64,000 bases of DNA from Balamuthia mandrillaris (taxonomy: Eukaryota > Discosea > Longamoebia > Balamuthiidae). Positions 1 through 64,000 of this stretch are shown piece after piece. Numbering within the stretch: position 1 is the stretch's first letter; each line of letters opens with the position of its first letter. A program made the translations under genes and the position numbers. The notes under the pieces were generated by a model, which searched no databases, was not told where the DNA came from, and saw only the letters and a list, made by a program, of their open reading frames with translations. The stretch spans positions 24,279 through 88,278 of the forward strand of contig JAVKOQ010000216.1 of the NCBI GenBank assembly GCA_031835245.1. The letters run 5' to 3'.

Positions 1-905
1 ACGTTGTTTTCTTTCTCATCTCTTTTCCAAAATGTTGCTTTTCTGGTTCGTGGATTGAAGCTAACATCTCCCCAAAGAAAAGGCAACACATCTTCTTCCG
101 CTTGTTGTTCATTTCCTGTTTCTTTTTGCTTCTTGTCTTCCTTTTCTTCTTTTTGTTGTTGCCATCGCCTCGACAAATACTTTCTATAGAACGTGGGAAG
201 AGAGAAGGCCCACCCATGCTTTGCGCTTCCAAACACCACATTGCCTCTCACCGGATCCAACCGCAGTATGCCCTCTTTTCCACTCCGCTGCTCCTCTGTC
301 TCTTTGAGGATGAGCTCATTGAGCTGTTGAATGATAGCGGAGAAGCGGGCATAGAGCTCTTCGGGAGAAAGCCGCAGAGCGAGAATGGAGGTATCCAAGC
401 GGTCGAGGAAGAGCACCGGTTGAACGCCCTCTCGGACCATCTGGCGAAGGATGTGACGAGTTTGACGAGAGACAACTGAAAGGGAGGAAGAGCAAAAGGG
501 AGAAGAACAATCAACCAGGAGGAGAGCGCCGTCCGTGAGACGAAGAGCGGAGAAGAGGTCGGCGGCGGAGCAGTCGAGCAGAGAGGAAGTAGCCTCGAGA
601 AAGGTGGCTTGAAAGGAACGTTGTTGTCGGCCGTACTGAAAGCGGAGAGAGCGCATCGCAAAAGAGGAAGAAGCTGGGTGAAGAAAGAAGTTGTTTTGTT
701 GCGGCTCGTCGTTTTCATTTGCTTCTTCCCCTTTGGTGCCGCCCTCATGCCTCTCCTCCGCTTCTTCTTCCTCGTCCCTTTCTGCCTTGCATGGCTGCGC
801 GGAGGAGAGCAGCAGTTGATGGAGGAGAAGCGTGGGCGACCTGCCGTGTTGCCGTCGGACGTCGCCCACAATGGAGACCAAGCGGACGCTGTCACTGTCT
901 GCCAT
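1..905 (-). CDS. EF2/EFL1-family translational GTPase paralogue with degenerate G domain (partial)
   Basis: One open frame runs from ATG 905-903 to the window edge, so the C-terminal part is missing (301 codons visible). It aligns by eye with the G domain of elongation factor 2 and EFL1: TDGALLLVDC, then ILRQMVREGVQPVLF, then a helical insert, then GNVVFGSAKHGWAFSL, which matches the EF2 stretch before domain II. The usual GTPase signatures are altered. The P-loop region reads VGDVRRQHGRSPTLL instead of AHVDHGKSTL, the DxPGH motif is DCSAADL, and NKxD is DRLD. An acidic and Lys-rich low-complexity insert sits near residues 36-60. EF2-family placement is fairly sure. Whether it binds GTP is doubtful, and an upstream exon carrying a different N-terminus cannot be excluded. 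Confidence 0.7.
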   Translation of the reverse strand, partial: MADSDSVRLVSIVGDVRRQHGRSPTLLLHQLLLSSAQPCKAERDEEEEAEERHEGGTKGEEANENDEPQQNNFFLHPASSSFAMRSLRFQYGRQQRSFQATFLEATSSLLDCSAADLFSALRLTDGALLLVDCSSPFCSSSLSVVSRQTRHILRQMVREGVQPVLFLDRLDTSILALRLSPEELYARFSAIIQQLNELILKETEEQRSGKEGILRLDPVRGNVVFGSAKHGWAFSLPTFYRKYLSRRWQQQKEEKEDKKQKETGNEQQAEEDVLPFLWGDVSFNPRTRKATFWKRDEKENN

Positions 906-1068
906 CGCCTGATCCGGAAGGAGCGAGGGCGCTGTGAGTGACGGAAGAAAAAGAGAAAGCAAGCAAGACGCCGCGCTTCTTCTTCTTCTTCTTCTTCGCT
1001 TCTTTCTTCGGTGAACCTCAACATAGCAGCAAACTACGAGGTTGAGAACAAAAAAGAATAAACGACAG

Positions 1069-1141
1069 TGCCTTCTGTGAGGATCGAACTCACGACCTCC
1101 AGATTATGAGACTGACGCTCTACCGACTGAGCTAAGAAGGC
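1069..1141 (-). tRNA. trnM: Elongator tRNA-Met (CAT)
   Basis: The minus strand folds as a standard cloverleaf. GCCTTCT (from 1141) pairs with AGAAGGC (to 1070), the D loop has AGCTCAGTCGGTAGAGC, the anticodon loop is CTCATAA with anticodon CAT, and the T arm has GTTCGATCC. The G1-C72 pair marks an elongator rather than an initiator. There is no intron. A run of six T on the transcribed sense strand lies about 15 nt downstream (near 1050) and would end Pol III transcription. Confidence 0.95.
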
Positions 1142-1947
1142 GCCTTGTACAAGTAATGCCAAAATGAGGTTCAGAAGCGGAAGGGAGAGTTGAGAGCAGA
1201 AGCCACAGTTGTTCGCTTGCAGGAGTGGAGACTACCGTTACTGTTCTGTCTAGATTTCTGGTTGCGCTTTCCTAGAAAGAATGACCTGCTCGGTACAAAC
1301 GGAAGCAAAGCATGTCTCATTACGCGGAACCTTCGAGATCGCCAAAGTTGATGCTGATTTTTTTTTTCTGTAAGTAAGGTCTGCTCTGGCCAAGGGGGCT
1401 CTTTGGTGATGTGGAAAATAGGTGGGCTTGCAAGGACAGCCGCACGACATAACACCACGTTCGCCCTCTGCTTCCGGCAACGAGTTGAACTCCGCGACGA
1501 CCTGGTCCGTTCGGCCTTCTTTCCTCCGCGCAGACGCTATTTGGGGGGATGGAAAAAATGGCGGGAAACACAAAACGGAAACTTGTAACGGTTTTCCCGC
1601 CAGAATTTTCATCTTAGAAGGAGTTGATCACATGCAAAATTTGTCTGCACGGAGGCGCACAATGCTCGCGGACAATTTGGTTCCCGTTTTCCTCCCCTTT
1701 TGTTTTCATGCTTGAAATTTTCTCTGCGCGTTTTGGTATTATTGGCCGATGAAAAAAAAAAAAGAATAGAGAGCCGCAAAAAAAAAAGAGTAGTGGTTAA
1801 AACTCTTTGATCTTATCAGCAACCAAACAACTCCAACACAGGTTTGTTCTCCTTCCTTTTCTCCTCCTTCTTGATCCTTCTCTTTTTTCTCTTCCCTTCT
1901 GAACCGGTTCTCTGTTCCTTTTTTTTGCAAAAAAAAAAAAAAGAAAA
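1142..1947. other. Intergenic region with a dispersed-repeat end
   Basis: No convincing gene. Bases 1281-1301 are identical to 29483-29503, the right end of an insertion described below, and similarity continues weakly for about 15 nt beyond. The stretch 1750-1947, with short A runs and a C/T-rich leader, should contain the promoter and 5' UTR of the CDK gene. Confidence 0.5.
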
Positions 1948-2851
1948 ATGGACAAATCCAAGGCTTCATCCGCTGCACAAAAGGCGCATCGCCTCTCCAA
2001 GTACGAGATCAAGGAGAAGCTCGGCGAGGGCACCTACGGAGAGGTCTACAAGGCCATCGACCTGAGCACGCCGGACCACCGCGTCATTGCCCTCAAGAAA
2101 ATGAGGCTCCTGGAGGCGGAGGACGAGGGCGTGCCGGCCACCGCTTTGCGGGAGGTCGCTCTCCTCAAAGAACTTTCTCTTTGCCACAATATTGTTAGGT
2201 TCGTTTTTTTTTTCTTTCCTTCTCTTCTCCCACCTTTTCTTTTTTTTTCCCCCGTCTTTTCTTCTTCATTAGATTCCATCAAACTTTTATATTTTTTTAT
2301 ATTTTTTTATATTTTTTTATATTTTTTCTTGTGATTTATTTTTGATGTTTTTTGATTGTTTTATTCAATCTTTCTTTTCTTTCTTCCAAACAAAACCGCA
2401 AACAGCCTTTTGGACGTTGTACACAGTCACTCTACTCTTTATCTCGTGTTTGAGTTTTTGGACCAAGACCTCAAGCGATACGTCGAGTCGGTGCCCGGAC
2501 CTCTTGCCCCTGAGTTGATCAAAGTGCGTTCTTTCTTCTTTCTTGCCCTTCTATCTTCGTTCTTTTTTCTTCCTTTCTTTTTCATGTTTCTCATCTGGAA
2601 AATAACACACCCTGCAATGCAAAACTCTCAGAGTTATCTGTATCAGATGTTGAAGGGCATCGCCTACTGCCACTCTCGCCGGGTGCTGCACAGAGACTTG
2701 AAGCTGGCCAACCTCTTGATTGACCGTCAGGGCGCCCTCAAACTTGCTGACTTTGGTCTGGCTCGCGCCTTTGGCATTCCCGTCCGGACTTATACTCACG
2801 AGGTCTTTTTTTTTCTCTTCATCTTTTCCCTTCTCTACTTTTCTCGTCTAG

Positions 2852-2885
<34 letters not shown>

Positions 2886-3542
2886 GTTCTCTGGTTCTCG
2901 CTCCTCGTCCTCTTATATTCCTCTTTCTTCTCTTTTCTTCATTGCTAATTAATACTGTTCGAAACAAACAGGTTGTGACTTTGTGGTACAGAGCACCAGA
3001 GATCTTGTTGGGACAGAAGAGATACTCTACCCCCGTCGATATTTGGTCCGTTGGCTGTATCTTTGCTGAGCTTGTCACCAAACGGCCTCTTTTCCCTGGT
3101 GACTGTGAGATTGACGAGCTGTTCAGAATCTTCAGGTACTTTCTCATCCTCTTCACTCTTCTTTTCTTTTCTATTCTGATTTTCGGGACAAAAGAACCTT
3201 GGGAACACCAAACGAAGATGTATGGCCTGGCGTGACCGAACTGCCCGACTTTAAGGACACTTTTGGTCAATGGGATCCTCAACCCCTCTCTGAGATTGCT
3301 CCTGGTCTTGACCCTCTTGGCTTGGACCTTCTTGGCGTACGTCACTTCTTTCTTGTTCTTGTTTTGTTCTCTGCAACTCTTCTTCTTTCTTCTCTCCCTC
3401 TTTTCCCCTCTTTCCATCCATATTGATTCGTTGTTTGAAACCACAGAAAATGTTGAAGTATGCGCCAGGCCAACGCATCTCTGCCAAAGAGGCACTGAAC
3501 CATCCTTACTTTAACGATTTGGATAAGTCTGCTTTCCCTTAA
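1948..3542 (+). CDS. Cyclin-dependent kinase (CDK1/CDK2-like)
   Basis: Six exons (1948-2198, 2406-2523, 2632-2802, 2972-3135, 3195-3336, 3447-3542) give 313 residues, normal for a CDK. Visible motifs are the glycine loop [11 protein letters not shown] with the inhibitory Thr-Tyr pair, the catalytic Lys in ALKKMRL, the cyclin-binding helix PATALRE in place of [35 protein letters not shown] with the activating Thr, [10 protein letters not shown], and [13 protein letters not shown]. The kinase should bind a cyclin and drive cell-cycle transitions in the nucleus and cytoplasm. The PATALRE variant means the cyclin partner cannot be assumed. Introns are C/T-rich, including a (CT)n tract in intron 3. 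The start follows an A-rich leader that ends in aaaaATGG. Confidence 0.93.
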
Positions 3543-3783
3543 ATGCAGTGAACAAGGTTTTTTGTTTTTGTTTTTGGTGGACTGCAGGTGATATGACGAA
3601 GAAGAAGAAGCGATGGAAGGATGTATTATCTCGTTTTTGTGTGTTTATCCATTTGTTATTATGTTCTTTCTTTCAAACAACAAATCGAAGAAGAAAAGGA
3701 AGGAAGCAAAAGAAATGTCCATGTCTTTAGCAGACTTGGAACCTCTTTTTTTTTCCCTTCTTCTTGCCCTCTATCTTTGACTT

Positions 3784-3829
<46 letters not shown>

Positions 3830-3857
3830 TTCTTCTTTTAATTGTTGGACGTTTTGC
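3543..3857. other. Gap between convergent CDK and kelch genes
   Basis: Holds the two 3' UTRs and a (CT)n tract at about 3788-3826. No gene or RNA is seen. Confidence 0.5.
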
Positions 3858-5306
3858 TTATAACTGTACTAACAACAGCGAATAAAGAGAGGACGCAGCA
3901 GAATCAACAGACGAACTCTCTTCTCCATCCTCTGAAGTTGAAGAAGAAGAATCCACAACGAACAGCCCACGTTCAAAGTCACATGCGACTTGCTCGTCTT
4001 CATCATGGTCTGCCTCATTCTTGAGGCAAACGCGAGCGACCCAAGTGTGGGGCACGAGTCGCCCGATTCGAGCGCTGTTGAGGAAGAGGAAGTCGCCAGT
4101 GACTTGGGTGTTGTTGAATGGAATGGTTGTGTTTGGACGGAAGAATGCTGTCATTGCTGATAAGAGAGAGAGAGGGAAAGAAATGAATGAGCGAGAACGA
4201 AAGAAAGGACAAGAAAGATAGAATGAAACGACAAGAAAGAAAGGACAAGAACGAAATAAACAACAAGAAAGAAACGATACGAAGGAAAACATTATACCAT
4301 CAGCAGCTTCATAAGGCAGGCCAGCAATGTTATGCCAACAAGAGGGAGAATCGCAGTCGCTGGGGTCAAACTCGAAAATGGTGTTTGTTCTCAGCATATC
4401 GTTGACGTTCGATCTGCCTCCCGCAACAAGAATGTGACCGTTCACCACGACCGTTGCGGACTCTGCATGGGAGCGTGCAGAGGGAAGGCTTTCTTCCTCG
4501 CCCCACGTTTCAGTTTCTGGAAGAAAAGAATCCATGGTGGCGAGGTCTATGGGATTCTCATCATGCCCGTGTTGCCCTCCCACACCGTACAGTTTGTTTT
4601 GCAGGAATACAGCCTTTGATATGTTTGTGTTTGGCAAGGTAAGTGAAGAGAACGGATGCAGGATGAAGAAGAAGCAGAACATGAGGAATAACAGGCAGCA
4701 GCAGAATAAGAAGAACAACAACTAGAGGAGGAGGGGGAGGAGAGGAGGAGGAGGAGGAGGAGGAGGGAGGAGGAGGAGGAGGAGGAGGGGAGGAGGAGGG
4801 AGGAGGAGGAGGAGGAGAAGAGGAGGAGGAGGAGGAGGAGGAGGAGGAGGGAGGAGGAGGAGGAGGAGGAGGAGGAGGAGGAGGAGGAGGAGGAGGAGGA
4901 GGAGGAGAAGAAGAAGAACAAGAAGAAGAAGAAGAAGAAGAACAAGAAGAACAAGAAGGAGAAGAAGAAACCTGGAAATGGTTTCGTGCGTCAAGAACAG
5001 GGTCTTCCGCTATGCTCCATGAACTTTGGAGGAGAATTAAGTTAAAATGGAAAAAAAATATATGAAACATTGAAAGCAAGAAAGAAGAACGGACTCCTCT
5101 CCCCAACTAGATGCGTTGGAGACGTCTAGCACCAAATGGTCTTCAGAGTTGGTGTCCCGATCAGCCAAAAGGCCTCCAAAAAGATGAAGCTCTTGCTCGT
5201 TTGGATCGTAAGCCAAGGCGCTGGAAGCCACCTCCTGCCACACAGTAAGAAGAAGAGCACAAGAAGAACAACGGAAGCAGAATAAGAACAAGAAGAAGAA
5301 GAAGAG

Positions 5307-5364
<58 letters not shown>

Positions 5365-5959
5365 AAAGGCAAGGAAGGTCCCTCTTCCCAAACGCCTTCC
5401 TCAGCATCAAAGCGCCAACACTGTTAACCTCAACCATGTTAACTCATGATCAGAATGAAAGAAACAAAGAAAGAGAAGCAAAGAACCTGGTTGGTAGCGT
5501 TTCCGGGATGGTTCCCCACAAACCCTCCAGCGAACCAAAGGTACCTCTGCCCATCCGTCGCCCCTTGGCAATGCGAGATCGCCAGCGGCCCCGGCGCAGC
5601 CACCTCCCAACCGTCCGTCTCCGGGTCGTACACGTCCAGCTTGTCGGAGACGAGCAACGTGCCGCCGCTTCGTTTCTCAAAGCCAGCGTACGTGTAAAGA
5701 CGGCCTTGAATGACCCCGACCGCTCCTTTTTGATCAAAACAAAAGGATGAAGAAGAGAACCGACAAAGAGAAAGAGAAAGAAAGAAGGTATACCTTCAAT
5801 GTGAGGGCGTGGAGAAGGTTCTCGTTGGACCCATTCGCTCAAGAGGTTGTGGTGCGGTGGGGCCGAGGAGGAGGACGAGGAGAGACAGGAAAGAACGGTG
5901 ATGCACAGCAGCGGCCAACACCAACGCCTCCATGATGGGGTTGCTGCCTTTCGCCTCAT
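3858..5959 (-). CDS. Secreted kelch-repeat protein
   Basis: Seven exons on the minus strand (5794-5959, 5487-5725, 5364-5420, 5095-5234, 4972-5023, 4298-4613, 3858-4156) join in frame to 422 residues. The N-terminus has basic residues and then a hydrophobic stretch WPLLCITVLSCL, a likely signal peptide. Kelch blades are recognised by the GG turn and spaced Trp/Tyr: IQGRLYTYAGF, RYLWFAGG, LHLFGGL, KLYGVGGQ, HILVAGGR, GDFLFLNSARIG. Arg-His-rich loops such as ARNHFQ and ARSHAE precede strands, as is usual. About six blades fit a closed beta-propeller. The C-terminus is Ser/Asp/Glu-rich. The ligand is unknown; extracellular or luminal location is inferred from the signal peptide. Introns carry very long (GGA)n and (GA)n tracts as read on the plus strand. 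Confidence 0.82.
4731..4970. repeat. (GGA/GAA)n microsatellite in a kelch intron
   Basis: About 240 bp of GGA, then GAA and CAA triplets on the plus strand, wholly inside the intron between exons 5 and 6 of the minus-strand kelch gene. In the sense direction it is pure pyrimidine-rich sequence. Confidence 0.95.
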
Positions 5960-6044
5960 CCTGCTTCCTTTCTTCTCTTCTCTTCTCTCCGCTGAATTAA
6001 TGAAGAGACAATTACCGGTCTCCTCTCTCTCTCTCTCTCTTCTC

Positions 6045-6097
<53 letters not shown>

Positions 6098-6394
6098 AGA
6101 ATCTGCAAGGCAACAGGCTTGACTCACCTGGAAGGAAGGTTATAAGACCACGCAAGAGAGATATATATTAAACCTATATTACTGCGAGGATGCCTGGTTT
6201 CCATTCATTTCGACCTTCCATATTTCACGACATCTCTCTGGTCTTGTCGTTGTCTTGTTGTTGTTGTTTGCTCTTCTTGTTCTTTTCTCTTTTTGTTTCT
6301 GCTTCTTTGCTTTCAGTCTTTACAAAAACAAAAACCTTCACACAAACACAACAACATACCTTTCGCCACACAGCTAAACTATAACAAATAGAGA

Positions 6395-8652
6395 ATGATG
6401 GACGGCTCTCCGGGTGCTTCTTCTTCTTCTTCTCGTTCTTCCGCCTCTTCTGCTCCAACGGGCAGCTCCTCCATCAAGCTGCTCTCCTCCAGCCGCAAGG
6501 ACGGCCTGAGTCTCCATCCTGCCGGCCTCGAGCTGATCTCCTCCCAAAGGAGCGCCGCCTGCCTGCTCGTTTCCATCGTCGGCGAGGCCCGCACCGGCAA
6601 GTCCTTCCTCCTCAACTGCCTGGCCCAGGACGAGGCGGCCTTCAAGGTGGACAACGGGGAAACCTGCACGCTTGGCGTGGACGTCTACCCTCGCTTCCTC
6701 TCCATGGAGAAGCTCCTTGCCGCCCATCACCTCAAGGTGGAAAGACGCTCCTCCGCCAGGGTCGGGTTTCTGGACGTGGAAGGCACTGGCCACCACAGCG
6801 CTGAGTACGACGTGAAGCTGGTGTTGGCTCCGCTGTTGGCCTCTGAGGTCATCATATATAACATCAAAGGGCAGGCCTTAAAGTCTAAGCTTTTGGTTCG
6901 TACCTGTTCTCCTCTAGTCGTCGTTCTCTCTTCTCTGCTTCTTCTAACTTGCATCAATCGCCCATCCAGAACCAGTTGGCAACTCTAAGCAAAGCGGCTT
7001 CCAAGATAGCAAAAGAAGAAGAGGGAGGTTCCAAGAGAAAAGGTGCTGAGGGAGAAGAACCTACCTTTGGCCATCTGCACCTCGTTTGCCGCGACTGGAC
7101 CTTTGCCCTCTCTGCAAAAAAGATGGAAGAGATCTTGTGGGAGACGGAAGACCCCGACGCCGAGGACGAGGAAGAAGACGAAGTCCTCAAGAGGAACCTT
7201 CTCCGTCAGAGGCTTCGAAAGAACTTTAGGAGCATCAGCATTCATCTGTTGCCGCTCCCGACCGCTGACAAGGAGACCATGAGCCAAACCTCCATTCCGT
7301 TCGGCAAAGTAGACACAGCTTTCGGCAAAGGAGTGAAGAAGCTGGCAGAGAGCATCTGCCAGCAGCTAGAGCAGAGCTCCAAAGAAAGACGGAGCTTCAA
7401 CGGCTATCGCTTGGCGGCTCGCATCAGCTCCATCGTCCAACAGGTCAACCAGAGCGGAAAGGTGAAGATCGGTGACCTCCTGACATACATGCAACAAGAG
7501 GAAGTTAGACAGGTTATGGCTCAGGCCCTGAAAAGCATGGAAGGGAGGGTGAAGGACGCGGAGAGCCTGTTGCCCCTTTCGATGGCAATGGTGCAGAAGA
7601 CGATGGAAAACGTGACGGCAGAAATAAGAGATGCTTATCAGAAGCAACTGGGAGAAGACATTCCAACTTCTATGAGGACGCAACATTGGGAAGGTAAGTT
7701 TTTCTGCAAACACACAAAGAGAGAGAGAGAGAAGCAAAGAAATGAATGACAAAAAGGAACTTACTTGGGTGACTTCTGTGGAACAGAGGTGAAGCACAGG
7801 CTGAAGGAGCAACACAGCCGTTTGGAACAGCTCAACCAATCCAAGATACAAGACTTTCGATCCTTGCTCTCGGAAAAAGAAGAAGGCGCCCTCTCCGCTT
7901 TGGAGTCTTATTGCAGCTCCTTCTCTTCAAAATCCGACGTGGAAGGCCATATCGGTTTTGCCAAAGCACTCATGGAAGAGCACCTGCAACAGCTCACCAA
8001 ACAGGTGTCCACCGGCGCCGCCTTCCTGGAAGAAGGCTTTGGGAAGCAGTTACTCGAGAGGGTCCGCCGCAAGATGAACGACCTCCTCGAGAAGCACCAA
8101 GCAGAGCTGAAGAGCCAAGCAGAGGGGGCAATCGAAGCCGCCCATCTCAAGGTCTTAGAGGAGCTGGAGAGAGGTTTTGGGTCCCTTCAATTCCAAAGCC
8201 TTCCTGAGATGGAGGCCAAGCACGAGAAGGTATTCAACGCCGCCATGGCGCCCTTCCACCAGGTGGTGGATCGAAGCCGAGCCACTCTGAAGGCAATAGG
8301 CGTCCAGAGCTCCGTGCCTGCGCAGAGGACCTTGGCCATCATCTCTCGGGACACTCACCTCTTCCAGGAAAAGAAGCAGCACCTGGAGCAGAGCAAGAAG
8401 CTGGAGGAAGCCTTGGCCAAGGTCAAAGAGCTGGAGTCTCGTCCGGCTCGCAGGGTGGAGGTTCCCGTGTTCTTGCCTTCCTTTGGTGGCGGCTTTGGCT
8501 ATGATGAACCACCAGCAAGAAGAAGTAGCTATGGAGGTGGCGGTGGGAGGAGATCTTCTTCTTCTTCTTCTTCTTCTGGCAAGACTTTTTATGCTGGTGG
8601 GCAGTTCGTGCCTGGGGGAGGCAGAGCCCCGAGAGGAGGCATGTGGAAGTGA
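6395..8652 (+). CDS. GBP/atlastin-like dynamin-superfamily GTPase
   Basis: Three exons (6395-6895, 6970-7693, 7787-8652) give 696 residues. The order is a Ser-rich leader, a GTPase domain with P-loop GEARTGKS (about residue 68), switch II DVEGTGH, and an RD-type base-recognition motif LVCRDW, then a long helical part with heptad-like Leu and Glu spacing (about 330-620), and a Gly/Ser/Arg-rich tail. DxEG and RD are hallmarks of guanylate-binding proteins and atlastins. No C-terminal membrane hairpin or CaaX box is obvious, so the GBP-like soluble form fits better than an ER atlastin. A role in membrane remodelling or defence is known for the family but not shown here. Confidence 0.85.
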
Positions 8653-8788
8653 ACCCTTTCATTTAATTTGAATCTTGTATTTGTAATCTATCTACCCTTT
8701 GATAAGAGGAAAGAAGCAAAGAGCGATGAGAGCATAGCAAAAGAACAAGAAGACAGCAATAAATAACGATAACACAAACAAAGCTGTG

Positions 8789-10764
8789 TCATTGCTGACG
8801 CATCATGCGTTCCTGGAGTTTACGTTGAAAGTCCACCACCCAGTTGGAAGCAGAGCGTTTGAACCGCAAGTAACCCTCACGAAGAGAGGGGGGAGCATAA
8901 CGCATGATAACGGTGTCCGTTTGGCTGGCAATTCGTTGCACGATGTCTCTTGTTGGGGCGTTGGTTTGATAGCGACTTGCCAAGAACTGAATGTAAAGCA
9001 AAAGAAGCAGAAAACCTTCACCGCTGTTTGTGACAAGAAGAGAAAAGTTAAGAGAAGCGGAGCAGAAGAGAGAAGAAATAAGAGAAAGAAGGAAAGAAGA
9101 GGAAGAGAAAGAAGGAAAGACGAGGAAGAGAAAGAAGAGGAAGAGGGAGAGAAAGAAGAGGAAGAGGAAGAGGAAGAGAAACAATGAAAGAGAAAGAGGA
9201 AGAGGAAGAGGAAGAGAAACGATGAATGAGAAAAAGAAACGATGAAAGAGAAAGAGAAAGAGAGAAGAGAGAAGAGAAAGAGAGAAGAGCAAAGACAAGA
9301 ATAAAAGCAGAAAAAGAGCTGACTACATACTCTGCAAAGAGATAAAAGATCAAGAAGGGGAGGATCAGAACTTCGGTAAAGGCGGCCATGCGGAGAAGTT
9401 GTGGACCAACCAAGGTTAGATTTCTGGCTTGTCTCTCGATGAATGAAGCACTTGAATCACCAACAAAAGGTCAATATCTCGCGTACATTGGAAATTAACC
9501 AATATCTAATAAAAGTACGTACAAAAGTAAGTCCCGGTTTTGAGGCATTACGTTTATCAGATAATTGCTGAGGTTCAAAAGAGAGTAGATAGTTATCACC
9601 AGCGTCATCACTATGGTTGATAGCAAATAAGATGGTCAAATGTCGAAGGAGAAAGCGGATGAAGGAGGAGGAAACGAACGAAAAATGGGTCTTGGGTGAT
9701 AAGCAAAGATGAGACACAGCAAAAGGTATCGACCGCTGCTGTGTTGTGTGATGGTGTGGAGGTAGGACAATTGCAAACGCGGAAACTGCAGATGAACGTC
9801 CGAAAAAGGATCTAAGCTAAGAGAGAAAAGGAGAGACTAGAAAGAAGAGAGAAGAGAGAAGAGAGAAGAGAGAAGAGAGAAGAGAGAAGAGAGAAGAGAG
9901 AAGAGAGAAGAGAGAAGAGAGAAAGAGAAGAGAGAAGAGAGAAGAGAGAAGAGAGAAGAGAGAAGAGAGGAGAAGAGAGAGAGAGAGAGAGAGAGGAACA
10001 AGAGCAAGGCAAGAGCAAGGGCAAGAGCAAGAGCAAATAGGAGAAAAAAGCAAGAGAGCAAGCGCGAGAGGAAATAAGAGAAAAGAAGAAACTCACGCCA
10101 AAAGTGGAGTACAGATCAATGGCATAAATGGCAGCAGCACAAAAAAAGACCCTATAATAACACCAAAGGCTCTGCCCAAACAGGAAGCCAACCACATTGC
10201 CCAACAGGATCACGTTCGTGATCAGCCACAGCGTGGAGAGGAACCTTTGCACGGTGGCCGAGAAGGCCGTGTCCGAGGCCGCTGGGTGCGTTGCCGTGAA
10301 AGTGGGAGTGGTGGGAGGAGTGGCAGCAGAAGCTGGAGAGGAAGGGCTCTGTGCGCCAGCGTTTGCTCCTCGTCGTTGTGAGAAAGAAGAAGAAGCAGCA
10401 GTGTGAGATTGTGATTGAGAAGAAGAGGAAGAAGAAGAAGAGGATGTTTGCTTTGGCTCAGAAAAAGTGGTCGGAAAGACCACAGAGTTGTCCTTTTTGT
10501 AAAACCAAAGAGACCGAGAGAGAGAGAAGGAAAGATGAGAAAAGAAAGAAACAACAAAAAAAATCAAAGAGAGAAACGTTTGCGTGTGAACAGGCTACGC
10601 ACCACGTTGCGAAGGTAATACTTGCGCTTGACTCTTTCGACAGCACTCTCGCGGTCGACGCCAGGCGGCACTTCGATGTTCAGCACGTATTGCTGCCAAG
10701 CCGGGTCGTCCTCCCATCGGTACTCGAGGTAGGCTTGATAGCCGCCGTTTTGTGCCGTGCTCAT
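8789..10764 (-). CDS. TMEM33/Pom33-family ER-nuclear envelope membrane protein
   Basis: Six exons (10603-10764, 10093-10492, 9680-9811, 9523-9610, 9327-9423, 8789-8986) read in frame to 358 residues. Placement rests on the C-terminal half: LQLSYLHTITQ, YLLLCLIF, RPIFLMTLVITIYSLLN, LLRMAAFTEVLILPFL and FLASRYQTN line up with TMEM33 segments. Several membrane helices are visible, including WLITNVILLGNVVGFLF. A Ser/Pro-rich insert of about 60 residues in exon 2 is extra to the family. Family members sit in the ER and at nuclear pores and shape membranes. Exon 2-3 and 3-4 splice sites were chosen by frame and homology and are the least sure. An upstream in-frame ATG at 10806 is possible. Confidence 0.72.
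9837..9995. repeat. (AGAGAAG)-type purine tract in a TMEM33-like intron
   Basis: About 150 bp of tandem agagaag units on the plus strand, intronic to the minus-strand gene, so pyrimidine-rich in the sense direction. Confidence 0.9.
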
Positions 10765-11149
10765 CTTTCTTTGTTCGTTTCTTGTTCGGGTTTGATTTTC
10801 ATCCAATTGTATTTCAAACAGCGGTGTCGACGGTATTACAATTCAAAGGGATTGGTTCATGTGTTTTCTCGAGTGTCGACAGGAAATAATTTCCAATTTT
10901 GGGTTCGCCGTATAAAATAGGAAAAACCTTTCCTACAGACGACTGGTGTATCATTGCGGGTGGTTCTGCCCTTGATCAAGTATCACGGTGTCCTAAATAT
11001 CCTGCTGCTTTCACTCATTATCCTGTTTATCGGAGCCATGTCTAGAGGCATAGAAACGTCCAACCCCCAATCCAAAACAGGTTTTTGCCTGCAGCTTTGC
11101 TGCAGAAAAACTGCAGCAAAATCAAAGCATCAAAGCATCAAAGAAAGAA
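10765..11149. other. Divergent promoter region
   Basis: Lies between the TMEM33-like gene (minus) and the DUF1764 gene (plus). No TATA box is clear. A direct repeat of tcaaagca units lies just upstream of the plus-strand ATG (about 11123-11140). No RNA gene is seen. Confidence 0.45.
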
Positions 11150-12205
11150 ATGGAAAAGAAAGCGGCCACACAGAAGAAGAAGAGGCGAAGAAACGGGACC
11201 GCTGCCGGGGTTCCTTCTTCGAAGGAGGAAGTAGCACTGGCGGTAGCAGCACCAACAGCCAGCCAAACATCCACAACCGCTGTTGCTGATCAGCACCACA
11301 GCAAAGCGGAAGAAACGCAACAGAAGAGGAGGAAGAAAAAGAAGAACAAGAGGAAGAAAGCAAAGAGAGCAGAGAACGACGACGAAGAGGAAGAGAAGGC
11401 GAAGGCTATAGCGCTGCGGAAAGCAAAGGGGAGTGAGGAGAAAGAGGAAGAGGTGAGCGAAGAGGAAGAGGGGAGTGAAGAAGAAGAAGAAGACGAAAAT
11501 GTGAACTTGGAAGAGGAGGATGAGGACAAGTTATTAGCTGCTCTCTTTGCAAAGAAGAAAAAGAAGAACGCACCTGATGCGACAACAAGAGAAGCAAAAG
11601 AAGAAAGACAAGAGGAAGAGGAAGAAGGGGAGGAGGAACAGGACGGAGATGAGATCGACGCCATCTTTGCAATGGGAAAAAAGAAGCGAACAACAGCAAA
11701 AGCAACAGCAGAGACAAAAACAGCAACACCAAAAGAAAGTTGCAGCTCCTCAAGATGAAGGTTTGCGTTGGTTTCGTTGTTTGCTCTCTCGCTCTCGCTC
11801 CCTCTCTCTCCGCTCTCGCTCCCTCTGCTCTCTGCTCTCTCTGCTCTCTCTCTACGCTCTTCGCTCTCCTCTCCTGCATTTCTGCTTCTCTCTTCTCGTG
11901 ATTGCTTTCTTTTTCATCTTGTTTGCTCACGTTCCACTTTGCTGTTAGACTCTTGGTTCAACAGCAGAGGAAGCAAACAGCCAGGAAGAAAGTATGTGGA
12001 TGGACTACCCGTCTACTCCGAGGAGGAGCTGCGCATTGGCCGTGGTGGAGGTTTGTTTTTTGTTTCGCTCTCGCTCTCGCTCTCGCTCTCGCTTTCTTCT
12101 CTTTCAAGCTGACACCATTAATATCTGTCTCTTTGCTCTTTGGCTTCTTAAAAAAAACAAAAAGATACACCATTGTGTCCGTTCGATTGTCAATGTTGCT
12201 TCTAA
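11150..12205 (+). CDS. DUF1764-family protein
   Basis: Three exons (11150-11738, 11949-12050, 12165-12205) give 243 residues. The N-terminal 190 residues are Lys/Glu-rich low complexity. The recognisable part is the C-terminus: GLPVYSEEELRIGRGG joined across the last intron to DTPLCPFDCQCCF, the diagnostic end of the DUF1764 family of small eukaryotic proteins. The function of the family is unknown; the basic and acidic tracts suggest a nuclear or nucleolar place. The first donor (after 11738) was inferred from frame and is the weakest junction. The final exon is only 41 nt and easily missed. Confidence 0.78.
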
Positions 12206-12267
12206 AGCAGAAACAATGGAAGAACAAGCAGCAAGAAATAACCACACAAAAAATAATAACGTTCATT

Positions 12268-12990
12268 TCAACGCACATCCCCTTCTTCCTCCTCCACATC
12301 CACATCCACTCCTTCTTCTTCCTCCTCCTCCTCGTCCTCCTCATCGTCCACATCATCAATGAGCCGCCAGGACTTTTCTCCCACCATCCGCTGGCTCCGG
12401 TTGAGCCGCCAAAAGTTGAGGTTGGCCACGGTCAGGTAGCTGACCCACAAGAGCCAGGGCGTCATCACCGCGGCGGCCAGGGGCCTCGCCCTGTAAAACT
12501 CCCGCATGCACACCACCAGGTTCAGCCAGAGCAAGGCGCTGTCCGCCAGGGCCCAGCCGAGGCGATGCCAACGGAAGAAGAGCGGGTACCACGCCCAGCT
12601 GAGCAGCAGGTGCGTGGCATAGCAGCCCAAGGTGGTGAACAGGTTAAAGGGAGCGGCGCTGTGGTTCGGTGAAGGGAGCGGCAAAGAAGGGAGAGAAGTG
12701 GAGGAAGGAAGGGAGAGAAGAGGGAGCGCTGCCACGGAGAAGGAGGAGGAGGAGGAGCGGCCGGCAGCCCGCCAGACAAGGAAGGAGGCGTAGCCCAAGG
12801 AGCTGTAGAGGAGGGCCAGGGAGGGGGCGGTGGCCCAGCGAGGGGGGAAGGGCGTGTAGCGCGGTTTGTGGAGGCGACGGAACCAGTTCCGCACGCTCTT
12901 GCTGGTGAGGGTGAGGGAGAGCAGGCCGCCGAAGAGGGGGATGCCGATGGCGGTCGTCAACGCGAGGTACTCCTTCACACGTTCCTTCAT
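12268..12990 (-). CDS. TSPO/MBR (tryptophan-rich sensory) family membrane protein
   Basis: Single exon, 240 residues. Five hydrophobic helices with the TSPO pattern are seen: HKPRYTPFPPRW after helix 1, then LGYASFLVW, then HLLLSWAWYPLFFRWHRLGW, then ALLWLNLVV, then TPWLLWVSYLTVANLNFWRLN. TSPO proteins bind tetrapyrroles and sterols in mitochondrial or plastid outer membranes or bacterial membranes. Unlike typical members of about 160-180 residues, it has a Ser/Pro/Leu-rich insert after helix 2 (about residues 77-110) and a C-terminal tail of Asp/Glu-rich residues. It is intronless, unlike most neighbours. Confidence 0.88.
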   Translation of the reverse strand: MKERVKEYLALTTAIGIPLFGGLLSLTLTSKSVRNWFRRLHKPRYTPFPPRWATAPSLALLYSSLGYASFLVWRAAGRSSSSSFSVAALPLLSLPSSTSLPSLPLPSPNHSAAPFNLFTTLGCYATHLLLSWAWYPLFFRWHRLGWALADSALLWLNLVVCMREFYRARPLAAAVMTPWLLWVSYLTVANLNFWRLNRSQRMVGEKSWRLIDDVDDEEDEEEEEEEGVDVDVEEEEGDVR

Positions 12991-13150
12991 TATTGTTTAT
13001 ATTTATTTCTTTTTTCTATAATTTTTTAATTGCTTTTTTTTTGGGTTTTTTTATTGTTCGAAGAATTTGGCTAACCCTCATATTAGATCAGATCAATATT
13101 GCAATTCACCAACAGAATTTCAAAAAGAATTGACCACATAAGATTAATAC

Positions 13151-13162
13151 ATGACGACGTGG
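13151..13162 (+). promoter_or_regulatory. Candidate motif ATGACGACGTGR, copy 1
   Basis: First of four close copies found in leaders of this window, about 105 nt upstream of the start at 13265. Confidence 0.35.
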
Positions 13163-13248
13163 GAAAATGTGATCATATCCTATTGTTTGATCAAGATGGA
13201 TCTACCAATCGAGTTTCAGAAAAATTTATGACGACATAACCAGTATCA

Positions 13249-13260
13249 ATGACGACGTGA
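13249..13260 (+). promoter_or_regulatory. Candidate motif ATGACGACGTGA, copy 2
   Basis: Ends four nt before the ATG at 13265. A related element, atgacgacataa, lies at about 13228. Confidence 0.35.
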
Positions 13261-13264
13261 AGAA

Positions 13265-13862
13265 TTGTTCAAAAAAAAATTGATTGTAAAACCGATGGAG
13301 ACGGCTGCTCGGTCATGGCGCAAATCAAACGACGAAGAGGAGGAGGAGGAGGAGGAAAACAGTACAGAGGGTGAAGAGGAAGAGGAAGAGGACGAGGAAG
13401 GGAATGCCAACCAAGAGCCAACCTTCTCGCTGCCCACATTTTATCAACCTCTCTCGACGGCTTCCATGTACGCCCCGCCGCCCCTGCAAGCGCCCTACGA
13501 GAGCTTTGGTTTCGTGGAAGTTGGTGAGAGCCCTCTCAAAGATGGGGTTTACCATCTGAAACGTAGCGCCAGCACCGGTACGTTTTTGTTTTAAAGATCT
13601 CTTCTGCTGAGTGTTCTTCTCTTGTGTGTGTGTGTTTGATTTATTTATTTTTTAAAAAATAAACAAAGTGGACCTGAGCGCCGAAGGTATTCTCAACCAA
13701 CAACGCAACATGGAGCAACGTTTGGAGGAGCTCTGCACCGAATTGGCTCGGCTGAAGGAGCGTGTGGCGCTGTTGGAATTGCAAGAGGACCACCGCTGGC
13801 CGGTCAGGTATTCATTTTCTCCGTGTGGCCGTTCTGTCCTTTTGTTCTTGCTCTCTGTGTCA

Positions 13863-13893
<31 letters not shown>

Positions 13894-15644
13894 TCTCTCT
13901 CTCTCACTCTCTCTCTTTCTCTCTCTAATTCGCAGCTTCTCTTTTCCCTCTTCTCTGCTTCTCGTTCCCTCGTTCTCTTCTTTCTCGTTCATGCTCCTCT
14001 GCTTGCTCCGTGCTTCTCTTTTCCTATCTCTTCGTTCTCTCCGTTCTCTTCTCCGCTCGCTTCTTTGCTTTCTCAACTCATGTAAACAAAATGATCAGGT
14101 ATTCCAAACGCTTAGCGATGATTGCTAACGTGACTTTAGGAAGCTATCTCTTTTGGACACGATTCGTCAACTTTTTCAAGCAACGTCGCTCTTATATCCT
14201 TCAACTGCTTTCTGGAGCTGTGCGCCTCAATATCAACAGTTATTTACCGTTCTCATCATCATCACCATCATCCTCCGCTTCCTCTTCCTCCTCTTCTTCT
14301 GCTGCTTCTCTTCTATCTTCCAGAAAGAAACACAAGCGACCTCTTTTCGGTCGCAATCGACTGATCCACCTCCTTCTTCCTCTTATCTTTTCGTCCTCCT
14401 CCTCTTCACTTGCTCCCAACAAAAATGCTGAAAGCGAAAGAACGAGAGCAAAGAACATTTTTAACGCTCTTTTGGGACAAGCAGCTTTGTTCGCTCTCAA
14501 AGGTAGTTGGGCGTACTTCTTTGGAGCGTATCTTCTCACAAGACATACCATGTGGAAACGTTACATGGGTCTCTTGATGACCACACTTTGTTCGTTGTGG
14601 CTGCAATACCTCTATTTAAAGAGCCACTTTCTTGCTTCTTCCTCCACTTCTGCGTCTTCTCTTCCAACTTCGCTTCTCGCTCCTTCTTCTGCAACAACAC
14701 TTTCTTCATCTTCGTTGCCCTCTGCTTTCATACCCTCGCCTGATTCTTCGTTTGCTCCTTCTGTTTCTTCTTCTCCATCTTCTATTCCTTCTTCTCCTTC
14801 TGCTTTAATTCCCCCATCCTCATCTTCTCCTTCACTCTTATCACCAGAAACTTATTTGTGGGGTTCAACTTCTTCTTCAGTTTTCTTCAACCAGAAGAAG
14901 AAGTTTCAGCTTTGGGTGTTATCGTTGGCTGTATTATTAGCCAACTTGCTTTTCTTTTCCATGTCGTTGAAGCATCTCCTTGACGGCCCAAGAGGACTCA
15001 CTTCGAGCCACGATCCATTCTACTCGTCCAAGAAAGTTCCCACTTTGTTTGGTCTTCTTCGTCGAAGTCGTCAACAGCAACCCACTCCGTCTTCTAGTGC
15101 TTCGACGGCAACTCCTCCAATCGCTTCTGCTCCGCTTTCCTCTTCTATGGCCCCACTTTCACCTCTTCCTTCCTCATCCTCTCCTTCGTTGTCTGCTCGT
15201 CACCATCACCATCATAGACGCGCTAGAACCATTGGAAGCTCTTTCGTCTTTCCTCCTCCTTCCTCTCCTTCTCCTCTATCTATTGATAACAATACTCAAA
15301 GGTTCGGTAGTGCCATGCAAAGACCTCCTCTTCATCCTTTGTCCTTGGATACATCTTCAACCGCTCCAGCTTCTGCACCCCCTTCCTCTCATCTTACTCA
15401 TTCTCATTCTGCTCCGCAATTGTTTCACTACCCCTATTCTTCCTCTTCGCTTCCCTCTTCCAACACTTTGCTCTTTTCCTCCTCTTCTTCTACCTCCATT
15501 CGTCCCACAACTTATCTTCCTCCTCCTTCTCCTTCTTCCACTTCTTCGTCATCATCATCTTTTCTTTCTCCCTCCACCCATCGTTATTCCCGTTCTCACT
15601 CACAACAACACAAAGATAAAGACACGGAAGAAGAAGAACAATAA
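13265..15644 (+). CDS. Ser-rich multi-pass membrane protein of unknown family
   Basis: Three exons (13265-13577, 13669-13807, 14099-15644) give 665 residues; an in-frame ATG at 13295 is an equally good start. In order: an acidic N-terminus; a short segment with SFGFVEVGESP; a coiled coil from exon 2 (about residues 105-145, heptads of Leu and Glu); then hydrophobic segments LIHLLLPLIF, NALLGQAALFALKGSWAYFF, MGLLMTTLCSLWLQYLYL and LWVLSLAVLLANLLFFSMSL separated by long Ser/Pro linkers; and a cytosolic-looking Ser/Pro tail of about 250 residues with a His run. The family was not recognised. A peroxin-like arrangement crossed my mind but no motif supports it. Confidence 0.7.
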
Positions 15645-15675
15645 CAACAAAAAACAAATACTTCGTTTTTTACCT

Positions 15676-16438
15676 TTACTTCTTCTTTGGAACAGAAAAG
15701 ATGCCAACAAAGAAAACTTCAGAGCCATCATCCAGGTGGGAAGTGTCCAAAAGGCCGTTCACCATCAGCTGGCCAACAGCACCTGCGAACTTACCCTCCC
15801 CGCCAACAATGTGGTAGGCCCCGTGAAGGCTTTTCAGAGTGCCGCCTCCGCCAGGCAGGTCCATCGACTTGGCGGGTTCATCTTTGGGACTCCTTTGTGG
15901 TTTTTTTGTGTTGCTTAGAAGCGAAAGAGAGAAGAGAACGACGAAAGAGAAAAGGGACACGGCGGGCTCGACCGTCAGTCGTTCTTGCTTACCTATAGTG
16001 CAACACATGCGCGCCGTGCTCGCCAAAGGTGATGTTGCCGACCTCCGTGAAAGCGTTGTTGGGGAGGTTGTAGACCAGGGCGTGGACTACCACGCCAGCG
16101 CCCTTGCCCTGCGGGTGGACCGCGAAGGCGATGTCGTCGGTGGAGGGGGAGACGGTGGTGGTGATGCTCTGGGAGGGGGCCTTGGCCTCGCAGATCAGGT
16201 TGGCGCCGGCCACGGAGGTGGCGTTGCACTTGGAGACGAAGCGGAGGGCGAAGCGGCCGATGAGGGTGTCGTCGTCGACCGGGTTGTGACTCACCAAAAG
16301 GTCAAAGTTGTTGCTGTTGTTGTCGGCGACGAGAGGAGAGGAGGAGGCCAAAGCAAGAGGCGAGAGCGCAGCGCAAAGCAGCAGCGCCGAGATGAGGAAG
16401 ACAACGAGCGAGAGGGAAGAAGAAGAAGAAGAAGCCAT
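15676..16438 (-). CDS. Small secreted protein, possibly dirigent/allene-oxide-cyclase-like barrel
   Basis: Two exons (15993-16438 and 15676-15892) give 220 residues. A clear signal peptide is present: Ser-rich start, hydrophobic LVVFLISALLLCAAL, small residues before the cut. The mature part alternates hydrophobic beta-like strands: GRFALRFVSKC, GVVVHALVYN, NITFGEHGAHVLHY, then GGTLKSLHGAYHIVGG, GKFAGAVGQLMVNG, EVFFVGIFSVP. The late G-xx-GKFAGAxG pattern recalls the dirigent/allene oxide cyclase fold, but the resemblance is weak and no catalytic role is claimed. It ends in three Lys. Confidence 0.7.
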
Positions 16439-16679
16439 GCCTGTTGTTTGCAACGCGCAGGAGTTTTGGAAGGAAGAAATGAAAGAAGATAAGAAAATGC
16501 TACGAAGCGCACTATAACGAAAACTATCGATAATTGGTTACTTTAGTTGAAAAGTAACGCTAAAATTCAAATTTTTCCTGGAAATTTTTAAGATCGAATT
16601 AATGTCGACTCTCATTTTTGATTTTTGATTGGTCAGATTTTTTCAGTGATGATTTTCGGACAAATTTCCATACTCTTCC

Positions 16680-16691
16680 ATGACGACGTGA
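16680..16691 (+). promoter_or_regulatory. Candidate motif ATGACGACGTGA, copy 3
   Basis: Identical to copy 2, 85-96 nt upstream of the start codon of the ligase-PARP gene. Confidence 0.35.
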
Positions 16692-16775
16692 CAAATATGC
16701 ATGCATTTATTTTTGGAACGAAAATCTCTTCAAGCAAAAAGCGTTACAAGAGGAAGGAAGACAAGAGCCCACAAA

Positions 16776-19528
16776 ATGTCGTCCTTCTCGCCAGAGTTCG
16801 TTGCATGGCCTTCCATAGGTGCCTTGAACACCGTCATACGCGCTCGTGCCAAAGCGTCCTCATCTTCCTCTGAGTCTTCCAGCGGTCGCCCTCGTGAAGA
16901 GGACGAGGAAGACTGGGCCTCCGCTTGGCAAAGCCGCCTCACCGGAGCGAGCTTCAACTATCGCGCCAAGATTAAACTTCATGGAAGCAATGCCGCTGTT
17001 ACTCTGTTTTCCGGCGGCTTTCGTGTGCAGAGTCGAAACAGGTTCTTGCTTCTTGTTCTTGTGCTTCTCCTTGTTGTTGTTCTTGTTGTTCTTGTTGTTC
17101 TTCTTGTTCTTCTTCTTCTTCTTCTTATGATTATTTTTTTGTTTTACGTATACAAAAGATTTATCGACGACGAGAACAAAGGCATGAGCGGGTGGGTCAA
17201 AAGACATGCCGACTACTGGAGCGGTCAGTGGGACCGAATGCGAAGCTCCCTGTTGCATTGCTCGGATAGGACCTTTTCGGAGGCCGCTTGTTGCACCGTA
17301 TTTGGAGAGTGGTGTGGCCCTGGAGTTCAAAAAGGGGTTAGTTTTGCGTCTTTTTGTTTTTGTTTTTGTGTCTTCTTTTTCTTTTTCTTTTTCTTTTTCT
17401 TTTCTTTTCTTTTCTTTTCTTTTCTTTTCTTTCATTTATTTCTTTTGTTGTTGCTGAACAACAACCAACAACAGAGTGTTGTGGCAGTGGAACAAATCCC
17501 TGAGCACATTTTCGCTGTGTTTGCCATTCTCGTTGGGGATGTCCTCCTCGTCGAGCCTCAACAAATCTCCACCCTTCTGTCTTCCTCTTCTTCCTCTTCT
17601 TCTACCCCTTCCTATCCTCCCAATCTTCACGTCCTTCCTTGGCTTTCCTATGATCCCCTCCTTCTCTCCTTTTCTTCTTCTTCCTCTTCCTCTGCTCCTT
17701 TTGCAGAAGCTATAACGAGAATGAACTCTATAGTAGAGGCTATAGAAGAGGAGGATCCCTTTATATCTCAAGTCTTCAACATCAAAGGACCTGGAGAAGG
17801 CGCCGTGTGGTATCCATTGTTGGAGCAAGAGTGGTCATGGTACTGGCAAAACGCTTTGCCTCGTTCTCTCTTTGGAGCTCTTTCCTTCAAAACAAAAGGC
17901 ACCTTACATCAAATGACTAAATCTTCGTTGAAGAGACATCAAACAACAAAAGAAAGAAAGACAACATCACCAGTAAAATGGCAAACGGAACTCGTGAGCA
18001 ACGAAGAGGAGTTGGTGGAAATGTTTGTCACTTCTGCTCGTTTACTTCAAGCTTTCAACGAAGTCATTCAAGAAGAAAACGAAGAGCTCGATAACGAGGA
18101 AGTGAAACGGAGAATGACGGAATGGTTAGTGAAGGACATCAAGAAAGAGAGTGTGGCAGAAAGAGAGTTGGCTCGTTCAACACTGGGATGTTCCGTCGAC
18201 AATTGGACTAAAGTCTCATCCCTCATTCATCAGCGCGTTCAAAGTTGGTCTTCATCTTCCTCTTCTCAGCATCTGTTTCAGCAACAACAAAGAACGACGA
18301 GCAAAACAGAAGAGAAAATCAGAAGCAACGGAAACGGAGGCAACAAAAGTTTGTTTCGAGGGCTCTGTTTCTGTTTTTCGGATGCTGTTTCGTTTGGAGA
18401 CAAGTCTAAATGGACCAAACTCATCAAAGAGAACGGAGGAAACACGAGTTACTTTCTGTCATTCAAGAATTGTCAGTATCTCATAGCGACCGAAGAGGAA
18501 GTCAGGAACGTTATACATCCGCAAAAACAGGAAAGACAACAACATAAAAGAGGTAAAGTTTGGGATGCTCTCCAGTATCTTCAACAACAAAATGGAGAAG
18601 GTGGAAATCTTCGAGCTTCGTTGTCTTCCTCTGCTTCTTCATCATCCCAAAAATTCATGATAGTGGATACCAAGTTTGTGGAGAAGAGCGTGGAGAGTGG
18701 AAAGCTGGAAGAGTTTGAGCATGACTTGTTGCGACGGTTGAAAAAGGAGGAAGGAGACATCACTTCGCGAGAGATTGAGCAGGTTCGTTGCGTGCTCTGG
18801 CTTCTTTTTCTGCTTATTTGCTTACCCTTTGTTTGTGTTCTTTCTTTATCTCGTAACGCAAACACAGAAACTTAGTGACAGAGAAGCCATCAAAAGTTCG
18901 TTTTCCATTCTTCTTGTTCCTGTGCCTTTTTCTTTTCTTCGTTCTGCTCACAATGAACCACATGTAACACAACACAGATCTTCCGAAAGCGTTGGTTTGG
19001 TCTTATGGAAAGTCATCCGACGGACCAAAGTTTCCCGAGCACAACTATGAGGTTGTTAAAATGGACGTGCTTCAATGCATGGACTTTAAAGCCAACAATA
19101 ACAAGTTTTACGTGATGGAACTGCACGCTTCCAATGACTATAACATGTACTCTTCTAATGACGGAGACGAAGGGTATGACATCCATTCTTTAGTTTCATT
19201 ATTTTTCTTCTCCCTCCCTCTCTCTTTCTCTCTCTCTCTCTCTCTCGTTCTTCTCTAACCGAAACAAATACAGAACGTACTTTATGTATAGAATATTCAC
19301 TCATCACGGTCGAACGGACGAGCTTGAAACGAAAAAGAACTGTGCTCAACGGGAGTGTCGCTATTTGCGTACCCTGAACGAAGCTGAAGTCTTGTATGAC
19401 TTTGTGTTGGCCACCAAGCTTGCCAGTGATAAAGGATACAAGAAAGTGGACCTGGTTTCCGTTTCGCCGAATATAGTCTCTCCTAAGGTTTCGTTCGTTC
19501 TTCGTTGTCGTTTCTCAGTCTCTCTCTC

Positions 19529-19586
<58 letters not shown>

Positions 19587-21150
19587 TTCCGCCTATTACT
19601 TGCTTAACTGTAATATAACAAACGAACAAACAGCTACAAAAAGAAAAACTGCAAAAAGAAGAAGATGTCAACTCCTTCTCCTCTCAACAACGTCAACAAC
19701 AGCCAACAAGCACTCTTCCAAAACCCGTTCAACAACTGGTTCAACTGTTGTACAAAGAGGCTAGCGAGTCCGTAACGAGAACGGTCATCGCACGCATAAC
19801 AACTGACGGCATTGAAACGCCGCTTGGCATTTTATCTCTCACCCAGATACAACGAGGAGAGGATGTTCTTCTAGAATTATCGCATTTGGCGATGCAACCA
19901 GAGTCATCGGTATATACTTTATGTTTCTCTCTTTTGTTCATCCTATGTTTTAATGTTCTATGTTCAGGAGAGAGACGAACATGTGGAAAAGCTCTCACAA
20001 GAGTTTTATTCGATGATCCCCCATCGCTTGGGCACTAACAAGGCGGAGATACGAAGGGCGATTCTGTCCTCTCCCCAACTCATCGAGGAGAAGCAAAACT
20101 TGCTTCAGTTGATGCGAGATATTATTTCTGTACGTTTTTTTCTGCTTTTCCTTTTCTTTTTGCTGTTCCTATTCTTTTACTCTAACTTGTTTTTTTGGTT
20201 TAAAAGGTGAGCAATGCTCGCTCAAGGGCAAAGAACATGGCAGAGATAGACAAAATGTACAACGCACTCGAATGCGACATTCAGCCTCTCAAACAAGACT
20301 CACCTCAATATAGATCCATTTCGGAGCATTTCTTGAATAGACCTTCATCCCCTTCAACAACAGCAACAACACCACAACTTCGCATCGAAGGAATATATGC
20401 TCTCAAGCAACAAACAAGCGGTTCTTCTTCCACGTCATCTTTTCTTCGTTCGTCTGCTTCATCATCTTCCTCATTTGGTTCAAATCTGTTGTCCTCTTTT
20501 TGGGATGAAGGCGGAGAATCAGAGGATAGGGGACGACAAAGTGAGGAGCGGTTGTTGTTCCATGGTTCTCGACTAAGCAATTATGTTGGTTAGTTCCTCT
20601 CTTCCTTTAGTTTCATTTTGTTTGGTCTTTCTTCCCTAAATTGTTTTCTTTCGACACTCCAATAGGGCTTTTATCAAGAGGCATTCTTCTTCCCAAAGTC
20701 ATAGTCTCGCAGGGTATCACCTCCCGCACTGACTTTGGCTTTTTAGGCGCTGGCATCTACTTCTCCGACAACAGTTATGCCAGTCTCAAATACACCACTC
20801 CTCTCCCTCCTGCTACCTCTTCTTCCTCCACACAATTCAATCATAGCAACAAGAAGAACAGTTCGAATAAGCACAAGAACAAGAACAAGAACAACAACGT
20901 CAACAACAAAGAGAAGGAGGAAGGGTTGCGACTGATGCTGTTGGTGAACGTGAAGCTGGGCAGAATGAAGGACTTTGTGAAGATAACGCCTCACCTGGTG
21001 GAACCTCCTGCGGGCTACGATTCCTGTCATGGAGTGAAGCACGGCAGCGGCGATCCTCCCGTGGAGAGCGACTTTAAGGAGGACGAGTACGTCGTCTACG
21101 ACGCCGCTCGCCAAAAACTGGCCTATTTAGTTGCTTTCTCTTTGTTATAA
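16776..21150 (+). CDS. Rnl2-type RNA ligase-BRCT-WGR-PARP fusion protein
   Basis: Ten exons (16776-17041, 17159-17336, 17475-18782, 18868-18895, 18978-19173, 19274-19487, 19634-19909, 19968-20129, 20207-20588, 20666-21150) give 1,164 residues with phases matching at each junction. Domains: RNA ligase (about 1-330) with motif I KLHGSN (nucleophile Lys67), motif III-like VFGEWCGPGVQKG, motif IV-like GEGAVWYP (about 258) and motif V-like SFKTKG (about 286); BRCT (about 441-560, ending in FMIVDTKFVEKSVESGKLEE); WGR (about 595-725, with HGR for WGR); PARP regulatory helices (about 731-876, TPLGILSLTQIQRG); and PARP catalytic domain with His995 in LLFHGSR, Tyr1035 in GAGIYFSD and Glu1144 in DEYVVYD. 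The H-Y-E triad predicts poly- rather than mono-ADP-ribosylation. No zinc fingers are present, so break binding would rest on WGR, BRCT and the ligase. A nuclear repair role is inferred. An in-frame ATG at 16701 is an alternative start. Confidence 0.88.
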
Positions 21151-21257
21151 AACAACAAAAAATAAAATAAAAATAAAATAAAAGTTAAAGAATGCGAGGA
21201 ATGAAGAGTATGGAAAATATAACATTCCTTGAATTCTTAACACGGATTTCTGTTTCC

Positions 21258-21269
21258 ATGTCGTCACGA
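21258..21269 (-). promoter_or_regulatory. Candidate motif, inverted copy 4
   Basis: The reverse complement reads CGTGACGACATG, a close match to copies 1-3, about 20 nt before the F-box gene start at 21290. Confidence 0.3.
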
Positions 21270-21289
21270 ACAATTTGGACAACAAGAAG

Positions 21290-22497
21290 ATGAGAGCCGA
21301 ACTGCCTAACGAAACGCTGGAGCTGATCTTTAGCTTTTTGGTTTCCTCTTCGTCCTCCTCAACCGCCTCTTCTTCCTGTAGGGCCTTGTGTGCTGCAGAT
21401 CAGACTTGTCGCCAATGGCACCAGGTCTTATCCCACGGGAATTGCCTTGCTTGGCGGCTACTCTTCCAAACGTGCTCCCGTCTTTTGCATGACCCTCTTC
21501 GCTACTTTGTTATGAAACGTTCGTTCGTCTTTCTTATCGTATTTTATCGTCTTTCTTTTTTCTTTTTTTTTCTTTCTTTTCCTCTTTTTCTTTTTTTCTT
21601 TTTTTCTTTTTCTTCTTTTTTTTTTCATTTTCTTTTTTTTCATTTTTTCTTTTTCTTCTTTTTTTTCTTTTTCTTTTTTTTTCTTTTTTCTCTTTTTGTT
21701 TTCATTTCTTTTCTTTTTTTCTTTTTTCTTTTTTTCTTTTTTTCTTTTTTTCTTTTTTTCTTTTTTTTTGTTTTTTGTTTTTTTCTTTTTTCTTTTTTTC
21801 TTTTTTCTTTTCTTTTTTTTTCAATTTCTTTTTTTTCTTTTTTTCTTTTTTTCTTTTTCTCTTTTTTTTTCCATTTCTTTTCTTTGTATTTTATACTCTC
21901 CTATAAACAAATAGAACCAGCTGCACCACAGTTTGCGAAAGAGGACACAAGCGACAAGGAAAAGTGCGCCGCGCTGCTCTCGCTTCCCTACTTTCGAGCT
22001 CCCATTTGTCGCAGCAAAGCCGATGTGGAGGGACACAGGGAGACGGCTGCCTCTTCTCTCGTTCGCCTTTCCGGTGTTTATTCGGTGGACAGAGTTTCTT
22101 CTGGAAAACGCTTACAGGTTTGCTTCTTATCCTTGTTCTTGTTCTTCTTTGTGCTTGTGCTTGTTCTTCTTGTTCTTGTTCTTCTTGTTCTTCTTCTCCG
22201 GCTGTTTCTTCTTCTCCTTCTTTTTGTTATTGTTCTTCATCTTCTTCTTCTTCTTCTTAGGTTGTTGCTGTTTCTTTTCCTTTCTCATCATTTACAAAAG
22301 GGCGTGTGGATACGTTTGGAAGAGGATGGCTATAACGTTTGTCGCAGCTATCGCCCAGTGGCTGAAGAGTTTGGCTTTGTGGACAAACGGGTGGTAGTGC
22401 GTTGTAGTGTAGGTTGGCCCTCTCGTCACGTTCAGTCTCTCAGCTGCCTCCACGCCCAAGATATACATTCCATTGAACTTGCCGAGGTATTCTTTCT

Positions 22498-22540
<43 letters not shown>

Positions 22541-23782
22541 GTATCTCGTCTCTTCTCACTCTATTTCTACTCTTGTGTGATAAAAAGGGAGAGACGAGCT
22601 ATGATGAAGTTCCCAACAGACTTCCTCCTCCTGCACTTGTTCAACGAGCCTCTGACCTCCTTTTGCTTAACCAACAATGGGTAACATTCTTGTTCTTCTT
22701 CTTCTTCTCTTTCTTCTTCCATTCTTTGTGCTCATTATACAACAATGTGCACATTAAGGTTCGATTAGTGGGAATTATCACATCGGTACAAGTTGACCCT
22801 CAAAACGCTCACTTTGCTGAAGCTGAGATAGCTTTGCGTAATCCTTTTAGCAACATGGACGAAGCACTTGATAGCGAGGAAGTTATCATTACGATTCCTT
22901 GCACATCTCGTTCTGCGTTGCTGGGGTTATTCGGCAAAAGGGTGGAGGTTGTCGGCGTCTTAGCATCATCTAAACCCAAAGCCCCCAAACATACTAAACG
23001 TGAGGAAGGAGGTCTTTATCTTTCCGACAGTCAGATTTATACCTGGGGCAAAGATGAAGAATATCCGTGTACGTATTCTCGCCTTCTTCGTGTCAGCTCG
23101 TTCTTCTTGTACTTCTTCTTGCTTCTTTTTCACCTAGGTAATATTTTTGTTTTTGCTTCCTTGTTTGATAAGTGGTGGAAAAGTACTATTTCAACATCTG
23201 CTTCAACGTCAAAGAAAATGGAGGAGGCTGGTCTTTGCGATGCCATGGTGACCAGTATCACGACTACAAACTGGAGCCTGTAGTATCTCGTATTGATGTC
23301 TTTGCTTCCTCCGACCTTTCGAAGCCGTTGGCTGTCCTTAAAGCCTCTTCTTGGTCTGCTTCTTATGTACGTCGTTCTCTCTCCTCGCTCTCGCTCTCGC
23401 TCCCTCTCTCTCACCCTTTTGTTGTACAACACAGAAAAACAAAAAACTTAAGAAAAAGTCAAACGCTGATCATCAGAACGACACTGAGTTGACTTTACGG
23501 CTTCACTTTAGAAAGGACCTCTACAGTGATCCTCCGCAGGACTTTGGCATCACAGCATCCAACAACAGCAACAACAACTTGAGAGAGTTGACGCTTCATC
23601 CTTTATCCCCTGAACAACCCTCCTACATTGAATTCCAATCCCACTTTCGCGTTCCCGTGAAGCGCTCTCCTTGGAAGGACGCAGAGCAAGTGACCGGAAC
23701 AGCAAAAGAAGGGCCACCAAGAAAAACAGCACCTCCTGTCCGTAAGCCACAAAAACACAGCAAGAAAGAAACCTCCTCCTAA
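21290..23782 (+). CDS. F-box protein with unknown C-terminal region
   Basis: Seven exons (21290-21518, 21915-22117, 22301-22486, 22588-22680, 22759-23068, 23173-23366, 23435-23782) give 520 residues. An upstream ATG at 21258 is out of frame and stops at once. The first 55 residues are an F-box: ELPNETLELIFSFL, then DQTCRQWHQVL and LAWRLLF, so it should bind Skp1 in an SCF ubiquitin ligase. The middle, VRLVGIITSVQVDP to GKRVEVVGVLAS, has alternating hydrophobic strands that could be an OB-like barrel; this is a guess. The C-terminus is Lys/Pro-rich. The substrate is unknown. Intron 1 is an extreme T-rich tract. Confidence 0.8.
21548..21890. repeat. (CTTTTT)-rich intronic tract
   Basis: About 340 bp that is almost wholly T with spaced C, in intron 1 of the F-box gene. 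It is open in a reading frame of Phe/Ser/Leu but is not coding. Confidence 0.9.
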
Positions 23783-24292
23783 CGTGCAGACAGTTATGTA
23801 AATTATTTATAGATGAAATGCATTGAACCTGTTGGTTCTGTTAGCAACCTATGTATTCCTTTTCAACGCTTTGATAAATGCTTCCACAAAGAAAGACTAT
23901 CATGGTTGTTCCCCAAAGCTGTAACTCCTCTCCTCTTTTTGTGCTACCATTACCAAGCCATGCGAAAGGGCATTATGAACCCTGTAGATAATCGATGTCC
24001 GCGAGTATTTCAAAGAGCCAATCAAAAATCGAAAATCGAGCGATCAATTACCATATGACCAAAAAGAAATGGCAAGGGAAAAAAGGGCAGCAAAAATGTC
24101 CCTGCGCATTCCTGCTGTATTCAGCTGGGAAAATCAGTGTCGACAAGGACCACGACCAAACCAAACCATTGCGCGTTAGTCACCTGGTGAGTGACATCAA
24201 CAATATCGTAAATGGTAATGAATGACATCATCTAATCATAAAATTAATATCATAAAAGGATATTAATTTTAATGTTAACGGAATTCACGCGA
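23783..24292. other. Intergenic region
   Basis: No gene is seen. It contains the 3' UTR of the F-box gene and, near 24230-24275, an AT-rich stretch with tattaat repeats directly before the next start. Confidence 0.45.
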
Positions 24293-25482
24293 ATGCAGGA
24301 GACCAGCAAGAATGCAGAGGCGGAGGAGGTACTGAGGGACCGGGTTTGGGCTTTCCTCTACGACAAGGAGTTCGGGCCATGCAGGGCGGTGTCTCCGCCC
24401 GCCGAGTGCGTGTTTACCGGTGGGTGGGCCAACAGGACCCTCCTTCAATGCTCCTGTGGTGCGCTTCTTCCGCCGAACCACCAAGAGGAGGAGAGCAAAG
24501 AAGAACAAGAGGAGGAGGAGGAGGAAACTGAAGAAGAAGAAGAGGAAGAGGAAGAGGAAGAAGAACCACAACAAGAGAAAAAAAACGTTACGGAGAAGAA
24601 AACGAAAAGACCTCGAATAGCCACCATACCGGAAAGGACAAAAAACCTCTCACTTTGGGCTCACGTAAAACCAAAGTAACAAACCACAAAACATACATGC
24701 AAACACTGAACGACGACGTGGAAGTTTTTATAGCAGAAACTCTACAACAACACCCATTGAAGGAGGAGAACGCTTCTGCTGCTTCATCATCTGCTGCCAC
24801 CACTTGGCTTCATGCTATTCCTGCAGACTTGCTGACGGATATGGTAGGCCTGCCCGTGTCTCTGTTCCGCAAACTTCCTCCTCAGCATGCTCCTCGTCAA
24901 CATTGTGGTTACTGGAAGGCCCTCTACCACGACCGATCGTTTGCAAAGCTGTTGGGAGATATCACTGAGGGCATTGGCTTCACAACCTACAACGATGAAC
25001 TGGAGCCTTGGCATTCATGGATCGCGAACCCTGGCTTCTCCTCCTATTCTTCTTCTTCTTCTTCTTCTTCTTCTTCTTCTTCTTCTTTTGATGCTCCTGT
25101 AGTAGCCTCCTGTTGGCGCCTTACCTACCTAGAAGAAGAAAGACAGCACATAGATGGCACTGGAATGATGAGAGCTCTCTGCTATTCATCCAAGGAGGCA
25201 GCCTCATGCTTTTGGAAGAAACTCTTGAAAGAACGCGGGAACGACTGGACCTGGGACAGTTGTGGCGCGTTCTCTTCCAAGCCAGCACCGTTTGACATGG
25301 CTCAAGACCACAAGGAAGAAACAGTCGAAATAGCCCGCTTGGTGATACAAACGACGGAAGCGAGCTTGCTGTTTGTCACTTTAGTGAACGTTGGATGGCG
25401 TGGCTGTTGGGACAAATTCTTGGTAGGCGTGTCTCCTCTCTCCGGTCGTCTGGTTGGCATTCGTTCGAGTTTATGGGGTTAA
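24293..25482 (+). pseudogene. F-box-like tandem family, copy A (frame break)
   Basis: Two overlapping open frames together match the single frame of copy C. The first (24293-24679) has RVWAFLYDKEFGPC, then LLQCSCGALLPP and an acidic tract. The second (usable from about 24655 to 25482) has a helical part, then an F-box-like segment TWLHAIPADLLTDM with YWKALYHDRSFAKLL, a Ser tract, and a conserved end SLLFVTLVNVGW, FLVGVSPLSGRLVG. The frames are shifted relative to one another near 24655-24680, with no fitting intron, so the copy is broken, or uses frameshifting, or contains a base error. F-box assignment is tentative; the N-terminal Cys pair is shared by all three copies. Confidence 0.6.
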
Positions 25483-25647
25483 AACACTCCCAAGATCTGC
25501 CTTGCTGCCTTCCCATGTTCTTGTTTATCAAGCAACGACACCTTGTTAGCCTGTACTCGCCCAAGAAGAGACCACGTTAAGGACAAATAAAACCTATAGT
25601 GACAAACCTATAACGAACGAATATAAAGAAAAGGAAGAAGTGATAAT

Positions 25648-27872
25648 ATGGAACAGAAGAATGTGCCAGAAGAGGTGGTGAGAGAGAGGGTTTGGGCGTT
25701 GCTCTGCCTCGAAGAGTCCGGCCCCTGTCAACCCTTGCTTCAGCAATGCTATCACGCGCTGAAGGGAAGGCACAGAACCCTTCTTCAATGCTCCTGTGGT
25801 GTTCCTCTGCCTCCGCTCCACAAGGCGGAAGAGGACGAGAGAGAAGATGAAGAAGGAGCGTGAAGAAAAGAAGAAACAAGAAGAGGAGAAAGAAAAGAAA
25901 AGAGCCCGGTTCACGCACGCAGAACGAAGAGAAGAGAAACAAGAACAGATCATATTTCGAAGCAAGAACGCTTTCAAAGTCTTTGTTTGGTTGCGGTTGC
26001 AGCTCATGTTGACAACTGGATCAAACAGAAGCTTGAACAACAACCAGAAGAAGCAGAAGAACCAAAGGAAGAAGAAGAAGAAGAAGAAGAAGAAGAAAGA
26101 AATGAACAGGGTGGGTATGCCTGCGGTTTCACAAAAGATTGCCATGAAAAAAATATTATTGTTTGGTGCAAATAAAGCTCCAAGAAGGCTACTGCCAAAC
26201 ATGCCAAGTCTGGTTTCTGGCAGAGCACTGCCTGTGCTGCTCTGCATTGCTGGCGACCAAGCGTAGATTGTGTTTCCACCCAAGATAGGCAGTTGTCATT
26301 TCCTCATACAATCTGGCTCCACATTTCCCAGGTCGGTAGCCTTCCTCTAGCAACCAACGGACATACGCCCTTGAAGGTCGCGGCCCCATCCACCGCAACG
26401 TTAAATCCGCTGAAGGTACTGAGAGGCCAGGAATGTAGACCACTTTTCCATCCCCTCCAACGTCAACATCCTTGGGCACAGTAGGGCAGTTGGTGAATAT
26501 GACAGGAGGAAGTACCTCCCCGCTCATGACTCAATCAATCCTTCATATAAGATCGTTTTGTAGTCAAACATGTTTTCCCAGAGTGAGGGCTGGCAACTGT
26601 TGGGATGGAGGGCTTGTTGGCAGCATGATGAGAGGACAGGTGTAAAGCTTTCATGTGGGTAGATACCCAACCAATGCTGACATCCTCCTGAAAGCTAGCA
26701 GCGATGAACTTTTGGATGGCATTGATGGAAGTCTGCTTGTGGGCCTTCACACGAGAAAGAACCCAACCTCCGACCACCAACTGCTCTTGACGAGAGTTTT
26801 GGAGGACGGCCACGGGGTGGAAGGATGGCAGGGTCCCGAGGAGGTGCAGCTTCTTGCCTTTTCCAGCGATAAACGGTGGAAGCATCTGGAGTGTCTGCAT
26901 TCTTGCAGAAGGCATAGGGTGTTGGCTTTTTTTTTTTGTTAACGTTTTTTCCTCACCTCAGTTTGAGCAAGGCAGAGTTTCTTGGTGTCTTCAGAATAGT
27001 TATGGCGAGGCCTCTTCCTGCTTGCCATTGTTTCGCTCCTTCTACTTTTTTTCTTTCCTCCCGACTCAACAGTTCACCTGGCCAATCGGTGGAAAATCGT
27101 GGGAAACTTTTCTAAAACCGCAGTCCTGCGGCCCTCAAAAAATCACCGACAACAAGACCTGCATACAATCTCTAAACAACAAAGTGGAAGCACTAGTTCA
27201 GCAATTGCAAGAGGCATTGGAAGACACCTCTTCGTTTTGCTCCTCCCGTTCTTGTTCTTGTTCTTGTTCTTGTTCTTGTTCTTGTTCTTGTTCTTCTTTT
27301 TGTTCTTCTTCTTCTTCTTCTTCTTCTTCTTCTTCTTCTTCTTCCTTGTTCTTCTTCTTCTTCTTCTTCTTCTTCTTCTTGTTCTTCTGCTGCTGCTGCT
27401 GCTGTTGTTACTGCTGCTGCGGCTTCTTGTTGGCGAATTGTAGATTCCGACGGCCTCTCTGAAGAGCTACACCACATAGTAGGGAAAGAAGAGTCACAAC
27501 CAAGCAAGTACATTCACGCGTTCAGCATGTTGGAAGCACTTTCCCTTTTATAACACCAACAAAAGCCAGAGAAGCATATCCCTTTTGGAAGAAACTGCTT
27601 CGTCAGCAAGCCAACGAAGACAGCTATGATGACGAAACATCAGGAGCCTTCACCTATCTACCATCGCTCGATAGGCTCAGTTGGAGTGGCGACACACAAA
27701 AAGAAGCAATAGGGGAGCTGGTGCTAAGGACGATGAGAGAGAGTTTGTTGTTTGTCACATTGGTGAGCATCGGATGGCAATTCAACTCATGGGATGATTT
27801 CCTGATTGGCCTGTCTCCACTCTCTGGAAGACTTGTGGGCCTTCACACGCTCACCGGGAGCTTTGGTTATTA
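25648..27872 (+). pseudogene. F-box-like tandem family, copy B (decayed, interrupted)
   Basis: Starts like copy C (ERVWALLCLEESGPC, LLQCSCGVPLPP), then meets an in-frame TGA at 25861. The same frame continues beyond it with LCLVAVAAHVDNWIKQKL, equivalent to copy C. About 0.9 kb of foreign sequence follows (26.1-27.06 kb, a transposase relic). The family sequence resumes near 27070, but the F-box-like part is missing and (TTCTTG)/(TTC) repeats stand in its place. A further frameshift lies near 27550, before YPFWKKLL and the conserved end SLLFVTLVSIGW, FLIGLSPLSGRLVG (27872). Multiple lesions make it a pseudogene. Confidence 0.75.
26189..27028 (-). mobile_element. Broken DDE (pogo/Tigger-like) transposase
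   Basis: A minus-strand coding relic begins at ATG 27028 (SRKRPRHNYSEDTK), has a plausible 5' intron, then a helix-turn-helix-like stretch STVYRWKRQ and GRPPKLS, a frameshift, then GGWVLSRVKAHK, SIGWVSTHMKALHLSSH, and finally GEVLPPVIFTN in another frame. The order (DNA-binding helices, RPPKL linker, SxxWV...LSSH, then a strand with PPVIFTN) is that of CENP-B/Tigger-type DDE transposases. The catalytic acids cannot be placed with confidence. The ends and target-site duplication were not found. It lies antisense inside copy B of the tandem family. Confidence 0.55.
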
Positions 27873-27980
27873 AACGCACATATAGAGGATGAAGACAGGG
27901 CAAAGCATAAAGGAGAGGAGGAGCAAAGCGTTACCAAGTTTTGTGTCGACAGCTAAATAACTCAACAGAAGCAAGGCGCT

Positions 27981-29774
27981 ATGGAACGGAGGAATGTGGC
28001 TGAGGAGGTGGTGAGGAAGCGGGTTTGGGCATTGCTCTGCCACAAAGAGTTCGGCCCCTGTCAACCCTTGCTTCGGCAGAGCTACAACGTGCTGAGAGGA
28101 AGGCGCCGGACCGTGTTTCAATGCTCCTGTGGCGTTCTTCTCCCTCCAAGTTTGAAGCACCAACTGGGAGACTGGGATGAGAGCGAGGAAGAAGACGAAG
28201 AGGAAGGGAAAGATGATGATGAAGGAGAAAATGAGAGAGAGGACGACGAGAAAGAAAGGAAAAGAGCACGTGTTTCAGCAAACAACGAGGAAGGGAAAGC
28301 AGAGAACCCAAAAACAGGAGAACGCACTTTCTTTGAGAAGAGAACACTTCGAAGGCTTTGTTTGGTTGCGGTGGTTAGTTATATTGACAACTGGATCCAA
28401 CAGAACCTACTTCACACAATGGAAGTTGAAGAAGAAGACGCAGAAGAAGAAGAAGAAGAAGATGAAGAACAAGAGCAAGAAGAAGAAGAACAAGAAGAAG
28501 AACAAGAAGAACAAGAACAAGAAAAACAAGACGAACAACAAGAACAACGTAATCATGAACAAGTACAAGAAGATGAGGAAAAAAGTCTTGAAGATGAATG
28601 GAAGGAAAAAGAACATATCCGCAACATGGTGGCAAGCTATAAAAGAGACATGCAAAGACTGAATCAAAAAGTGGAAACCTTTCTTCAACAATACTTTCAA
28701 AAACAACAACCCGAACCAGAAGACAAGATCCCTGCCTCTTCTTGTTCTCCTCCAACCTGGCTACACATTCTGCCAGCGGAGTTATTGGATGACATTACCA
28801 CCTTGGTTCCCTCATCTCTCAACCATAGTAACAACAATATTCATCCGCAACACCCTCCCCAACCACAGCTTGGTGGCTGGAGAGCGCTCTATCATGACCG
28901 AGCATTGGCAAAGTTGTTAGAAGCCATCTCCCGATTCATTGTGTATGGATACTATGGGACTGCGTCTTGGTGTTCTTGGACGGCAAACCCTTGCTCTGCT
29001 TCTTTGCCTTCTTCTTCAACTTCAACGTCTTCTTGTTGGCAGCTGGTAGACAAAAATGGTCTCTCTGAAAAAGTAACAGGAGGAGAAACCCAAGAAGAAC
29101 AAAAGTACATTGCTGCACCCGCAATGATGCAAGCCCTTTGCTTTTCGTCCAAAGAAGCAAACTCACCATGTTGGAAGAAACTGTTTGTACCGAGCCCAAT
29201 AAAACAATTGGGCTAGAATCAACAAGAAGGCAGACGGAAGGAAGGGAAAAGAAGATTTATTTCTGAGCTCAAGGCCTTGCGAACCTTGACGGGGGGTTAT
29301 GGCCCCGCTCACCTCTACTCTTGAAACAAAATTCTTTTGCAAATACAACCGCTTGCCAAAATATTGTTCTTATGATTTTTTCGCTTCGGCGTACCGGTTG
29401 TTCCTGATTGGTTCGTTCTTATCTTCTCTGTTTCTTTTGAAAGAAGAACCTTATTAGAGAGAGATGGAAGAGACCTACGAGGATGACCTGCTCGGTACAA
29501 ACGCACGCGAAGCGTGTCGTTGCAAACAGACAACAAAGACTACAACTCGGACGATTGTGGAGCGTTTTCTTTCAAGCCAACCGTTGAAAGAATCAGCTGC
29601 GGCCCAGACCAAGAAGGAAGGAGTGGCCTCATTCTGCAAACCATGGAGGAGAATTTACTGTTTGTCACGTTTGTGGAGGTAGGATGGAAATCAGAGTGGG
29701 ATCTCTTCTTGGTCGGAGTGTCCCCGCTCTCTGGTCGTCTGGTGGGGCTTCATACTTGTGCTGAGAGTGGGTAA
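27981..29774 (+). pseudogene. F-box-like tandem family, copy C (most intact, interrupted late)
   Basis: The open frame 27981-29216 (411 residues) shows the full family order: RVWALLCHKEFGPC with a Cys pair, FQCSCGVLLPP, LCLVAVVSYIDNWIQ, a long Glu/Gln/Lys helix-like tract, coiled-coil residues, the F-box-like TWLHILPAELLDDI with GWRALYHDRALAKLL, then ALCFSSKEA and CWKKLF. There a 320-bp insertion (29183-29502) brings stops. The conserved end resumes in the frame at about 29516-29774 (CGAFSFKP, LLFVTFVEVGW, FLVGVSPLSGRLVG). The truncated 411-residue protein may still be made; it retains the F-box-like part. Confidence 0.7.
29183..29502. mobile_element. Small insertion with 13-bp terminal inverted repeats (MITE-like)
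   Basis: GTTTGTACCGAGC at 29183-29195 is the exact inverse of GCTCGGTACAAAC at 29490-29502. The 320 bp between have no coding capacity, include a nested hairpin AGCCCAAT/ATTGGGCT just inside the left end, and split a conserved coding sequence. Bases 29483-29503 recur exactly at 1281-1301. It is not C/T-rich and no frame-keeping GT-AG pair removes it, so an intron is unlikely. No clear target duplication is visible. Confidence 0.55.
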
Positions 29775-29943
29775 TACACAATAAAATAACGAATCCACCT
29801 TTTTCTTTGTTGAAATGTAGAGAAGAGATGCGAACGATGCAGAGAGAAGAGAGACGAGATGGATGAAGAGATGAGATGAGACGAAACGATAAAGAGAAGA
29901 GGAACATTATTTCTTTTTGTTTACATTTTATTTACTTCTTGTG

Positions 29944-30696
29944 TTAAAACCCAGCCAGATAACCACGGCCGCGGCAATCAGGGCAAGGACCCTTGTAATG
30001 GAGCTCGTTCTGTTCGCAAGGACCAAACGTTCCTTTGCCTCCTTTCCCTCCACAGGTGTTGCAGGGCACCACGGAGCAAGGCACAGATCCCCTGCCTTCG
30101 CAACAAGGGCAGTCCCCTTTACGATGGATGGAACTTTGCTCGCAGGCGCCAAACGTGCCCCACGCTCCCTTGCCGTCGCACTTGGGGCACTTGCCTCCCC
30201 TTCCTCCATGTTGAGAACCGCCGAACATTCCCCATTGATGTTGTGGGTAAGCAGGCAGGTACCCTTTTCCGTTACAGGAGGAACAGTCCCCCTTCCGGTG
30301 GATGTCGTGCTGCTCGCAGGGTCCGAAGGTTCCCTTCCCTCCCTTGCCCTCGCACTGTTTGCACTTGTTCACGGGGTAATCCAACACGCCCCGTCCTTCG
30401 CAGCAACGGCAATCTCCCTTGCGGTGTATGTCACCCTGCTCGCAGGGGCCAAAGGTACCCCACGCACCTTTTCCGTCGCATTGGGGGCACTCAACTCCTT
30501 GGCTAAGTGGCAAACGAGGAAGGAGAGAGAGGATAGAATGAGGTTAACTACAACGTGATTAAAAATAAAAATAAAAAAGCAAAACCAACCTCGCAGGAGC
30601 ATTCCGCATGCTTTGGTGATGATCGCCGGACGTTCCTGCTTGTTGAGCACTGAGAACCAATTCCGCTTTGAGTTTGTTCAAGAAGCTTTTTAACAT
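29944..30696 (-). CDS. CxxCxGxG zinc-finger-like repeat protein
   Basis: Two exons (30590-30696, 29944-30502) give 221 residues. After a short helical leader it has four repeats of the form CxxCxGKGxxGTFGxCEQ followed by HxKGxCxxCxGRG. The CxxCxGxG pairs resemble the zinc-binding Cys-rich region of DnaJ, but no J domain or substrate domain is present. Repeats 1 and 3 share DGKGAWGTFG and repeats 2 and 4 share GKGGKGTFG, so a two-repeat block was duplicated. Each repeat could bind one or two zinc ions. Function unknown. No signal peptide. Confidence 0.82.
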
Positions 30697-31195
30697 TGTG
30701 TTCGTTGTTTGCGGGTTTTGTTGTATGTTTTTCTGGGCATGTCCGAAGCAAACCAGACACACCACTTTAAATACCTTTTGGTTTCGTGGGAGACCCACGA
30801 AACGCCGTTTTCGACTTCTCCTTCCATTTCGTGATTGCCACCTGGTCGGTGCGCATTACCGCTGATAAAAACAAATGCAACGCGGTGACTACCGAAAGAC
30901 CGCTTATCCTCGAGGTTTGCGAATTAGTCGAGCTACAAACACACGAGAGTCAGCGAGTTTCCACGTGTCCGAGCTACGAAATCTCGGGGAAGGTCTGTCA
31001 GTCTCTCTGACCTTTTTATTTGCTTTCCTGGTGGTCGTTATTCTACTCATCGTTGTTCTACATGCGGAGAGAATGTTCTCTATTGACCTCGCCTTTGCTC
31101 GTGCCGTTGTAATCCAGGCTGGTGAGTCACGCGTTGCCTCTTCTCTCACATGAGATTCGTTTTACAGACTGATCACATTTATTCATCTCAGCAAA
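30697..31195. other. Intergenic region
   Basis: Promoter side of the CxxCxGxG gene and 3' side of the receptor-like gene. Short open frames exist but none shows conserved motifs or splice support. Nothing else seen. Confidence 0.4.
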
Positions 31196-32289
31196 TCAAA
31201 CAGCATCATAGGATTGGCCTCGCAAGCGAGCCACGCCAGCCTTTGCTTTGTTGAAAGAGAAGACACAGCCATCCTTCACGTAGCCTGGCAGCGTCTTCCA
31301 AAACTCGAGATTGGGGAGGAGGTGCAAGCCTGACTCCCTCTTGCGGAACTTCTGGTAGGCCACTCCGCCTACAAGGTACACCAACACCACGCCCGACAAG
31401 CTTTTTTTTTGTTGCATGAGCATATTGTGGTTAGAAATAGGGCAACTGGGACCGAGAAGAAAGGGAAAGAGAAACGACGAAAGAGGACGAGAAGATGATG
31501 AAAAGCTTACACGAACAATAAATAATAGAGACCAAATGAAAATAACGGAACAGGAGAGACACAAAGAGAGGTACAGCAGACAAACAAAGAAAAGGAACGG
31601 AAATAACAAAACAACAACATACCTAATGAGGAAGATCCAGCCACCAGTGAGTTCAAAATCCCGATGATTGTTACCTCCCGAATTGGGGCCTGATACAGGA
31701 CAAGCAAAACGGCTGGTGAACCTGAAGTTATAGGTAAACTGGGGCTGCTCCACGGGATTGAGGCACTCGAACCGGGCTTTGTCCTTCCCCATGGACTTGT
31801 CACAGACGAATTCGATTAGGGAAGAACGCTTGTCATAGCCGCCCGTGAATTGAATCCAGAAACCTGTTCCTGCCTCGTCCCGTTCTTTGAGAGCGTTTCC
31901 TTGGTCTAAGGCGCCTATGCCCATTCCAGTGTCTGTTTTGTTGTTTTGTTCCCATTGAAGATGAAGATGGAGAGGATATCACAGTAAGAAGGGACAATGG
32001 TTAAGCGGGGCAAACCTTTCTGACAAGAGGTTTGGGCAGAGCCAGCCTGGCACTTGGCGTTCTTCACCTCAGCGCAAGGGGCAAATATGAACTCGTATAT
32101 GTTTCCCGAACACTTAAACTCCCCCAATGCCTTGGCGTTCCTAAAGTCATACGCAAAACCGGAGGGAAAGGATGCCTGGCAGCTGTGTGGGTTCGCTTGG
32201 GCGTACGTCATGGTGCTCGGTAGCAAGAGCAGCATCGCCAGGGATGCTGCCGCCATAAAGCACGACGGCCCGGCAAAGATGTTCCTCAT
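31196..32289 (-). CDS. Mannose-6-phosphate-receptor-like (MRH) type I membrane protein
   Basis: Three exons (32016-32289, 31623-31932, 31196-31400) give 262 residues. Signal peptide: AASLAMLLLLPSTMTYAQA. The luminal part has Cys residues spaced as in MRH domains (GEFKCSGNIYEFIFAPC, SLIEFVCDKS, ARFECLNP, FACPVSG). One membrane helix follows (SLSGVVLVYLVGGVAY, formed across the last intron). The short tail has LHLLPNLEFWKTLPGYVKDG, the end seen in cation-dependent M6P receptor and Atg27-like proteins. It probably sorts or recognises glycoproteins between Golgi and endosomes; binding residues were not assigned. No C-terminal dileucine motif is clear. Confidence 0.78.
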
Positions 32290-32593
32290 CCTCGTGAACC
32301 AATGGCCTGTTTGGTTCCTTGGTGAAACGCTGCTTCCCTAATGTTGCGGTTTATCGGCGTTTTGCTTTTTTTGGTGCTCCAAAGCTTTCGACGTGCAACT
32401 AGAGAGATAGGGAGAGGTGCTGGTGAGATATCAGGAGAGCGTTGAAGGAATGGATGAGGGAGAGGAGGACGAAGAGGAATAGGAGGAAGGGGCCAATGAC
32501 GAATCAGAACCAGATGAAGGAAAAGTAGAAAGAGATGGAGTGTATGAAGGAGATGATGGGAGCGATACACAAACAAGAAAATTGGTTGGTTTC

Positions 32594-39327
<6,734 letters not shown>

Positions 39328-39667
39328 ACCTTGTTGTTTTGAGGAAATGGATAAAGATAGAAAGCGAGAGAGGGAAAAAAAATATTGAGGGGACCTTAAC
39401 GATAAGGAGTAGAGTGGTACTACAACACACACAACTCCTCCTCTTTGTGTAATAAAACAAAGTCTCGGTACAACCTGCACACAAAGAAAAATATCTATGC
39501 GTGCCTCTCGTCTTCTTCTTTCTTTCTTTTTTTTGCTGATTTATTTTGTTAACAAAGTAGAAATGTCCCTACTGGTTGAAAATCCTCCGGAATTACCCCG
39601 AAATCAATCGTATTGGTTAGAATTTTAGATCAACATAGATCTTTTATCATGGCAGCGAACGATGCGA
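39328..39667. other. Upstream region of the cyclase gene
   Basis: No gene is seen. On the minus strand it would hold the cyclase promoter; the other end is the 3' UTR of the small gene at 39668. Confidence 0.4.
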
Positions 39668-40087
39668 TTAGCTGGCAGAAGAGGAAGAAGAGGAAGGAGA
39701 GGTAGTGGCGTCCAATTTGTACAGCGTCTGCTCGATTTCAGTCTTTTGCTTGGCGGGCAGTCGGCTGTGCACAAAGGTCATCCACTTGGAGTCGATGTTG
39801 GTGACGTCGGAGACCAAATAGACGATCACGTCGTCCGTGCCGTTGGTCAGGTCCTTGGTTTTCCACCAATCGCTCAACGCCCCACCCACGCCCAACCCAA
39901 CAGAAGGAGAGGAAGAGGAGCAAGAAGACGACGAGGAAAGAGCTTGTTGGATGTTGTCGAGCAGTTGAGCAAAGGCTTCCCCTCCTTGTTGCGTCCTGTT
40001 GGCGCGTATATACTCAGCAACATTAGGATGCATCCCGCACACTTTGTGCGTATACTCTGGTTTGTCCAGCAGTTGTCTGTAACTCAT
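39668..40087 (-). CDS. Small protein of unknown family
   Basis: Single exon, 139 residues from the ATG at 40087; an upstream in-frame start at 40126 adds a Lys-rich leader. The N-terminal third (YRQLLDKPEYTHKVC, NVAEYIRANR) looks helical. A Ser tract follows, then a second conserved-looking part, DDVIVYLVSDVTNI and WMTFVHSRLPAKQK, and a Ser tail. No signal peptide or membrane helix. The codon pattern and position between two genes support it as real. Family not recognised. Confidence 0.55.
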   Translation of the reverse strand: MSYRQLLDKPEYTHKVCGMHPNVAEYIRANRTQQGGEAFAQLLDNIQQALSSSSSCSSSSPSVGLGVGGALSDWWKTKDLTNGTDDVIVYLVSDVTNIDSKWMTFVHSRLPAKQKTEIEQTLYKLDATTSPSSSSSSAS

Positions 40088-40248
40088 TCTTCCCTCTTTT
40101 TTTTTCTTTGTTTTTGCGTTACGCATTGCATTCTTGACATACTTGACATATTTTTCTTAGTTAGGCATTAAAAATTTGAAAAATGTTAAATATGTAAATG
40201 TTAATTAAATAAGATGATAAAATGGAACCCAAGAGGGCAAATAGCGTC

Positions 40249-40914
40249 TCAGTTGGCCTTTTCCTGCGAGGGACCGCTCTCACGGGTGGCAAAGGGCACT
40301 TGGATCTGGTCACAGTTGATGCCGACCATGGCCTCGCCCAAGTCCTCCGACACCTCCGCCAAGATGGCTGGGTTCTTGTAGTGAGTGACCGCTTGCACGA
40401 TGGCCTTGGCTCGCTTCTCTGGATTTGCACTCTTGAAAATCCCTGTTGCATGTTTTATGTTTAGGAAGAGAAGGAGAGAAGCAAAAAGGAGAGAGAAACG
40501 AAGAAGATCGATGGGAAGGGGAAGGAGGAAGCGGTCAACAAAAGAACGAACCAGAACCAACAAAGACACCATCCATGCCGAGTTGCATCATCATGGCGGC
40601 GTCTGCGGGCGTGGCGATGCCACCGGCAGCAAAGTTGACGACGGGGAGGCGGCCGAGCTCTGCTGTCTCCTTGATGAGCTCGTAGGGCGCACCGATCTCC
40701 TTGGCGTAGGAGTAGAGCTCAGAGGGGTCCAGCGAGGCCAACCCTTTGATCTCTCTGTTGATGGTTCTCGCATGTTCTTTGTTTGGAAAAGAAAGATGCA
40801 GAATGAGGATGTTTGAAAGGTAGGCCATGGGAGAATGGTAACAGAAGAGATGGTTGATGCAAAAGATGCAAGGAGAGATACATACTGACAGCATGAACGA
40901 CGTCACCAGTGCCA

Positions 40915-40950
<36 letters not shown>

Positions 40951-41712
40951 CTGATTCGCCGGAGAGCCTCACCGAGGTTGCGAGCGCCACAGACAAAGGG
41001 AATATTAAAGTCATGCTTGTGGATGTGGTGGCGGTCATCGGCAGGAGTGAGCACCTCCGACTCGTCGATGTAGTCCACCTCCAGCGCCTCCAGGATTTGA
41101 GCCTCCACAAAGTGTCCGATACGTACTTTGGCCATCACTTCATGTTTTTGTAAAAGAGAAGAAGCGATCAATAAGAGTGAAAATAAGCGATGAAAGAGGA
41201 ACGATCCAAGTGAAAGCGCCAAGGTGAACAAAACACAAACCTGGAATGGAGACAGCCTTCATGATGGATTTGATCATGGCGGGGTCGCTCATGCGGGCCA
41301 CACCACCAGCCTTGCGAATGTCAGCGGGCACCCGCTCCAAAGCCATGACGGCCACAGCGCCTGCCTCCTCCGCAATCCTCGCTTGTTCCGGGTTCACCAC
41401 ATCCTTTGTTCAAAAAAAATGTATGGAGAGTGAGAAAGACGATGGACACAATACGCGATGGAAAGAACGATCACACGAACCATGATGACTCCACCTTTGA
41501 GCATCTGTGCCAGCCCCGCCTTGACTTTGAAGGTGGCTCGGGTGGCAGCTGATCAACACACAACAAGCAAGAAGCAAGAAGGAAAAAAAACCAACCCATC
41601 GACGTTTGTTCAGTGGGAAACAGCGCAAAGAAAAAAACAGAGCGGGACGTCATGGGAGGTACGTACCATTTTGAGTGTGTCCGTTCGAAGCAGCAGTAGC
41701 AGTGGAAGCCAT
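40249..41712 (-). CDS. PDX1: Pyridoxal 5'-phosphate synthase lyase subunit (PdxS/SNZ)
   Basis: Six exons (41667-41712, 41481-41548, 41241-41403, 40886-41137, 40552-40776, 40249-40442) give 315 residues, close to the usual 290-310. It condenses ribose 5-phosphate, glyceraldehyde 3-phosphate and ammonia to PLP. Motifs: [20 protein letters not shown] with the Schiff-base Lys in GGVIMDV context, [28 protein letters not shown] with the second catalytic Lys, [44 protein letters not shown] and GVFVGSGIFKS. PDX1 forms dodecamers that dock PDX2, which is encoded 8.7 kb away. The third catalytic region is complete. Introns interrupt conserved motifs. Confidence 0.96.
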
Positions 41713-42155
41713 GTTTGTTGATCTTTTCTCTCTCACTCTCTCACACAGGACAATGCAAAGCGTCTCTTCTTTCTTACCAACAAAAAAAAAAAGAGTAGCA
41801 GCGAAGACGCCCAAACAAATAAAAGAAAAAGAGCCGATGATGACGAGGATGGTTGTCTTCTTGTCAGCTTTCTCTCTCTCCCATTCCTTGCGCCTATTTC
41901 CAGGTATCGCCCCCGCCTTACGTAAGATGTCCTTAAAATTTAGGTGGAATGACATCATCATCCCTCTTGCGCCTTGTGACGTAATGCCGCGTTTTGGACC
42001 CACACGCGTTCGACTCTTACTCTTCACAAAACAATTTTTTTGGTACAATGGATGACATCGGACTTCGGTTCGACTCTCGCTATGAACGGTTTTAAACAGC
42101 AATTTTCAACGCTAAAAAAAATAAGTGAAAAAGAAAAGATCGAAAGAAAGCCAAA
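41713..42155. promoter_or_regulatory. Divergent promoter of PDX1 and the CHY/RING gene
   Basis: Contains TGACGTAA at 41977-41984, a CRE/bZIP-like half palindrome, and a GACATCATCATCCC element nearby. No TATA box is clear. No other gene is seen. Confidence 0.4.
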
Positions 42156-44362
42156 ATGGAGGAAGGACGTCGCCCATCGGAGCAGCCGCAAAAGGAGGAG
42201 GGAACGGAGCAACAAGGAAGGAACGCGGAGGAGGAGGCGCAGCTGCTGAAGGACATGGAGCAGTTCCAAGAGGGCACGGAGGAGTGGGAAAAATTTGTGC
42301 GCAAGAAGATCGTCGAAATCCAACAAAACACTTCGCTCGATGGCGTGGCCAAAGCGCGACGCACACAAGTAAGTTAACGGTTTTTTTTTTCGTCTTTCTT
42401 TTTTGATGTGAGTGGTTAGCAGCAGTGCTCACCGATTTCTTCTTTTTGATATGAATATTTTAAAATAACAAAGCTAGTGATGAGCGCAAGTTGGAGACGC
42501 TCGCAAGATAAACTGCGATGCTCCAAGGCAGCCCCCACGGAAGATGAACCTTCTTATCATGTACGGTTTTTTTTTTTTTGCGAAGTATTTGTCGTATGTT
42601 TTGTTCGTTGTGTTCTGTTGTTCTTGTCTTTTGTCTTGCTTTTTCCTTTCTCCTTTCTGCTTTCTCCTTCTGCTTGTGCTTCTGCTTGTGCTTCTGCTTC
42701 TGCTTCTGCTTCTGCTTCTGCTTCTGCTTCTGCTTCCTGCTTCCTGCTTCTGCTTCTGCTTCTGCTTCTGCTTCTGCTTCTGCTTCTGCTTCTGCTTCTG
42801 CTTCTGCTTCCTGCTTCCTGCTTCTGCTTCTGCTTCTGCTTCTGCTTCTGCTTCTGCTTCTGCTTCCTGCTTCTGCTTCTCTTGTTTATGTTCTTTATGT
42901 TTGATTTTTGCTTATTTGTTTTTGGACTTTTAAACAAAATAACAGGAGGACGGTATTTTGGGTTGCAGCCATTATAAACGGAACAACAAGATAAAGGCAG
43001 ACTGCTGCAAACGCTTTTTTGTGTGTCGTCTCTGTCATGATGCTGAATGTGACCACGCCATCGATCGGTTCAGTGCTTTTCTCTCCTCTTTTTTTCCCTT
43101 TCCTTCTGGCTGTTCTAACTTAGCGATGTGCATTTATTATTATTATTTTTTGTTCTTATTAGGCATGCTACCAAAGAGATGTTGTGCATGTTGTGCCAAA
43201 CAGTTTCTCCAATTGGCAATTACTGCAATAGTGACACCTGCCAAGGTCTCCTTTTCTTTCCTTGCTTCATTTCTTATTCCTTTTTTTGTTTCTTCTTCTT
43301 TTTTGTTTATTTATCTTGCCAATTGTTCTATTTTCTTGCTTTGTTCTTTCTCTTTTGTCTTCTCACTGATTTTATGACTAAAAGGTCGACGTTTGGCTCA
43401 TTACTACTGCGACGTTTGTAAGTTTCACGACGATGATGCCACCAAAAACATTTACCACTGTCCCGACTGCGGCATCTGCCGAATGGGAAAAGGCATAGGC
43501 ATCGATCGTTTTCACTGCCAAAAGTGTGGCATCTGTTACAACAAAGGCTATGATGGTACTTCCTAATTACTTCTTTTCTTGTGCTTTTGTTGTTCTTACT
43601 CGTTTCTTTTTCATTCGTTTTTTTTCTTGTTTTCTCTTTGGTTTTTTCTTGTCTTTTGTTTTCCTTCTCGTTTCTTTCTCTCATGTTTTAACACACAAAC
43701 ACAGACCACAAATGCGTGGAGAATACATTAGCTTCCAACTGCCCGATCTGCAATGAGTTCATGTTCTCCTCCAGAGAGAGCGTACAGTTTTTGGAGCGGT
43801 GTGGCCATGCCATGCACAGCAAGTGCCTTGAACATTACCAACGCACGCAAAACACCTGTCCCATATGCTCCAAGAGCTTTTATTCGGATGGACGGGATGC
43901 AAGTTCGTTTCCTTTCTTTTCCATTCTTGTTTCTTTCTTGCTATTCTTCTTACCTTCTTTCTCGTGTCCTTTCTTTTCCTCTTCTCTTAAAACTTTTAAC
44001 TTTTTCTACGCGTATTATCCCCAAACACAGTATTAGATGCCGTCTTGCAAACGCATTTAATGCCGCCCGAGTATGCAGAGACGAAGGCCAACATTTTTTG
44101 TAACGACTGCGAACAAAAGTCGACAGTGCCGTACCACTTCATGGGCCACAAATGCACCAACGAGGAATGCGGCTCTTACAACACCGTCATCCTGTCCACA
44201 CAAAACATGCCAACGTATCGTCCCCCACCAGCTTCCTCAGAAGCAGCAGCAGGAACAGAAGAAGAGTCAGAAACAGGAACAGAAGGAGAAGAGGAAGAGG
44301 AGGATTCTGAAGAAGAAGAAGAAGAAGAAGAAGAAGAGCAAGAAGGAGAAAAACAAGAATAA
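42156..44362 (+). CDS. CHY zinc finger/RING E3 ubiquitin ligase (RCHY1/PIRH2-like)
   Basis: Seven exons (42156-42368, 42474-42560, 42946-43067, 43163-43245, 43385-43555, 43705-43902, 44031-44362) give 401 residues. Order: Glu/Gln-rich leader, CHY finger (GCSHYKRNNKIKADCC, VCRLCHDAECDH, MLCMLCQTV), CTCHY finger (HYYCDVCKFHDDD, YHCPDCGICRMG, FHCQKCGICY), RING-H2 (CPICNEFMF, CGHAMHSKCLEHY, CPIC), a zinc ribbon (FCNDCEQKS, CTNEECG) and an acidic tail. All metal ligands expected of the family appear present. Family members ubiquitylate regulators such as p53 or plant photomorphogenesis factors; the target here is unknown. Intron 2 has a CTTCTG-type repeat. Confidence 0.93.
42660..42885. repeat. 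(CTTCTG)n intronic microsatellite
   Basis: Tandem gcttct hexamers with single-unit variants (cttcct), about 225 bp, in intron 2 of the CHY/RING gene. Pyrimidine-rich in the sense direction. Confidence 0.95.
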
Positions 44363-44683
44363 AACAAAAAAAATCGGATGATTATTTTATGATCGGATCA
44401 ATACTTTGAATTTTGATTGGCCAGGTCGCCCTAATTTTAAAAGAATGTCCAAATATGGTCTCCATGCACCAAATATAGAGAGCACCTGCTCGTAGAACAA
44501 GATCAAGTCGCCAAAGGCTGGATAGGCTCCCCTTTTTTTATTTTACGAGAATCCTGTTTTTCTACGGTCCCCTAGAACACACGAGCTGCCTATACTTTTT
44601 TTTTGCATAAAGCGGCTCCTTCTTCTTATTTTTCTCATTATCGTTCTTTCACACACTATAACAAAAACTACTACAACACAAGC
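44363..44683. other. Intergenic region
   Basis: 3' UTR of the CHY/RING gene and promoter of the kinase gene. A CACCTGCTCG stretch at about 44483 only partly resembles the dispersed repeat end. Nothing else seen. Confidence 0.4.
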
Positions 44684-45951
44684 ATGAAAGACGAGGCATC
44701 TCCGGTGGAAGTAATGGCGCGGGCTCGGTGTCGTCTCAAGGCCCAAAAGAGCGCCTCTCACCTTCCCTCCAAGAAGGAACAGGATCTCTGCTGGAAGGAA
44801 GTGGCCGGATTCGACCCCAAAGAGGAGGGTGAGGAGCACGACCAGTCCGGAGAGTGTTCGCTTCTTGTCCCTACCCTGGCGGGAGTTCGCTTCACCCCCA
44901 ACGACATCAAACTCCGGAGGCTCTTGGGAGAGGGCAGCGGAGGCTCCGTTTACCTTGGAATGAGCCGCCACAAGAACCAACAGATCAAACTCGCCATCAA
45001 AGTCGTGCGCAAAGCTAGTTCTTACGAACAAAACGAAAAAGAAAACGAAAAATACTCTTCGCATGAAAAGTCTTTCATCCCTCAACCAAAAGTCGTCGCG
45101 TTGCGAAGGGAACATGCGGCTTTGATGCTGCTACCTCCGCACCCACATATCATACCGCTCTACTCGGGGCTGCTTGAGAGCGAGGACTGCATCTGCTATG
45201 TCATGAAATACGCGGCCAACGGAGACCTTTTCGAGTACATCCGGAGGCTGGGCCGGCTACCGGAGTCGGAGGCTTGGAGGATCTTCCGCCAAGTGCTGGC
45301 AGCGGTTTCGCACGTGCATGCGCATGGACTATGTCACAGAGACTTGAAACCCGAAAATGTACTTTTTTCAGTCGTAATGTTTCTCGTTTTTCCGTTCGTG
45401 GGCTTTGGTGTGGTCCCTTCTTTCCTCGAACGTTTGTATTATCTGTCTTCTCACAACTTCGAACACAGATCTTTTTGGACGAAAACATGAACGTTCTCTT
45501 GGCGGACTTTGGGCTCTGCGCGCGGTGGACATCCTACACGCCTGTGGCGGACTGCGTGGGTTCCCTGGACTATGCCGCTCCGGAGGTGCTCTCCGGGAGT
45601 AGCTTTGTCGGTCCCGAGGTGGATATGTGGTCCTTGGGTGCCCTGCTCTACATGATGCTGCGAGGAAGGACGCCGTTCCATGCCCTCTCATCGGCGGATA
45701 TCTATGACAACATCATGCGAGGAGAGTACAACACGGCCGACCTCTCGGACAACGCGGCCAACCTGCTGTCCAGGTTGTTGTCGCCTGACTCACTGCGGAG
45801 GGCTACCATGTACGAGACGCTGAACCATCCCTGGATCAAAGAGCAAATTCATCGGACGCGGATCAGTTCGGCTCCCAGTTTGGGAGGAGACACTTCTGCA
45901 TTGCTGTTGAGCGGAGCGGACGAAGAGAAGAAGAAGGGGATGACCCCTTAA
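44684..45951 (+). CDS. Ser/Thr protein kinase (CAMK/SNF1-like)
   Basis: Two exons (44684-45358, 45469-45951) give 385 residues. An N-terminal region of about 75 residues precedes the kinase domain: GEGSGGSVYLG (glycine loop), LAIKVVRK (catalytic Lys), YVMKYAANGDLFEYI (hinge), HRDLKPEN at the exon end, then LLADFGLCARW, GSLDYAAPEVLSG, DMWSLGALLYMMLRGRTPF and the end HPWIKEQ. The APE-type motif and the YMMLRGRTPF helix point to the CAMK group (SNF1, NUAK or related). No UBA, calmodulin-binding or polo box region is seen; the tail is only about 40 residues. The intron splits just after HRDLKPEN. Confidence 0.92.
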
Positions 45952-46225
45952 AACAGAGAGAGGGGATGGTTTTTTGTTTTTGACAAACAAATTTATTTAT
46001 TGTTTTATAGCAACCAAGGCTGTAAAGTTTTAAACAAAAAACGAAAAGAGCGTTACATATCGTGTGGAAATGATTAAGGTCTTAAGTTGTCTTGAGATCT
46101 TCTCCTATCCGATCCGCCGAGTCCATGAGACCCAAGTCGGACAAAAGAATATGATGAAAAGAGCTCAACCTATTCCAAAAATTTAAGGTGATTCCTTAAA
46201 CACAATAGAAATCCGAACTGCACAG

Positions 46226-47397
46226 ATGGAAGAAGCCGAGAGGGTGGCCATCACCGCCGAGGCCTTGGGGGCCTCCTCTTCCTCCTCTTCCTCCCCCTCC
46301 GGAGCTTTAGCCTGGCTCACGTTGATCGTCTTCCTCTTCTCTCTCGTGCCGGTGATTTTCCCATTTACCATCCGATTACCGAACCACAATAGCGTCTTTC
46401 GCTTTCTGCCCTCCTTTCTCACCTCCGGGAAGAAGCTCCTCACGGTGGACTTTGCGATCGGCCCGCTGCTCGCCGTGTTGCTCCTGTTGTGCTGCACTGC
46501 GCTCTCCCCGAAGGAGATCTACGAGGCGATCAAAGGCAAGGACAATGTGGAGCCCTATTCCATTGTGATCTTGTTCTTCTCGCTCTCTTACCTCAGCATC
46601 TCCATTGATGGTTTGTTGTCTTCGTTCTTGCTTTCTCTTCTTCTCATTTTCTCATTTTCTCATTCTCTGCTTCTCTTCATCGTTCTCTTCATCGTTCTCT
46701 TCATCGTTCTCTTCTCTTCTCTTCTCTTCTCTTCTCTTCATCGTTCTCTTCATCGTTCTCTTCTCTTCTCTTCTCTTCTCTTCTCTTCTCTTCTCTTCTC
46801 TTCTCTTCTCTTCTCTTCTCTTCTCTTCTCTTCTCTTCTCTTCTCTTCTCTTCTCTTCTCTTCTCTTCTCTTCTCTTCTCTTCTCTTCTCTTCTCTTCTC
46901 TTCTCTTCTCTTCTCTTCATCGATGCAGTGACGGGCATTTTGGCTTTCTTTGCCATGAGGAGCAGTCAATATGCGCAGGGCTCCGGACCAAAGCTCTTCT
47001 TTGTCTTCTTCGCCCTCAGCAGCTTTCTTACTGTTGTGACGAGCAACGACATTGTCATTCTCACCCTCACGCCTTTGGTCACCTATCTTTGTGCCTTTGT
47101 TGGGATTGACCCATTCCCTATTCTTCTAAGGTAAGATGGAAAGAGAGCGCAAGAGGGAGAGAGAGCAAGCATAGGGACATCGAAAAAAAAAAGAGAGAGA
47201 GCAGTAGGACAATAACGTTGTATTAACGTTGCTGCTTCTTCTCCTTCTTCTTTTCAATAGCGAGTTCTTTGCAGCCAACATATGGTCTAGCATGCTCTAC
47301 ATTGGCAATCCTACCAACATTATCGTAGCGCAGGCCTTTGACATTTCTTTTATTGGCTTTTCTGCTTGGCTGACTCTACCATCTATCACCGCTGGTT

Positions 47398-47431
<34 letters not shown>

Positions 47432-48867
47432 CTCTCTCTCCTTGTCTAAAACTCTCTTGTTTTCTGCCACTTTGCATTAATCATTTAGGATTGGTCTCGT
47501 TGTTGATGTTATGGCTCGTTTTTCGCAAAAGCATTCCTACCTCCATCTCTCATCTTCCTCCTCCTTCCTCCAACGTTCTCAAAGATCCTCTTGGAGCAGT
47601 ATTCGGCATCATCCTTCTCTTCCTCTCTGTTCTCTGCATCATATCCTTCTTTTGGCTCAACGTTGCCGTTTGGGTGGCCACTCTTCCCTTCGCTCTCTTA
47701 CTCTTGTTGAAGGATGTGTTAGTGGATTGTTCCACTCTTCGTTACTATCTGCTTACGGCCTTTCACACTGTGTTTTGTCGATGTTGTAGAGAGCGGTGTC
47801 CCACTCCCACTAAAGCGAAATCTACGTTGTTGCCTGATGTTGCCCCTCTTTCAATAGCTCCAACGAGCTCATTTACTCCTCTTTCTACTTCGACGTCTTC
47901 CCCACAAGAGAGCTCATCTCTTTCCCCTTCTTCAGACTCGTCTGTCTTTGTGGGCACTCCTTCTCAGGATCCACAAGTTACTATCTACTTTTCTTCTCCT
48001 TCTGCTTTAGATGCTTCAGCAACAAACGAGCATTATTCTCCTTCTGTTCAGCTGGAAGTACCATCATTGCTTACTGATGATGCTGCTTTGGAGCATGATG
48101 AAGAAAGCGTGTGTAATTCCTGTTCAAACCAGTTCCAAGGGGTTAAAAGGTTTTTTCGCTTCTCTCTCTCTCTCTTTATTGTTAGTTCGTTATCGTTCTT
48201 TTCTCTTCAACATTCTCTTCTCTTGTTATCCGTTTTTTCTTAGGAACTAACAATAAAAAAAAAACAGAGATATAGTAAGAAGATTTCCTACTGTTTGTCT
48301 ATGTTTAGAACGGATGCCATGGAAGATTGCTCCCTTCATGTTGAGCATGTTCATTTTGGTGGACGGGCTGAACATTCACGGCTGGATCGGCGTTTTGGCG
48401 GATGGGCTCCACCCCCTGTTGAGCGGCGCTGGATACGGAGTGTTTGCGATGGGCTTTATTTCTGCCATTTGTTGTAACATCTTCAACAACCAGCCGATGT
48501 CTATTCTCTTCGTTAAGATCCTTCAACAATCTGGTTTGTATCATCTCTTCTTGCTTGTTTTATTCTTCTCTTATCTCTATTTTGTTTACCAACACACAAC
48601 ACCTACACAAACCAAAAAGATCTGTCAGAGAGCGCCCTTAGCGCATCAATCTATGCGCTGATCATGGGCAGCAACTTTGGAGCGAACCTGACGCTGGTGG
48701 GCGCGCTGGCAGGCATCATGTGGTCCAGCATTCTCGGCCAAAAGGGCATCACTGTCTCCTACTTTCGGTTCCTCAAGTACGGCCTCATGATCATGCCTCC
48801 AGTCATCCTCTCCGCTTGCGCCGTCCTTGTTTTGGAAGTGTACATTGCCAAGTGGCAAGGCTGGTAA
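46226..48867 (+). CDS. ArsB/NhaD-superfamily ion transporter
   Basis: Six exons (46226-46610, 46929-47130, 47261-47394, 47489-48149, 48268-48533, 48620-48867) give 631 residues. About 11-12 membrane helices occur in two halves. Superfamily signatures: SNDIVILTLTPLVTYL, YIGNPTNIIVAQAF in the first half, and NNQPMSILF, GSNFGANLTLVGALAGIMW in the second. These paired Asn/Gly/Pro loops bind the substrate ion in the two-fold symmetric fold shared by arsenite permeases, NhaD antiporters and SLC13 carriers. The substrate cannot be told. A central cytosolic loop of about 150 residues is Ser/Pro-rich. The exon 5 acceptor (after 48267) was chosen because the alternative near 48300 breaks frame. Confidence 0.85.
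46756..46917. repeat. (TCTTC)n pentanucleotide array in a transporter intron
   Basis: About 32 uninterrupted TCTTC units in intron 1 of the transporter gene. Confidence 0.96.
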
Positions 48868-48993
48868 ACAAAACAAACAACATTATACACAACCGCATGC
48901 ATCCACATGGCGAAAGAAGAACTGGTGCAATAATACCATTTTTTCAAATACTAATAATCCATATATTGTTCTATAACGACGAAATTACACTGA

Positions 48994-49065
48994 AGCAGAG
49001 TGGCGCAGTGGAAGCGTGGTGGGCCCATAACCCACAGGTCGGAGGATCGAAACCTCCCTCTGCTA
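48994..49065 (+). tRNA. trnfM-like (initiator): Initiator tRNA-Met (CAT)
   Basis: AGCAGAG pairs with CTCTGCT, giving the A1-T72 pair of eukaryotic initiators. D arm TGGCGCAGTGGAAGCG, anticodon stem GTGGG/CCCAC around CCCATAA with anticodon CAT, and GATCGAAAC in the T loop in place of TTCGAAC, another initiator mark. A run of seven T at about 49067 ends Pol III transcription. Confidence 0.95.
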
Positions 49066-49133
49066 ACTTTTTTTGCACTACTAATGTCTACAAAAATACA
49101 GAAATTTTTTCTGGCGAGATAAATTGCCGGGCA

Positions 49134-49982
49134 TTACTCCTGTTGCAATCTTCTTCTCTCTTTTGCTCTTCTATTCCGAAACCAAACCTGCAGACGCTCC
49201 AGAGAGATTCCTGTTTGTCCCGCCAATCGTAGCTTGCACTGTCTGCTGGGCATGTGGTCGCTGGCGAAGGCCTGCTCCAAGATTGACAGCTGCTCAGGCT
49301 TCAGGTCGGATCGAGGTTTCCTAGGCAGTTTGGCGGCACCTTGCTCGTCAAACGAAAACCCCCCGATGTGAAAACGAAGTGGGGAAGGTGGGACCTTTCG
49401 TTGCTTTCGGTTGCTGATATGTTTTTGCCTCTCAGTTCTTGGTGTTGTGCCCACACGGAAGCTCCACCACCGAGACTGGTGATAGGCATCCTCTAACAGA
49501 ATGTTCGTATGGTGGTTCAATATATCCTCTGTTACTTCTCTTTGGGTGGTTGCTTCCAGTCCTGGCTGTTCTTCAGATGCGTTGTGATTCTCGGGGAATG
49601 CAATGACGCATGTTTCATTTGTTCTGTTCGCGGAGCAGGTGTGGTTTTGTTCCTTGTTCCTTTGTTTACTGTTTGCTTCAACTTCATCATGCAGAGCGCC
49701 CAAAGAGTTTAACTGAGGAAGGTGAGAGTCGTGCTGAGCATTTTCCCCAAGATGGGACTCATTCGATATGTCCTGCGGCGGTCTGTAGGCACGTTCTGTT
49801 GAAGTCGGTGGAGGAAGGTGACGCAGTGACAAGAGGGAGAGTGTAAGTTCAGGTCCAGTTGCCACCAGGGGGCGCATGTTTGACCAGGGAAGAGAAATTG
49901 GTAACGATGATGGAGGTGAGATGTAAATATCCACTTCCAACAGTTTCACAGGGAGGGACATGTGTGCCGTTTTATCTTCCAT
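49134..49982 (-). CDS. Homeodomain protein
   Basis: Single exon, 282 residues. The homeodomain lies at the C-terminus (about 220-280): PRKPRSDLKPEQLSILEQAF for the arm and helix 1, LRLAGQTGISLERLQVW for helices 2 and 3, and WFRNRRAKERRR. The recognition helix has Val-Trp-Phe-x-Asn-x-Arg, with Arg where most have Gln50 neighbours, so DNA specificity needs testing. The N-terminal 200 residues are low in conserved features, with His, Asn and Thr clusters. It should act as a nuclear transcription factor. Three-residue-loop TALE insertions are absent. Confidence 0.9.
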   Translation of the reverse strand: MEDKTAHMSLPVKLLEVDIYISPPSSLPISLPWSNMRPLVATGPELTLSLLSLRHLPPPTSTERAYRPPQDISNESHLGENAQHDSHLPQLNSLGALHDEVEANSKQRNKEQNHTCSANRTNETCVIAFPENHNASEEQPGLEATTQREVTEDILNHHTNILLEDAYHQSRWWSFRVGTTPRTERQKHISNRKQRKVPPSPLRFHIGGFSFDEQGAAKLPRKPRSDLKPEQLSILEQAFASDHMPSRQCKLRLAGQTGISLERLQVWFRNRRAKERRRLQQE

Positions 49983-50233
49983 CTTCTTTCAACAAACAAA
50001 CCGTAGCAGCGAAGAAAGCATTTCTATATAAACGCTTCGACTCGCCGTCTCTCTTTGTCTGTCATCTTGCGTTACTCAGGGATATTCCGGATGACATACC
50101 CCCCCGGCCGAAAAAAAAAACTCCAAGACCTTCTCCATCACACTTGTGCTCTCCAAACTCAACCCTCACAAGGTTTTGAGACACAAACAGACACAGAGGT
50201 CACCAGATTTTAATGACGCACCAATGGCATTCT

Positions 50234-50255
50234 CCCGATCGTTTGTACGATCGGG
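50234..50255. promoter_or_regulatory. Perfect 8-bp inverted repeat upstream of PDX2
   Basis: CCCGATCG and CGATCGGG separated by TTTGTA. A second palindrome GGGTAAATACCC follows at about 50279-50290. Either may bind a dimeric factor; no hairpin terminator role is expected in a Pol II region. Confidence 0.4.
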
Positions 50256-50322
50256 ATCAATCGTCATGAAATCATCCGGGGTAAATACCCGAAGTTTCCG
50301 GTGACAAATTTAAGGTGGTCTA

Positions 50323-50330
50323 TGACGTCA
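50323..50330. promoter_or_regulatory. CRE palindrome TGACGTCA upstream of PDX2
   Basis: A full bZIP-type site 87-94 nt before the PDX2 start; PDX1 has a related TGACGTAA in its promoter. Confidence 0.4.
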
Positions 50331-50416
50331 TAACTGCCTCCTTAAAACGAAGGAAAAGAAATAAAAATGAAAGAAAAAATGAAAGCAGGAAAGAAAAGAA
50401 AGACACCACCAACAAA

Positions 50417-51503
50417 ATGAACACAACCATGGAGACCTCACTCCCACCAAAGGTCATTCGCATCGGCGTGTTGGCACTGCAAGGTAAAAAAAAAATGACC
50501 GCCAACAACAACAACACTCCTTTCCCTTCTGTTCTCACAGCTTTTTTTTTTTGCCATTTGATCAACAAATAGGAGCATTTGTGGAGCATGTGCAAGCGCT
50601 CCAACGACTAAAGCTCTCCCACCTCGAGGTAGTGCTCGTGAGAGAGCCTCACCAGCTTCACTCCTCGTCCTCTCCTCTGGATGGCCTCATCATCCCCGGC
50701 GGAGAGTCCACCAGCATGGTCCTCATCGCCGAGCGAACAAACATGATCGAGCCGCTACGTGGTTTCGTGCGTGACCCCAAGAAAGCCGTCTGGGGCACCT
50801 GTGCTGGGCTCATCCTGTTGAGCAACCACGTGGAGGGGCAGAAGGAGGGCGGCCAGGCCGTGCTTGGCGGCTTGGAGGTCAGCTGCTCCAGAAATTACTT
50901 TGGGCGTCAGGTGGGCTTCAACCTCACTTCTCTGCTTTCATTCTTTCTTGTCGCGCCTTCTTTCTTGTTGTCTCTTCTTATCGTTTCGTTCTTTCTTTCA
51001 TTTCTCTTTTCGTGTTGGGTGTTCTTTAACTCCATCTTGCTTCTTCCTTTCTTCCCTTGCTTTCTTTCTTGTCTTGTTTCTTCACTCTCTTCTTTCAAAT
51101 CTTTTGTCGTTTCTGTCTTTCTTCCATCGGATGGTCATCACCGTCACCGCCTTCTTCATCCTGCTCTGTCTAACTTTTTTTTTCCGATTTCATAAAGGTG
51201 AAAAGTTTTGTGACAAACCTCAACGTAGATTGCTTTGGCAAAGACTCTGCCCCCCACGAGGCCGTCTTCATTCGGGCTCCCGCTGTTCTTCGCATCCTCG
51301 ACGAAGCCAAAGTGGAACGGTTGGCCGACATTCCTGATGCCAACGATGAGAAAAAGAGAGTGATCGTGGCAGTGCGTCAAGGGACGCGCCTGCTTGGCAC
51401 GGCCTTCCACCCGGAGCTCACGGAGGATGACCGGTGGCATGCCCTCTTCGTGAAGATGGTGCAGCAGAACCTTGCTTCTTGTTCTCCACTGCAAGCCAAC
51501 TGA
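50417..51503 (+). CDS. PDX2: Pyridoxal 5'-phosphate synthase glutaminase subunit (PdxT/SNO)
   Basis: Three exons (50417-50483, 50573-50910, 51198-51503) give 236 residues. It hydrolyses glutamine and passes ammonia to PDX1. Motifs: [15 protein letters not shown] at the N-terminus, LIIPGGEST (oxyanion loop), [11 protein letters not shown] with the nucleophilic Cys, RNYFGRQ, FIRAPAV, and HPELTEDD with the His and Glu of the triad. A Glu/Asp-Lys insert DANDEKKRV precedes VAVRQG. Length agrees with the family. The gene lies 8.7 kb from PDX1 on the opposite strand, separated by unrelated genes. Confidence 0.96.
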
Positions 51504-51537
51504 GTTTTTTTTAAATAAACTCTCTGACGAAAGAAAA

Positions 51538-51745
51538 AGAAGCAGAAGAAGAAGAAGAAGAAGAAGAAGAAGAAGAAGAAGAAGAAGAAGAAGAAGAAGA
51601 AGAAGAAGAAGAAGAAGAAGAAGAAGAAGAAGAAGAACAAGAAGAAGAAGAAGAACAAGAAGAAGAACAAGAACAAGAACAAGAACAAGAAGAAGAACAA
51701 GAACAAGAAGAACAAGAAGAAGAACAAGAAGAAGAACAAGAATTG
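51538..51745. repeat. (GAA)n with interspersed CAA, between convergent genes
   Basis: About 200 bp of GAA triplets, becoming GAA/CAA mixtures, starting 35 nt after the PDX2 stop and ending about 20 nt before the stop of the minus-strand F-box gene. It is the only large purine tract here that is not intronic. Confidence 0.95.
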
Positions 51746-51764
51746 AGTATTGTTGTTTGGCCTT

Positions 51765-53005
51765 TCAACTCGAAGGCGGCTCATTAAAGAACTCAACGCG
51801 ATCCAAACGAATAGAGGCACGCGAGTTTCCAGTTGTGTACAGGAAGGCATACGGCCTTCGAGGCAGTGGTAGCCTCCCAAAATGAGTTCCATTCACCCAA
51901 AACGTTACTCTTCTGCCTTTCTCCTCTTTGTCGTTTTCTTCTTCTCCTTCTTCTTCTTCTCCAGGCAAACCCCCTGCAGCTGTGGCAGACGAAGAGCCAG
52001 TCTCCTCAATTAATAGAGTCATGCTGTACTCATCGTTCCCTAGAACTTGGCGAAGGTTATGCAAAGGCAAAGGCTTTGTCGTCTCTCCTTTGGAAAAGGA
52101 GCGATGATAGAGAGTGCTGCTGTGTAACGAGAGGAAAGAGCAGCTCGAACCAGTGTAACTCGAGGAGAAGCGGTCCCGAGGTTTGAGGATTTGCTGCATG
52201 TCGGGCTCGGTGAAGAGTCCAAACTCGCAGGTGACGCGCATGGTGAAGTGCAACTTTACGATGAAGCGTTCGAGAAGTGTGAAGAGGGTGTTGCTCATGA
52301 TGGCTTTGGGATAGCACCCTCTGGTGTCAACCCTTCATATGTACAAGTGCAAAGAAGTGAGAGAAGTGGAGAGAATAGAGAGCACGAGGAGAATGACGGA
52401 AACAGAATGGACGAGAACTACAGAGAACGATAAGAAGAGAGCGAGAGAGAGAGAGAAAACGATAAGAGAGTGAGAGAACAGAACGAGAAGAAAAACGGTG
52501 AAGCAGAACGCATGAGCAGACCTAGTGACTTGTTTGTTGTCATCACTGAATATCCACACACCCTCTTCAGAAAGCTCTCTGTCCCATGTGGGAGAGAGGA
52601 CAGTTTCTCTGAACCGCCTCATCCAACCTTCTCCTGCATGACAAGGATAAAACAATGGCTTTCAAAAAAAACAACAAGCAGAAGGATCACAAAACAAAAG
52701 CCAAACCCTCCACTACAACATTGGGAGTTCCAAAGTGAGAGAGGTAGACGGCCTTCCAAACGGCGTCGGCGGAAGCCAGCCGATAAAAGTCTTTGCTGAC
52801 CAAACAGCAACGAACCACCGAACCAACCCCACAGTTGGACAAGATCAAAGTCTAGCGGTTTATTTTTTAAGATAACGTTTTAAGCAATTTTAAAAAAGAT
52901 AAGTGGTTTTTATCGTGAGAGAATGCAAAGGGGTACATCCCCCTCAGGTGCTCATACCCAAACTTCTGAGGGCACGTCCCGCCACGAAGCTCCTCCTTCC
53001 TCCAT
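51765..53005 (-). CDS. F-box protein
   Basis: Four exons (52958-53005, 52707-52851, 52522-52633, 51765-52332) give 290 residues. The F-box spans the first intron: RDVPSEVW in a 48-nt first exon, then TLILSNCGVGSVVRCCLVSK, DFYRLASADAVWKAVY. The rest is unassigned: GEGWMRRFRETVLS, VWIFSDDNKQVTR, then YSMTLLIEE and a C-terminal part VTFWVNGTHFGRLPLPRR with SRASIRLDRVEFF, which looks like a beta-sandwich of the SPRY or galectin kind; that is inference. It should recruit a target to an SCF complex. Confidence 0.8.
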
Positions 53006-53547
53006 TGTTGTTGTTTTCTTGCGTTACATATTCTGTCGACAAAAGAATAGAGAACTTAGATAGACCGTCGTCGGCCAACGTCGAACCTACGACGCTGTCT
53101 ACAAAAACTACTCGTTGTTCGTATCACGTCGACACAAACATATTGGATCGGTATCGATCTTAACTATTGGACCAATCCTAAAACAAACAAACCACCTTAA
53201 TGGCAATTTCTCTTTCACCTAAATCCCAATTCGTGTTCTTTTCCGTGTCGACATATTTGACATTTTTCCATTCATTTATTTTTATTTTTTTTTTGGTTTC
53301 CGTTTATTTGTTTGTTTAGTCTTTTTCTCTCAACTTTTCACCGCACTCACACTTCCCCCCTTTTTTTGCTGACTGCGGCGTCGACTTACCTGCAACGACT
53401 CCGCACAAACAACAAGAACCACACACAAGGTCTTTGTGATTTGAAGTAGTAGTAGATTTTTGTTTTATTTTTTTTCGGTTGCCACTCGAACGAAGGCTTT
53501 TTTTTTTGATTTGATTTTTTGTATCCTTTTGAATTTTTTTTTGCAAG
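53006..53547. other. Promoter region between divergent F-box and charged-protein genes
   Basis: T-rich near 53280-53310 and 53460-53545. Several GTCGAC sites are present (for example near 53032, 53127, 53248 and 53381). No TATA box or other gene is recognised. Confidence 0.4.
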
Positions 53548-53787
53548 ATGAACGACGAAAAGCAAGCTGCCAAGGCCGAGCAGAAGGCTGAGAAGAAGCT
53601 TTTGTCCAAGGAGGACAAATTGGCGGAGAAGGAGAAGAAGTTGGACAAGAAGATCAAGAAGCAGGCCAAGCGCGAGGAGAAGACCAAGAAGAAGGCCGAC
53701 AAGTTGGAGAAGCTCAAGACCAAGGTCGACACCAGGAAGAGCGAGCTCGGCAGCATGAAGGCCACCTCCACTGGCACCGAGGAATAG
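53548..53787 (+). CDS. Small highly charged coiled-coil protein
   Basis: Single exon, 79 residues, nearly half Lys or Glu (AAKAEQKAEKKLLSKEDK, LAEKEKKLDKKIKKQAKR), predicted to form a continuous helix with a weak coiled coil. Lys is encoded almost only by AAG, much stronger bias than in neighbours, which suggests high expression. The sequence is too simple to assign by family. No signal peptide. A plausible real gene because of the codon bias and a T-rich leader before the ATG. Confidence 0.7.
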   Translation: MNDEKQAAKAEQKAEKKLLSKEDKLAEKEKKLDKKIKKQAKREEKTKKKADKLEKLKTKVDTRKSELGSMKATSTGTEE

Positions 53788-54029
53788 ACGAAACCAACTT
53801 GGACGATGCGCTCTCTCTGACTTATCAACAGCACAACCAAAATCCAAATCCAATCGAATTAAAAAAAACCTAATGGATTTAATAAACAAAAAAGAAAAAG
53901 AAAACGTAGCATGCTTAGTTCTTGTTTCTCCACTTCCAACAAGAGGGTTTGAAGGAGGAGGGAGGTGGAGTGTGTTGTAGACAGTTTGCTAAAACTTTGC
54001 TGAAAGTACTGCACACTACCACCAACTCT

Positions 54030-54073
<44 letters not shown>

Positions 54074-54376
54074 CGTCTCCACCGCTTTTGAAATGGAAAG
54101 AACAACAACCTTTCGTTTCATGGTTTTCATGGAACAACCAACACAGCTGGACAGGGAATAACCCAGTCAATAACAATATTCGGCTCCTTCCGTGGTTCCT
54201 CCTTCTTCTTGGAATCTCAAGAACAACTCAAGGAGGGACTTCCAATGCAACAACCCCTCCCTCCCCACCCAAAGGAAGCACCGCCCATTCAACTATATAA
54301 ACACCCACCACCACCCATGCTCCTACTGCCACAAAAACACAAAACAACAATCACAAAAACAAGAAGAACAACAAGG
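53788..54376. other. Intergenic region with (CT)n tract and promoter
   Basis: 3' UTR of the charged protein, a (CT)n tract at 54032-54071, and the leader of the YDGG gene. No coding sequence is supported. Confidence 0.45.
54294..54301 (+). promoter_or_regulatory. TATA box of the YDGG-repeat gene
   Basis: TATATAAA, 76-83 nt before the ATG at 54377, followed by an A/C-rich leader. The clearest TATA box in the window. Confidence 0.6.
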
Positions 54377-55382
54377 ATGAAGCCTGCTCTGATGGTTTGC
54401 CTGTGGTTGGCCTTCTTGGCCGCCACCTCTCTGGCTGGCAGGGCTGATGTCAACTATGGTGGAGGCGATGTCCGCTATGACGGCAGATGTCGTCACCTAC
54501 GACGGCGGTGATGTCCGTTACGACGGCGGCAACGTGGTGACTTACGACGGTGGTGACATCCGCTATGACGGTGGAAACGTTCGCTACGACGGTGGTGATG
54601 TCCGCTACGATGGAGGTGACATCCGTTACGATGGAGGGGATGTTCGTTACGATGGCGGCAACGTGGTCTACGATGGAGGAGATGTTCGCTACGATGGAGA
54701 TGACATTCGCTACGATGGAGGGGACATCCGTTACGATGGTAATGTGGTGACTTACGACGGTGGTGACATCCGCTACGACGGCTATGATGGAGGCAACGTC
54801 TACGATGGTGGTGACGTTCGTTACGATGGCGGTGACATCCGCTACGACGGGTATGATGGAGGCTATGTGCGTTACGATGGTGGTGACGTTCGTTACGATG
54901 GAGGCGATGTGCGTTACGATGGCGGTGATGTTCGTTACGATGGCGGCAACGTGGTCTACGATGGTGGCGATGTTCGCTATGATGGCGGTGATGTTCGTTA
55001 CGACGGAGGAGACATCCGCTATGATGGTAATGTGGTTACCTACGACGGAGGAGATATCAGTTACGATGGTGGAGACATCCGATACGATGGAGGTGACGTC
55101 CGTTATGATGGCGGCAACGTGGTCTATGATGGCGGTGACGTTCGTTACGATGGTGGTGACATCCGTTATGATGGTGGTGACATCCGTTACGATGGCGGCA
55201 ACGTGGTCTACGATGGTGGGGACATTGACTACGATGGTTACGATGGGGGAAACGTTGGCTACGACGGCGGCAACGTGGGCTACGACGGCAACGCCTATGA
55301 TGGCGATGTGGTGGCCTACAATTCCAACAGCGGCGATAAGGATGCCTCCTCTGCTGCTTCTCCAGCCGCGTTCTGGCTCTGA
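54377..55382 (+). CDS. Secreted YDGG-repeat protein (frame break after the signal region)
   Basis: ATG 54377 opens a signal peptide, PALMVCLWLAFLAATSLAG, then DVNYGGGDVRYDGR. From about 54488 the repeats continue in another frame to 55382 with an even pattern YDGGDVRYDGG/YDGGNVVYDGG for about 280 residues, ending SSAASPAAFWL. A repeat unit beside the junction lacks two bases relative to its neighbours (TATGACGGC-AGATGTC), so the two halves are out of frame. No GT-AG intron restores it. The protein is Tyr/Asp/Gly-rich and acidic, probably an extracellular matrix, cyst or surface component. The frame break is either a real null allele or a base error. Confidence 0.6.
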
Positions 55383-55883
55383 ACGAAGGCTGCTTATCGC
55401 ATCGATCGGCTGCCAATGCTTTGGTTGAAAGTGGAGATTTTTTCTCTTGTGAGTTTTACCACCGGGTCGAATAAAAAAAAAAAACAAGCACAGGCTGTTT
55501 TTTCCTTTCCTTTTGATCTGGGCGTGAATGGCAGGTTGGCTAACCTTAACTCCCTCAACACCTCCTGCTTGCCCTCTGCTGGTTCGAGCTCGCTGGCGTT
55601 CCTCTCTCTCTCTTTTGCACATTTTTTTCCATAGGCCCGTTGCCTAGTGTTTGTTTTTTGGTAAACGAGGTGAAGCGGTATGATTTCTGGTTGGGCCAGA
55701 AATTTCCCAACCAATGAAATATCATAGATTGTAGACCAGAAAAAGGAAATCTGCCAGCCAACATTACCTTCAAAGGAAAAAATTGAAAATCTGTTTATTC
55801 GAAAGTTTGAAAAGCGAAATTCAATATTGGCCAAAAAAAAAAACAAAAATAAAAAATAAGAAAAAAAAGAAACGAAAACGGAA
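55383..55883. other. Intergenic region
   Basis: 3' UTR of the YDGG gene and promoter of the RasGEF gene. No other gene is seen; the last 100 bp is A-rich. Confidence 0.4.
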
Positions 55884-56545
55884 ATGGAGGAAACAACGAC
55901 AAACCAAAGCGTGGCCTCTGCGACAGCAGCAGCGGCAGCAACCGGTGCTGCTTCGGTGGTGCACCAGGAAGACGGCGCCAAAAGGACCGCAAAAAGCAAG
56001 CATGAGGCGTTTATGTCCTATATCGATCGGATTATGTTATCCGATGATGTTGGTTCGTTTGTTTGTTCGTTCGTTTGTTTTTTTTTTTGTTCAACTGTAA
56101 CAGTTTCTCCTTTGTTTATTCTTCTCTCCTCCTTCCTTCCTTTTTGCAGAGGCCATAGAGGCTTTTCTTCTGAGTTACATGTCCTACATTCCCGAAGGCC
56201 AAAGTTTACCGGATCTATGGATTACCAAGTAACGTTCTTTTTTTTTTTTCAGTTTTTTTTTTTTGGACGTTAATCTTTTTCGTTTGGTGTGAACAAAAAG
56301 GTACAAAACCATTTGTGCCAAAGTGCAGCGTGGAGCTGATCAAACAACTATTGTAGAAACGTAACGAACCTATTTTTGTGTTTTTTTCCCGTCACTCTCT
56401 TCTTCGTTCTTCTCTCCTTGCTTCTTTCTTCTTTCTCTTTTTCTTCTGCTTTTTTTTAAAAAAATCGATTCTCGCTTCTCTTCATTTCTCTTCTCGCGTC
56501 TCGTTGCTCCTCTCGTTGCTCGCCTCTTTTTTCGTCCCGTCTCGT

Positions 56546-56587
<42 letters not shown>

Positions 56588-59388
56588 CTCCTCAACTCAT
56601 TTGTTATTCACAAAAAAATACACGCATGCACAACAATACTCAGACGAATGTTAAACTTTCTGAAGCTTTGGGCCTCCTCCTATCCGGAAGACTTCAGCTC
56701 CAAGCACCACAGCGCCCTGCTGGCCATAATCTCCAAAGAGAACGCCGCCAACGTAGTCAACGAGTTCAAGCTCCTCTTCCTCAAGAAGAACCGCTCCAAG
56801 CTCTCCCTCAACACCTTCAAGAACTTGGCCAACTTTAAAATGGCAACCAAAGGCCTTAGCACCATCGGCGGAAGCAATAGTGGAGCAAGTCACAACAATC
56901 CATTGCTCCACTTGAGTAAAGATGGAGCTTCGAATTTGAAGAAGAGTTCGACTTGTCCGAATCTCGCTGTCTCCATTTCTGCAGCAACGGCAGCAGCGGC
57001 AGCTTCTTCTTCGTCTTCCTCTTCTCCTGCTACTTCTCCGCTCGCTTCTCCTTCATCATCCCCTGCTTCCCCCTCTTCGTCGTTGAGTGTGGAAAGCAAA
57101 AATGGCGAGAGTAAGAATACGTTGAGAAGCGTTTCGAGTGCTGACGCTTTGGGCGGAGGAGAAAGCCTACTGGAAGACGTTGCAAGTAACAAAAAAGTGA
57201 AGAAAGGATCCAAGAAGAGGTTTTCGCGACGAATGAGGTTTCTTTCTTTCACTTTTCTATTCCTCTCTTCATCTCTTCTCTCCATTCTCTCATTCTTTTT
57301 CCTCTTTATCTCACACTATATGTTTTGTGCAGGAAAAACTTGAGCAGCTTTTCCGACTTAACAATAGCACGCGAGCTAACATGGATAGAGTCCGAGATCT
57401 TCAACTCCATCTCCAGACGCGAGTTCCTGGATCAAGGCTGGCAAAAGCTCAACAAGACCGCGGTCTCTCCGAACATCACAAAGCTCATCACTCGCTTCAA
57501 CGAGGTCGGCTTTTGGGTGGCCACCGAAATACTGACCAAGGAGGAGAAATACAAAGTGAAGTACATCAAGCGGTTCATAAAGATCGGGCAGGCATGTCTC
57601 CACTTGGCTAACTTTAATACTATGATGGAAATCCTTTCTGGCCTCTCTACTTCGGCTGTTCAACGACTGAAAGTTAGTCTTTCTCTGCCTTTCTCTGTCT
57701 CTCTCTGTCTCTCTCTGTCTCTCCGTCTGTCTCTGTCTTTCTCTTTCTCTTCTCTTCTCTATTCGATTAACTCTTTTGTATATTCCCGTTTATCTCATTT
57801 CTGTTTTCTTTTTGTATGATCTTGTGTTCTGGTTCTCTTTGCTCCTTGCTCTCACTCTCCCCTACTCTCTGTGTTTCTCTTCTCCTTCGTCTCTCTCGCT
57901 TTGCTTTTTCTCTCTTTCAAACCTCATAAATGTCTGTCTGTCTGTTTATTTACCTTTGATGAAAAGACCACATGGCAAGCCATTCCAGCGCGATACATGA
58001 CGATGTTCAACGAGATGCAATCGGTGATGAACCCGCTGCAAAACTTTGCCACCTACCGAGAGGCCCTCGACAAGCGACGACGCAGCGGAGATCCGACGTT
58101 GCCGTACATGGGCCTCATCCTGCGCGATCTCACTTTCTACTCTGAAAATCCAATGTATCTTAGCGATGGCACCATCAATGCCGCTCTCCTGTTAGACTAT
58201 TGGCACCAAATCAAGAAAGTACGGCAGTATCAGTCCAACCATTACAGCTTTCAACGGTTCGCTTCCTCTCTTTCGTGCTTTTTGTCTTTCTCTCAAGAAA
58301 GCAAAACTAAAAAACGCTTTTAAACGAATGCAGCGATCATGCAGCATATGAATATTTGAAGTCTTTGGCGTTTATGGACAACGAAGATGTGCTCTATGCG
58401 TTGTCGCTGTCCAGTCAACCCAGTCCACGCAGAGGCCAGGACCCTTTTCCTCTTCTCACCAAAGAACGATCCAACACCCTTCCTGCTCAACCAAAGGTAC
58501 CATTCATTCCTTCTGTTTCTCTGTTCGCTTTTCTCTTTTAGCTTCTGTCCTGCCCCCTCTGCTCCTCTCCTCTTTTGATTCTCTCCTCTTGGCTTACTCT
58601 TATAACAACTTGATAGGATTTGCCTTCGTTGAACTTGCGAGAGTACAATTCGATGGACGCGGAGGCGCTCTCCACGGAAACCGAAACAACCGAAACCGGA
58701 ACAGAAACCAACACCGAGACCAATACGGAGACCGCCAACATGAGCGACAGCGACACAGAAGACGAGGATCTGGACTCTGTTGCTTCTTCTGGCGTTACTC
58801 GCCGAAGAAGCGCCTCTGCAAGCGCCATTACCGTAAATATTCTTCTCTCTGCTTCTCTGCTCTTCTCTGCTTCTCTTTATGGTTAAGGAGCGCTTTTCTT
58901 CCTTTGTTTCTTATTTGCTATAACGACAATACCAAAAGCAGAATCCGATAAACATGGAAGCGGTAAACGCAAAGCTGAGCGCTGATGGGAAAAAGTTTCT
59001 GCAGAAGAAACAACAACAAGAAGAGAAAAAGCGGAAAAAGAAAAAGAAGACCAAGTCCTCCAGCTCCCTGGAGAGCAATAACGAAGCAGAGGAAGAAGAA
59101 GCGGATTGTATAGTCACGAAAGATGTTCTCGACAGGCACATGAAAAAGTTCAACGAGCTGAGCGACGCGGTGCTTCGGCCGAAGCAAACACCGCAGGAGA
59201 AAGAAAAGGAAGAAAACGAGGAAACGGAGAGAAAAGAAAGCGAGGAAGAAGAAGAAGAGGAGGAGACAACCACGACCACCACGACCACAAAAGAAGAAGA
59301 AGAGGAAGAGGAGGAGGACGAGGAAGGAGGAGAAACCACTTTTGACGAAGACACGGAGCCACTCCAAGAAGAACAAGAAGATCATTAA
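55884..59388 (+). CDS. Ras guanine-nucleotide exchange factor (RasGEF)
   Basis: Nine exons (55884-56052, 56150-56228, 56301-56360, 56644-57237, 57333-57672, 57967-58256, 58334-58496, 58617-58832, 58942-59388) give 785 residues. The N-terminal exchanger motif (RasGEF_N) covers about 45-165 (FMSYIDRIML, EAIEAFLLSYMSYI, NFLKLWASSYPEDF). A Ser/Ala-rich linker follows, then the CDC25 catalytic domain (about 305-520): ARELTWIESEIFNSI, FNEVGFWVATEIL, RFIKIGQACLHLANFNTMME, STSAVQRLK, YMTMFNEMQSVMNP, PYMGLILRDLTFYSEN. It loads GTP on Ras or Rap at membranes. A long acidic Thr/Glu tail and Lys-rich C-terminus have no known domain. Confidence 0.93.
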
Positions 59389-59444
59389 CAAACATATAAA
59401 ACTGTTATTTTTTTTGAACTTTAAATCTTTTTCTTTTTTTTCTA

Positions 59445-60335
59445 TTATTTCTTACACTTTACAATCCAAAGAATAATAGAGATGGCGATGAGCACGACGG
59501 CGATGGAGGGGACGATCACCACGATGAGGAAGAGGTCCAGCGGCAGCTTCCCCACGACCGGGTCGTTGTCCACGTCGCCCGTCCAGGGCGTCGGGTCCAC
59601 GTCGCGCTCGTCCAGGCCCTCGTTGACGAGGAGGCCGCAGATGACCGCCCCCAGGAAGAAGATGAGGGAGATGAAGAACCAGATGACGCCCCAGCAGCGC
59701 GGCGTGCAGGGCGTCATCTGGGCGCACTGCGAGGCGTCGCTCTCGTTGACCCTCCGGCGGATGGTGTCGTCATAGATGTCAAACGTGCTGAACATGCAGC
59801 TCATCACGCCGACGAAGCTGAGGTAGAGCCGCACGCCCAAAGCCCTCTCGTCCACCCCCGTGAAGCAGAGCGCCAGCAGGCCCAGGAGGATGCAGAGGAA
59901 GATGACGCTCACCGTCAGGGCCACCAGGTTCTTCTTGGCCCACCACATGCTGATCAGCACGGCCAGGATCAGGAAGAGCGAGGCCCACACGCTCAGCACC
60001 CTGGAGAAGGAGAGGATGATCATGATGGCGCCCCACACGGCCGACCCCAGGTAGCCCGCCGGCAGGGTGATGCTCCGTCGGCCGCCTTCCATGTGGGTCA
60101 CGCCGCCCTCGTCGAGGTTGACCTCTATGCCCTTGATCTTGGCGCAGGTCAGCACGCCGGCCAGCGCGTGGCTGAGCTCGTGGAGGAGCACCGTGAAGAG
60201 CTTCCAGGGGAAGAGGAAGGGGCTGTTCCAGAGGAGCAGGATGATGACGAAGAACGAGCCCGTCATCCCGAGGAAGATCCATTGCTCGGCGGTGAGCTCC
60301 CCTGAAACGATGCCATCCAACAAAACGGCTGTCAT
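59445..60335 (-). CDS. M50B-like membrane peptidase
   Basis: Single exon, 296 residues from the ATG at 60335; an upstream in-frame start would add only an Arg-Glu repeat from (GAGA) sequence and is rejected. About eight hydrophobic helices. HELSH (HExxH zinc motif) lies in the second segment, LFTVLLHELSHALAG; later FDIYDD resembles the Asp zinc ligand of this family, and AGYLGSAVWGAIMII follows the first. It matches the peptidase M50B-like family of unknown substrate. Very GC-rich codons (third position mostly C or G) differ from the AT-richer neighbours. Intronless. Confidence 0.82.
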   Translation of the reverse strand: MTAVLLDGIVSGELTAEQWIFLGMTGSFFVIILLLWNSPFLFPWKLFTVLLHELSHALAGVLTCAKIKGIEVNLDEGGVTHMEGGRRSITLPAGYLGSAVWGAIMIILSFSRVLSVWASLFLILAVLISMWWAKKNLVALTVSVIFLCILLGLLALCFTGVDERALGVRLYLSFVGVMSCMFSTFDIYDDTIRRRVNESDASQCAQMTPCTPRCWGVIWFFISLIFFLGAVICGLLVNEGLDERDVDPTPWTGDVDNDPVVGKLPLDLFLIVVIVPSIAVVLIAISIILWIVKCKK

Positions 60336-60347
60336 TCTTTTCTCTTC

Positions 60348-60390
<43 letters not shown>

Positions 60391-60574
60391 CTTGGCTCTT
60401 CTGTTATCCCCAAAAGAAAGAGAGAAGAAAGAAGAAAGAAGATGTAATAATGTATAATGGATGAATAACTCTTTATATTAATGAAGCGAATCGCGTTTCA
60501 ACTTTTGTTACGCTCCTTAGGCGAACGGAACGGAAACAACCCACCTGAGAACCAAAAGCAAGCAACCAAGAAAG

Positions 60575-61254
60575 AAGCGTGGACGGGACGGGGCAGAGAA
60601 GAAAGAGGAAGAGGAGGAAAGCAAAGCCTGGCCCTCCCTTCTCCCATCCTGGGCACGCGCTGAGCTGCTTGGACGCGTGGAGTGGCAGCTTCATCGTAAA
60701 CGGATTGGAAGGGGTTGCTGATTGTTCAGCCAAACTGGGAGAAGCCCCACTCTCTCGATGAGAGCCACTCTCCAACGAAAAAAGGTGCTTGGACCACCGT
60801 TCACCGTCAATAGGTCTGTGGGTGGGCAAAAGCTTGTACCTCAGCAGTTGCGCGGCTGCCTGCCTGTTCCTCACTGATGGTGCTCGCTTGGGTTTCACTC
60901 TTTTCTTCTTGTAGTAGGTGAGAGGGTGAGCTGGGCAAACCCGGAGGGCAAGGATGAAAGCTTGTTGTCAGAGGGGGGTGCTGCCGGAAGAAGTGAAGGC
61001 GAGACTGCAAAGATTGCAGAGAAGATGTGATGTTTGTGCACAGTTGTTTTTGGAGGCAGAGGCAGCAGCAGGAGGAGGGAGAGGAAGCAGCAGGAGGAGA
61101 AGAAGAAGGGCAAGCAAGGGAAGCGGTGAGGAGGCATTGGGACGAGGGAAGCAGGGTGTGGTGGGAGTTGTGGTGCTGCAGCCAGAGCTGCTTCCACCGG
61201 CCCCTCCCTGCTGCACGTTCCCTTGCACCCAAGTAGTTCCTTGTTGTTGTGTTG
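60575..61254 (+). pseudogene. Broken duplicate of the LRR gene (5' scrap and 3' end)
   Basis: The segment 60975-61254 is nearly identical to the last 260 bp of the LRR gene (63085-63343), sharing GVLPEEVK, LQRLQRRCDVCAQLFLEAEA and the stop after APK, but with a frame change in the Gly/Arg-rich part. The 5' side (about 60575-60650) recalls the start of the LRR gene. The repeats themselves are missing. No open frame covers it. Confidence 0.65.
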
Positions 61255-61456
61255 GGGAAAATTAAAAAAAAAAAGAAAAGCAAAAGGAGGAATAAAAAGA
61301 AAACAGAGGAAAAGGCAAACAACCATCAGCTTCTTGCTCCCGTCGTTGTCTCAAGCTGCTCACTGAGCAGGCAACCGACGATCCTCGGAGGACAGAGCGT
61401 GTAGCAGGGCAGTCATTATTGGCGGCGCAAGAAAGAGGTTTTAAAAGTAACAAAAA

Positions 61457-63343
61457 ATGGAAGCAGCGGCAGAGAAGAAAGAGGAAGGGGAGGAAAGCCA
61501 AGCCCTTCCCCCCCTTCTCCAACGCTTTGCGCACTCCACTGCCTGCGACCTCTCCAACAACAAGTTGAGCGCCTTGCCGAGGGAGTTTGGCCAGCTCACC
61601 TCGCTCACCCGCTGCAACCTCTCCGACAACAAGCTGAGGTCCTTGCCCAAGGAGTTTGGCCTGCTCACCGCTCTCACCTCCTGTGACCTTGACAAAAACA
61701 AGCTGACCACCTTGCCGAAGGAGCTTGCCCAGCTCCGCGCGCTTACCCACCTCGACTTCACCTACAACAAACTTTCCTGTTTGCCGAGGGAGTTTGGTGA
61801 GCTCACCGCTCTCACCTGCTGTGACCTCTCCTGCAACAGGCTGAGCTCCTTGCCGCAGGAGTTTGGCCAGCTCTCCGCTCTCACCTCCTGCAACCTCTCC
61901 CACAACCAGCTGAGCTCCTTGCCAAGGGAATTTGGCCTGCTCTCCACTCTCACTAAGTGCTATCTCCAAGCCAACCAGCTGAGCTCCTTGCCGAGGGAGT
62001 TTGGCCAGCTCTCCGCTCTCACCTGCTGCAGTCTCTCCTGCAACTATCTGAGCTCCTTGCCGAGGGAGGTTGGCCAGCTCTCCTCTCTCACCCGCTGCGA
62101 CCTGTCCTTCAACAAGCTTACGTCCTTGCCGAGGGAGCTTGGCCTGCTCACCTCTCTCACCTCCTGCTACCTTCACCACAACCAGCTGAGCTGCTTGCCG
62201 AGGGAGTTTGGCCAGCTCACTGCTCTCACTCGCTGCAACCTCTCCAAAAACCAGCTGAGCGCCATGCTGAGAGAGTTTGGTCAACTCACTGCTCTCACTG
62301 AGTGCGACCTCTCCCACAACAAGCTTTCATCCTTGCCCTCCGAGTTTGGCCAGCTCACCGCTCTCACTCGATACAAGCTCTCCGACAACAAGCTGAGCTG
62401 CTTGCCCAAGGAGTTTGGCCTGCTCACCGCTCTCACCCACTGCGACCTCTCCTACAACCTACTGACCGCCTTGCCGAGGGAGTTTGGCCTGCTCACCGCT
62501 CTCACTAGCTGTGACCTCTCCTGGAATAAGCTGAGGTGCTTGCCGAGGGAGTTTGGCCAGCTCACCGCTCTCACCTCCTGCTACCTTCACCACAACCAGC
62601 TGAGCTGCTTGCCGAGGGAGTTTGGCCAGCTCTCCACCCTCAACTATTGCAGGTTGAGTGGCAACCCCTTGGCAGCACTGCCTTGTTCCATGGTTTGGCT
62701 TCTTCCCTCCTTGAAAACGTTCTTCCTTCAACCCTTTCAACGGCAAGAAGCACTTCTCCAACAAACAGAAGAACGTGAAAAGGAAGAGCAAGAGGAGGAG
62801 AAGGAGAAGGGAAAAAAGGAAAGAGAGAAACCCAAGCAAGCACCAGCCACAAGGAACAAGCAGACAGCTGTGAAAAGCTTGTGGCACTTGAGCGGAGAGG
62901 CGGTGCTGAGGAACCAGCTTTTGCCACCTGGCTTGTTGACCGCTGTTCGAGACCCGCCGCCCTTCTCTTGGCTTTCTTCTTCTCCTCTGAAGGTGGAGAG
63001 GACCACAAATCAGCAGCAGCAAGGAACCAAAGAAGAAAGGCAAGAAGGAGAAGAAGGGAGCGAGGAGGTGGGCAGAGGGGGGGTGCTGCCGGAAGAAGTG
63101 AAGGAGAGACTGCAAAGATTGCAGAGAAGATGTGATGTTTGTGCACAGTTGTTTTTGGAGGCAGAGGCAGAGGCAGAGAAGGAGGGAGAGGAAGCAGCAG
63201 GAGGAGAAGAAGAAGGGCAAGCAAGGGAAGTGGTGAGGAGGCATTGGGACGAGGAAAGCGGGGTGTGGTGGGAGTTGTTGTGTTGCAGCCAGAGCTGCTT
63301 CCACCGGCCCCTCCCTGCTGCACGTTCCCTTGCACCCAAGTAG
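61457..63343 (+). CDS. Leucine-rich repeat protein with C-terminal Cys/His module
   Basis: Single exon, 628 residues. After a Glu-rich leader come 16 full repeats of 23 residues (about 35-400) plus a partial one, of the form LxxLPREFGxLxALTxCxLSxN, a typical-class LRR with a Cys at nearly every repeat end, making a Cys ladder. The solenoid should bind a protein. The next 80 residues are Glu/Lys-rich. The end has VLPEEVKERLQRLQRRCDVC, then RHWDEESGVWWELLCCSQSC, where four Cys and a His could bind zinc. No signal peptide or membrane helix. Repeats are very similar at DNA level, so unequal crossover is likely. Intronless and GC-rich. Confidence 0.85.
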   Translation: MEAAAEKKEEGEESQALPPLLQRFAHSTACDLSNNKLSALPREFGQLTSLTRCNLSDNKLRSLPKEFGLLTALTSCDLDKNKLTTLPKELAQLRALTHLDFTYNKLSCLPREFGELTALTCCDLSCNRLSSLPQEFGQLSALTSCNLSHNQLSSLPREFGLLSTLTKCYLQANQLSSLPREFGQLSALTCCSLSCNYLSSLPREVGQLSSLTRCDLSFNKLTSLPRELGLLTSLTSCYLHHNQLSCLPREFGQLTALTRCNLSKNQLSAMLREFGQLTALTECDLSHNKLSSLPSEFGQLTALTRYKLSDNKLSCLPKEFGLLTALTHCDLSYNLLTALPREFGLLTALTSCDLSWNKLRCLPREFGQLTALTSCYLHHNQLSCLPREFGQLSTLNYCRLSGNPLAALPCSMVWLLPSLKTFFLQPFQRQEALLQQTEEREKEEQEEEKEKGKKEREKPKQAPATRNKQTAVKSLWHLSGEAVLRNQLLPPGLLTAVRDPPPFSWLSSSPLKVERTTNQQQQGTKEERQEGEEGSEEVGRGGVLPEEVKERLQRLQRRCDVCAQLFLEAEAEAEKEGEEAAGGEEEGQAREVVRRHWDEESGVWWELLCCSQSCFHRPLPAARSLAPK

Positions 63344-64000
63344 TTTCTTCTTCTTTTGTTTTTCTTTTTCTATCTTTCATTTCTCAACAAATAAAGAAGA
63401 CAAAAACAACCATTGCTGCCATCTCTGGCAAACGCCTCCGCCACCACTTTTTCTTCTTAAAATAGTAGGACATGCAAAGGGCAATCCAGAACGCTGAAGA
63501 TGCAGTCTTCCATGAACGAATAAAACACATGTGAATCCTCCACCGGACGACCCAGAAGGAAGAAGTTTCAACTAGCATCCGTCTCCACTCATGACAACAT
63601 TGCACTGACCAAGTCATGCTCTGGCACATAGCTACAGAAGCTCACGCAATCCTTCCAAGTGGAGTTGGATCAACTGTTCCTCCTTCCACCTCTAGACATC
63701 CACGATGGCTTCAACAGGCGGAGGCACAACTCTCACCTCAGCTATGACCCCCCAACCGCTTGACTACTGGACTGCTATCGCTCCGCACTGCACAGCACAC
63801 TTTGCCTTCTCCCCTCATGAGAAGGCTCTGTTTGGCATGAAATCATCTATCGAGCAAGCGCACAACAACATTCTCCTTAGAAAATCTGCTGTGATACAAA
63901 CAAGCTTTAAATACTACCAAACTCTCCCACCGTACTTCACTGTGCTCCCTGTTTCCACAGCGTGAACAAAGGAGAAGGCTATATATATAAAAAAAAAAAA
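63344..64000. other. Region after the LRR gene
   Basis: An 86-codon open frame at 63705-63965 has normal-looking composition but no motif or splice support, so it is not called as a gene. It is followed by tatatatataaaa near the window end, which may be a TATA box for a gene beyond the window. Confidence 0.3.

What the first reader, a model, noticed from the sequence alone, without database searches (positions are those of the whole stretch)
16776..21150. RNA ligase joined to BRCT-WGR-PARP in one gene
Seen: motif I KLHGSN, GEWCGPGVQKG, GEGAVWYP and FKTKG of an Rnl2-type ligase, followed in one in-frame exon chain by BRCT, WGR, PARP helices and a PARP domain with its H-Y-E triad. Known: PARPs usually carry zinc fingers or WGR for DNA-break sensing, and Rnl2-type ligases seal nicks with a 3'-OH RNA end. 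Inferred: one enzyme could bind, ADP-ribosylate and seal breaks that contain ribonucleotides, or auto-modification could switch the ligase. I do not know of a described protein with this order.
Basis: partly seen in the sequence, partly recalled or inferred. Interest (0 to 1): 0.93.

Follow-up and report, generated by a model that had tools for sequence, protein, structure and literature searches.

The report
RNA ligase fused to PARP4-type ADP-ribosyltransferase
An amoeba gene encodes one protein that carries both a complete enzyme for joining broken RNA ends and a complete PARP4-type enzyme for attaching ADP-ribose, a pairing that could link the repair of nucleic-acid ends to ADP-ribose signalling.

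Summary
Window 16776-21150 (+) encodes ten exons with GT-AG introns and one 1164-aa frame: a complete Rnl2-type RNA ligase, then BRCT, WGR, PARP regulatory helices and a PARP catalytic domain with H995-Y1035-E1144. One uninterrupted exon holds ligase motifs IV and V, the ligase C-terminal domain and the BRCT. A diverged copy on another contig keeps the frame through exon 8 and part of exon 9 (dN/dS 0.11), against an assembly chimera; its catalytic end reads N. The host is Balamuthia mandrillaris or very near it. One correction matters: the PARP half is PARP4 (vault-PARP)-like, not PARP1-like. Human PARP4 has the same BRCT-WGR-catalytic order, its BRCT binds vault RNA, and it attaches single ADP-riboses; some acceptor-site residues here resemble PARP4's. 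I therefore favour an RNA-end repair or processing enzyme tuned by mono-ADP-ribosylation over a PARP1-like DNA-break sensor. The boldest untested reading is PARP-primed ligation: T4 RNA ligase 1 can use 5'-ADP-ribosylated RNA without ATP. I found no description of the fusion in the papers I could search; other eukaryote genomes could not be searched. No transcript or enzyme data exist here.

The parts
16776..17041 (+). exon 1 (aa 1-89): start codon, ligase motif I KLHGSN (16974-16991, nucleotidyl Lys67) and QSRNR (Arg87)
17159..17336 (+). exon 2 (aa 89-148): ligase motif III FGEWCG (17301-17318, Glu139)
17475..18782 (+). exon 3 (aa 149-584): one uninterrupted exon with ligase motifs IV and V, the ligase C-terminal domain and the BRCT, so the ligase-BRCT join does not depend on splicing
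17793..17900 (+). ligase motif IV GEGAVW (17793-17810, Glu256) to motif V FKTKG (17886-17900, Lys287, Lys289)
   Evidence: alignment with T4 Rnl2; positions
17991..18266 (+). Rnl2-type C-terminal domain of the ligase (about aa 321-412; Arg337 and Asp369 align with T4 Rnl2 R266 and D292)
18351..18713 (+). BRCT domain (aa 441-561)
   Evidence: Pfam BRCT_2 E 7e-5, 23.5 bits, under its cut-off of 27.3
18868..18895 (+). exon 4, 28-nt micro-exon linking BRCT to WGR; identical in the C22 copy
18978..19487 (+). exons 5 (18978-19173) and 6 (19274-19487): WGR domain (aa about 596-730), with H-G-R at the W-G-R place (by eye)
   Evidence: homology to the C99 paralogue WGR, E 4e-21, which passes Pfam WGR
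19634..20245 (+). exons 7, 8 and start of 9: linker and PARP regulatory helical domain (aa 756-889, from 19709)
   Evidence: Pfam PARP_reg 76 bits
20534..21150 (+). exon 9 end and exon 10: PARP catalytic domain (aa 986-1162), H995 (20561-20563), Y1035 (20758-20760), E1144 (21085-21087), stop at 21148-21150; a low-complexity insert lies after the Y block
   Evidence: Pfam PARP 60.3 bits; PARP4 alignment

Best explanation
The gene encodes a bifunctional nucleic-acid-end enzyme: a complete ATP-dependent Rnl2-type RNA ligase at the N end, joined to a PARP4-type BRCT-WGR-HD-ART module. SHOWN by sequence: one frame, most recalled catalytic residues of the ligase and the H-Y-E triad of the ART, the ligase-BRCT-WGR-HD join in two diverged gene copies, and low dN/dS in the ligase, BRCT, WGR and helical parts. 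INFERRED mechanism: the BRCT holds structured or broken RNA, as the PARP4 BRCT holds vault RNA; the ligase adenylylates Lys67, moves AMP to a 5'-phosphate and seals it to a 3'-OH; the ART attaches single ADP-riboses, to the protein itself (turning RNA binding or sealing off, or marking the site) and possibly to the same terminal 5'-phosphate, which would protect the end until it is sealed. My probabilities: real single gene and protein 0.93; active ligase 0.8; active mono-ART 0.7; RNA ends rather than DNA ends as main target 0.55; the ART regulating the ligase or its RNA end 0.5.
For: Single frame and exon structure. Ligase over its full length: PHROG 548 E 1.3e-29, Pfam RNA_ligase above cut-off. 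Relatives: 46 viral loci, of which 38 match from query residue 64 or before to 343 or beyond; 15 cyanobacterial loci, all matching from 55-60 to 404-406; 72 of 50,697 phage records, 45 of them over at least 80% of the query. T4 Rnl2 residues K35, H37, N40, R55, E99, E204, K225, K227, R266, D292 kept and T39 as S. PARP half closest to PARP4; acceptor-site positions mostly PARP4-like (with PMC10711553 section 18). Second copy C22 in frame as far as it reads, all 4 exon gap runs multiples of 3 against 6 of 19 intron gap runs, dN/dS 0.112. PARP4 BRCT binds vault RNA (PMC10711553 and PMC12212138). Major vault protein is encoded in this genome, 3 places.
Against: No transcript, protein or enzyme data. 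The PARP4 BRCT was later found to bind a DNA version of vault RNA comparably (PMC12212138 discussion), so RNA preference is not firm. Vault RNA does not stimulate PARP4, so break-triggered activation is doubtful. BRCT is under its Pfam cut-off, and its pairwise score with the C99 BRCT (18.1 bits) does not exceed 200 shuffles (maximum 21.2). T4 Rnl2 D120 and K209 are not kept (A165, Y261), nor in the other 13 non-T4 rows of that alignment. At PARP4 K516 this protein has Ile, and at E544 it has Lys, unlike PARP4. The C22 copy reads N over the catalytic ART, so selection there was not tested. The protein has no vault-binding end, so a vault link is only by kinship.
Confidence: 0.55

Rival explanations
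1. DNA-break reading: BRCT-WGR-PARP docks on DNA breaks as PARP1 does, ADP-ribosylates, and the ligase seals nicks whose 3'-OH side is ribonucleotide.
For: WGR keeps Gly-Arg of W-G-R (by eye), which human PARP4 has lost (Phe-Leu-Leu; PMC10711553 section 22). A nick-sealing RNA ligase has been tied to radiation survival in Deinococcus (title seen in a reference list), and RNA ligases, PARPs and vault protein are among genes over-expressed after radiation in a rotifer (PMC10809525 passages).
Against: Catalytic half is PARP4-like; no PARP1-type zinc fingers found by Pfam at E <= 1; the W of W-G-R is H here.
Confidence: 0.2
2. PARP-primed (NAD+-driven) ligation: the ART puts ADP-ribose on a 5'-phosphate, and the ligase, free of ATP-derived AMP, takes AMP from it and seals, leaving a ribose-5-phosphate.
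For: [quoted passage not shown] the authors did not know which cell ligase would do it (PMC9458441 passages and discussion part 1). Here both activities are predicted in one protein.
Against: The route needs ATP-free ligase, unlikely at cell ATP levels, and leaves an abasic site. PARP4-type RNA modification is not mentioned in that paper (0 occurrences of PARP4).
Confidence: 0.08
3. Two products from one locus: most messages end after the ligase-BRCT part and another start makes WGR-PARP, so no fused enzyme acts.
For: Exon 4 has only 28 nt, and the frame of exon 3 runs on to a stop at 18875 if intron 3 is kept.
Against: Exon 4 and its AG and GT sites are conserved in C22 while introns 3 and 4 differ by 10-17% with gaps; across the exon 3-4-5 join (aa 562-598) there are 2 synonymous and 0 other changes, a small sample.
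Confidence: 0.08
4. The ligase domain has been recruited as an end-binding or self-adenylylating part and no longer seals.
For: Long branch of this ligase pair in the tree (1.97 changes per column); low-complexity inserts inside the domain; D120 and K209 of T4 Rnl2 not kept.
Against: The other recalled catalytic residues are kept, and the same two are changed in the phage and cyanobacterial relatives aligned; dN/dS 0.097 in the ligase core.
Confidence: 0.09

Closest known systems
PARP4 / vault PARP (clade 5 PARPs)
   Same: BRCT-WGR-HD-ART order; best match among solved structures; H-Y-E triad; acceptor site mostly mono-ART-like, with PARP1 K903 place = A1042 (T in PARP4) and L985/Y986 places = K1141/E1142 (E/D in PARP4).
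   Different: Ends after the ART: no VIT, vWA or vault-binding end; WGR keeps G-R; PARP4 K516 place is Ile; whole RNA ligase in front.
T4 RNA ligase 2 (Rnl2) family
   Different: Part of a 1164-aa multidomain protein; sequence searches find phage and cyanobacterial ligases of the PHROG 548 kind more readily than T4 Rnl2, and T4 Rnl2 sits on a very long branch; D120 and K209 not kept.
Amoebozoan clade 5 PARPs with extra domains (14-3-3, actin, ubiquitin-related)
   Same: Clade 5 PARPs expanded in Amoebozoa and took on extra domains (PMC4245714 section 9).
   Different: No ligase is named there ('ligase' occurs 0 times in the main text).
Rnl5-type ligases (DraRnl, NgrRnl)
   Same: 5'-phosphate/3'-OH RNA ligase class with nucleotidyltransferase motifs.
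   Different: NgrRnl has an N-terminal OB domain (PMC9931718 passages); here motif I is already at residue 67 and no OB match is found; an Rnl2-type C-terminal domain is present instead.

Membership tests
Rnl2-type RNA ligase | Nucleotidyltransferase core with motifs I, III, IV, V and nucleotidyl lysine | tested here: met
   Pfam RNA_ligase 39.4 bits over cut-off; PHROG 548 E 1.3e-29; alignment with T4 Rnl2
Rnl2-type RNA ligase | Rnl2 C-terminal helical domain | tested here: met
Rnl2-type RNA ligase | Seals 5'-phosphate/3'-OH RNA nicks with ATP | not testable with these tools
   Needs enzyme assay
PARP4 / clade 5 PARP | BRCT-WGR-HD-ART order | tested here: met
   order of human PARP4 from PMC10711553; BRCT and WGR are under Pfam cut-off on their own, WGR secured by the C99 paralogue, BRCT only by E = 7e-5 and its place
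PARP4 / clade 5 PARP | Closer to PARP4 than to PARP1-3 | tested here: met
   PARP4 127 bits against PARP1 64, PARP2 55, PARP3 52; no tree of PARPs was built
PARP4 / clade 5 PARP | H-Y-E triad with mono-ART acceptor site | tested here: met
   H995, Y1035, E1144; A1042, E1142, F1029 depart from PARP1 as PARP4 does, K1141 and I1110 differ from PARP4. Activity itself untested
PARP4 / clade 5 PARP | VIT and vWA domains and vault-binding C end of animal PARP4 | tested here: not met
   Protein ends at aa 1164, right after the ART; Pfam finds none. Dictyostelium clade 5 members also lack VIT and vWA (PMC2964712 passages), so I call it PARP4-like, not a vault PARP
PARP1-3 (clade 1) | Closest relation to PARP1-3 and W-G-R motif | tested here: not met
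   (H-G-R, by eye)
Rnl5 (DraRnl/NgrRnl) | N-terminal OB domain | tested here: not met
   Motif I at residue 67 leaves no room, and no OB-type Pfam match; the cyanobacterial relative L094 does have a tRNA_bind domain there

The most novel reading that the evidence does not exclude
A natural NAD+-primed nucleic-acid ligase: the PARP4-type half ADP-ribosylates a 5'-phosphate, making an adenylylated-end mimic, and the fused ligase half takes the AMP from it and joins the strands without ATP, writing a ribose-5-phosphate at the repaired site.
Probability: 0.08. Interest if true: 0.93.

Novelty: new variant of a known kind. Interest (0 to 1): 0.75.

Why it matters
Nature has placed an RNA-sealing enzyme and an ADP-ribosyltransferase in one polypeptide. 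That makes a concrete system in which to ask whether ADP-ribosylation controls RNA repair, what the little-understood PARP4 module does with RNA, and whether ADP-ribosylated ends can be ligation donors in cells, a question that the 2022 RNA-ADP-ribosylation paper leaves open (PMC9458441).

Tried and rejected
Assembly chimera: rejected, because the ligase-BRCT-WGR-HD join is on two contigs (C215, C22) with 95-98% exon identity in eight exons (the 28-nt exon 4 is 100%) and more diverged introns; the join to the ART itself cannot be seen in C22, which reads N there. Retained introns 1 and 2 as coding, which the open frame 16692-18875 would allow: rejected, because in C22 intron 1 is 172 nt (not a multiple of 3) and intron 2 holds a stop. 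PARP1-type origin: rejected by scores. Viral origin of the whole fusion: a viral-contig scan with the PARP part found no relative among 275 pattern matches. The 31 ligase relatives extracted from viral and cyanobacterial loci have frames of 326-501 codons, too short for a fusion of this size; the ORFs of 110 codons or more around three cyanobacterial ones (L094, L103, L105) show no PARP by eye. Only two of the relatives (L094, L045) were scanned with Pfam, and neither gave a PARP or WGR match. BRCT structure from one sequence: pLDDT 40, unusable. Foldseek on the exon 3 model: 0 of 52 matches at E <= 0.001, none of the 50 rows shown an RNA ligase. Ribosomal L3 as a host marker did not settle the host; SAHH gave a near but not identical match; glucokinase did. 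PDB profile searches with the 3-sequence ligase and WGR alignments were weak (Rnl2 E 0.76, second to an unrelated chain; no WGR protein), and a phmmer search with the ligase half alone found no ligase.

Not found in print: searches at (0 papers; 3; 13, 11 listed; 4; 12, 10 listed; 52, 12 listed; 5,125, 10 listed) showed no ligase-PARP fusion; these cover open-licence PMC papers only. For PMC2964712, PMC9503650, PMC10809525, PMC9931718, PMC8569187 and PMC10450202 I saw passages; for PMC4245714 passages and section 9; for PMC10711553 the abstract, passages and sections 18 and 22; for PMC12212138 the outline with abstract and the discussion; for PMC9458441 passages and part 1 of the discussion; the rest only as listings. 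Two DOIs tried for an RNA-repair survey and the Deinococcus rnl paper are not held. No eukaryote protein or genome collection other than this genome was available, so presence in other amoebae is untested.
Full report
WHAT IS THERE. The window lies in a 64.8-Mb genome of 775 contigs, as contig C215, 24279-88278. On the + strand ten exons, 16776-21150, all GT-AG, splice into one frame of 1164 aa with one terminal stop. Exon 3 (17475-18782) is a 436-codon uninterrupted exon that contains ligase motifs IV and V, the ligase C-terminal domain and the BRCT. The BRCT-to-WGR join needs splicing through a 28-nt exon 4.

DOMAINS. Pfam on the whole protein gives PARP_reg 76.0 bits (aa 756-889), PARP 60.3 (986-1162) and RNA_ligase 39.4 (65-194), all above cut-off, and BRCT_2 23.5 (441-561), under its cut-off of 27.3 but with E = 7e-5; WGR is not listed at E <= 1, and the WGR region alone scores 14.0 against a cut-off of 22. 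A paralogue without a ligase on contigs C99 and C287 was modelled from C99: it has BRCT 43.3, WGR 27.9, PARP_reg and PARP all above cut-off. The WGR of our protein matches it at E = 4e-21, the regulatory part at 2e-32 and the catalytic part at 2e-30, while the BRCT alone gives only 18.1 bits, within the range of 200 shuffles (maximum 21.2). So the WGR is secure by homology; the BRCT rests on Pfam E = 7e-5, its place in the order and a 283-bit collinear alignment from BRCT to ART.

PARP HALF. Against solved structures the best match is PARP4 (8sx1, E = 8e-36, 127 bits); PARP1 follows at 1e-16. Over 133 aligned catalytic positions 63 are identical to PARP4. H-Y-E is H995-Y1035-E1144. At the places that PMC10711553 (section 18) names as making PARP4 a mono-ADP-ribosyltransferase, PARP1 K903 is A1042 here (T484 in PARP4), L985/Y986 are K1141/E1142 (E544/D545), M890 is F1029 (N471), and the place of PARP4 K516 is I1110, unlike PARP4; the H826 loop was not tested. 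PMC10711553 (abstract, passages, sections 18 and 22) reports that human PARP4 has the order BRCT-WGR-CAT, that its BRCT binds vault RNA, with RNA preferred to DNA, that vault RNA does not stimulate it and that its W-G-R has become F-L-L; ours reads H-G-R by eye. PMC12212138 (abstract and discussion) confirms the BRCT as a nucleic-acid binder but finds comparable binding to a DNA form, so RNA preference is unsettled.

IS IT A REAL GENE. A second copy lies on contig C22 with collinear flanks. Exon identity is 95.1-98.3% in eight of the nine exons compared (exon 4, 28 nt, is 100%; exon 9 only to 20453; exon 10 not at all) against 80.0-94.7% in eight introns; all 4 exon gap runs are multiples of 3, but only 6 of 19 intron gap runs. 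One C22 donor is GC instead of GT. NG86 over 953 codons: 73.5 synonymous and 31.5 other changes, dN/dS 0.112; ligase core 0.097, ligase C-terminal domain 0.29, BRCT 0.058, WGR 0.064, regulatory part 0.086. C22 reads N after the place that matches 20453, so the ART has no such test. No RNA data were available.

RELATED GENES IN THE GENOME. Stand-alone ligases on C2/C61 (C2 35% identical to ours) and C294 (33%), and ligase-free BRCT-WGR-PARP on C99/C287, are the evident source types for a fusion. With our protein as query, only C215 and C22 show ligase parts next to BRCT-WGR-PARP parts, and the four other PARP loci compared (C99, C287, C164, C510) show no ligase match within the 9.5-9.9 kb fetched. 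The 53 PARP places and 12 RNA_ligase places of the family searches are lower bounds, were not all examined, and the ligase search did not list C215 or C22; C1 has both kinds about 12.5 kb apart, which I did not follow up. Major vault protein is present at 3 places.

HOST. A glucokinase exon is identical at 86 of 87 positions to PDB 6vzz, which PMC8569187 names as the Balamuthia mandrillaris structure (passages). One exon is thin evidence, but the match is far ahead of the next (180 against 82 bits).

HOW IT PROBABLY WORKS. Shown: two complete catalytic modules on one predicted chain, with the ligase, BRCT, WGR and regulatory parts under purifying selection. Inferred: the PARP4-type BRCT brings structured or nicked nucleic acid, RNA more likely than DNA, to the ligase; the ART adds single ADP-riboses to the protein or to the terminal phosphate. 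Because ligase and ART could compete for the same 5'-phosphate, ADP-ribosylation could protect, block or prime the end. PMC9458441 (passages and first part of the discussion) shows that 5'-ADPr-RNA is used by T4 Rnl1 only without ATP, with AMP left on the ligase, and says that the cell ligase for this is unknown. That makes PARP-primed ligation testable here, though it is unlikely at normal ATP levels.

NOVELTY. Clade 5 PARPs with extra domains are known in Amoebozoa (PMC4245714, section 9), but no ligase is named there (0 occurrences of the word). Searches showed no ligase-PARP fusion. The library lacks most subscription papers, and protein databases were not available. I therefore call it a new variant of a known kind: a new domain pairing of two known families.

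Noticed in passing
L043:3959-4131 (G000 contig C33): A 174-column fragment of this gene (window 16931-17104, end of exon 1 with motif I, and start of intron 1), 92% identical, lies about 0.4 kb upstream of a macro-domain (ADP-ribose-binding) open frame, Pfam Macro 111 bits.
   Followed up: partly
L035 (contig C22) against window 13658-23239: The C22 segment is collinear with the window at about 88-94% DNA identity, and several family hits come in contig pairs, as if the assembly holds two diverged haplotypes or homeologues.
   Followed up: partly
window 21290-21514: The next frame downstream on the same strand begins with an F-box (Pfam F-box-like 30.4 bits), about 140 bp after the ligase-PARP stop.
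   Followed up: no
L094 (also by eye L091, L103): A cyanobacterial relative carries an N-terminal tRNA_bind (OB) domain before the ligase plus the Rnl2-like C-terminal region, a mixed layout between Rnl5 and Rnl2 types.
   Followed up: partly
L015 and L021 (contig C95): Two neighbouring ligase-like exon sets with HGANFAF motif I, by eye more like T4 Rnl2 than the fused ligase is.
   Followed up: no
G000 contig C1, 758078-758845 and 771382-771576: RNA_ligase and PARP places about 12.5 kb apart on one contig; probably separate genes, not examined.
   Followed up: no
window 61451-63340 and 49137-49988: A leucine-rich-repeat frame of 630 codons (LRR_8, 138 bits) and a homeodomain frame on the minus strand (58 bits).
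   Followed up: no
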